A DNA stretch of 34,490 bases, taken from positions 1-34,490 of the forward strand of contig JAGAUY010000038.1 in assembly GCA_017620525.1 (NCBI GenBank), given 5' to 3'. Below, one piece after another: positions 1 through 34,490 of this stretch (the stretch's first letter is position 1; each line of letters starts with the position of its first letter). Below the pieces are notes generated by a model. The model was given only the letters and a program-made list of their open reading frames with translations. It did not search any database and was not told where the DNA came from. The position numbers were made by a program, and so were the translations under genes. The stretch is from Oscillospiraceae bacterium (GTDB lineage: Bacteria; Bacillota; Clostridia; Oscillospirales; Oscillospiraceae).

Positions 1-1
1 G

Positions 2-412
2 TTGCACGCGCAGTTTCTGGCGAGACATTTGGATGAAAATGATTTGCAGTGTGCTGTGATCGCAGTCTTGGTGGATTTGGGATTTGCAACGAATCGGGAT
101 GGATTCGCGTACCTGGTTCAGGCGGTCATGCTGTTTGTGGGAGATCCTTCGCTCAGAGCGACGAAGGATATTTATTCCCTGATCAGCGGGTGTGCCGGCG
201 CGGGGGATGACGGTCTGATCGAGAACGCGATTCGTTGTGTGATCTATGAAGCGTGGGAAAACAGGGATGAAAGCGTGTGGCGGATCTACTTCCGCTCCAA
301 CCAGAACGGCGCGGTGAAGAAGCCGACCAACACATCGTTTATTTCACAGGTCGGGTATTTTATGATTTTATGGCAGGCGTGCTGCAGAAAGGAGGCCCGT
401 ATTGGAAAATAA
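2..412 (+). CDS. Spo0A C-terminal (output) domain-like DNA-binding protein, possibly 5'-partial
   Basis: About 136 residues read from a TTG at the very edge of the window, so the true start may lie upstream. Residues ~22-115 resemble the Spo0A output domain: a helical segment with GFAYLVQAV, then ENAIRCVIYEAWENRD, then KPTNTSFIS, which parallel the ...RAIRHAIEVAW... and KPTNSEFIA segments of Spo0A. There is no receiver domain in what is visible. In Spo0A this domain binds DNA; here a DNA-binding role is inferred. The last ~20 residues after FISQV do not follow the Spo0A pattern. The gene overlaps the next one by 11 bases, so the two are probably translated together and may work as a pair. Alternative: a degenerate response regulator whose N-terminus is outside the window. 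Confidence 0.65.
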   Translation: MHAQFLARHLDENDLQCAVIAVLVDLGFATNRDGFAYLVQAVMLFVGDPSLRATKDIYSLISGCAGAGDDGLIENAIRCVIYEAWENRDESVWRIYFRSNQNGAVKKPTNTSFISQVGYFMILWQACCRKEARIGK

Positions 413-1196
413 CAAGATCTTATCCAGAGAGGATCTGGAGCAGCTGCCCACACAGCAGCTGGATGAAATGCTCCATGCGGAGCTTCGCAGGGAACCTGCC
501 GACGGAGAGGCGGTGCGGGCGATCCTGAGTGTCCTGAAGCAGCGGGAAGCCGCCCGGCCGGCAGAGATCATGCCGGAGAGCCGCGCAGCCTGGGACGCGT
601 ACAGAAAGCGCGGGCGCCGCGGATTTGTCCTGAAGGCAGCATCCTTGGCAGCGGCCCTGCTGGTGCTGTTCGCGGCGATACCGCAGCAGGTGGAAGCGGA
701 AAGCTTCTTCGGAAGGCTGGCCCGATGGACGGACAGCATCTTTGAGCTGTTTGCCCCGGGCGAGGATACGGAGTCCGATGAGTACATATTCGAGACAGAT
801 CATCCTGGTCTGCAGCAGGTGTATGACACTCTCGCGGAATTGGGGGTTACTGAACCGGTGGTCCCCACATGGCTGCCGGAGGGGTTTGAATTGACGGAAT
901 GTAAAGCTCAGGACACTTCGAGAAAAACGAAAATGATCGCTGTTTTCAAAAATGGTGAAAACTTTATTTTATTCAAGTTTGATGTCTACAAAGAAATTGC
1001 GAACGTTGAATACCAAAAAGATGAGACAGCAGTGGAGGAGATAGAAATGAGCGGTGTGACCCATCAGCTTCTTCAGAATAATAAAAAATGGGTTGGGATT
1101 TGGACCAGAGATAATATAGAGTGTTCTATTTCTGTAGATTGCCAAAAGGATACGCTTGTTGATATTCTCAGGTCAATCTATACAACGGAGGATTAA
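402..1196 (+). CDS. DUF4367-type membrane protein, anti-sigma-factor-like
   Basis: 264 residues from a TTG start with AAAGGAGG at 388-395 (6-base spacing), overlapping the preceding gene. The N-terminal ~70 residues are charged and probably cytoplasmic. One hydrophobic helix follows at about 75-93 (KAASLAAALLVLFAAIP), then an extracytoplasmic part. The segment VVPTWLPEGFELTECKA (about 155-171) is typical of the DUF4367 fold. In Clostridia such proteins usually sit just after an ECF-type sigma factor gene and are thought to restrain it. Here the partner position is taken by a Spo0A-output-domain protein instead. A membrane-bound regulator of that partner is the likely role by inference; no function is proven for the family. 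Confidence 0.75.
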   Translation: MENNKILSREDLEQLPTQQLDEMLHAELRREPADGEAVRAILSVLKQREAARPAEIMPESRAAWDAYRKRGRRGFVLKAASLAAALLVLFAAIPQQVEAESFFGRLARWTDSIFELFAPGEDTESDEYIFETDHPGLQQVYDTLAELGVTEPVVPTWLPEGFELTECKAQDTSRKTKMIAVFKNGENFILFKFDVYKEIANVEYQKDETAVEEIEMSGVTHQLLQNNKKWVGIWTRDNIECSISVDCQKDTLVDILRSIYTTED

Positions 1197-1198
1197 TA

Positions 1199-1624
1199 AT
1201 GAAACGATTTTACAGATGCGTGTGTTTACTTTTGGTAATGACAATGTTAATGGCCGTTCCTGCGTTTGCTGCGGAAGCAAGAGCCAGTGATTATTTTTGG
1301 AGCAGCAGTGTGTATCTGGACAAGAGGTCCACAGTCACATTCGAAGCTTGGTTCGACGTTGATGCTGTCAGCACCATGGATGTGCTGGGCGCAAGCGAGA
1401 TCAAGATCCAGCAGTCGTCTGACGGAGAAAACTGGACGACGGTGAAGACCTTCACCAAGGAATCCTATTCCAATCTTATCTGCAAAGATACTGCCAGCCA
1501 TGCATCCTATGTCACTTACACCGGCACGGCAGGCTATTACTACAGGGCAAAGATTACCCTTTACGCAAAGAAGGGGACCGGCAGCGGCGAATGGACCCGC
1601 TACACTTCTTCTTTGAAGCTGTAA
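1199..1624 (+). CDS. Secreted small protein (DUF6147-like)
   Basis: 141 residues with GGAGG at 1187-1191 and an ATG two bases after the previous stop, so it is probably the third gene of the operon. It has a clear signal peptide: KR, a hydrophobic stretch, then a likely cut after AFA or ARA around residue 24-29. The mature part is about 110 residues rich in Ser, Thr and Tyr with alternating beta-like segments (IKIQQSSDGENWTTVKTF, YYYRAKITLYA), suggesting a small beta-sandwich. It resembles short exported clostridial proteins grouped as DUF6147; that label is from memory and uncertain. Function unknown. Followed by a strong terminator. Confidence 0.7.
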   Translation: MKRFYRCVCLLLVMTMLMAVPAFAAEARASDYFWSSSVYLDKRSTVTFEAWFDVDAVSTMDVLGASEIKIQQSSDGENWTTVKTFTKESYSNLICKDTASHASYVTYTGTAGYYYRAKITLYAKKGTGSGEWTRYTSSLKL

Positions 1625-1635
1625 CTTTACATGAT

Positions 1636-1663
1636 GCGGCGCCGCGTCAGCTGTAGGCGCCGC
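1636..1663 (+). other. GC-rich hairpin before the terminator
   Basis: GCGGCGCC (1636-1643) and GGCGCCGC (1656-1663) form a perfect 8-bp stem with a 12-base loop, just after the stop of the secreted-protein gene. No T run follows, so by itself it is not a terminator; it may protect the mRNA 3' end. Confidence 0.5.
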
Positions 1664-1685
1664 AGCGATCCTTTTGGCAATCCTG

Positions 1686-1714
1686 GCCCCTCCCATTTGG
1701 GAGGGGCATTTTTT
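1686..1714 (+). terminator. Rho-independent terminator
   Basis: GCCCCTCCC (1686-1694), loop ATTT, GGGAGGGGC (1699-1707), then ATTTTTT. It ends the 2-1624 operon and also lies at the 3' end of the convergent gene at 1713-2057. Confidence 0.9.
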
Positions 1715-2057
1715 ATTTCAGCCGTTCAGCCAGCGTGGCGATGAACTGCTTGTTGGAGGGCGGCTTCCTTTCGTCCGGGAAATATCCGGCCCATACCTCC
1801 GGATCTCGGCGCTCCCAGGCATCTAGGATCACCACCCGGATGGAATGCTCCACGGCGTGCCAGTTCGGATAGGAGTAATACTCCGCGACGCGAGGGTACA
1901 GCTCCTTGCTCAGGCTCTGAGCGTCATCCAGCGCAAACAGTGGGATCGCGATGCACAGATGTCTGTATCCGGCCCGATGAACGGCAAACTGCAGCTCACG
2001 GAGCATCTGCCGCGCAAGAGCCTGCATCGTGGGAATATTTTGCTGGGTATGAGTCAT
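1713..2057 (-). CDS. Stand-alone Spo0A C-terminal domain-like protein
   Basis: 114 residues. Two adjacent starts exist: ATG at 2057 (8 bases from AGAGG at 2066-2070) and GTG at 2060 (5 bases); the ATG is preferred. The whole protein corresponds to a Spo0A output domain: an N-terminal helical part, AEYYSYPNWHAVEHSIRV and VILDAWERRDPEVW, then the closing KPPSNKQFIATLAERLK, which matches the KPTNSEFIAMVADKLR end of Spo0A well. No receiver domain. Probably a small DNA-binding regulator, target unknown. It converges on the 2-1624 operon, which also encodes a Spo0A-like domain. Divergent from the sirtuin gene. Confidence 0.65.
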   Translation of the reverse strand: MTHTQQNIPTMQALARQMLRELQFAVHRAGYRHLCIAIPLFALDDAQSLSKELYPRVAEYYSYPNWHAVEHSIRVVILDAWERRDPEVWAGYFPDERKPPSNKQFIATLAERLK

Positions 2058-2183
2058 CACGAAAACCTCTTTTCGATGAAATTCTACAAAAAGGATATCA
2101 TGGGGCTCTGGGATAACTCAACCTACAAAATCCGAGAATTTTCGAGATTTTCCGGAGGGCAGAAAAAGAACTCAGAATTCTGA

Positions 2184-2212
2184 TTGATTGTGGCGGCGAA
2201 ATGTTGTACCAT
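2184..2212 (+). promoter_or_regulatory. Candidate sigma-A promoter for the sirtuin gene
   Basis: TTGATT (2184-2189), 17-base spacer, TACCAT (2207-2212), about 20 bases before the start codon. Both boxes match 4 of 6 consensus bases, so this is a moderate candidate. Confidence 0.4.
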
Positions 2213-2232
2213 AACAGTGAGGTGATGATTGC

Positions 2233-3024
2233 ATGGACAGAATTGAAATCTTAAAGAAATGGATCGCTGAAAGCAACCGCATCGTCGCATTCACAGGAGC
2301 TGGCGTAAGCACAGAATCCGGCATAAAAGATTTCCGCAGCCCGGACGGTCTGTATAGCGAAAACTGGCGGCCTAATGAACAGGGTTCTACCGAATCGGGC
2401 ATTCCTGATTTCCGAAGTGTGGACGGCCTGTACAGCCAGAAATTCGACTATCCACCGGAGACCATCATTTCCCACACCTTCTATGAGCGCCGCCCGGAGT
2501 ATTTCTTCCGGTTCTACCGGGAGAAAATGCTGCCTCTGGGGTTTGAGCCGAACATCACCCATAAGGTGCTGGCAAGATGGGAAGAAGAGGGAAAACTCTC
2601 TGCGGTGGTGACTCAGAACATCGACGGCCTCCACCAGAAAGCGGGCAGCAAGCGGGTCTACGAACTTCACGGCTCCGTCCTGCGCAATTACTGTGTCCGC
2701 TGCCGGAAATTCTATCCCGCGGAATTCATCCGGGACTGCGGTGGCGTTCCCAAATGCAGCTGCGGCGGTACGGTTAAGCCGAATGTGGTGCTTTACGAGG
2801 AATCCCTCGATCAGGACTGCATCGAAAAGAGTGTCATGGCGCTTCGCAGTGCGGATCTTTTGATCGTGGCGGGTACCAGCCTGACGGTGTATCCCGCGGC
2901 GGGTCTGATCAATTACTACCGTGGAAACCGCCTGGTGCTGATCAACCGGGACGAGACCCCTTACGACAGTCAGGCGGATCTGGTGATCCATGACAGTCTG
3001 GGCAATGTATTTTCCCAGCTGTAA
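2233..3024 (+). CDS. Sir2 family NAD-dependent protein deacylase with duplicated N-terminal motif
   Basis: 263 residues, ATG preceded by GAGGTGA. Sirtuins remove acyl groups from lysines using NAD+. Visible family motifs: GAGVSTESGI (22-31) of the NAD-binding fold, TQNIDGLHQKAGS (127-139), catalytic His146 in ELHGS, zinc cysteines C154, C157, C175 and C177, and AGTSL (213-217). Unusual: the block STESGIxDFRSxDGLYS occurs twice, at residues 26-42 and 52-68, exactly 26 residues apart and 15/17 identical. This adds about 20 residues to the usual ~240. The rest of the protein looks intact. Whether the extra loop permits activity is unknown. Monocistronic, ended by the 3112-3141 hairpin. Confidence 0.92.
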   Translation: MDRIEILKKWIAESNRIVAFTGAGVSTESGIKDFRSPDGLYSENWRPNEQGSTESGIPDFRSVDGLYSQKFDYPPETIISHTFYERRPEYFFRFYREKMLPLGFEPNITHKVLARWEEEGKLSAVVTQNIDGLHQKAGSKRVYELHGSVLRNYCVRCRKFYPAEFIRDCGGVPKCSCGGTVKPNVVLYEESLDQDCIEKSVMALRSADLLIVAGTSLTVYPAAGLINYYRGNRLVLINRDETPYDSQADLVIHDSLGNVFSQL

Positions 3025-3111
3025 ATCTCTTTGTGGAGGTGCGCAGCGAATCTTTGACGATGCCCGGCAGAGTCGCTGCGCTGTTACAAAGAACATGATA
3101 TGAAACAGGAA

Positions 3112-3141
3112 CAGCCGGAAGGTCTTATGACCTTCCGGCTG
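3112..3141. terminator. Bidirectional terminator hairpin between convergent genes
   Basis: CAGCCGGAAGGTC (3112-3124), loop TTAT, GACCTTCCGGCTG (3129-3141): a perfect 13-bp stem. On the + strand a run of seven T follows after CTTGGTTTACCG. It separates the sirtuin gene (+) from the exporter gene (-). Confidence 0.8.
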
Positions 3142-3147
3142 CTTGGT

Positions 3148-4380
3148 TTACCGTTTTTTTCTGCGGCCTTTCATAACATAATACAGCCGCACGAGGGTGG
3201 ACACCAGAATGATGCCGACCGCCATGACACCGGCGATGGAAGCGGTTTCCATGCCCTTCTGCCATGCCATATCGGTGTTGTTCTGGAGAATGTAACTCAT
3301 GGTATAGTAGATGCCCGCTCCGGGAAACAGCGGGAAGGCAGAGACCACCAGATAAGAAATAGCAGGATATTTGCGGACTCTTGCCATGATCTCAGCATAG
3401 GTCGAAGCAACCACAGCGGCCCAGAAGTTGGCTCCGATCACATCGCAGCCAAGCCGGACAGCGGTCAGGTAGGCGGCCCAGGTGAGCAGACCGCCCAGTG
3501 AACACAGCAGGACGCCCATTCCGTGGACGTTCCAGAAAATCGCAAAACCGATACAGCCGATGAAGCTGACCAGGCAGTGGACGGCGAAGGAGTATGTGAC
3601 GGTGTCGGCGCCGCCGGGCTGACCCCAGATGGGCGCGGTAACCTGCCATGCTGCAGCGGTGCCCAGGGCGATGGCCACGGCGATCATTACCACCTGCACC
3701 AGACGGTTGATACCAGAGTTGGTATCACCGTAGATGATATCGCGCATGGCGTTGGTAAACAGCAGACCCGGCACCAGAATCATTAGCGAGCCGATGATCA
3801 CGGTATCCACATTGCTTGTCAGACCGAGTCCTGCGATGAGGTATGCCACCAGCGCCATGCAGAAGGAGGAAGCAATGGTGCTGAAAAAGGAGTTGGCTTT
3901 CAGGTCATCCATGACCTTGCTGACAAGGCCGATGACAATGCCGCAGGCGCCTGCCCAGAGACCATCCAGGAAGGTGCCGCCGAAGAACAGGGAAAAGCCG
4001 AAGGAACCGATGAAATCAGCAACCAGAAGCATGGGCAGCGAATAGGCCCGGCAGGAGGCCTTGGTATCTTTCATCCATTGAATGGCCGTTTCAGCGTCGG
4101 GTTTTTCGGAACAGATGCGGCGGCTCAGCGCATTATAACGTTCCACGGCTTCCATGTTGTTGCCGTGGGAACCGATGCGGCGCATCCGGGTCAGGGGTTT
4201 GCCGCTGGGGGTCTCGATGGAGACGGTCAGGCAGTTGGTGATGGCGAAGATCTCGGATTCGATGCCGTAGGTCTTCAGTACCCGGTAGACGCTGTCTTCC
4301 ACGCGGAAGGTTTCCGCACCGCTCATTGCCAGCTCATATCCCAGCTCTGTGGCCATGTCCACAAGCAGATAGTAATCCAT
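3148..4380 (-). CDS. ThrE-type threonine/serine exporter family protein (fused two-domain form)
   Basis: 410 residues from the ATG at 4380, preferred because GAGGG lies five bases upstream; an ATG at 4392 would add four residues but has no ribosome site. The cytoplasmic N-terminal ~110 residues contain the family pattern AETFRVEDSVYRVLKTYG and TNCLTVSIETPSG. About ten hydrophobic segments follow. The first half matches the ThrE/YjjP (DUF1212) part and the second half the YjjB-like part, joined in one chain as in Corynebacterium ThrE; many bacteria encode the two halves separately. The family exports small amino acids such as threonine and serine; the substrate here is inferred. It has its own promoter (4413-4440), so it is not simply read through from DegV. 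Confidence 0.88.
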   Translation of the reverse strand: MDYYLLVDMATELGYELAMSGAETFRVEDSVYRVLKTYGIESEIFAITNCLTVSIETPSGKPLTRMRRIGSHGNNMEAVERYNALSRRICSEKPDAETAIQWMKDTKASCRAYSLPMLLVADFIGSFGFSLFFGGTFLDGLWAGACGIVIGLVSKVMDDLKANSFFSTIASSFCMALVAYLIAGLGLTSNVDTVIIGSLMILVPGLLFTNAMRDIIYGDTNSGINRLVQVVMIAVAIALGTAAAWQVTAPIWGQPGGADTVTYSFAVHCLVSFIGCIGFAIFWNVHGMGVLLCSLGGLLTWAAYLTAVRLGCDVIGANFWAAVVASTYAEIMARVRKYPAISYLVVSAFPLFPGAGIYYTMSYILQNNTDMAWQKGMETASIAGVMAVGIILVSTLVRLYYVMKGRRKKR

Positions 4381-4412
4381 AACATCCCTCATTTTACGGA
4401 AGAATTACATTC

Positions 4413-4440
4413 AGTATACCATAGATCGTCAGAATTACAA
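4413..4440 (-). promoter_or_regulatory. Sigma-A promoter for the ThrE-type exporter
   Basis: On the minus strand: TTGTAA (4440-4435), 16-base spacer ending in TGG, then TATACT (4418-4413), an extended -10. It lies just after the DegV terminator and about 33 bases before the start codon. Confidence 0.65.
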
Positions 4441-4442
4441 GA

Positions 4443-4469
4443 AAAAACCGCCGGAATCCGGCGGTTTTT
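4443..4469 (-). terminator. Rho-independent terminator of the HxlR-DegV operon
   Basis: CCGCCGG and CCGGCGG pair around an AAT loop, flanked by AAAAA and TTTTT, so on the minus strand the stem runs directly into TTTTTTC. It starts ten bases after the DegV stop. Confidence 0.85.
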
Positions 4470-4479
4470 GCGGATGAAA

Positions 4480-5322
4480 TTATTTCCGTACGAACAGCAC
4501 GCCCAGGGTGCCGGGGCCGCAGTGGCAGGAGACGGTGCAGCCGGCATCGGTCTCGTAGATGTTTTCGAATTTGCCGTACTCGCTGACCGCACCCATAACG
4601 GCGCTGTAGCATTCGTCGGAGACCACAGTCTTGGTGACAAACAGAGTGCCGCCGTCCAGGTCGTCCCTGTTTGCCAGGCGGTCCTTGACATAGCTTGCCA
4701 GACATTTGTCGTATTTGCCGCGGTACTTCTTTACCACGGACATTTTGCCGTCCTTGACTTCGATGCAGGGCTTCAGATTCAGAAGATTTGCACCCAGTGC
4801 GGCGGCGGAGGAGCAGCGGCCGCCCTTAACCAGATAGTCCAGCTTATCCACAAGGAAGCTGGCTTCCACTTTTTCGGTAAAGGCACGCAGTTCCTCTGCC
4901 AGCTGATCCAGATCCGCAGCGGTCTTTGACAGTTCGCAGGCCTTCAGCACCACCAGGCCCTGACCGGTGGACAGATTCTGGGAGTCGATGACCCGGACGT
5001 TGGGGTAGTCCTCAGCTGCAAGGCAGGCATTCTGGTAGCAGGAGGAGAAATGGGAACCGATGTTGATATGGATCACGCCGTCATAGTTGGGTGCGTATTC
5101 TGCAAAAACATCGGCATATTCGCCGATGGAGTTGGCAGCGGTGGAGCAAAGGGCACCGCCCTTTGCCACATGGTCAAAGATATCCGCGGCGGTGATGGTA
5201 ATGCCGTCCTTGAACTGTTGGTCCGCCTTGATGACGGTCAAAGGGACGAGGGAAATTCCATTGGACTCCAGCAGCTGCCGGGACAGGTCGCAGGTGCTGT
5301 CGGAGATGATCTTGATATTCAT
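4480..5322 (-). CDS. DegV family fatty-acid-binding protein
   Basis: 280 residues, the usual length. ATG at 5322 with GAAAGGA upstream. Family landmarks: IISDSTCDLS at residues 5-14, CSTAANSIGEY near 58-68, the HFSSCYQNACLAA segment, LDYLVKGGRCSSAAA, and the closing GTLGVLFVRK. DegV/FakB proteins bind a fatty acid; in several Firmicutes the FakB proteins hand it to a FakA kinase for phospholipid synthesis. No FakA-like kinase gene is in this window, so the exact role is open. It lies 19 bases behind an HxlR-type regulator on the same strand and is probably co-transcribed with it. Confidence 0.92.
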   Translation of the reverse strand: MNIKIISDSTCDLSRQLLESNGISLVPLTVIKADQQFKDGITITAADIFDHVAKGGALCSTAANSIGEYADVFAEYAPNYDGVIHINIGSHFSSCYQNACLAAEDYPNVRVIDSQNLSTGQGLVVLKACELSKTAADLDQLAEELRAFTEKVEASFLVDKLDYLVKGGRCSSAAALGANLLNLKPCIEVKDGKMSVVKKYRGKYDKCLASYVKDRLANRDDLDGGTLFVTKTVVSDECYSAVMGAVSEYGKFENIYETDAGCTVSCHCGPGTLGVLFVRK

Positions 5323-5341
5323 AGAGTGACTCCTTTCAGTA

Positions 5342-5707
5342 TCAGTTGGATTGGGGAACCGGTTTTTTCATCATGCAGCAGTTCGGTTCCACTTTTTTTC
5401 TGCGCAGGTATCCGGCGCCCCAGTCCCGCATGGCGGTCAGAATGGGCATCAGGCTCCGTCCCTCTTCTGTCAGGGAATACTCCACCTTGGGAGGGACCAC
5501 AGGGAAGACCTCGCGGTTTATGAGTTTGTCAGCCTCCAGTTCCCGCAGCTGCTGAGTCAGCATCTTGGGAGTTGCTCCGTGGATGACTTTCCGCAGCTCG
5601 GAAAAGCGCAGCTTGTTTTCTGCAAGATGCCAGAGGATCAGCGCTTTGTATTTTCCGCCGATCAGCTCCAGCGTGGCTTCTACGGGACAGTTTTCTCGCT
5701 GTACCAT
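5342..5707 (-). CDS. HxlR family winged-helix transcriptional regulator
   Basis: 121 residues, ATG at 5707 with a strong AAGGAGG (5719-5713). The HxlR fold is clear: [20 protein letters not shown] (residues 6-25), [21 protein letters not shown] (35-55), [16 protein letters not shown] (71-86). Cys7 sits where thiol-sensing members such as YodB carry their redox cysteine. The C-terminus ends with Cys110-Cys111-Met112-Met113, a possible soft-metal ligand cluster. It is divergent from copA across a ~125-base region with overlapping promoters and two matching palindromes. Likely autoregulated and perhaps a regulator of copA; redox or copper sensing is inference. Confidence 0.92.
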
Positions 5708-5720
5708 ACGGACCTCCTTA

Positions 5721-5740
5721 TAGTATCAAAAAGGGTACTA
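5721..5740. promoter_or_regulatory. Palindromic operator candidate 1 (hxlR leader)
   Basis: TAGTATC (5721-5727), six bases, GGTACTA (5734-5740): an imperfect inverted repeat right beside the hxlR ribosome binding site. It has the same AGTAT...(A/G)TACT shape as the site at 5789-5805. Adjacent at 5741-5758 is a further inverted repeat, ATGCAC-6-GTGCAT. Confidence 0.5.
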
Positions 5741-5760
5741 ATGCACCAAATTGTGCATAC

Positions 5761-5788
5761 TTGCATTTTTGGTATCAGATGCTAGAAT
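5761..5788 (+). promoter_or_regulatory. Candidate promoter for copA
   Basis: TTGCAT (5761-5766), 16-base spacer ending in TGC, then TAGAAT (5783-5788), an extended -10. The predicted transcription start near 5795 falls inside operator 2, and the -10 overlaps that of the divergent hxlR promoter by two bases. Confidence 0.5.
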
Positions 5789-5815
5789 AGTATCACAAGC
5801 ATACTCCAATGTCAA
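5787..5815 (-). promoter_or_regulatory. Sigma-A promoter for hxlR-degV
   Basis: On the minus strand: TTGACA (5815-5810), 17-base spacer, TACTAT (5792-5787). The -35 is perfect and the -10 good. Operator 2 lies in its spacer and -10. Confidence 0.75.
5789..5805. promoter_or_regulatory. Palindromic operator candidate 2 (shared hxlR/copA promoter)
   Basis: AGTAT (5789-5793), seven bases, ATACT (5801-5805). It overlaps the hxlR -10 and spacer and the predicted copA transcription start, so one bound dimer could block both genes. Confidence 0.5.
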
Positions 5816-5832
5816 TATTCAGAGGTGAAGCT

Positions 5833-8322
5833 ATGAAACTGAAATTCAATGTAACTGGCATGACCTGTGCGGCCTGCGCGGCCCGGGTAGAGAAGGTGAC
5901 GAAGGCCGTGGCGGGTGTGCAGAAGGTTGAGGTCAATCTGCTGGGAGGCACCATGGTCGTGGAAGCTGCCGGTGAGGAGGTGGTGGAGCCCATCATTGCG
6001 GCTGTTATGAACAGCGGTTACGGTGCGTTCATTCCCGGACAGAAGAAGGAAGCCGGGGAAACTGCCGTGCCTGCGGACCATGCGCTGAAGGAAATGAAAA
6101 AGCGGATCATCGGTTCGGCGGTGTTTCTGATCATTCTGATGTATTTCACCATGGGTCATATGGTGGGATTGCCGGCGCCGCATTGGTATCACGGCACCGA
6201 GAATGCCATGGTGGCGGCGCTGCTGCAGTTTTTCCTGACGCTTCCGGCAGTGTACCTGAACCGGGTCTATTACAGCCGGGGTCTGAAGTCCCTGTGGCAT
6301 AAAGCGCCCAATATGGATTCGCTGATCGCTGTGGGTTCCGGTGCGGCGTTGATTTATGGCATTGCCGCCCTGTTCCTGATGGCAGATGCCATGGGCAGCG
6401 GCGACTGGGAGACGGTTTCCCATTACAGCAGGAACCTCTATTTTGAGTCCGCCGCCATGATCCTGACGCTGATCACCCTGGGAAAATTTCTGGAGACCCG
6501 TGCAAAGGGCCGGACCGGTGATGCCATCCGTAAGCTGATGGATCTGAGTCCCAAGACCGCATCGGTTCTTCGGGACGGAACCGAAAGGGAGATTCCGGTG
6601 GAGGAAGTCCGTGTGGGCGACACCATCATCGTCCGCTCCGGCGGCAGCATCCCTGTGGACGGCACTGTCACCAAGGGCAGAGCCGCTGTGGACCAGAGCG
6701 CCCTCACCGGCGAAAGCGTTCCTGTTGAAAAACGCACCGGCGATACCGTCGCTGCCGCAACCATCAATAAGTCCGGTTATCTGGAGTTCCGGGCGGAGAA
6801 GGTGGGTGAGGATACGACGCTGTCGCAGATTATCCACATGGTGGAGGAAGCAGGCGGCTCCAAAGCACCCATTGCAAGACTTGCGGATAAGGTGGCGGGC
6901 ATTTTTGTGCCTGTAGTCATGACCATTGCGGCCGTTACCTTTACGGTCTGGATGCTGCTGGGCAAGGGACTGGAGTTTTCTCTGACCAATGCCATCTCCG
7001 TGCTTGTCATTTCCTGTCCCTGCGCGCTGGGTCTGGCGACACCTGTTGCCATCATGGTTGGCACCGGACGGGGCGCCGGCATGGGTGTCCTTTTTAAGAA
7101 CGCGGAGGCGCTTGAGAATCTGCACAAGGTAGATACCGTCGTGCTGGACAAGACCGGCACGCTTACCACCGGCAAACCTGCGGTCACCGATGTGATCCCC
7201 GCCGGTGTTTCTGAGCGGAAGCTGCTGGCGGTTGCCGCATCCATCGAAAAACACTCTGAGCATCCCTTTGCCAGAGCAATTCTGGAAAAGACCGGGGATA
7301 TGGCTGCTGCGGAGGTGGCCGGATTTGAGACCATTCCCGGCCTGGGCGTCAGCGGCATCGTGGACGGAGTCCGTTACTATGGAGGTAATGAGAAACTGAT
7401 GGCGGAGCATGGAATCGTTGTTCCGCATTATGATTCCCTGGCTTCTCAGGGCAGAACGCCGCTGTATTTCGCTGCAGAGGACGGCACCTACCTCGGTGCC
7501 ATCGCTGCTGCAGATGTGCTGAAGCCGGATTCCGTTGATGCTGTTGCGCAGATGCGAAAACTGCATCTTGACGTTGTGATGCTCACAGGCGATAATAGAC
7601 AGGTAGCACAGGCAATCGCAGCCCAGGCGGGCATTGAACATGTGATTTCCGATGTTCTGCCCGGCGACAAGGCCGGTGTGGTGAAAAAGCTTCAGGGCGA
7701 AGGCCGTCATGTACTGATGGTGGGCGACGGCATCAACGACGCGCCCGCACTGGTAACGGCCGACGTCGGTATGGCCATCGGAGCCGGCACAGATATTGCT
7801 ATGGAATCTGCAGATGTGGTGCTGATGAGCGGCTCTCTGGGCGGTGTCAGCGATGCGGTGCGGCTGAGCAAGGCCACCATCCGCAACATCAGACAGAATC
7901 TGTTCTGGGCATTTTTCTACAACTGTCTGGGTATTCCCGTGGCGGCGGGTCTGCTGTCTCCCATCGGTATCACCCTGAGTCCCATGATCGGCGCGGCGGC
8001 TATGAGCTGCAGCTCTGTTTTCGTGGTCACCAACGCGCTGCGGCTGAATTACTTTAAGATCAAAAAACAAGTCAATGAAACGGTGGCCGAGCCCATCGTG
8101 GAAGAAATCGAGGAGGAAACGAATATGGAAACTGTGATCAAGGTTGAAGGCATGATGTGTCCCCACTGCAAGGCAATGGTCGAGAAGGTCTGCAAGGCGG
8201 TTCCCGGCACTGTTGATGCCGTTGTAGATCTGAAGGCAAAGAACGTCACCGTCACCGGCGATGCCGATCTGGAAGCGCTGAAGAAGGCCATTACCGACGC
8301 AGGTTATGAAGTGATCGGATAA
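5833..8322 (+). CDS. copA: Copper-transporting P1B-type ATPase with N- and C-terminal HMA domains
   Basis: 829 residues from the ATG at 5833 (GAGGTG six bases upstream); an upstream in-frame ATG at 5809 has no ribosome site. It exports Cu(I) across the cytoplasmic membrane using ATP. Domains: HMA1 with GMTCAAC (C12, C15); membrane segments; actuator loop TGES (292-295); transport motif CPC (C395, P396, C397); phosphorylation motif DKTGT (D439); HP (477-478) in the nucleotide domain; GDGIND (631-636). A Glu-rich linker (~747-764) leads to HMA2 (765-829) with CPHC (C776, C779), which has the size of a free CopZ chaperone. HMA2 begins at an internal ATG with a strong Shine-Dalgarno. Divergent from hxlR. 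No separate csoR or copY is visible. Confidence 0.95.
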   Translation: MKLKFNVTGMTCAACAARVEKVTKAVAGVQKVEVNLLGGTMVVEAAGEEVVEPIIAAVMNSGYGAFIPGQKKEAGETAVPADHALKEMKKRIIGSAVFLIILMYFTMGHMVGLPAPHWYHGTENAMVAALLQFFLTLPAVYLNRVYYSRGLKSLWHKAPNMDSLIAVGSGAALIYGIAALFLMADAMGSGDWETVSHYSRNLYFESAAMILTLITLGKFLETRAKGRTGDAIRKLMDLSPKTASVLRDGTEREIPVEEVRVGDTIIVRSGGSIPVDGTVTKGRAAVDQSALTGESVPVEKRTGDTVAAATINKSGYLEFRAEKVGEDTTLSQIIHMVEEAGGSKAPIARLADKVAGIFVPVVMTIAAVTFTVWMLLGKGLEFSLTNAISVLVISCPCALGLATPVAIMVGTGRGAGMGVLFKNAEALENLHKVDTVVLDKTGTLTTGKPAVTDVIPAGVSERKLLAVAASIEKHSEHPFARAILEKTGDMAAAEVAGFETIPGLGVSGIVDGVRYYGGNEKLMAEHGIVVPHYDSLASQGRTPLYFAAEDGTYLGAIAAADVLKPDSVDAVAQMRKLHLDVVMLTGDNRQVAQAIAAQAGIEHVISDVLPGDKAGVVKKLQGEGRHVLMVGDGINDAPALVTADVGMAIGAGTDIAMESADVVLMSGSLGGVSDAVRLSKATIRNIRQNLFWAFFYNCLGIPVAAGLLSPIGITLSPMIGAAAMSCSSVFVVTNALRLNYFKIKKQVNETVAEPIVEEIEEETNMETVIKVEGMMCPHCKAMVEKVCKAVPGTVDAVVDLKAKNVTVTGDADLEALKKAITDAGYEVIG
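8111..8127 (+). other. Internal ribosome site and start inside copA (possible free CopZ-like product)
   Basis: AGGAGG (8111-8116), eight-base spacing, in-frame ATG (8125-8127), exactly at the first residue of the C-terminal HMA domain. Starting here would give a 65-residue protein ending at 8322, the size of CopZ. The Glu codons GAG-GAG-GAA of the acidic linker could produce this sequence by chance. Confidence 0.4.
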
Positions 8323-8355
8323 AACTTTACTGTACGATTTATTGGACTATTGACG

Positions 8356-8364
8356 TGATAGAAT
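8356..8364 (+). promoter_or_regulatory. Weak extended -10 promoter candidate upstream of truA
   Basis: TGA then TAGAAT (8359-8364), with no convincing -35. It sits after copA and 30 bases before the 42-residue ORF. No terminator was found after copA, so read-through is also possible. Confidence 0.3.
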
Positions 8365-8395
8365 ACGGCCAGAAACCAAGAAAGGGTGATGGCAA

Positions 8396-8524
8396 ATGTA
8401 TTCCATGCGATATGTCCACGGTCACATTCAGGTATATGATATGAACGGCAAGTTCCTGTTCTCTGCGGACACGGAACGGGAAGCCAGAGAGGAATTGGAG
8501 GATTATGCGGAATCTGCGGCTTGA
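8396..8524 (+). CDS. Small conserved-looking protein, 42 residues, upstream of truA
   Basis: ATG at 8396 preceded by AAAGGGTG with seven-base spacing; stop at 8522-8524. The protein begins MYSMRYVHGHIQVYDMNG and continues with FLFSADTEREAREELED, a short beta-hairpin-like start followed by an acidic helix. It overlaps the start of truA by 20 bases, so the two are probably translationally coupled. I recall similar short ORFs in related Clostridia but cannot name a family. Function unknown. Confidence 0.55.
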   Translation: MYSMRYVHGHIQVYDMNGKFLFSADTEREAREELEDYAESAA

Positions 8525-9239
8525 CATTTGCTATGACGGCACCCGGTACCGGGGCTGGCAGCGGCTCCCGGGAGCGGATAATACCATTCAGGGAAAACTG
8601 GAAACGGCACTTTCCCGGATCCTGGGAGAACCCATCGAGGTCTCCGGCTCCGGACGTACCGATGCCGGCGTACACGCCAGGCGTCAGGTGGCCAGTTTCC
8701 ACTGTCAGAGCACCATGCCGGCAGCGCAGATTCTGGAGCAGCTGCGCAGGTATTTGCCGGAGGACATCGGCATATACTCCTGTAAAGATGCTTCGGAACG
8801 GTTCCATGCCCGTCTCAATGCCCGCAACAAAACATATTGCTACCGGATCTGGAACAGCGAAATGCCCTGTGTTTTCGACCGCCGGTTCGTGACGGTGATC
8901 CCGGAAACTCTGGATATTGAAGCCATGCGCCGGGCGGCGGAGCATCTGAAGGGACAGCATGATTTTGCTGCCTTCTGCACCAATAAGAAGATGAAAAAGT
9001 CCACCATCCGTCAGATCCACTGGCTGAATATCGAGCGGACGGAGGAGGAACTGCGCATCAGCGTCAACGGAAACGGATTTCTGCACAACATGGTGCGGAT
9101 TATGGTTGGGACGCTGGTGGAAGTGGGCAGGGGACAGCGGGATCCCGACAGCATCCCGGAGCTATTTGAAGGAAAACGTTCCGATGCCGGTTTCCTGATG
9201 CCGCCCCAGGGACTGTGCCTGATGGAGGTAGAATATTGA
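8505..9239 (+). CDS. truA: tRNA pseudouridine(38-40) synthase TruA
   Basis: 244 residues, ATG at 8505, with GGAGG only three bases before it and a further AGAGG at 8488-8492. TruA converts uridines 38-40 of the anticodon arm to pseudouridine. The signature GSGRTDAGVHA is at residues 48-58 with catalytic Asp53. Other conserved parts are DGTRYRGWQR near the start, RFHARLNARNKTYCYRIW, and FLHNMVRIMVGTLVEVGRG near the C-terminus. The length is standard. The stop TGA overlaps the TTG start of the next gene (TTGA), implying coupled translation. Confidence 0.96.
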   Translation: MRNLRLDICYDGTRYRGWQRLPGADNTIQGKLETALSRILGEPIEVSGSGRTDAGVHARRQVASFHCQSTMPAAQILEQLRRYLPEDIGIYSCKDASERFHARLNARNKTYCYRIWNSEMPCVFDRRFVTVIPETLDIEAMRRAAEHLKGQHDFAAFCTNKKMKKSTIRQIHWLNIERTEEELRISVNGNGFLHNMVRIMVGTLVEVGRGQRDPDSIPELFEGKRSDAGFLMPPQGLCLMEVEY

Positions 9240-9577
9240 ACATTCAGATCTTCGGTAAGTCGAAATGCTTCGACACCAAAAAAGCGGAGCGCTGGTTCAA
9301 AGAGCGCCGCATCAAATATCAGTCCATTGATCTGATCCGCTACGGCATGTCCGGCAAGGAATTCGACAGTGTCCTGCGGGCTGTGGGTGGAATCGATAAT
9401 CTGATCGACTGGAACGGAAAGTCTCAGCAGATCACCAATATGAAGTATATGGACGATGTCCGGGCAAAGGAGGACAAGGTCTTTGATGACCCTGCGCTCA
9501 TGAAGACCCCCATTGTCCGCAACGGTAAACAGGCGACGGTGGGGTATTGCCCTGAGATCTGGTCCGCCTGGGTATAA
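9236..9577 (+). CDS. ArsC/Spx-like thioredoxin-fold protein
   Basis: 113 residues from TTG at 9236, chosen because GGAGGT (9224-9229) sits at ideal spacing and the start overlaps the truA stop. It begins MNIQIFGKSKCFDTKKAERW; Cys11 is the single conserved thiol at the position of the ArsC/Spx cysteine, with no second cysteine as in a CxxC form. The cis-Pro motif TPIVRNG and the ending VGYCPEIW are typical of the arsenate-reductase-like family in Clostridia. True arsenate reductase activity is not implied; a redox or regulatory role is equally possible. Followed by a 14-bp terminator hairpin. Confidence 0.85.
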   Translation: MNIQIFGKSKCFDTKKAERWFKERRIKYQSIDLIRYGMSGKEFDSVLRAVGGIDNLIDWNGKSQQITNMKYMDDVRAKEDKVFDDPALMKTPIVRNGKQATVGYCPEIWSAWV

Positions 9578-9585
9578 TCAAGTAC

Positions 9586-9617
9586 GAAAGAAGCTCCTCG
9601 CAAGAGGAGCTTCTTTC
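9586..9617 (+). terminator. Terminator hairpin after truA operon
   Basis: A 14-bp stem formed by GAAAGAAGCTCCTC (9586-9599) and its exact complement (9604-9617) with a GCAA tetraloop. The run of T is weak (TGCGTTTTG follows), but position and stability support a terminator. Confidence 0.75.
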
Positions 9618-9648
9618 TGCGTTTTGCTGAAAAGTTGCAAACTTTTTG

Positions 9649-9677
9649 TTGCAAAACTGCCAAATGAGTGGTATGCT
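9649..9677 (+). promoter_or_regulatory. Promoter-like element upstream of the AGCS symporter
   Basis: TTGCAA (9649-9654), 17-base spacer ending in TGG, TATGCT (9672-9677). It predicts a start near 9684, which would leave the AGGAGG at 9678-9683 outside the mRNA, so either the element is not used or the start differs. GTTGCAAA is repeated 15 bases apart just here. Confidence 0.35.
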
Positions 9678-9692
9678 AGGAGGGAATTTGAA

Positions 9693-11084
9693 GTGGTGCT
9701 GGAAACATTGAATCGCTTTGTATGGGGTGCTCCTGCCCTGGTTTTGATTTTGGGCGTGGGTGTGTATCTGTCCGTCCGGACAGGCTTTGCGCAGATCACT
9801 CTGTTTCCCGCGGCATTGCGGTCGTTCCTTTCCAGTTTGCGCGGCGGAGAACGGGAGGACGGTGTATCTCCCTTTCAGGCGCTGTGTACCGCGCTGGCAG
9901 CCACCGTCGGCACCGGAAATCTGGTGGGCGTAGCAGGAGCAATGGCGCTCGGAGGACCGGGGGCTGTTTTCTGGATGTGGATCTGCGCGTTGCTGGGCAT
10001 GGCAATCAAATTTGCCGAAGCAACTCTGGCAGTCCGTTACCGCATCTGCAGTCAGGGTGAGTACATCGGCGGTCCCATGTATATGATCCGCCGCGGATTG
10101 AGCAAACGATGGCACTGGCTTGCTGGGATCTACAGCTTCTTCGGCGTCGCCGCAGCCTTCGGGGTGGGAAATGCCACCCAGATCAATGCGGTGATCACGG
10201 GACTCAATGAGGTTCTTTCTTCCTTCGGCGGCCGGCAGACCCGCTGCGGAGATCTCGCAATGGGCATGGTGCTGGCGGCGATGATCGGAGCGATGCTCCT
10301 GGGCGGTGCGAAGCGGATCGGCTCCGCGGCTGAAATGCTGGTGCCTTTTGCCGCATGCACTTATGTTCTGCTGAGCGCCGGAGTCCTCATAGTGCGCCGG
10401 GATGCTGTCCCCGGAGCCATCGCCGCCATCGTCAAAGGGGCTTTTTCTCCTGAGGCGGTTACCGGAGGAATGCTGGGTTCGGCATTTCAGGCGCTTCGCA
10501 TTGGGGTATCCCGGGGGGTATTTACCAACGAAGCCGGTATGGGAACGGCATCTATTGCCCATGCCTCTGCGCAGGTTCGTCACCCGGTCTGCCAGGGATT
10601 GATGGGGATTATGGAAGTGTTTCTGGATACCATCGTTATCTGCACCATGACGGCATTGGTGATTCTGGTCAGCGGCGTTCCGGTTCCTTATGGGACCGAT
10701 GCCGGCGGCGCGCTGACGACCCGGGCTTTTGCATCTGTCTACGGAGAATGGGTCACGGTCCTGCTGGCGCTGTCGCTGTGCTGCTTCGCCTTTGCCACTG
10801 TGCTGGGATGGGGCCTGTACGGTGCCCGCTGCGCCCAGTATCTTTTCGGAGCCGGAGCCTGGAAATGGTTTGCTCTGGTTCAGGTGGCCGTGGTTCTTAT
10901 CAGCGCGGTGCTGGAAACCGCCGCGATCTGGTCCCTGGCCGAGATTATGAACGGCCTGATGGTCATCCCCAATCTGATTGCACTGGTCATCCTCAGCCCG
11001 GAGCTGAGCCGGCTGACCATAGAATATAAAACAATATACGGCAGTCCCGCTGCCGTTGGAGGTACCTATGAGAATTTCGATTAA
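9693..11084 (+). CDS. Sodium:alanine/glycine symporter (AGCS/AlsT family)
   Basis: 463 residues from GTG at 9693, nine bases after AGGAGG (9678-9683); the longer open frame upstream runs through the preceding terminator and is not coding. An integral membrane protein with about ten to eleven helices. Family motifs: TALAATVGTGNLVGVAGAMA, GGPGAVFWMW, GEYIGGPMYMIRRGL, and GVFTNEAGMGTASIAHASA. AGCS proteins take up alanine or glycine with Na+ or H+. The aminotransferase gene overlaps its 3' end by 17 bases, suggesting the imported amino acid is then transaminated. Confidence 0.93.
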   Translation: MVLETLNRFVWGAPALVLILGVGVYLSVRTGFAQITLFPAALRSFLSSLRGGEREDGVSPFQALCTALAATVGTGNLVGVAGAMALGGPGAVFWMWICALLGMAIKFAEATLAVRYRICSQGEYIGGPMYMIRRGLSKRWHWLAGIYSFFGVAAAFGVGNATQINAVITGLNEVLSSFGGRQTRCGDLAMGMVLAAMIGAMLLGGAKRIGSAAEMLVPFAACTYVLLSAGVLIVRRDAVPGAIAAIVKGAFSPEAVTGGMLGSAFQALRIGVSRGVFTNEAGMGTASIAHASAQVRHPVCQGLMGIMEVFLDTIVICTMTALVILVSGVPVPYGTDAGGALTTRAFASVYGEWVTVLLALSLCCFAFATVLGWGLYGARCAQYLFGAGAWKWFALVQVAVVLISAVLETAAIWSLAEIMNGLMVIPNLIALVILSPELSRLTIEYKTIYGSPAAVGGTYENFD

Positions 11085-12291
11085 TGCAAACCGCTGTCAG
11101 CCTTCTCCCATGCGTAAGTTCCACCCTTACGCGCTGGAAGCCAAGCGGATGGGTAAGAAAATCTATCATCTGAACATCGGCCAGCCTGACCTGCCCACAC
11201 CTCAGGCATATTATGATGCCATCCGCAGCTTCGATGCTCCCACGTTGGAATATGAAGCATCTCCCGGTATGCCTGCGCTGATCGACGCGATCCGCCGGTA
11301 TTATCAGACTCTGGATGTGTATCTGGATCCCCGTGATATCCTGATCACCACCGGCGGCAGCGAAGCACTGCTGCTGACGCTGCTGAGCATCCTGGATCCC
11401 TATACCGAGGTCATCATCCCCGAACCCTACTATCCCAACTACACCACTTTCGTCAATTCCGCCGGCGGTTTCATCCGTGCCCTGCCTACCAATCCCTGGG
11501 AGGGCTACCGCTATGCCGAGCGGGAGCGCATCGAAAGCCTGATCACGCCCAATACCCGCGCTATCCTGATCACCAATCCCGGCAATCCCACCGGTGTTGT
11601 GCTGACCCAGGAGGAGATGCGCATGATCGCGGACATTGCCAAGAAGCATAATCTGTTCCTGATCTGCGATGAGGTCTACCGTGAATTCTGCTATGATGAT
11701 AAGTTCGGTGTTCCCACCATGGCCCGCTATCGCGATATCGATGAGAATCTGGTCATCATCGACTCTGTCTCCAAGCGGTTCTCCGCCTGCGGTGCCCGTG
11801 TGGGCTGCGTCGTGACCCGCAATCAGGAGCTGCAGCAGGCTCTGGTCAAGTTCTGCCAGTCCCGTCTGTCTGTTGCAACCATTGACCAGCTGGGTGCTGC
11901 CGCTTTGTATGATGTGGATCCCGGTTTCTTCCGGGAGAGCAAGGCTGAGTATAAGCTCCGCCGCGATACGGTTGTCAGCTGCCTGCGTCAGATCCCCGGC
12001 GTGGTGGTGGAGGAGCCTATGGGCGCCTTCTATGTCATGGCCAGTCTGCCTGTTGACGATGCTGACAAGTTCCAGCTGTGGCTGCTCCAGGAATTCGATG
12101 ACAATGGCGACACCGTCATGTTTGCTCCCGGTGCACCTTTCTATGAGACTCCCGGCAAGGGCATCAATGAGGTGCGTATTGCTTACGTCCTGAAGAGCGA
12201 GGACCTGAAGCGAGCCATGGAGCTTCTGGCCAGGGGCATTGCCCGTTATCAGAAGGAAGTCATGAAGGTCGAGTCCATCACCAATGAATGA
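11068..12291 (+). CDS. Pyridoxal-phosphate-dependent aminotransferase, class I/II
   Basis: 407 residues, ATG at 11068 with GGAGG five bases upstream, inside the 3' end of the symporter gene. Fold type I aminotransferase: NIGQPDLPTP near the N-terminus, TTGGSEALLLTL (94-105) for the cofactor phosphate, NPGNPTG (170-176), D201 in DEVY which pairs with the pyridinium nitrogen, K236 in DSVSKRFS as the Schiff-base lysine, and R244. The amino acid substrate cannot be read from sequence; aspartate, aromatic or alanine aminotransferase are possible. The link to an alanine/glycine symporter favours alanine-type chemistry, by inference only. Confidence 0.92.
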   Translation: MRISINANRCQPSPMRKFHPYALEAKRMGKKIYHLNIGQPDLPTPQAYYDAIRSFDAPTLEYEASPGMPALIDAIRRYYQTLDVYLDPRDILITTGGSEALLLTLLSILDPYTEVIIPEPYYPNYTTFVNSAGGFIRALPTNPWEGYRYAERERIESLITPNTRAILITNPGNPTGVVLTQEEMRMIADIAKKHNLFLICDEVYREFCYDDKFGVPTMARYRDIDENLVIIDSVSKRFSACGARVGCVVTRNQELQQALVKFCQSRLSVATIDQLGAAALYDVDPGFFRESKAEYKLRRDTVVSCLRQIPGVVVEEPMGAFYVMASLPVDDADKFQLWLLQEFDDNGDTVMFAPGAPFYETPGKGINEVRIAYVLKSEDLKRAMELLARGIARYQKEVMKVESITNE

Positions 12292-12300
12292 TGCCATCAT

Positions 12301-12331
12301 CCAGGTCGGCTTGGAAGCCGGCCTGGTTTTT
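12301..12331 (+). terminator. Rho-independent terminator after the aminotransferase
   Basis: CCAGG (12301-12305) with CCTGG (12322-12326), extended inward by CGGCTT/AAGCCG, then TTTTT. It starts nine bases after the stop. Confidence 0.85.
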
Positions 12332-12374
12332 GGTTACATTTGTCGAAATACAAAGAATGAGTTGAGGTAATTGC

Positions 12375-12701
12375 GTGATTACATTTATCTGCCTGTTTTT
12401 TCCACCGGTACTGTCGGTTTTTCTGTATGAAAAGATTCAGAAAATCCGCCTGGATCTGCGCAGCTTCTTTGGTTACTACTGCCTGGATGTGGTAATGGTC
12501 AATCTGATCTGCTTTATGGTCAAGCATTTTGTCCTGAATACGGCATCTGATTCCATGGCGGATCTGACGCCTGCCGGGGCCATGAATTATCTGGTGCTGG
12601 CGCTGGCGGCGGCAGTGGTGATGGCTTTCATCTGCGTGTTTGCAAAGAAGAATGTGAAGATCAGCAAAGAGGTTGCCGATGAAGAATACGAAGCTGTTTA
12701 A
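12375..12701 (+). CDS. Small integral membrane protein (three helices)
   Basis: 108 residues from GTG at 12375 with GAGG seven bases upstream. Hydrophobic segments at about residues 2-18, 32-53 and 70-90 predict three membrane helices, with a charged C-terminus (KKNVKISKEVADEEYEAV). I do not recognise the family. It overlaps the phosphoglycerol-transferase-like gene by 23 bases, so the two are translationally coupled and may form a membrane complex involved in cell-envelope polymer synthesis. Confidence 0.7.
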   Translation: MITFICLFFPPVLSVFLYEKIQKIRLDLRSFFGYYCLDVVMVNLICFMVKHFVLNTASDSMADLTPAGAMNYLVLALAAAVVMAFICVFAKKNVKISKEVADEEYEAV

Positions 12702-14217
12702 GCGGTTCAGCCGGAACATCATCTGGGGATGGCCGCTGCTGCTGGTCAGTCTGGTGTCGCTGTACTCCGCCAGATGGTATCTGGAGACCTATGGTCAGCT
12801 GGGATTTGCCGCGGTGCTGTTTACCCTGGGCAACAATCTTTCCGGCACCCAGACCGGTCTGATCACCGCGTATTTCCGGGATGGTTTTCTGCCAGCATTC
12901 CTGTGGAGCCTGCCTGCAGGATTCCTGCTGTTTTACCGCAGCGATGTTTCTGTGAATCTGACGTTTTTCAGCAAATGGAAGCTGCGTCTGTATCCCTGCA
13001 AGAACTGGTTCAGCGGGGCGGTGGCTGTGATCGTGAGTCTGGCGCTGCTGTACGGCGCTGCGGACAGATTTGGGATCATCGAATATGCCATGGGTGCCAT
13101 GAATACCAGTACCCTGTATGAAGATGAATATGTTTTTCCGGAGGATGCATCCATCCGGTTTCCGGAAAAGAAGCGGAATCTGATCTATATTTTTATTGAA
13201 TCCGCGGAAGTGACGTTTCTTTCGGAGGAACAGGGCGGCGCGCTGCAGCACGATGTCGTGCCGGAGATGTATGCCCTGGCCCGGGACAATGTGAATTTCT
13301 CGGATAATGAAGGCGTAGGCGGAGGCTACTCCATGTGGGGCAGCACCTGGACTGTGGGCGGCATGGTTGCCCAGACTGCCGGCGTTCCGCTGCGTTCGCT
13401 TACGGGCATTGGCGGTAATGATACCGGCGCCAACGGCGAAGCCTTTCTGCCTGGCCTTACCGGTATTACGGATATTCTCCATGAGAATGGATACTATCAG
13501 ATGCTGATGGTCGGCTCCGACGGCAGTTTCGGAGGCCGGAACGAATACTATACCCAGCACGGCGTGGACCGGGTCTGCGATCTTTTTACTGCCTATGAAG
13601 ACGGCATCGTGCCGGAAGGATACTATGTCTGGTGGGGTATGGAGGACCGCTATCTCTATGAATATGCCAGACAGGAGATCACGCGGATGGCCCAGGGAGA
13701 TCAGCCTTTTGCCTTTACCATGCTCACTGTGGATACCCATCATGTGGGCGGCTATCCCTGTGCCCTGTGCGGCAGTGAATTTGACCAGCAGTATGAAAAT
13801 GTCTTTGCCTGCACCAGCCGGCAGCTGAATGAATTTGTCGAATGGATCCGGCAGCAGGATTTCTATGAGGATACTGCCATCGTCATCTCCGGCGACCACC
13901 CCACCATGGACGCAGCGTTCATCAATGAGAATGTGGAAAGCCCCTTCTCACGCCGGGTCTACAACTGTTTTATCAACAGCGCAGCGGAGCCGGTCAGCAG
14001 CAAAAACAGGGTATTCTCCACCATGGATATGTTTCCGACAACTCTGGCTGCCATGGGCTGTGAGATCCCGGGACAGCGGCTGGGTCTGGGCGTCAACCTG
14101 TTTTCCGCGGAACCGACGCTGATGGAGCGCTATGGCTACGATGCACTGGATGCGGAGCTGGCGGCCAATACCCCCTTCTACAACTATATTTTCATCCATG
14201 AATATGAGCTGAACTGA
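12679..14217 (+). CDS. LtaS/MdoB-type phosphoglycerol transferase (sulfatase-fold membrane enzyme)
   Basis: 512 residues, ATG at 12679, six bases after GAGG. The N-terminal ~135 residues hold about four membrane helices; the rest is an extracytoplasmic alkaline-phosphatase-like domain. Metal and catalytic landmarks: NLIYIFIES with Glu174, Thr225 in STWTVGGMVAQTAG as the likely nucleophile (cf. TxxGM in MdoB/OpgB), DTHH, and GDHPTMD near residues 410-416. Such enzymes move glycerol-phosphate from phosphatidylglycerol onto lipoteichoic acid or glycans. The GGM-A-Q--GxPL pattern is closer to MdoB/OpgB than to staphylococcal LtaS. Cys residues in YPCALCG are an unusual CxxC. Exact polymer unknown. 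Confidence 0.88.
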   Translation: MKNTKLFKRFSRNIIWGWPLLLVSLVSLYSARWYLETYGQLGFAAVLFTLGNNLSGTQTGLITAYFRDGFLPAFLWSLPAGFLLFYRSDVSVNLTFFSKWKLRLYPCKNWFSGAVAVIVSLALLYGAADRFGIIEYAMGAMNTSTLYEDEYVFPEDASIRFPEKKRNLIYIFIESAEVTFLSEEQGGALQHDVVPEMYALARDNVNFSDNEGVGGGYSMWGSTWTVGGMVAQTAGVPLRSLTGIGGNDTGANGEAFLPGLTGITDILHENGYYQMLMVGSDGSFGGRNEYYTQHGVDRVCDLFTAYEDGIVPEGYYVWWGMEDRYLYEYARQEITRMAQGDQPFAFTMLTVDTHHVGGYPCALCGSEFDQQYENVFACTSRQLNEFVEWIRQQDFYEDTAIVISGDHPTMDAAFINENVESPFSRRVYNCFINSAAEPVSSKNRVFSTMDMFPTTLAAMGCEIPGQRLGLGVNLFSAEPTLMERYGYDALDAELAANTPFYNYIFIHEYELN

Positions 14218-14227
14218 TTCTCAAACC

Positions 14228-14257
14228 TTGACAACAGTGCCCCGTCAATGGTAAAAT
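14228..14257 (+). promoter_or_regulatory. Sigma-A promoter for the cysS operon
   Basis: TTGACA (14228-14233), 18-base spacer ending in TGG, TAAAAT (14252-14257), extended -10. The predicted start near 14264 is at the head of the T-box leader. Confidence 0.8.
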
Positions 14258-14263
14258 ACATAA

Positions 14264-14466
14264 GAATAGTCCTGCGTTGAACGGAAAGAGTAACAGAATC
14301 CAAACCTTCAGAGAGCCGGCGCCATCGGGTGGAAGCGCAGGCAGGGGAGGGCTGTGAAAGTGCGTCCGGGAGTGGGCAAGTGCATATCAAGTGATAAATG
14401 AGAGTGGAACCGCGAGTATGTTTTACCCGCCTCTTATGCCTTATGGTATAAGAGGCGTTTTTTATT
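14264..14466 (+). promoter_or_regulatory. T-box riboswitch leader, cysteine-specific
   Basis: The hallmark T-box GAGAGTGGAACCGCG is at 14400-14414, followed by a terminator (stem 14429-14440 with 14445-14456, then GTTTTTT). Stem I features are present: AGTA (14289-14292) and GAA (14356-14358) as the loop-E strands, and AGAGAGCC...GGTGGAAGC in the distal part. The specifier codon is read as TGC (14361-14363), cysteine, which agrees with the downstream cysS gene. Uncharged tRNA-Cys should pair with the leader and prevent termination, so the whole cysS-polA-rimI-tsaD run may respond to cysteine starvation. Confidence 0.9.
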
Positions 14467-14494
14467 TCTAAAATTATTATTGGAGGAATTCAAT

Positions 14495-15910
14495 ATGTAT
14501 CTTTATAACTCTGTTTCCCACAAGAAGGAACTCTTTGTTCCCAACAACCCCGATATCGTCAAGATGTACACCTGTGGCCCCACGGTGTACCACTATGCCC
14601 ACATCGGCAATCTGCGCAGCTACATCATGGAGGATGTGCTGGAAAAGGCTCTGCGCTACATGGGCTACAACGTCAAGCGCGTCATGAACATCACCGACGT
14701 CGGCCATCTGGCTTCCGATGCAGACACCGGCGAAGACAAGATGGTCAAGGGCGCCAAGCGTGAGAACAAGACCGTCATGGACATCGCCCGTTACTATACG
14801 GAAGCATTCAAGGCTGACTGCGACAAGCTGAACATCAAGTGGCCTGACGTCGTCGAACCTGCCACCAACTGCATCGACGAGTATATTCACATGGTTCAGA
14901 CCCTGCTGGAAAAGGGCAATGCCTACTTTGCTGGCGGCAATGTCTATTTCGACACCTCCACGCTGGATAAGTACTACGTTTTCAATGACCACAACGAGGA
15001 AGACCTGGATGTGGGCGTCCGTGAGGGTGTTGAGGAAGATGCCAACAAGCGCAACAAGAACGACTTCGTTCTGTGGTTCACCAAGAGCAAGTTTGAGGAC
15101 CAGGCCCTGAAGTGGGATTCTCCCTGGGGCGTCGGTTATCCCGGCTGGCACATCGAGTGCTCCTGCATCTCCATGAAGCATCTGGGTGAGGACCTGGATA
15201 TCCACTGCGGCGGCATCGACAATGCCTTCCCCCACCACACCAATGAGATCGCCCAGTCCGAGAGCTTCCTGGGCCACAAGTGGTGCAACTACTGGTTCCA
15301 TGTCCACCACCTGAACACCGAAGGCGGCAAGATGAGCAAGTCCAAGGGCGAGTTCCTGACCGTCTCGCTGCTGGAGAGTAAGGGTTATGACCCCATGGCC
15401 TACCGCCTGTTCTGCCTGCAGAGCCACTACCGCCGCAACCTGGTCTTCTCCTGGGAGAACCTGGACAATGCGGTCATCGCCTATGACAAGCTGATCGCCA
15501 AGATCGCCACCTTCAAGAATGAAGGTGAGATCGACGAAGCGGCTCTTGCCAAGCTGAAGGAGCGCTTTGTGGGCGCTCTGAACGGCGACCTGAATACCTC
15601 TCTTGCCATCACCGCTGTTTACGATGTTCTGAAGGCCAAGTGCAGCGATGCCACCAAGCTGGCAGCCATTGCTGATTTTGACAAGGTCCTGTCCCTGAAT
15701 CTGATCGAAGCTGCTCAGGCTCTTGCAAAGAAGCAGGCTGAGGAGGAAGCAGCCAATGCCGATCCCGAGATCGACGCACTGGTTGCCGCCCGTACCGAAG
15801 CAAAGAAGGCAAAGAACTGGGCAGAAGCTGACCGGATCCGCGACGAACTGAAGGCAAGGGGCATCGAGATCATTGACACCCCTCAGGGCGCCAAGTGGAG
15901 AAAGGTATGA
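14495..15910 (+). CDS. cysS: Cysteinyl-tRNA synthetase
   Basis: 471 residues, ATG at 14495, eight bases after GGAGG (14482-14486). Charges tRNA-Cys with cysteine. Class I signatures: CGPTVY with zinc ligand C27, HIGN (36-39) as the HIGH motif, the GWHIECSCIS and HHTNE zinc segments, and KMSKS (279-283). A C-terminal DALR-like helical region follows, ending in the family's IIDTPQGAKWRKV. The first gene under the T-box; its stop overlaps the polA start by four bases (ATGA). Confidence 0.97.
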   Translation: MYLYNSVSHKKELFVPNNPDIVKMYTCGPTVYHYAHIGNLRSYIMEDVLEKALRYMGYNVKRVMNITDVGHLASDADTGEDKMVKGAKRENKTVMDIARYYTEAFKADCDKLNIKWPDVVEPATNCIDEYIHMVQTLLEKGNAYFAGGNVYFDTSTLDKYYVFNDHNEEDLDVGVREGVEEDANKRNKNDFVLWFTKSKFEDQALKWDSPWGVGYPGWHIECSCISMKHLGEDLDIHCGGIDNAFPHHTNEIAQSESFLGHKWCNYWFHVHHLNTEGGKMSKSKGEFLTVSLLESKGYDPMAYRLFCLQSHYRRNLVFSWENLDNAVIAYDKLIAKIATFKNEGEIDEAALAKLKERFVGALNGDLNTSLAITAVYDVLKAKCSDATKLAAIADFDKVLSLNLIEAAQALAKKQAEEEAANADPEIDALVAARTEAKKAKNWAEADRIRDELKARGIEIIDTPQGAKWRKV

Positions 15911-18438
15911 AATTACTGATCCTTGACGGCAACTCCGTCATTAACCGGGCCTACTTCGGCGTCAAGCCTCTGACCACCCGGGACGGGCTGTATACCCATG
16001 CCATCTTTGGATTTCTGAATATTCTGGAAAAGATGGAGAAGGAAGAGCAGCCTGACGCAGTCTGCGTTGCCTTCGACCTCCACGGACCCACCTTCCGGCA
16101 TCTGAAATACGACGGCTACAAGGCAACCCGCCACGGCATGCCGGAAGAGCTTGCCATGCAGATGCCTGTTATGAAGGACGTTCTGCGGGCCATGAACATT
16201 CCCATTTACGAATGTCAGGGTTGGGAAGCTGACGATGTCATCGGTACTGTGGGAAGGATCTGCTCCAACAACGGCTGGGAGTGCGTCGTGGTCACCGGTG
16301 ACCGGGACAGCCTGCAGCTGATTGACAGAAATGTCCATGTCAAGCTGGTGATTTCGAAGGGGGGCCATACCAACGCAACCCTCTATACCGAAGAGAAATT
16401 CCGGGAGGAATACGGCTTCGAGCCGAAGAAGCTCATTGACCTGAAGGCCCTGATGGGCGATTCCTCCGATAATATCCCCGGCGTTGCCGGTGTTGGCCCC
16501 AAAACTGCCACGGACCTTCTGATGAAGTTCGGCAGTCTGGACGGCGTTTATGCGAATCTGGACGATAAGTCCATCCGCCCCAAAATGCGCGAGAAGCTGG
16601 AAGCGGGCAGGGAGAATGCCTATCTCTCCTACGAACTGGCGACCATTGTCAGTGAAGCGCCCATCGACTTTGAGCCGAAGGATGCCATCGTCATGCCTTA
16701 TAATCGCCCTGCGCTGTATGACCTGTTCCAGCGGCTGGAGTTTGTGCGGCTCATCGACAAATACGGCCTGCGGGGCGCGGAACTGGAAAAGCCGAAGGCA
16801 GAGTACAAGTATGCCCCGCTGCCCCGGTGTGACGAGATGCCCGAAGAGGGCCTTTCCTGCGCGGTATATATTGCTGCCGATGGTACTCTGGGCGTTGCCT
16901 GGGAAAAGGGTGTCTGCACCATGACGCCCATGGAGGTTCAGATGGCCTGCGGGTGTCTGCTGGGCCGCATGAACTGCATCTGCCATGATATGAAATCCAC
17001 CATGCACCGGCTGGATGAACTGGGACTGTGCTATGGAACCTTCAGTTTTGACACCGCTCTGGCGGCATACGATCTGAATCCCTCCCAGTCCGATTATCCT
17101 GTTTCCAAGCTTGCGACCAACTTCCTGGGTACCACTGTGGATGACGGTGATGCTGCCGCCTGCGCTGAAGCACTGTGGCATCTGCGTCCCGTGCTGGAAG
17201 CGGAGCTGGATAGCAACGGCATGAAGAAGCTCTATGATGAAATTGAGTTGCCTCTGTGCCCGGTGCTGTACCGGATGGAAAAACTGGGTATCGACATTGA
17301 CCGGCGCCAGCTGGAGCAGTTCGGTGAAATGCTGAGCCAGCGGATCTGCGACTGCGAGAGTCTGATCTATTCCTATTCCGACGGCCCCTTCAACATCAAT
17401 TCCACCAAGCAGCTGGGTGAGCTGCTGTTCGACAAACTGGGATTGCCCCCGGTGAAGAAGACCAAGACCGGCTATTCCACCAATGCTGATGTGCTGGAAA
17501 AGCTGAAGGCAAAGCATCCGATCATTCCCGCTATTATGGACTACCGGATGCTCACGAAACTGAAATCCACCTATGCCGACGGCCTGCTCAAGGAGATTCG
17601 GGAAGATGGCCGAATCCATACCACCTTCCAGAATCTGGTGACCGCCACCGGCCGCCTGTCCTCCACTGAGCCGAACCTGCAGAACATTCCGGTGCGTACC
17701 GATCTGGGCGCGGAGATCCGGAAGATGTTCATCCCAAAGCCGGGCCATGTGCTGGTGGACGCGGACTACAGCCAGATCGAGCTGCGGGTCCTGGCCCATA
17801 TCGCCGGCGACGAGACCATGGCAAATGCCTTCCGGAGCGGCATGGATATCCATTCCGTCACTGCGTCCCAGGTCTTCGGTGTTGAGCCGGAGCAGGTGAC
17901 GAGCCTGCAGCGCCGCCATGCCAAGGCAGTTAATTTCGGCATCGTCTACGGCATTTCCGAGTTCTCGCTCTCCGAGGATATCGGTGTCAGCCGATATGAG
18001 GCCAAGGCCTATATTGAAAACTATCTTGCCAATTATCGAGGCGTCCGGACCTATATGAAGCAGGTCGTGGAGGATGCCCGGGAGCGCGGCTATACCGAGA
18101 CTATGTTTGGCCGCCGCCGCTATATCCCGGAGCTGAAAAGTAGCAATTTCAATGTCCGCTCCGGTGCGGAGCGGATGACGCTGAATACGCCCATCCAGGG
18201 TACAGCCGCAGATCTGATCAAGCTGGCCATGATCCGGGTGGACAAGGCGCTGGCGGAAAATTTTCCCGACGCAAAGCTGTTGCTGCAGGTCCATGACGAA
18301 CTGATTGTGGAGTGTCCGGAAGAAATTGCGGAATCTGTGGCGGCTCTGGTCAGCCGTGAAATGGAATCTGTGGCGGAATTGTCTGTTCCTCTGACAGCGG
18401 AAGCCAAGATTGGAAAGAGCTGGTACGAGGCAAAATGA
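15907..18438 (+). CDS. polA: DNA polymerase I
   Basis: 843 residues, ATG at 15907 with GGAG upstream, overlapping cysS. Fills repair gaps and removes Okazaki primers. Residues 1 to ~290 are the 5'-3' exonuclease (LLILDGNSVINRAYFG, GWEADDVIGT, GDSSDNIPGVAGVGPKTA). The middle ~300-440 is a short remnant of the 3'-5' exonuclease without its acidic metal ligands, so no proofreading is expected, as in several Firmicute PolI. The polymerase domain has motif A with D618 (DADYSQIELR), motif B RRHAKAVNFGIVYG (R669-K673), and motif C HDE (796-798). The stop overlaps the rimI start. Confidence 0.97.
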   Translation: MKLLILDGNSVINRAYFGVKPLTTRDGLYTHAIFGFLNILEKMEKEEQPDAVCVAFDLHGPTFRHLKYDGYKATRHGMPEELAMQMPVMKDVLRAMNIPIYECQGWEADDVIGTVGRICSNNGWECVVVTGDRDSLQLIDRNVHVKLVISKGGHTNATLYTEEKFREEYGFEPKKLIDLKALMGDSSDNIPGVAGVGPKTATDLLMKFGSLDGVYANLDDKSIRPKMREKLEAGRENAYLSYELATIVSEAPIDFEPKDAIVMPYNRPALYDLFQRLEFVRLIDKYGLRGAELEKPKAEYKYAPLPRCDEMPEEGLSCAVYIAADGTLGVAWEKGVCTMTPMEVQMACGCLLGRMNCICHDMKSTMHRLDELGLCYGTFSFDTALAAYDLNPSQSDYPVSKLATNFLGTTVDDGDAAACAEALWHLRPVLEAELDSNGMKKLYDEIELPLCPVLYRMEKLGIDIDRRQLEQFGEMLSQRICDCESLIYSYSDGPFNINSTKQLGELLFDKLGLPPVKKTKTGYSTNADVLEKLKAKHPIIPAIMDYRMLTKLKSTYADGLLKEIREDGRIHTTFQNLVTATGRLSSTEPNLQNIPVRTDLGAEIRKMFIPKPGHVLVDADYSQIELRVLAHIAGDETMANAFRSGMDIHSVTASQVFGVEPEQVTSLQRRHAKAVNFGIVYGISEFSLSEDIGVSRYEAKAYIENYLANYRGVRTYMKQVVEDARERGYTETMFGRRRYIPELKSSNFNVRSGAERMTLNTPIQGTAADLIKLAMIRVDKALAENFPDAKLLLQVHDELIVECPEEIAESVAALVSREMESVAELSVPLTAEAKIGKSWYEAK

Positions 18439-18878
18439 TTGAAATTGTAAACATGACAGCGGAGCATGTGACCCAGATCGCGCATCTGGAAACGGTCTGT
18501 TTCAATGACCCCTGGAGCGAACGGAGTATTGCTTCCGAACTGGACAACAAACTGTCCCTCTGGCTGGTTGCCCTGGACGCAGATACAGTTGCAGGCTATA
18601 TCGGCTCCCAGACGGTTCTGGGTGAGACGGACATGATGAATGTGGCGGTTTCTCCCGATTACCGGCGCCAAGGCATCGGTGAGCAGTTGATCACCGCACT
18701 GATTGAAGCCCTGAAGAGTCAGGGAAGTCACAGTCTGATGCTGGAGGTCCGCGCATCCAATGAGCCGGCAAAATCCCTGTATGAAAAGCTGGGGTTTGCT
18801 TCGGTGGGCCTGCGGAAAAACTACTACCGGAACCCTAAAGAAGACGCGCTTATTCTCAGAAAGGAGTGGCAGATTTGA
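18435..18878 (+). CDS. rimI: Ribosomal protein S18 alanine N-acetyltransferase (GNAT)
   Basis: 147 residues, starting in the ATGA overlap with polA. GNAT fold with the acetyl-CoA loop RRQGIG (77-82), the MMNVAVSPDYR strand, and LMLEVRASNEPAKSLYEKLGF (101-121) typical of RimI. RimI acetylates the N-terminus of ribosomal protein S18. In many Firmicutes rimI sits between tsaB and tsaD; here it directly precedes tsaD while tsaB and tsaE are not in this window. The stop overlaps the TTG start of tsaD. Confidence 0.93.
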   Translation: MIEIVNMTAEHVTQIAHLETVCFNDPWSERSIASELDNKLSLWLVALDADTVAGYIGSQTVLGETDMMNVAVSPDYRRQGIGEQLITALIEALKSQGSHSLMLEVRASNEPAKSLYEKLGFASVGLRKNYYRNPKEDALILRKEWQI

Positions 18879-19891
18879 ATATTTTAGCAGTAGAATCCTC
18901 CTGCGATGAGACTGCGGTGGCCATCGTCCGTGACGGGCGGGAAGTGCTCACCGACTGCATTGCGTCCCAGGTGGCCCTCCATCGGGAATACGGCGGTGTT
19001 GTGCCGGAGATCGCATCGCGCAAGCATATTGAGGCCATCTACGGTCTGGCAGATCAGGCGCTGGAAAATGCGGGCCTGACCCGCGATGAGATCGATGCCG
19101 TGGCAGTGACCTATGCACCCGGTCTTATCGGCGCGGTGCTGGTGGGGGTAAATTTTGCCAAGGCCGCCGCTCTGGCGATGAACAAACCCCTGATCCCAGT
19201 GCATCACATCCGCGGCCATATCGCGGCCAATTATCTGGCCTATCCCGATCTGGAGCCGCCGTTCCTGTGCCTGGTGGTTTCCGGCGGTCATACGATGATC
19301 ATCGAAGTCAAGGACTATACCGACATGCGTATTCTGGGCACCACGTTGGATGACGCGGCGGGCGAATGCTTTGACAAGGTGGGTAGGGTCCTGGGAATGC
19401 CATACCCCGGCGGCGCGGCTCTGGACAAGGCTGCACAGCAGGGCGACGAGACAAAGTACAAGCTGCCCTGCGCGAAGCCCGGCGCCAATCCCTATGATAT
19501 GAGCTTCTCCGGCCTGAAGACGGCCACGCTGAATCTGATTCACCATGCCGAGCAGGTTGGGGAGGAGCTGGATATCAACAGCCTCTGTGCGGCTTTCACG
19601 GCCACGGTCTCCGAGACCCTGGTGCCCCGGGTGGTCCGTGCGCTGGAAGAGACGGGCTACAGGAAGGTAGCCGTTGCCGGCGGTGTTGCGGCCAATTCCC
19701 GGATCCGCCGGGATATTCTGGAAGCGGCGGAAAAACTGGGAGCCCAGGTCTATATGCCGCCTCTGAAACTCTGCGGCGACAACGGCGCCATGATCGGTGC
19801 CCAGGCCTACTATGAGTACCTGGCCGGCAATACGGCGGATATGAGTCTGAACGCTTATGCCACCAAGTCCATTCTGGGTGAAGCACTGTAA
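18875..19891 (+). CDS. tsaD: tRNA N6-adenosine threonylcarbamoyltransferase TsaD
   Basis: 338 residues from TTG at 18875, chosen because AAAGGAG (18860-18866) is correctly spaced and the start overlaps the rimI stop (TTGA). It transfers threonylcarbamoyl to A37 of ANN-decoding tRNAs together with TsaB and TsaE. ASKHA-fold motifs: VESSCDETAVAIV at the start, iron-site H111 and H115 in HHIRGHIAANY, VSGGHT, AGECFDKVGR, SFSGLKTA, and CGDNGAMIGA. Full length. Ends with a terminator. Confidence 0.97.
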   Translation: MNILAVESSCDETAVAIVRDGREVLTDCIASQVALHREYGGVVPEIASRKHIEAIYGLADQALENAGLTRDEIDAVAVTYAPGLIGAVLVGVNFAKAAALAMNKPLIPVHHIRGHIAANYLAYPDLEPPFLCLVVSGGHTMIIEVKDYTDMRILGTTLDDAAGECFDKVGRVLGMPYPGGAALDKAAQQGDETKYKLPCAKPGANPYDMSFSGLKTATLNLIHHAEQVGEELDINSLCAAFTATVSETLVPRVVRALEETGYRKVAVAGGVAANSRIRRDILEAAEKLGAQVYMPPLKLCGDNGAMIGAQAYYEYLAGNTADMSLNAYATKSILGEAL

Positions 19892-19894
19892 ATC

Positions 19895-19924
19895 AAAGCG
19901 GAAGGCTGACAGCCTTCCGCTTTT
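19895..19924 (+). terminator. Rho-independent terminator of the cysS-polA-rimI-tsaD operon
   Basis: AAAGCGGAAGGC (19895-19906), short loop TGACA, GCCTTCCGC (19912-19920) then TTTT. Twelve paired bases counting the A-T extension. Confidence 0.85.
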
Positions 19925-20132
19925 GCATAGTTATCCAGAGGATGAATATGAAGAATTTTTGAAAATTGTTTTCGAATTGTAACTTTTTGATAAAAGTTGA
20001 AATACTGTTGAGAAATACACAGTTCGACGGATTTTGACAGCGGTTTATTCACAGAAAGCCTGTGGAAAAACCTGTGGAAATTGTTGAATACTTTTTGAAT
20101 ACTGTGAGTTATCCAATGGTCTGCGGACTGAT
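19925..20132. other. AT-rich spacer with a cluster of DnaA-box-like 9-mers
   Basis: No gene is seen here. Against the box TTATCCACA: TTATCCAGA at 19931-19939 (one mismatch), TTATTCACA at 20045-20053 (one), TGTGGAAAA at 20061-20069 on the minus strand (one), TGTGGAAAT at 20073-20081 minus (two), TTATCCAAT at 20109-20117 (two). Three of them fall within 37 bases. Upstream, 19945-20005 is strongly AT-rich and includes a perfect AACTTTT/AAAAGTT hairpin (19981-19998). TTGAATACT is repeated 11 bases apart at 20084 and 20095. A DnaA-binding regulatory or titration site is plausible; a replication origin is not supported by the neighbours. Confidence 0.5.
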
Positions 20133-20161
20133 TTGACAAAATGAAAGCAGCATGATATAGT
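20133..20161 (+). promoter_or_regulatory. Strong sigma-A promoter
   Basis: TTGACA (20133-20138), 17-base spacer ending in TGA, TATAGT (20156-20161): perfect -35, five of six in -10, extended TG. It drives the pseudouridine synthase, starting just after the DnaA-box-like cluster. Confidence 0.85.
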
Positions 20162-20225
20162 TAAAAAGATAGGGTTGACCCATTTGGATGCCGATGGAAT
20201 TGGAATAAGCGAGCGGGAGAATGTT

Positions 20226-20858
20226 ATGGAACTGGTATATAAGGATGATGATATTCTGGTCTGTCTGAAGCCCGCCCGGGTGCTTTCCACGGATGAACCC
20301 GGCGGTGTGCCGGATCTTGCGCGTGAGGCGCTGGGTGATCCCCGGGCAGATGTTCGTACGGTCCACCGGCTGGATCGGGTGGTAGCGGGATTGATGGTGC
20401 TGGCAAGAAATGCTGCAGCAGCATCCGAGTTATCCCGCCAGATCCGGGACGGGGAATTTGATAAGGAATACATGGCTGTGATACATGGATGTCCTGAGCA
20501 GTCAGAAGGGACACTTCGGGATCTGCTGGGCCGGGACAAGGCCCGCAGGATGACATTCGTTGCGCCGGAACCTGCCAAGGGTGTCCAGGAGGCGATTCTG
20601 GATTACCGGGTGGTAGGAAAGAAAGAGGACATGAGCCGTGTGCGTATCCGACTGCATACGGGCAGGACCCATCAGATTCGGGTTCAGTTCTCAAGCCGCG
20701 GCATGCCCCTGGTGGGCGAGCGGAAATACAGCACGCTGAATGATCCCTGCGAGATTGCACTGTGGTCCTTCCGAATTTCGTTTACCCATCCTTCTTCCGG
20801 AGAGAAGATGGAGTTTATCCATGAGCCTCCGGCAGGATACCCCTGGTCCGAAGTATAA
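20226..20858 (+). CDS. RluA-family pseudouridine synthase, short form
   Basis: 210 residues, ATG at 20226 after GGGAGA. Catalytic Asp50 lies in VHRLDRVVAGLMVLAR, the RluA/RsuA family signature; LHTGRTHQIRVQF is the second conserved block. There is no S4 RNA-binding domain, so it is a compact form like TruC/RluA. It modifies a uridine in rRNA or tRNA; the site cannot be told. It is likely co-transcribed with the next gene (15-base gap). Confidence 0.9.
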   Translation: MELVYKDDDILVCLKPARVLSTDEPGGVPDLAREALGDPRADVRTVHRLDRVVAGLMVLARNAAAASELSRQIRDGEFDKEYMAVIHGCPEQSEGTLRDLLGRDKARRMTFVAPEPAKGVQEAILDYRVVGKKEDMSRVRIRLHTGRTHQIRVQFSSRGMPLVGERKYSTLNDPCEIALWSFRISFTHPSSGEKMEFIHEPPAGYPWSEV

Positions 20859-20873
20859 TCCGGGAGGAACCCC

Positions 20874-21152
20874 ATGAGCCATTATGACTTTTTTCAGAAC
20901 AGACAATGCGAATATTTTCCCTGCCATCGGGGCATCGGGGATGAAGAATTCAGCTGTATGTTCTGCTATTGCCCGCTGTATGCACTTGGAGACCAGTGCG
21001 GCGGCAGTTTTCGGTATCTGGAAGACGGTATCAAAGACTGCTCCGGCTGCATCCGGCCCCATCGACGGGAGAACTATGATCAGATCATGGAAAAGATGTC
21101 GCTGATTCTGGAACTGGCAAAACGCAACCGCGAATCTGCGGAAAATCCTTGA
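20874..21152 (+). CDS. Cysteine-rich small zinc-finger-like protein (COG2158/PF04071 type)
   Basis: 92 residues, ATG at 20874 with GGGAGGA upstream. Seven or more conserved cysteines in the pattern CEYFPCH, CMFCYCPLY, CGG, KDCSGCIRPH, which I recognise as the cysteine-rich small domain of COG2158. Likely binds zinc or another metal; the function of the family is not established. The C-terminal helix is charged. The stop TGA overlaps the -35 box of the tRNA promoter. Confidence 0.85.
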   Translation: MSHYDFFQNRQCEYFPCHRGIGDEEFSCMFCYCPLYALGDQCGGSFRYLEDGIKDCSGCIRPHRRENYDQIMEKMSLILELAKRNRESAENP

Positions 21153-21177
21153 TTTTTTCCGGCTGTGCTGATATAAT
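21149..21177 (+). promoter_or_regulatory. Strong promoter for tRNA-Ser
   Basis: TTGATT (21149-21154), 17-base spacer ending in TGA, TATAAT (21172-21177), perfect extended -10, predicting a start about ten bases before the tRNA. Confidence 0.85.
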
Positions 21178-21193
21178 GCACAGGTGTCAATAA

Positions 21194-21284
21194 GGAGATG
21201 TACCCAAGTGGCTGAAGGGTGCGGATTCGAAATCCGCTAGGCGCCGCAAGGCGTGCGGGGGTTCAAATCCCTCCATCTCCGCCA
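21194..21284 (+). tRNA. tRNA-Ser (anticodon CGA)
   Basis: Acceptor strands GGAGATG (21194-21200) and CATCTCC (21274-21280), discriminator G and encoded CCA (21282-21284). The anticodon stem GCGGA/TCCGC encloses the loop TTCGAAA, anticodon CGA, reading TCG. The long variable arm (GGCGCCGCAAGGCG region) is typical of serine tRNA, and the T arm is GGGGGTTCAAATCCCTC. Confidence 0.97.
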
Positions 21285-21319
21285 AAAAGATCCACCCCAT
21301 TCGGGGTGGATCTTTTTGG
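21284..21319 (+). terminator. Terminator directly at the tRNA 3' end
   Basis: AAAAAGATCCACCCC (21284-21298), loop ATTC, GGGGTGGATCTTTTT (21303-21317). The stem begins at the CCA end, so the tRNA transcript is a very short precursor. Confidence 0.9.
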
Positions 21320-21336
21320 TTAGGTGTGATGGGATT

Positions 21337-21549
21337 TCATTTGTTTATTTGGGGATTTTCAGTACGGCAAAGGATATAATCGATGCTTACATGATAGAAA
21401 TCCGCTAAAGCAATTAATGTTTCAGTTGGAGGGACGCGTTCCCCGTTTTCAAACTTTGACAGGAGTGATTGTTCAATACCTGTACGCATTTGCAATTCTA
21501 CTTGAGTTAGTTTACGTTCTTTTCGTAATTGTCGTAATTTATTGTCCAT
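21337..21549 (-). CDS. XRE/Cro-CI-type helix-turn-helix repressor
   Basis: 70 residues from ATG at 21549, which has GGGTGA upstream; an ATG at 21567 lies inside the operator and has no ribosome site. Nearly all of the protein is one HTH domain: LRQLRKERKLTQVELQMRTG, then IEQSLLSKFENGERVPPTE and TLIALADFYHVSIDYILC. Probable DNA-binding repressor of itself and of the divergent gene through the two identical palindromes between them. Its low GC differs from the flanking core genes. Confidence 0.9.
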   Translation of the reverse strand: MDNKLRQLRKERKLTQVELQMRTGIEQSLLSKFENGERVPPTETLIALADFYHVSIDYILCRTENPQINK

Positions 21550-21560
21550 AGTATCACCCA

Positions 21561-21575
21561 ATGACATTATGTCAT
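21561..21575. promoter_or_regulatory. Operator 1 (ATGAC-N5-GTCAT)
   Basis: ATGAC-ATTAT-GTCAT, a perfect palindrome covering the -10 of the XRE gene promoter. Its half sites are identical to those of operator 2, centred 32 bases away. Confidence 0.75.
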
Positions 21576-21599
21576 ATTTTTACTTGACAAATATGACAA
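21571..21599 (-). promoter_or_regulatory. Candidate promoter of the XRE gene
   Basis: Minus strand: TTGTCA (21599-21594), 17-base spacer, TATGAC (21576-21571). Both boxes overlap the operator palindromes. Confidence 0.5.
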
Positions 21600-21612
21600 A
21601 TGGTCATATTAT
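21584..21612 (+). promoter_or_regulatory. Promoter of the DUF6809-like gene
   Basis: TTGACA (21584-21589), 17-base spacer, TATTAT (21607-21612). The spacer contains operator 2. Confidence 0.75.
21591..21609. promoter_or_regulatory. Operator 2 (ATATGAC-N5-GTCATAT)
   Basis: ATATGAC (21591-21597), AAATG, GTCATAT (21603-21609): a perfect 7-bp inverted repeat with the same ATGAC-N5-GTCAT core as operator 1, placed between -35 and -10 of the rightward promoter, an ideal repressor position. Confidence 0.75.
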
Positions 21613-21647
21613 ATAGATAATCCTAAATTACAGTAGGTGAGAAGGTT

Positions 21648-21908
21648 ATGCAAACAATTATTGATTTATGGAACGGTAATATTGCTCCATGTGAGCATTG
21701 CGGTTCCCACGATTCGGAAGCTATTCATTTGGTCTGTTTAATGGAGAGGAATCGTGAAACTCTGCGCGAAGGATTGACAGTTTCTCAGTCCGAAGTATTA
21801 CAAAAGTATATCGATTGTTCAGAGGAATATCTGCTTCGGATGATGGAATTAGCCTTTTATGATGGGTTTTGTACGGGAGGAAAGCTGACTATGGAAATGA
21901 TGCTATGA
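21648..21908 (+). CDS. DUF6809-like small protein
   Basis: 86 residues, ATG at 21648 preceded by GGTGAGAAGG. It has the general form of DUF6809 proteins seen in Clostridia: LWNGNIAP near the start, a central helical segment, and a YDGFCTGGKLTMEMM ending that parallels the F-x-GF-x-GA-x-LM-E close of that family. The family name is from memory. CEHC at residues 15-18 is a possible metal or redox site. Function unknown. Controlled by the divergent XRE repressor, by inference. Confidence 0.7.
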   Translation: MQTIIDLWNGNIAPCEHCGSHDSEAIHLVCLMERNRETLREGLTVSQSEVLQKYIDCSEEYLLRMMELAFYDGFCTGGKLTMEMML

Positions 21909-21940
21909 TATCTAAAGTGTACATTAATAACATATCGATT

Positions 21941-21976
21941 AGCCCACAAGTGGTTGATGCCGCTTGTGGGCTTTTT
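21941..21976 (+). terminator. Rho-independent terminator
   Basis: AGCCCACAAG (21941-21950) pairs with CTTGTGGGCT (21963-21972), followed by TTTT. It ends the DUF6809-like transcript. Confidence 0.85.
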
Positions 21977-22006
21977 GTATTGGTTGTCTTTGGTACAAAC
22001 AATACG

Positions 22007-22045
22007 TCAGCGCCCGGCTCTTGTACAGAGCCGGGCGCTGATTTT
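22007..22045. terminator. Second strong hairpin between convergent genes
   Basis: TCAGCGCCCGGCTC (22007-22020), loop TTGTACA, the exact complement at 22028-22041, then TTTT on the + strand. It may also end the PfkB gene arriving from the right on the minus strand. Confidence 0.65.
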
Positions 22046-22099
22046 AGGGGTTACTTCTATTTTAGGGTGAGAGAGGCGATCCGTTGTTCATAATCCAAA

Positions 22100-23026
22100 C
22101 TAAAGATTTACCTTCACGCCCAACTCCTCTGGCTGAAATCTGGGACAGACATTCTCAGAAGAGGTGATCACAGAGGCAGCCAGCAGAGTGCCGATTTCTA
22201 CAGCGCCTGCTAAATCCTTTCCGTAGGTTAGACCTACCGCCACGCCTGCGCAGAAAGCATCGCCGGCACCGGTGGTATCCTTCACAGCCACATTTCGGGC
22301 GGGGCAGATCCCCTTGTTGCCGGACATGTCGGCATACACAGCACCGTCGCCGCCCATTGTTACCACCATGGAGGGGATTTTTGCAGCTATCACCTTTTGA
22401 CTCAGAATATCACGCAGCTCTTCCTTGCTTTTGCCCGTATAGTCATCGAGGAACAGAAGGCCTGCTTCAAGTTGATTGCAGATGAAGCAGTCGAACTTCT
22501 GCAGAAAATCACGACGCTCGGCGGCAAGGGACATATTGCTCACCAGCGCAAAGAGCTTGGTGTTGTGTTTAGCTGCCAGCTCCAATACTTTTTTTACGAT
22601 ATCCTTGTGGACATCCACCTGAAGTACCACGGAATCTGCTTGAGAAAAAATCTCATCACCCTTCGTCTCTAATACATGGAGTATAGGGTAGAAATCTGGG
22701 CGGCTGGAAATGGATCCAGCCACATCGCCGTCGTTGTTGAACACAGCAACCCAGGTGCCCATACCGTTGGGCTTGCTCAACACATAGTCACAGTTGACTT
22801 TATGGTTACGCAGCTTTTTCAGAACAGATTCGCCCATTGGGGTATTATCCACGATGCTCAGGAAAGTGGGGCGCAATTCCACGTTGGCAATATCCTCCAC
22901 CACATTTCTTGCAACGCCACCATGGACATACTCAACGCGTCCTGCATTGCGTCCGGTGGGGATATATGAGTCCTCTGGAAACCCCTTGATGTCAACAAAT
23001 ACCGTTCCGATTACCACGATGCCCAT
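22100..23026 (-). CDS. PfkB family carbohydrate/nucleoside kinase
   Basis: 308 residues, ATG at 23026 with AAGGAGGAG upstream. Ribokinase-fold signatures: GGVARN (36-41), the first PfkB motif, and DTTGAGDAF (250-258) with catalytic base D256, the second. GGDGAVY precedes it. The family phosphorylates sugars or nucleosides with ATP. Its position beside add, deoD, a nucleoside importer, deoB and deoC suggests a nucleoside, ribose or pseudouridine substrate, but the sequence alone does not say which. It is on the opposite strand from the rest of the locus. Confidence 0.9.
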   Translation of the reverse strand: MGIVVIGTVFVDIKGFPEDSYIPTGRNAGRVEYVHGGVARNVVEDIANVELRPTFLSIVDNTPMGESVLKKLRNHKVNCDYVLSKPNGMGTWVAVFNNDGDVAGSISSRPDFYPILHVLETKGDEIFSQADSVVLQVDVHKDIVKKVLELAAKHNTKLFALVSNMSLAAERRDFLQKFDCFICNQLEAGLLFLDDYTGKSKEELRDILSQKVIAAKIPSMVVTMGGDGAVYADMSGNKGICPARNVAVKDTTGAGDAFCAGVAVGLTYGKDLAGAVEIGTLLAASVITSSENVCPRFQPEELGVKVNL

Positions 23027-23134
23027 TTTTTCTCCTCCTTGGGTAGAATAATTTCTTTAATATACTGCTTTTTCGGGATTCCCCTTGTTTTGTCGTTACT
23101 TACAGTTTTCTCTAGGACGATTCACCAAATCCTC

Positions 23135-23375
23135 TTAGTCGTTCTCGGCGAGAACCTGCTTTGCGGCCTTCAATTCATTCCGGGTAATCTCACACATGCC
23201 CAGGTGATTCATTGCATATATCGGCCAGTAATAGGCATCTGCGTTTCCGGGGATGGCTCCCAAGGCAAAATTTGCATGTTTGCAGGCTCAGAGATTGTTC
23301 AACATCCTGAGCATATTGGATGAATTCATCATGGGTGGCGTCATCATTTCTACAGGGGAATCTATTGCCATCCAT
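23135..23375 (-). pseudogene. Frameshifted small ORF upstream of the PfkB gene
   Basis: An ATG at 23375 with GAGG five bases upstream opens a frame beginning MDGNRFPCRNDDATHDEF. Near 23290 good coding sequence moves to the +1 frame, continuing ANFALGAIPGNADAYYWPIY and ending ...KAAKQVLAEND at the stop at 23137-23135. Removing one base near the CTGAGCC at 23285-23292 would give a continuous ~79-residue protein. I do not recognise it. Either a decayed gene or a sequencing error; the spacer to the PfkB start (108 bases) would let the two share a transcript. Nothing else is seen in 23027-23482 apart from the 23399-23441 hairpin. Confidence 0.35.
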
Positions 23376-23398
23376 TATGCCTCACTTCTTTGAAAGAA

Positions 23399-23441
23399 CC
23401 GCAGAACTATCCATCGTGGAATACGATTGACAGCTCTGCGG
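23399..23441 (-). terminator. Terminator-like hairpin after the CBM9-like gene
   Basis: CCGCAGA (23399-23405) pairs with TCTGCGG (23435-23441), continued inward by CT/AG and ATCGT/ACGAT. On the minus strand TTCTTTC follows, a weak T run. Confidence 0.45.
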
Positions 23442-23482
23442 CTGGATCTAAATAACAATGTACACAGTTAGCACGAAAACCG

Positions 23483-24088
23483 TCAAACAATTTCCAAGAG
23501 ACCAAAGCATTCAGAAAGATGCAGATTTGGCTTAATGATTGGAGCCCAGGACCCCCAATATGTAGATTTTCTGTTTTCAGAGTAAGTATAAAAATTGGCT
23601 CGCATTTTGTGCCCTGGTTTTAGTTTGCAGGAAAAACCATATACTGCTTCAATTAGTTCCTTGGGAATGAGCAGCTTTGCCATCCAGCACAAGCCACCGT
23701 CACGAGTGGTGTGAGCAATATTGACTTCCGGGGTCAAGACACTGAAGTTGGATAAATCGCTGCGTTCTCTTCTGTTGGGCCCAAATGAGCATCGGCAAAC
23801 ACCGTTCGAATTGAATTCAATGCTGAGATACCCTTTGTAACGATAGCGCGGAAAAACATCGATAAAGCATGCCATGCAACAATCATATTGGATGGGTTCG
23901 GAAGGATCAAAAAAAGTAGCAATCGGTGATGGATCATAACACCACATAGTCAGCTGAAAACCAGACTCTGGCAGCCAAGTTAATTGGGCGAAGGTATCTG
24001 GACCGACTGTTCCTTCATTATGGAAATTACCGATATACAATCCTGTAGTGGGTCGTGTGGTTGAGACTTGATAAATATGGGACTGCAT
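23483..24088 (-). CDS. CBM9-like carbohydrate-binding-fold protein, no signal peptide
   Basis: 201 residues from ATG at 24088 (AGGTGA upstream); a longer reading from 24127 lacks a ribosome site. The C-terminal part, MRANFYTYSENRK, then YWGSWAPIIKPNLHLSECFG and LLEI, matches the way CBM9-like (DUF1083-type) domains end: W/MRANFY...SW.P...PNFH.PE.FG.L.F. YKGYLSIEFNSNG is a matching mid strand. Such domains bind sugars and are normally exported; no signal peptide or membrane anchor is seen here, so this one would be cytoplasmic. Several cysteines (CCMAC, CRC) are unusual. Role unknown. Divergent from the add operon. Confidence 0.65.
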   Translation of the reverse strand: MQSHIYQVSTTRPTTGLYIGNFHNEGTVGPDTFAQLTWLPESGFQLTMWCYDPSPIATFFDPSEPIQYDCCMACFIDVFPRYRYKGYLSIEFNSNGVCRCSFGPNRRERSDLSNFSVLTPEVNIAHTTRDGGLCWMAKLLIPKELIEAVYGFSCKLKPGHKMRANFYTYSENRKSTYWGSWAPIIKPNLHLSECFGLLEIV

Positions 24089-24108
24089 GAAATCACCTAT
24101 ATTCCTAA

Positions 24109-24137
24109 TATATACTATGAATCGCAAGCAATTTCAA
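24109..24137 (-). promoter_or_regulatory. Promoter of the CBM9-like gene
   Basis: Minus strand: TTGAAA (24137-24132), 17-base spacer, TATATA (24114-24109). The start is about 20 bases before the ATG at 24088. Confidence 0.5.
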
Positions 24138-24280
24138 TATATTAGGCATTTTTATAGAAATCAAGGACACAAGTCTTATTTTAGAAGATAATGTCAACAT
24201 TTTGAAGAAATTGTTGATAATATACATAAAAGTTGATGAAAAGTGCTTTTTGTGATACGTTAATTGTGAGATTTTACGGC

Positions 24281-24309
24281 TTGATAATTTTAGGGAAATG
24301 TGATATCCT
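24281..24309 (+). promoter_or_regulatory. Promoter of the add riboswitch leader
   Basis: TTGATA (24281-24286), 17-base spacer ending in TGA, TATCCT (24304-24309), extended -10. It predicts a start near 24316 and a leader of about 340 bases. Confidence 0.65.
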
Positions 24310-24339
24310 AAATTGCGTTGAAGATAAGGATAAATATTC

Positions 24340-24403
24340 CTCATATACTTACGCTGTTATTGGTGCGTATGTTTCTACGAGCCGCCTAAAGGCCCACTAT
24401 GAG
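24340..24403 (+). promoter_or_regulatory. Purine riboswitch aptamer 1, guanine-type pocket
   Basis: P1 CTCATA/TATGAG; P2 TACGC/GCGTA with L2 ending TTGG; J2/3 TGTTTCTAC; P3 GAGCC/GGCCC (one A-C mismatch) with L3 GCCTAAA, whose CC can pair with the GG of L2 as in known purine aptamers; J3/1 then C74 (24397). In xpt numbering the pocket bases are U22, U47 (24372), U51 (24376) and C74, all as in the guanine class. C74 excludes the adenine class. Confidence 0.88.
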
Positions 24404-24436
24404 TATCTATAGATTCTTTTTCTGCGCTAGATACTC
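24401..24436 (+). promoter_or_regulatory. Alternative hairpin after aptamer 1
   Basis: GAGTATCTA (24401-24409) pairs perfectly with TAGATACTC (24428-24436). It uses the 3' strand of P1, so it competes with the aptamer. No T run follows its 3' arm, although TTTTT lies in its loop; it is therefore a switching helix rather than a clear terminator. Confidence 0.6.
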
Positions 24437-24467
24437 GATTGTATTGAAACAAATAGAATTGAAGTAT

Positions 24468-24531
24468 CTCATATAGTTACGCTGTTGATGGTGCGTATGA
24501 CTCCACTGGCCGCCTAAAGGCCTGCTATGAG
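24468..24531 (+). promoter_or_regulatory. Purine riboswitch aptamer 2, variant binding pocket
   Basis: Same length as aptamer 1 and 54/64 identical, with the same P1, P2, L3 and L2-L3 pairing potential. J2/3 is TGACTCCAC: A47 (24500), C48 (24501), C51 (24504). Position 73 is G, and C74 (24525) is kept. P3 is repaired at its base (A-C mismatch becomes G-C). Changes at 47 and 51, which contact the ligand in known structures, point to a different ligand. U51C is also a feature of 2'-deoxyguanosine-binding relatives. Confidence 0.8.
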
Positions 24532-24569
24532 TATCTGGAACTCGCTAGTCGGGACAGATGCTCTTTTTT
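24529..24569 (+). terminator. Riboswitch-controlled terminator (ON switch)
   Basis: GAGTATCTG (24529-24537) pairs with CAGATGCTC (24555-24563, one G-T pair), followed by TTTTTT. Its 5' arm overlaps the P1 3' strand of aptamer 2, so a ligand-stabilised P1 should block the terminator and turn transcription on. Confidence 0.8.
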
Positions 24570-24580
24570 ATTGCAAAAAT

Positions 24581-24621
24581 GAGTACCTGTTTCCTGAGTA
24601 GGGGACAGGTACTCTTTTTTT
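24581..24621 (+). terminator. Second terminator in the add leader
   Basis: GAGTACCTGT with ACAGGTACTC plus TTCC/GGGG (24581-24594 with 24601-24614), loop TGAGTA, then seven T. Its arms resemble the first expression platform (TGAGTACCTG versus TGAGTATCTG), as if that platform had been copied. Confidence 0.8.
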
Positions 24622-24653
24622 ATTGTCAAATATTATTTCAGGAGGGTTTAGAA

Positions 24654-25658
24654 ATGTATAAATTAGGACAAAACTATGGTCTCATCGATCTCCATCTCCA
24701 TCTGGACGGCTCCCTTTCTGTCAAAACCGTCCGGGAACTGGCTTTGATGCAGGGAATGGAGGTTCCGCAGAATGAAGAGGATTTGCTTGAACTGCTACAG
24801 GTTGGCAGGGACTGCAAGGATCTGAACGAGTATCTGGAGAAGTTCAGCTTTCCCTGTGCCCTTCTTCAGACGAAACAGGCAATCACGAAGGCTGTATCCA
24901 ACTTGCTGGAAGAACTGAAAGCCCAGGGATTGCTTTATGCGGAGATTCGGTTTGCACCTCAGCTGCATACTTTACAGGGACTTACTCAGATGGAAGTGGT
25001 TCAGGCTGCAGTCAATGGGCTTACCTTGTGTGATTTCAAAGCCAATCTGATCCTGTGCTGTATGCGCGGCAGCGACAATCAGGAGCAGAATATGCAGACA
25101 GTTCAGTTGGCCTCGCGCTTCCTTGGAAAGGGTGTCTGCGCTGTCGATCTGGCCGGAGCGGAAGCGATTTATCCAACGGCTTACTTTGAGGATTTGCTCT
25201 ACACTGCGAATGAAATGGGGATTCCCCTTACAGTCCATGCAGGTGAAGCGGCTGGTGCCGACAGCGTATGGGCAGCGTTGAAGATTCATCCAAAGCGAAT
25301 TGGCCACGGTGTTCGTTCGTTGGAGGACGAGGCGCTTGTTAAGCATCTGGCTAAAGAGGGAATCACACTGGAATTGTGTCCCACCAGTAACCTCAATACG
25401 AATATTTTTCCAAGCATTTACGATTATCCGCTGTGTCATTTCATGGATGCCGGTGTGAAAGTAACGATCAATACAGACAATATGACAGTATCAGGGGTTA
25501 ACATCCGGTCTGAGATGGAAAAGGTGATTGATGCGTTTTCTTTGTCGAAAGACTATGTAGGAAAACTCGAGATGAATGCGGCAGATGCCTGCTTCGCAAC
25601 TCCTGAGGTTAAGGAATGGCTTCGTTGTCAGATTAGGGAAATACTCTGCCTGAAATGA
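24654..25658 (+). CDS. add: Adenosine deaminase
   Basis: 334 residues, ATG at 24654, seven bases after GGAGGG; the longer open frame runs into the terminators and is not coding. It deaminates adenosine and deoxyadenosine to inosine and deoxyinosine. Amidohydrolase motifs: zinc ligands H14 and H16 in DLHLHLDGS, TVHAGEA with zinc His and catalytic Glu, RIGHGVRS, LELCPTSNLNT, and the zinc Asp in NTDNMTVSG (TDN rather than TDD, as I recall for many Gram-positive Add). Expressed behind the tandem riboswitch leader; a short terminator-like hairpin follows, so read-through to the next genes is uncertain. Confidence 0.93.
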   Translation: MYKLGQNYGLIDLHLHLDGSLSVKTVRELALMQGMEVPQNEEDLLELLQVGRDCKDLNEYLEKFSFPCALLQTKQAITKAVSNLLEELKAQGLLYAEIRFAPQLHTLQGLTQMEVVQAAVNGLTLCDFKANLILCCMRGSDNQEQNMQTVQLASRFLGKGVCAVDLAGAEAIYPTAYFEDLLYTANEMGIPLTVHAGEAAGADSVWAALKIHPKRIGHGVRSLEDEALVKHLAKEGITLELCPTSNLNTNIFPSIYDYPLCHFMDAGVKVTINTDNMTVSGVNIRSEMEKVIDAFSLSKDYVGKLEMNAADACFATPEVKEWLRCQIREILCLK

Positions 25659-25736
25659 CGTTAAATATAGGCAATATAGACAAAATAAGAGAGAATAATA
25701 TAAGCACAAAGTAGAATTATGGTGGATTTGGTTAAT

Positions 25737-25757
25737 AGGGGACTCGAGTCCTTTTTT
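25737..25757 (+). terminator. Short terminator-like hairpin after add
   Basis: AGGGGAC, loop TCGA, GTCCTTTTTT: a 4-bp GC core extended by G-T and A-T pairs into the T run. Weak but correctly placed in the 170-base gap between add and the Crp-type gene. Confidence 0.5.
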
Positions 25758-25828
25758 GAAAGTATGGAAACAGATAAAATACACATCAGGGTTGTTTCCA
25801 TTGGCGGTGTGATCAATGGAGGGAGAAT

Positions 25829-26566
25829 ATGGATCATCGAAAGCTATTAGAACAAATTGAGAGTATTTTGGAACAGATTCCGGATGAGCAGAGAGAGTAT
25901 TTCAGGAAATACTTTCATAATGCTCCGAATTCGTTAATGAGTACGATTAATATTGAGAGAAGAAGTGCCAATAAAATTCTAGTTGAAGAAAGCGAACCTA
26001 TCGAGAAGATCTATGTCCTAATGAAAGGCACAGTGAAAGCTATTGATTTTAGAGTGAAGGGTTCGACATATGAATATGCGCGATTTGAGGGTGTCACGAT
26101 TCTTGGCTCCATGGAATGTGTGTTTGGTATTCAGAACTACATGACGACCCTGATCACGGCTACACCGTGTACATTCCTGGTCATTCCCAGGCAGACCTTT
26201 GAAAGCTGGATCTGGAGCGATACAAGTGCGCTTCGTATTGAGGCGGAGAGTATGAGTTCCTATTTGCTTGAACATACCCGGGAAAACCGCGTTATGCTTC
26301 TTTTGAATGGCATGGAGCGCCTGATGTTGTTGCTGGTCAAGATGTGTGAGTCCAGAGGTAATGCGGAAGTGTATGTTCTGGCAATCAATCGACAGGAACT
26401 GGCAGAGCAAACCGGCTCCAGTGTGAAAACTGTTAACCGTTCCATGAAAAAGCTGGAGGAGAGCGGGTTCCTAATCAGGGACGGCCATAAAGTAAAAATT
26501 GTACAAAAACAATATGCTTCCATGCGGACACATTTGGACAAAATTTTGAGTAATGCCCCAAAATAA
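25829..26566 (+). CDS. Crp/Fnr family transcriptional regulator
   Basis: 245 residues, ATG at 25829 with GGAGGGAG upstream. The N-terminal half is a cNMP-binding-like beta-barrel (NKILVEESEPIEKIYVLMKG, residues ~49-68). The C-terminal winged helix carries LAINRQELAEQTGSSVKTVNRSMKKLEESGF (~185-215). No cysteine cluster for an iron-sulfur centre is seen. Lying between add and deoD, it probably regulates the nucleoside genes; the effector is unknown. Its GC is lower than that of the importer genes. Confidence 0.88.
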   Translation: MDHRKLLEQIESILEQIPDEQREYFRKYFHNAPNSLMSTINIERRSANKILVEESEPIEKIYVLMKGTVKAIDFRVKGSTYEYARFEGVTILGSMECVFGIQNYMTTLITATPCTFLVIPRQTFESWIWSDTSALRIEAESMSSYLLEHTRENRVMLLLNGMERLMLLLVKMCESRGNAEVYVLAINRQELAEQTGSSVKTVNRSMKKLEESGFLIRDGHKVKIVQKQYASMRTHLDKILSNAPK

Positions 26567-26640
26567 GGACATGTGGGCTTGCTCGTTTTTCTGGAAAAGA
26601 ATAAACTGTAAGCAATGGGTGAAAAACCTTTTGCTCGGAT

Positions 26641-26670
26641 TTCCATTCGGAACGGGGTGCAACCTATAAT
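26641..26670 (+). promoter_or_regulatory. Promoter region of deoD with possible activator site
   Basis: A perfect -10, TATAAT (26665-26670), lacks a good -35. Instead the -35 area holds the inverted repeat TTCC-ATTC-GGAA (26641-26652). A weak -35 with a nearby palindrome suggests activator dependence, perhaps on the Crp-type protein encoded just upstream; this is inference. Confidence 0.45.
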
Positions 26671-26690
26671 AAGAGGACTGAAAGGAAGTA

Positions 26691-27404
26691 ATGGATATGT
26701 CTCAAACACCTACTCTTCACAATGCGGCCCGCAAGGGCGAAATCGCAAAGACTGTGCTGATGCCCGGAGATCCCCTGCGCGCGAAGTACATTGCAGAGAA
26801 ATTCTTTGAGAATCCCAAGCTTGTCAGCGATATTCGTAATATCTACTGCTACACTGGCACCTATAATGGCAAGGAAGTTTCTGTTATGGGCAGCGGCATG
26901 GGTATTGGCTCCATGAGCATCTACTCCTATGAGCTGTTCAATTTCTATGATGTGGATCAGATCATCCGCGTCGGCTCTGCCGGTGCGCTGAACCATGATC
27001 TGAAGCTGCGTGATGTAGTTGTCGGACAGACCGCCTCCAGTGACAGCAATTACGCAGCAAAGTACAATCTGCCCGGCACCATCGCTCCTTGCGGTGATTT
27101 CGGCATGATCGAAGGCGCTGTAAAGTACGGCAGAGAGCATGGCATCAACATGCGTGTAGGTTCCCTTCTTTCCGGTGCAGGCTTCTATTACAGCGACGAG
27201 TGGATGGAGCAGTGGCGCAGGATGGGCATTTTGGCCGTTGAGATGGAGGCTTATGCCCTGTATCTGAACGCTATTGAGGCCGGCAAGAAAGCTCTGGCCC
27301 TGTGTACCATCTCTGACCTGATCTTCAGTGGCGAGTGCTGCACTCCCCAGGAGCGGCAGGAAAGCTTTGACGATATGATTCGTATGGCACTGTCCCTGGC
27401 CTGA
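26691..27404 (+). CDS. deoD: Purine nucleoside phosphorylase, DeoD type
   Basis: 237 residues, ATG at 26691 after AAAGGAA. Splits purine ribo- and deoxyribonucleosides with phosphate, giving the base and (deoxy)ribose-1-phosphate. Hexameric PNP signatures: MPGDPLRAK (24-32) for phosphate, GSGMGIGSMSIYSYEL, RVGSAGAL, AVEMEAYALY for the ribose, and TISDL with the catalytic Asp. Full length. Its product feeds deoB and deoC further down the locus. Confidence 0.95.
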   Translation: MDMSQTPTLHNAARKGEIAKTVLMPGDPLRAKYIAEKFFENPKLVSDIRNIYCYTGTYNGKEVSVMGSGMGIGSMSIYSYELFNFYDVDQIIRVGSAGALNHDLKLRDVVVGQTASSDSNYAAKYNLPGTIAPCGDFGMIEGAVKYGREHGINMRVGSLLSGAGFYYSDEWMEQWRRMGILAVEMEAYALYLNAIEAGKKALALCTISDLIFSGECCTPQERQESFDDMIRMALSLA

Positions 27405-27431
27405 GAGGGGACATATCAACCGGTGTTAAGA

Positions 27432-27450
27432 GGCCGGGAATCTTCCGGCC
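27432..27450 (+). other. Hairpin between deoD and the binding-protein gene
   Basis: GGCCGG (27432-27437), GAATCTT, CCGGCC (27445-27450). No T run follows; possible partial terminator or RNA-stability element. Confidence 0.45.
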
Positions 27451-27491
27451 CTAACAAATTATACTATCACGCAAAAATGGAGGAGAAAACA

Positions 27492-28670
27492 ATGAAAAAA
27501 ATGTTCGCAATGTTCCTTGCTGTTGCCATGATCGTCTGCTGCTTCGCAGGCTGTGGCGCCGGCGGCAACGAAGGCACCGACGCTGAGTACATGGTCGCAA
27601 TGATCACTGACTTCAGTGACATCACCGACCAGTCCTTTAACCAGATTACTTACGAAGCCTGTAAGGCTTTCTGCGATGAGAACGGTGTTGACTTCAGATA
27701 CTACAAGCCCGCCGGCGATACCACCGCTGACCGCGTCGGCATGGTCGAAAAGGCTGTTGACGAGGGTTACAACATCATCGTGATGCCCGGCTTCTCCTTC
27801 GGCGGCACCATCGCCGAGGTCTCCGAGGACTACCCCGACATCAAGTTCATCGGCCTGGACGTCAGTGCCGGTGATATCCTGGAAGCAGGTGTCCCCGCAG
27901 CAGGTGAGGAATACGACTGGAACCCCGACAACTGGAACGTCACCGACTACTACTACGAAGAGAATGTCTACTGTGCGATCTACCAGGAGCATCTTGCTGG
28001 CTACATGGCCGGTTATGCTGCTGTCAAGATGGGTTACACTGAGCTGGGTTTCCTGGGTGGTATGGCTGTCCCCGCCGTTAACCGTTACGGTTACGGCTTC
28101 GTTCAGGGCGTTGACGCAGCAGCCGTGGAGCTGGGCGTGAATCCCACCATCAAGTTCGCATACGGCAATACCTTCGCTCCCGACCCCGACATCAAGGCTG
28201 CCATGGATACCTGGTACAGCGATGGTACCGAGCTGATTTTCCCCTGCGGCGGCGGCATCTACAGCTCCGTTGCTGAGTCCGCTGCAGCTCTGAACGGTAA
28301 GGTCATCGGCGTTGACGTTGACCAGGCTGCCATTATCGACGGCACCTACGGCGAGGGCTTGACTGTTACCTCCGCCATGAAGGGCCTGTACAACACTACT
28401 GTCAATACCCTGGCTGATGTGATCCTGAATGACAACTGGGCAAATTACGCCGGCAAGATCGAGTCTCTGGGCCTGGTTTCCAGCGACGTTGAGGGTAACT
28501 ACGTTGGTATCCCCACCGAATCCACCCAGTGGTCCGATTCCTTCACTTTGGAGGACTATAAGGCTCTGGTTGCTGGTATCTACGACGGCACCATTACCGT
28601 TTCCGGCGCGCTGACCGGTATCCCTGCAACCACCAACACCACTGTTGTTGACCTGGGCAGCATTAAGTAA
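27492..28670 (+). CDS. BMP family nucleoside-binding lipoprotein of an ABC importer
   Basis: 392 residues, ATG at 27492 with GGAGGAG upstream. A lipoprotein signal runs from KK through the hydrophobic LAVAMIVCC to the lipobox FAGC (cysteine at residue 19). The mature protein fits the Bmp/PnrA family: MVAMITDFSDITDQSFNQ, then VEKAVDEGYNIIVMPGFSFGG and DVDQAAI. Family members bind nucleosides outside the membrane. Followed by the ATPase and two permeases. Codon use is strongly biased to C-ending codons, suggesting high expression. Confidence 0.93.
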   Translation: MKKMFAMFLAVAMIVCCFAGCGAGGNEGTDAEYMVAMITDFSDITDQSFNQITYEACKAFCDENGVDFRYYKPAGDTTADRVGMVEKAVDEGYNIIVMPGFSFGGTIAEVSEDYPDIKFIGLDVSAGDILEAGVPAAGEEYDWNPDNWNVTDYYYEENVYCAIYQEHLAGYMAGYAAVKMGYTELGFLGGMAVPAVNRYGYGFVQGVDAAAVELGVNPTIKFAYGNTFAPDPDIKAAMDTWYSDGTELIFPCGGGIYSSVAESAAALNGKVIGVDVDQAAIIDGTYGEGLTVTSAMKGLYNTTVNTLADVILNDNWANYAGKIESLGLVSSDVEGNYVGIPTESTQWSDSFTLEDYKALVAGIYDGTITVSGALTGIPATTNTTVVDLGSIK

Positions 28671-28690
28671 TTAATATATCGTATTTTCTG

Positions 28691-28720
28691 ATCAGGGCAG
28701 ATGCATGCATCTGCCCTGAT
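28691..28720 (+). other. 30-base perfect palindrome between lipoprotein and ATPase genes
   Basis: ATCAGGGCAGAT and ATCTGCCCTGAT flank GCATGC, giving a 12-bp stem. GCAAAAATC follows, not a T run, so it is more likely an mRNA-protecting or processing hairpin than a terminator. Confidence 0.7.
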
Positions 28721-28772
28721 GCAAAAATCATAGTTACGGCGAAAGAATTCTCACAAAGGAGAGGGATTAACT

Positions 28773-30311
28773 TTGGAAAACGCTTACGCAATCGAGATGT
28801 TAAACATCACCAAAAAATTCCCTGGTATTATTGCCAACGATAATATCACGCTCCAGCTGAAGAAGGGCGAAATCCATGCACTCCTTGGCGAAAACGGTGC
28901 AGGTAAGTCTACTCTGATGAGCGTGTTGTTTGGCCTATATACACCGGAGGAAGGTATCATCAAGAAGGACGGCAAGGAAGTCAAGATCTCCAATCCCAAT
29001 GACGCAAATGATCTTGGCATCGGCATGGTTCATCAGCATTTCAAGCTGGTGGAATGCTTCTCCGTTCTGGACAACATCATCATGGGCGTCGAGCCTGTGA
29101 AGAACGGCTTCCTGGACAAATCTGTGGCCCGCAAGAAGGTTACTGAGCTGTCTGAAAAGTACGGCCTGCATGTTGACCCCGATGCAATCATTGAGAATAT
29201 CACAGTTGGTATGCAGCAGCGTACCGAGATCCTGAAGATGCTGTACCGCGACAACGAGGTTCTGATTTTTGACGAGCCCACTGCAGTGCTGACGCCCCAG
29301 GAAATTTCCGAGCTGCTGCAGATCATGAAAAATCTGGCTGCTGAGGGCAAGAGCATCCTGTTCATTACCCACAAGCTGGCCGAAATTATGGAAGTCGCAG
29401 ACCGCTGCACCGTTATCCGCAAGGGTAAGTACATCGGCACCGTGGACGTCAAGACCTCTTCTCCCGCAGAGCTGTCCGCTCTGATGGTTGGCCGTGATGT
29501 CAATTTCCATGTTGAAAAGAAACCCCAAGAGTTGAAGGATGTCATCCTTTCTGTTGAGAACATGAGCGTTGCCGGTGAACCTGGCAAGCAAGATGTCATC
29601 AAGAACGTTTCCATGAAGGTTCGCGGCGGCGAGATCGTGTGCCTTGCCGGTATCGACGGAAACGGTCAGTCTGAGTTTGTTTACGCCCTGTCCGGTCTGC
29701 TGCCCGTAAAATCTGGCAAGATCAAGCTTTGCGGCAAAGAAATCCAGAATATGAGCATCCGCAAGAGAAGCATGTCCGGTATGAGTCATATTCCTGAAGA
29801 CCGTCATAAGCATGGCATGGTTCTGGACTATCCGCTGGAAGACAACATGATTCTCCAGACTTACTTTAAGCCCAACTTTACTTCCAAGTTCGGCTTCCTG
29901 AAGCGCAAGAACATCCGCAGCTTCTCTGACAGATTGATCGAGATGTACGATGTTCGTTCCGGCCAGGGCTCCGTTACCATCGCAAGAGCAATGTCCGGCG
30001 GTAACCAGCAGAAAGCGATCATTGCCCGTGAGATTGACAAAGAACCTGAACTACTGATTGCTGTTCAGCCCACCCGTGGTCTGGATGTCGGTGCCATCGA
30101 GTTCATCCATAAGCAGCTGGTTGCCCAGCGTGATGCCGGCAAGGCTGTTCTGCTGGTCTCTCTGGAACTGGATGAAGTAATGGACGTTCCCGACCGTATT
30201 TTGGTTATGTATGAAGGCGAAATCGTTGGTGAGTTCGATCCCAAGGCCGTATCCCAGGAAGAGCTGGGCCTGTACATGGCCGGTGCAAAGAAGGACGAGG
30301 TGAAGGTCTAA
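28773..30311 (+). CDS. Nucleoside ABC importer, double ATP-binding protein (NupO/YufO type)
   Basis: 512 residues from TTG at 28773, seven bases after GAGGG. Two ATPase domains: the first has Walker A GENGAGKS (39-46), signature ITVGMQQR and Walker B LIFDEPTAVL; the second has the degenerate Walker A GIDGNGQSE, signature MSGGNQQK and LLIAVQPTRGLD. This arrangement is typical of the nucleoside branch of the RbsA-like family. It energises uptake through the two following permeases. The stop overlaps the next start by one base. Confidence 0.95.
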   Translation: MENAYAIEMLNITKKFPGIIANDNITLQLKKGEIHALLGENGAGKSTLMSVLFGLYTPEEGIIKKDGKEVKISNPNDANDLGIGMVHQHFKLVECFSVLDNIIMGVEPVKNGFLDKSVARKKVTELSEKYGLHVDPDAIIENITVGMQQRTEILKMLYRDNEVLIFDEPTAVLTPQEISELLQIMKNLAAEGKSILFITHKLAEIMEVADRCTVIRKGKYIGTVDVKTSSPAELSALMVGRDVNFHVEKKPQELKDVILSVENMSVAGEPGKQDVIKNVSMKVRGGEIVCLAGIDGNGQSEFVYALSGLLPVKSGKIKLCGKEIQNMSIRKRSMSGMSHIPEDRHKHGMVLDYPLEDNMILQTYFKPNFTSKFGFLKRKNIRSFSDRLIEMYDVRSGQGSVTIARAMSGGNQQKAIIAREIDKEPELLIAVQPTRGLDVGAIEFIHKQLVAQRDAGKAVLLVSLELDEVMDVPDRILVMYEGEIVGEFDPKAVSQEELGLYMAGAKKDEVKV

Positions 30312-31420
30312 TGAAAAAGAACATTCTTAAGAACAATGGTTTTCAGACTCTTCTGGCATCTCTGGTCTGTATCGTTCTGGGTATTCTGATCGGCTTTTTG
30401 GTTCTGCTGATGATCGAACCCTCCGGCGCATTTGATGCCATCATGAGCATTGTCAAGAACTTCCTCAACTACAGCCGTGCAAATCTGCAGATCAAGAATC
30501 TTGGCAAGACCCTGGTCAAGACTGCACCTCTGCTGATGTGCTCTCTGTCCATTCTGTTCTCCTATAAGGTTGGTCTGTTCAATATCGGCGCTGCAGGTCA
30601 GTATGTTGTCGGTGCCTGTGCAAGCCTGTATGCCGCTATTGCTTGGCAGTGGGGCTGGCTGCCCTGCCTGCTGCTGGCATGTGTCGCATCCGGTGCCGTT
30701 GGTGCGCTGGTCGGCGCAATGAAGGCCTACTTCAATGTCAACGAAGTTATTTCCGGCATCATGCTCAACTGGATTGCCCTGTATGTTACCAACATGATTC
30801 TTGGCAACGTCAAGGCTGCCTCCAACCCCTACACCCGTGTTTTGGCTGAGGCCAACAAGTCCGCCATCCTGCCCACCATGGGTCTGGACAGGGTCTTTGG
30901 CCTGCAGTATGTCAGCATCGCGATTCCTCTGGCCATTTTGTTCGCTGTTCTGGTTTGGGTTGTTATGAACAAGACCAAGTTCGGCTATGAGCTCCGGGCC
31001 ACCGGCCTGAACAAGAATGCAGCCAAGTACTGTGGCATGGCCGAGAACCGCAACATCATCCTGTCCCTGGCAATTTCCGGTGCTCTGGCTGGTCTGGGTG
31101 CAGCATTCCTGTACCTGACCGATATCGAGCAGTGGAAGTGCACTGTCTCTGCCGTTCCTCAGATGGGCTTCAACGGCATCGCTGCTGCATTCCTGGGTGG
31201 TCTGTCTCCCATTGGTACCATCTTCGCTTCCTTCTTCATCCAGCACATCACAGAAGGCGGCACTCAGGTTGACATGACCATGTACTGCTCCCAGATTTCC
31301 GATCTGATCTCCGCAATCATCATCTATCTTTGCGGCTTCACCGCATTCCTGAAGCTTGCTATGAACAAGGCCATTGCTAAGTTTGAGAGCAAGAATGCTA
31401 AGGAAAGGAGCACGAAATAA
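30311..31420 (+). CDS. Nucleoside ABC importer, permease 1 (NupP/YufP type)
   Basis: 369 residues, TAATG overlap with the ATPase gene. An integral membrane protein with about nine to ten helices. GLFNIGAAGQYVVGA (near 93-107), NEVISGIMLNWIA and GFNGIAAAFLGGLSPIG are the conserved blocks of BPD_transp_2-type nucleoside permeases. Forms a heterodimer channel with the next gene product. Confidence 0.94.
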   Translation: MKKNILKNNGFQTLLASLVCIVLGILIGFLVLLMIEPSGAFDAIMSIVKNFLNYSRANLQIKNLGKTLVKTAPLLMCSLSILFSYKVGLFNIGAAGQYVVGACASLYAAIAWQWGWLPCLLLACVASGAVGALVGAMKAYFNVNEVISGIMLNWIALYVTNMILGNVKAASNPYTRVLAEANKSAILPTMGLDRVFGLQYVSIAIPLAILFAVLVWVVMNKTKFGYELRATGLNKNAAKYCGMAENRNIILSLAISGALAGLGAAFLYLTDIEQWKCTVSAVPQMGFNGIAAAFLGGLSPIGTIFASFFIQHITEGGTQVDMTMYCSQISDLISAIIIYLCGFTAFLKLAMNKAIAKFESKNAKERSTK

Positions 31421-32361
31421 TGCTTTTGTTGATTCAGTATACAATCATTTTTACTGCAATCCTTTCACTGGTTGCATTGGGTGGCTGCTTCTCTGAGCAC
31501 TCCGGTGTCATTAACCTGGGTCTGGAAGGTACCATGGTTATCGGTGCAATGGGCGGTGCTCTGCTGATGCGTATGCTGCCTGACGGCACTCCCGTTTTCC
31601 TCATCGTCATTCTGGTCATTCTGATCAGTATCGTTGTGGGTATGCTGTATTCCTGCCTGCTGGCGGTTTCTGCCATCCATTGCAAGGCTGACCAGACCAT
31701 CATCGGTACTGCAATGAACCTGCTGGGTGTTGCGGTTGCTACCGTTATCGTCAAGGCCATCAACCTGTCCATCAACCCCGACGACCCCTCTTCGATTGTT
31801 CAGTACGTCGCTGAGAAACAGGCTTTCCTGGTCAACATCGGTGACTTTGAGTTCAATTGGTTTTCGCTGATTGCATTGGTTGCTCTGATCGGCTCCTATG
31901 TGGTTCTGTACAAGACTCGTTTCGGCCTGCGTCTGTGTGCTTGTGGTGAGCATCCCCAGGCTGCTGACTCCGTTGGCATCAATGTTTACAAGATGCGTTG
32001 GGCTGGTGTCCTTATCTCTGGTATGCTGGGTGGTCTTGGCGGTATCGCTTACATCATCGCCGGCGCCAGCGAATGGAAGTTCGAGAACGGTGTTGCCGGC
32101 TTCGGCTTCCTGGCTCTGGCTGTTATGATCTTCGGCGAGTGGAAGCCTCATAAGATTTTGATGGCTGCACTGGTGTTTGGATTTTTCCGCGCTTTGGGTA
32201 ATGTCTATTCCGGCATTGATTTCCTGAGCAATCTGAACATTCCCAGCGCATTCTATACCATGCTTCCCTATATCATTTCTCTTGTCATCCTGGTCTTCAC
32301 TTCCAAGAAGTCCCGTGCTCCCAAGGCAGAGGGTATTCCTTACGATAAGGGTGTAAGATAA
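31420..32361 (+). CDS. Nucleoside ABC importer, permease 2 (NupQ/YufQ type)
   Basis: 313 residues, again TAATG-coupled. BPD_transp_2 family: SEHSGVINLGLEGTMVIGAMGG, HCKADQTIIGTAMNL, YKTRFGLRLCACGEHPQAAD, and ENGVAGFGFLALAVMIFGEWKP. Shorter than permease 1, as usual for this pair. Completes the importer. Confidence 0.94.
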   Translation: MLLLIQYTIIFTAILSLVALGGCFSEHSGVINLGLEGTMVIGAMGGALLMRMLPDGTPVFLIVILVILISIVVGMLYSCLLAVSAIHCKADQTIIGTAMNLLGVAVATVIVKAINLSINPDDPSSIVQYVAEKQAFLVNIGDFEFNWFSLIALVALIGSYVVLYKTRFGLRLCACGEHPQAADSVGINVYKMRWAGVLISGMLGGLGGIAYIIAGASEWKFENGVAGFGFLALAVMIFGEWKPHKILMAALVFGFFRALGNVYSGIDFLSNLNIPSAFYTMLPYIISLVILVFTSKKSRAPKAEGIPYDKGVR

Positions 32362-32373
32362 TACGAATTACTG

Positions 32374-32426
32374 TACTCCCTTTGAAATAGACATGGAAAT
32401 CCTCCCGGTTTATTTTGAAGGGAGTA
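32374..32426 (+). promoter_or_regulatory. Long stem-loop upstream of deoB
   Basis: TACTCCCTT (32374-32382) pairs with AAGGGAGTA (32418-32426), extended inward by AAATAGAC/GTTTATTT, with TGTTTTACC after it. A palindrome TCAGGGA-GT-TCCCTGA (32439-32454) follows. Possible attenuator between importer and deoB; no strong ribosome site lies between it and the deoB start. Confidence 0.5.
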
Positions 32427-32472
32427 TGTTTTACCAACTCAGGGAGTTCCCTGACAGAAAGTGAGCGAACAC

Positions 32473-33663
32473 ATGAAAAAGTATAAGCGTATTTTTACGG
32501 TTGTCATTGACAGCCTTGGTGTCGGCGCCCTGCCTGACGCAGCAAATTATGGCGATGCCGGTACCGATACTCTGGGCCATATCTCCAATACGATGGATAC
32601 CTTCCGGATTCCTAATCTGCAGAAGCTGGGAATGGCAAACCTGCATCCTCTGAAGCAGGTTGCTCCTGTAGAAAAGCCTCTGGGCTACTATACCTATATG
32701 TATGAGGCCAGCACCGGCAAGGACACCATGACCGGACACTGGGAAATGATGGGCCTGCACATTACCAAGCCCTTCCAGACCTTCACCGAGACCGGTTTCC
32801 CCAAGGAACTTCTGGATGAACTGTCCGCCCGGACAGGCCGTGTCATCATCGGCAACAAGAGCGCTAGCGGCACCGAAATTCTGGACGAGCTGGCAGAAGA
32901 AGAAATCGCCACCGGTCACATGATCGTATATACCTCTGCTGACTCCGTACTGCAGATCTGTGGTAACGAGGAGACTTTCGGCCTGGATGAACTGTACCGC
33001 TGTTGTGCCATCGCCCGTGAGATCACCATGAAGGATGAGTGGAAGGTTGGCCGTGTTATTGCACGTCCCTATGTGGGCAAGAAGAAGGGCGAATTTAAGC
33101 GCACTGCTAACCGTCACGACTATGCACTGAAGCCCTACGGCCAGACGACTCTGAACGCGCTGAAGGATGCCGGACTGGATGTCATCTCCGTTGGCAAGAT
33201 TTTCGATATCTTTGATGGCGAAGGTCTGACCGAATCCAATAAGTCCAAGAGCTCCGTCCACGGTATGGAGCAGACTATCGAGATTGCCAAGCGTGACTTT
33301 GAGGGCCTGTGCTTTGTCAATCTGGTTGACTTCGATGCCCTGTGGGGCCATCGCCGTGATGTGGCAGGCTATGCTGCAGAGCTGGAGCGCTTTGATGAAA
33401 AGCTTGGCGAGCTGCTTAAACTGCTGAAGGATGACGACCTGCTGATCATCACTGCCGACCATGGCAACGATCCTACCCACACCGGCACCGATCATACCCG
33501 CGAGAGAGTACCCTTCATCGCTTACTCTCCTTCCATGGAAGGCTGCGGCAAGCTGGATAATACGGATACCTTTGCCGTCATCGGCGCTACCATTGCTGAC
33601 AACTTCGGCCTGAAGATGCCAGAGGGTACCATCGGTACCTCCGTTCTGGACAAACTGAACTGA
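32473..33663 (+). CDS. deoB: Phosphopentomutase
   Basis: 396 residues from ATG at 32473, the start that matches the family N-terminus MKKYKRIFT...; a GTG at 32461 would add four residues. No good Shine-Dalgarno precedes either start. Interconverts (deoxy)ribose-1- and 5-phosphate. Metal and catalytic sites: [11 protein letters not shown] with D13, D84-T85 in [12 protein letters not shown] with T85 as the phosphorylated residue, and [17 protein letters not shown] near the end. Links deoD to deoC. Confidence 0.95.
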
Positions 33664-33678
33664 GAAAGGAATATATTT

Positions 33679-34347
33679 ATGGATAAGAATACCGTTCTGA
33701 AGACTGTCGACCACACTCTGCTGGGTGTTACTTCTACTTGGGCCGAGATCCAGGCCATTCTGGACGATGCCATGAAGTATGGCACCGCTTCTGCCTGCAT
33801 CCCCGCTGCATTTGTCAAGCGTGCTGCTGACTATGTTGCCGGCAAGCTGGCTATCTGCACTGTCATTGGCTTCCCTAACGGCTACAACACCACCGCTGTG
33901 AAGGTCTTCGAGACGAAGGACGCGATTGCCAACGGCGCAGAAGAGATCGATATGGTTATCAACATTGGTGACCTGAAGGACAAGCGTTATCAAGTTATCG
34001 AAGACGAGATCCGCTCTATTCATGAGGCTTGCGGCGGTAAGATCCTGAAAGTCATCATCGAAACCTGCCTGCTGACCGAGGAAGAGAAGATCAAGATGTG
34101 TGAAATCGTCACCAATGCGGGTGCTGAGTACATCAAGACTTCTACAGGCTTCTCCAAGGGCGGTGCAACCTTTGATGATGTGGCTCTGATGCGCAAGTAT
34201 ATCGGTGCTGAAGTTAAGGTCAAGGCTGCCGGCGGCATCTCTTCCTTTGATGATGCAGAAAAGTTTATCTCCCTGGGTGCAGAGCGACTGGGCACCAGCC
34301 GCCTGATCAAGATCATGAAGAACACCGACACCGGTGCGGGCTACTAA
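33679..34347 (+). CDS. deoC: Deoxyribose-phosphate aldolase
   Basis: 222 residues, ATG at 33679 after AAAGGA. Cleaves 2-deoxyribose-5-phosphate to acetaldehyde and glyceraldehyde-3-phosphate. Class I aldolase residues: D91 in [10 protein letters not shown]153 in YIKTSTGF (Schiff base), K182 in VKAAGGI (proton relay). Its presence shows that deoxynucleosides are among the intended substrates of this locus. Fifteen bases after deoB, same transcript. Confidence 0.96.
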
Positions 34348-34365
34348 TTGACAGGTGAGCAAATT

Positions 34366-34490
34366 ATGTACATGGATGATTACAAGCGCTGGCTGGCTGC
34401 CGACCTTGAGGACCCCGCTCTGACCGAAGAGCTGCAGAAAATCGAGGGCAACGAGGAAGAGATCAAGGATCGCTTCGCCGTGGCGCTGAA
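34366..34490 (+). CDS. Phospho-sugar mutase, N-terminal fragment (cut by window end)
   Basis: ATG at 34366 with AGGTGA upstream; 41 codons are visible. YKRWLAADLEDPALTEEL, followed by a short stretch and NEEEIKDRFAVAL, matches the N-terminus of PGM2/PgcA-like phosphohexomutases (NexEIxDRF...LeFGTGGLRG). It would convert phosphopentoses or phosphohexoses between 1- and 6- (or 5-) forms. Only 18 bases after deoC, so probably in the same operon. Confidence 0.75.
   Translation, partial: MYMDDYKRWLAADLEDPALTEELQKIEGNEEEIKDRFAVAL

Follow-up and report, generated by a model that had tools for sequence, protein, structure and literature searches.

Tandem purine-riboswitch aptamers, the second with an altered ligand pocket, ahead of a nucleoside-degradation operon in an Oscillospiraceae bacterium

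What does a purine-riboswitch aptamer sense when its ligand pocket departs from that of an adjoining copy of the same element? The question is raised by the window analyzed here, a 34,490-nt stretch of DNA from a gut bacterium of the Oscillospiraceae, in which two such aptamers, 128 bases apart, lie upstream of a nucleoside-degradation operon. We consider it marginally probable that the second aptamer (copy 2) is a working one, derived from a guanine ON switch and retuned to a guanine nucleoside, the other half of the tandem being a canonical guanine aptamer (copy 1).

Two aptamers and the operon downstream

The aptamers, together with the pocket segments of copy 2, are located as follows:

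24338..24405, + strand: aptamer copy 1, with a canonical guanine-type pocket (RF00167 46.7 bits; J2/3 GUUUCUAC, J3/1 AC)
24466..24533, + strand: aptamer copy 2, with an altered pocket (RF00167 30.0 bits; R2 23.2 bits; P1 6 bp, P2 5 bp, P3 4 bp)
24499..24506, + strand: J2/3 of copy 2, GACUCCAC (positions 46-53; A47 = 24500, C51 = 24504)
24524..24525, + strand: J3/1 of copy 2, G73 and C74 (C74 being the expected partner of the guanine face)

Copy 1 (46.7 bits) scores above the Rfam gathering score of 37 bits for RF00167 and copy 2 (30.0 bits; E 0.0098, 501 bases searched) scores below it. Copy 2 is also matched at 23.2 bits (E 1.8e-4, 315,313 bases searched) by R2, a covariance model whose 14 source aptamers exclude those of the window and include one from elsewhere in the same genome. 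Because RF00167 and R2 both match it, the fold of copy 2 is a genuine purine-riboswitch fold, beyond chance. It keeps P1, P2, most of P3, the contact between the GG of L2 and the CC of L3, and C74, and all of the features by which the purine riboswitch scaffold is recognized (the P1-P2-P3 junction, L2 GG, L3 CC, and a pyrimidine at position 74) are found in it. The foot of its P3 is a U54.U72 mismatch, and copy 1 has a single A.C mismatch within P3. The source assembly is incomplete (68% complete), and copy 2 is one sequence in one assembly. Elsewhere in the window's genome, a single purine riboswitch was found above the cut-off, L001 (G000:C73:34731-34828), and its pocket is canonical.

A gap-free alignment of the two copies spans 64 nt (24340-24403 vs. 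24468-24531) and contains ten differences:

24476: J1/2
24487 and 24488: L2
24500: U47A
24501: U48C
24504: U51C
24507 and 24508: positions 54 and 55
24523: position 72
24524: A73G

Seven of these ten belong to J2/3, to J3/1, or to the two base pairs that close P3 at its foot, an eighth falls in J1/2, and C74 (24525) is identical in both copies. An earlier, sequence-only reading of this DNA had likewise counted ten differences, placed seven of them in the junction and the base of P3, and found C74 unchanged; the alignment agrees on all three points and adds the difference in J1/2. With region boundaries drawn after the fact, the clustering of the differences corresponds to p = 0.023 (5/10 in 13 junction positions), p = 0.0008 (7/10 in 15), and p = 0.0002 (8/10 in 17).

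The genes that follow are:

24654..25658, + strand: adenosine deaminase, ADA (TIGR01430 271 bits, above cut-off)
25829..26566, + strand: Crp/Fnr-type regulator (cNMP-binding and HTH_Crp_2)
26691..27404, + strand: DeoD-type purine nucleoside phosphorylase (TIGR00107 276 bits, above cut-off)
27492..28670, + strand: Bmp/PnrA-like substrate-binding lipoprotein (PF02608 100 bits)
28773..32361, + strand: ABC transporter, comprising an ATPase (28773-30311) and permeases (30311-31420, 31420-32361), with NCBIfam matches below equivalog cut-offs
32461..33663, + strand: DeoB phosphopentomutase (TIGR01696 555 bits, above cut-off)
33679..34347, + strand: DeoC deoxyribose-phosphate aldolase (TIGR00126 246 bits, above cut-off)

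These annotations describe an operon, ADA-deoD-transporter-deoB-deoC, that degrades nucleosides, and they bear out the earlier mention of deoC, which is accompanied by other nucleoside-catabolism genes. The Bmp neighbor and the operon as a whole suggest that the ABC transporter functions in nucleoside uptake. A guanine nucleoside that induced its own uptake and breakdown would make a sensible circuit, and 2'-dG-III RNAs are argued to act likewise for a nucleoside hydrolase (PMC9295807).

The altered pocket among known classes and relatives

Published work ties the choice of ligand to a small number of positions. Position 51 is described as chiefly setting nucleobase (U) vs. nucleoside (C) recognition and position 74 as setting guanine vs. 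adenine, and O2 of U47 lies 3.0 Å from guanine N9 in the bound state, where a nucleoside would carry its sugar (PMC7287874). The first shell of 2'-dG-II is given as U22, C51, and C74, with U49 in contact with the 3'-OH; C51 to U is reported to cost 83-fold in 2'-dG-I and 18-fold in 2'-dG-II, a U51C change by itself is reported to shift the preference of a guanine aptamer towards dG, and 2'-dG-II is described as able to do without its J3/1 insertion (PMC8872408). Contact of positions 47 and 51 with the purine, and U51C as a trait of 2'-deoxyguanosine binders, had both been put forward in the sequence-only reading, and both are in keeping with these accounts, in which C51 is a nucleoside determinant (PMC7287874 and PMC8872408). 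Copy 2 has all four of the letters U22, U49, C51, and C74. Its J2/3, GACUCCAC, may be compared with GUUUCUAC in canonical guanine aptamers and with GACCCCGC, the J2/3 of the Mesoplasma florum 2'-dG-I aptamer as given in PMC5838219; A47 and C51 are the same letters as in that M. florum sequence, and the letters that contact the ligand in 2'-dG-I, C51 and C74, are both present.

The likeness to each known class is partial. With guanine-I (RF00167), copy 2 shares the three-stem junction, the GG/CC kissing loops, C74, U22-A52, U49, and C50, but it has A47 and C51 where that class has U47 and U51, and it lies below the gathering score. With 2'-dG-I it shares A47, C48, C50, C51, and C74 (6/8 J2/3 letters), whereas 2'-dG-I has C49 and C22-G52 in place of the U49 and U22-A52 of copy 2, and a different L3; furthermore, 2'-dG-I acts by ligand-induced termination before ribonucleotide reductase, while copy 2 sits on a predicted ON platform before nucleoside catabolism genes. 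The first-shell letters U22, C51, and C74 of 2'-dG-II, as well as its U49, recur in copy 2, but 2'-dG-II has a two-base J3/1 insertion and G21-C, whereas copy 2 has a J3/1 of GC only, as the earlier reading had recognized in noting that the insertion was missing, and A21-U75. In addition, the reports of 2'-dG-II come from Bacteroidetes, and the copy 2 genome has its named relatives among Oscillospiraceae and other Clostridia. Copy 2 resembles 2'-dG-III as a predicted ON switch ahead of genes that degrade nucleosides, the gene of 2'-dG-III being a nucleoside hydrolase. The guanine-II and xanthine-II aptamers are described with a one- or two-base J2/3 insertion (U51 or G51), unlike the 8-nt J2/3 and C51 of copy 2. 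By its letters, copy 2 is a variant on the purine scaffold that falls outside guanine-I and fully fits neither 2'-dG-I nor 2'-dG-II. Comparison with published variant groups, which had been proposed as a check, places it in part with 2'-dG-I and 2'-dG-II and outside guanine-I and guanine-II/xanthine-II.

To these comparisons can be added the tandem systems. The guanine/PRPP tandem resembles the present leader in that its first, guanine aptamer has no terminator of its own and its second aptamer overlaps the terminator; the second aptamer there binds PRPP, whereas here it is a purine-scaffold variant. Tandem guanine riboswitches are known (7 doublets, 1 triplet), and the 2022 survey of tandem riboswitches that records them lists no 2'-dG class in tandem (PMC9481103). 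No title or abstract opening among those listed in searches of open-licence papers describes the combination of features seen here.

The pocket positions were then read in 94 relatives. The genus set consists of 31 aptamers (L001, L006-L034, which are mostly top scorers, and L077), or 31 of the 50 matches outside the window, and the family set consists of 63 aptamers from 60 regions in 400 family genomes, the regions covering 64 of the 144 listed matches. Because the family set was made from four tandem pairs and lower-scoring matches, it leans to odd sequences; one of its regions, L183, matched neither model. The procedure that locates J2/3 selects the octamer closest to the canonical sequence, and hence has a canonical bias; reading the sequences by eye gave the same picture. 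Two leaders of guanine deaminase genes in the genus, L004 and L139, lie outside these counts.

Position 51 is U in 94/94 of the relatives inspected (63/63 family, 31/31 genus) and position 47 is U in 93/94 (62/63 family, 31/31 genus), against C51 and A47 in copy 2. The remaining junction changes are distributed differently: position 48 is U in 31/31 genus aptamers and C in 25/63 family aptamers, position 72 is U in 13/63 of the family set, and position 73 in the same 63 aptamers is A in 30, G in 24, C in 7, and U in 2. Among close relatives aligned with both copies, all have G73, and A73 occurs in copy 1 alone. Because they are common in canonical family relatives, U48C, A73G, and C72U appear to be ordinary family-level variation and weak evidence for a new ligand, and U47A and U51C are, on this comparison, the two unusual pocket changes of copy 2. 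The earlier argument from the pocket is supported for the two changes that are rare among relatives and weak for the three that are ordinary in the family.

Terminators and predicted switching

The leader contains the following additional elements:

24281..24309, + strand: promoter-like site TTGATA-17-TATCCT (9/12 consensus matches)
24401..24436, + strand: T0, a hairpin GAGUAUCUA/UAGAUACUC that overlaps P1 of copy 1, without a U-run (-12.9 kcal/mol)
24529..24569, + strand: T1, an intrinsic terminator GAGUAUCUG/CAGAUGCUC followed by U6, its 5' arm overlapping the P1 3' strand of copy 2
24581..24621, + strand: T2, a second terminator (also given as 24581-24614) of 15 bp followed by U7, without an aptamer of its own (-24.5 kcal/mol)

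Since shuffles give nearly as many promoter-like sites (1.8 expected vs. 2 found in the region), the site at 24281..24309 would be weak evidence standing alone. Leaders of genus relatives are preceded by similar promoter-like sites, as judged by eye.

T0 is not an intrinsic terminator, because GAUUGUAUUG comes next and there is no U-run. Between the two copies, a hairpin with a U-run is found at copy 2 only, and because T0 lacks one, it is the altered copy 2, and not the canonical copy 1, that is wired to a terminator. The ligand-held P1 of copy 2 and T1 are mutually exclusive, and therefore an ON switch is predicted. The T0 hairpin region (24401-24445) retains both arms of the terminator seen in this lineage, with the U-run absent.

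In folding models, the probability of T1 (inner pairs) falls from 0.99-1.00 to 0.11-0.52, depending on transcript length, when the stems of copy 2 are forced, the outer three T1 pairs beside the U-run being lost by construction; it is 0.48-0.74 when copy 1 is forced along with copy 2. In isolation (24466-24533), copy 2 is predicted to fold into its three stems. Once short flanks are added, or in the context of the full leader, ligand-free modeling favors other folds over the copy 2 aptamer, which costs 4 to 9 kcal/mol in the leader and as much as 11 once copy 1 has formed, in a calculation with no ligand or tertiary terms. T2 has a probability of at least 0.84 in every state modeled, and on this model should terminate whatever the ligand state; it lies between T1 and the ADA start, directly before the ADA ribosome-binding site. 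Its 3' flank (a T-run, then ATTG) is similar to that of T1, and T2 may represent a third such platform that has lost its aptamer.

Two additional schemes were considered and rejected. Read-through of T2 by way of an antiterminator would pair the T1 3' arm with the T2 5' arm (-6.9 kcal/mol vs. -13.6 kcal/mol for the arms of T2 itself), and T2 still remains at 0.84 or more. Logic involving both aptamers (either an OR gate or a block of copy 2 by copy 1) would pair the T0 3' arm with the T1 5' arm (-10.0 kcal/mol), but the probability of this pairing is at most 0.05 in all states. With copy 1 forced, the modeled energy needed for copy 2 to form changes by 0 to 2.6 kcal/mol.

If copy 2 is a retuned switch, its mechanism may be outlined as follows. 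U47A and U51C would together open the N9/sugar edge of the ligand, while C74 would go on reading the guanine face; the most likely ligand would be 2'-deoxyguanosine, or failing that guanosine or (deoxy)inosine. Ligand binding would hold P1 of copy 2 and so use up the 5' arm of T1, and with T1 blocked, transcription would enter the ADA-deoD-transporter-deoB-deoC operon, a substrate-induced breakdown if control in the cell runs in the predicted direction. Copy 1 retains a guanine pocket and has no terminator of its own, and may or may not contribute to this control.

Origin of copy 2 and competing readings

The relatives point to a likely source for this element. R3, a model of both copies and three genus relatives, recovers from the family aptamers with a similar P1 that precede guanine deaminase genes: the flanking ORFs of the family lineage have guanine deaminase as their best NCBIfam match in 12/12 cases scanned, under the equivalog cut-off, and the flanking ORFs of L077, L004, and L139 in the genus likewise match guanine deaminase best, while L034 precedes a MATE transporter. 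A hairpin that overlaps P1 and is followed by a U-rich run was found by a single script in 15/18 of the leaders examined; the remaining three are copy 1, which lacks the U-run, and two leaders with no hairpin within the length limits of the script, although in one of them, L139, a shorter hairpin can be seen by eye. Because relatives before guanine deaminase have the same layout, the window's element reads as a duplicated guanine ON switch, and we infer an ancestry in which a switch of the guanine deaminase type was duplicated and then placed before nucleoside catabolism genes. It is possible, though doubtful, that the outcome is a separately evolved guanine-nucleoside pocket, with A47/C51, U22-A52, and no J3/1 insertion, derived from a guanine deaminase ON switch, and that the leader reads both base and nucleoside.

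Several observations count against a retuned switch, namely the single sequence, U54.U72, which weakens the foot of P3, the letters that differ from 2'-dG-I, the competing folds, T2, and the decayed aptamers of the genus. One rival, which we hold to be rather improbable, is that copy 2 has been decaying since its duplication and binds no ligand, next to a terminator that merely remains, with pocket changes that were not selected. Apparent decay of this kind is seen in the same genus, in both cases in guanine deaminase leaders. L139:1500-1595 (G113) has the J2/3 GUCUCCAC with C51 and a destroyed P1, and L004:1499-1602 (G022) has an enlarged J2/3, GUAUUACUAC, with mismatches in P1 and an L3 without CC, yet both retain a terminator-like hairpin with a U-run (in L139 by eye). 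Because L139 is clearly broken and L004 disturbed, and L139 carries C51, aptamers of this lineage evidently decay and C51 can arise meanwhile.

The searches for conserved relatives of copy 2 also favor decay. R3, run with filters that lose weak matches, found no second intact aptamer with the copy 2 J2/3 in 136 genus genomes. Among 394 order genomes, 10, counting that of the window, contained the exact J2/3 pattern, and the 11 places, all checked, held no other full fold; a broader pattern matched in 52 of 398 phylum genomes, again including the window's, and the 30 loci checked, which are part of those matches, held no other full fold. Two other pattern loci passed a loose helix test and were without GG/CC loops by eye, and a reversed-pattern control gave more matches than the real pattern in the order genomes and many in the phylum genomes. 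R2 found no purine aptamer ahead of the ADA gene in 41 related ADA loci, some of which carry little upstream DNA (only 114 bases in L060); an Rfam search of 10 of these 41 found no aptamer, nor did R3 find one ahead of the gene in four further ADA loci of the genus. Four weak R2 matches in the ADA loci (E 0.1-1.4) were taken as chance, as two lie after the gene (L040, L070), one inside it (L050), and one on the other strand and far away (L062). Because no other intact aptamer with its J2/3 turned up, no conservation supports the copy 2 variant, and the suggestion in the sequence-only reading that it may be a separate variant gained no second example in the genus, order, and phylum searches.

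Other features of copy 2 are harder to reconcile with decay. Its P1, P2, L3, and GG/CC loop contact are intact, and the differences between the copies cluster in the junction, where neutral change should show no preference. The U54.U72 mismatch is consistent with decay, but copy 1 also has a mismatch in P3 and nevertheless has a canonical pocket. Finally, both unusual changes lie at the sugar edge and both give 2'-dG-I letters, which by our own reckoning would happen by chance 1 time in 9 given two changes.

An unlikely reading is that guanine or hypoxanthine remains the ligand of copy 2, at a shifted affinity, the pair forming a tandem guanine switch that broadens the dose response. Such doublets are known (PMC9481103), and a 2'-dG-III RNA is reported to bind guanine slightly better than dG (PMC9295807). 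Tandem canonical guanine pairs also occur four times in the 400 family genomes (L171, L172, L173, and L174), three of them immediately upstream of guanine deaminase and the fourth ahead of a xanthine/uracil-type permease; in these, however, J2/3 is GUCUCUAC in 8/8 copies, with U47 and U51 kept throughout, whereas copy 2 has C51, which is reported to disfavor nucleobases. Additionally, the usual arrangement of two terminators is absent, because copy 1 has none. That copy 2 senses some other ligand pairing with C74, such as an oxidized or N9-modified guanine, rather than a nucleoside, is very unlikely: the guanine scaffold does have several ligand classes, including one for 8-oxoguanine (PMC9295807), but nucleosides and their sugars are the substrates of the operon's enzymes, and none of its annotated genes is known to handle oxidized bases.

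Should copy 2 bind a guanine nucleoside, it would represent a riboswitch caught switching ligand after duplication, with the unchanged copy adjoining it and the likely ancestral guanine deaminase switch still found in relatives. It would also provide an additional solution to nucleoside recognition on the purine scaffold, by two changes and with no insertion, and a base-plus-nucleoside tandem that controls nucleoside catabolism.

A different pocket variant was observed among the relatives, in L006:1518-1588 (G108) and in L208:242-311 / L240 (G1028). These aptamers have G52 and C22 with U51 kept, a swap of U22-A52 for C22-G52, the pair known from 2'-dG-I, and L208 also has C47. The variant precedes a gene for a Bmp/PnrA-like lipoprotein (PF02608, 85 bits in L240 and 40.5 bits across a portion of the L006 ORF), and possibly constitutes a second candidate for nucleoside sensing.
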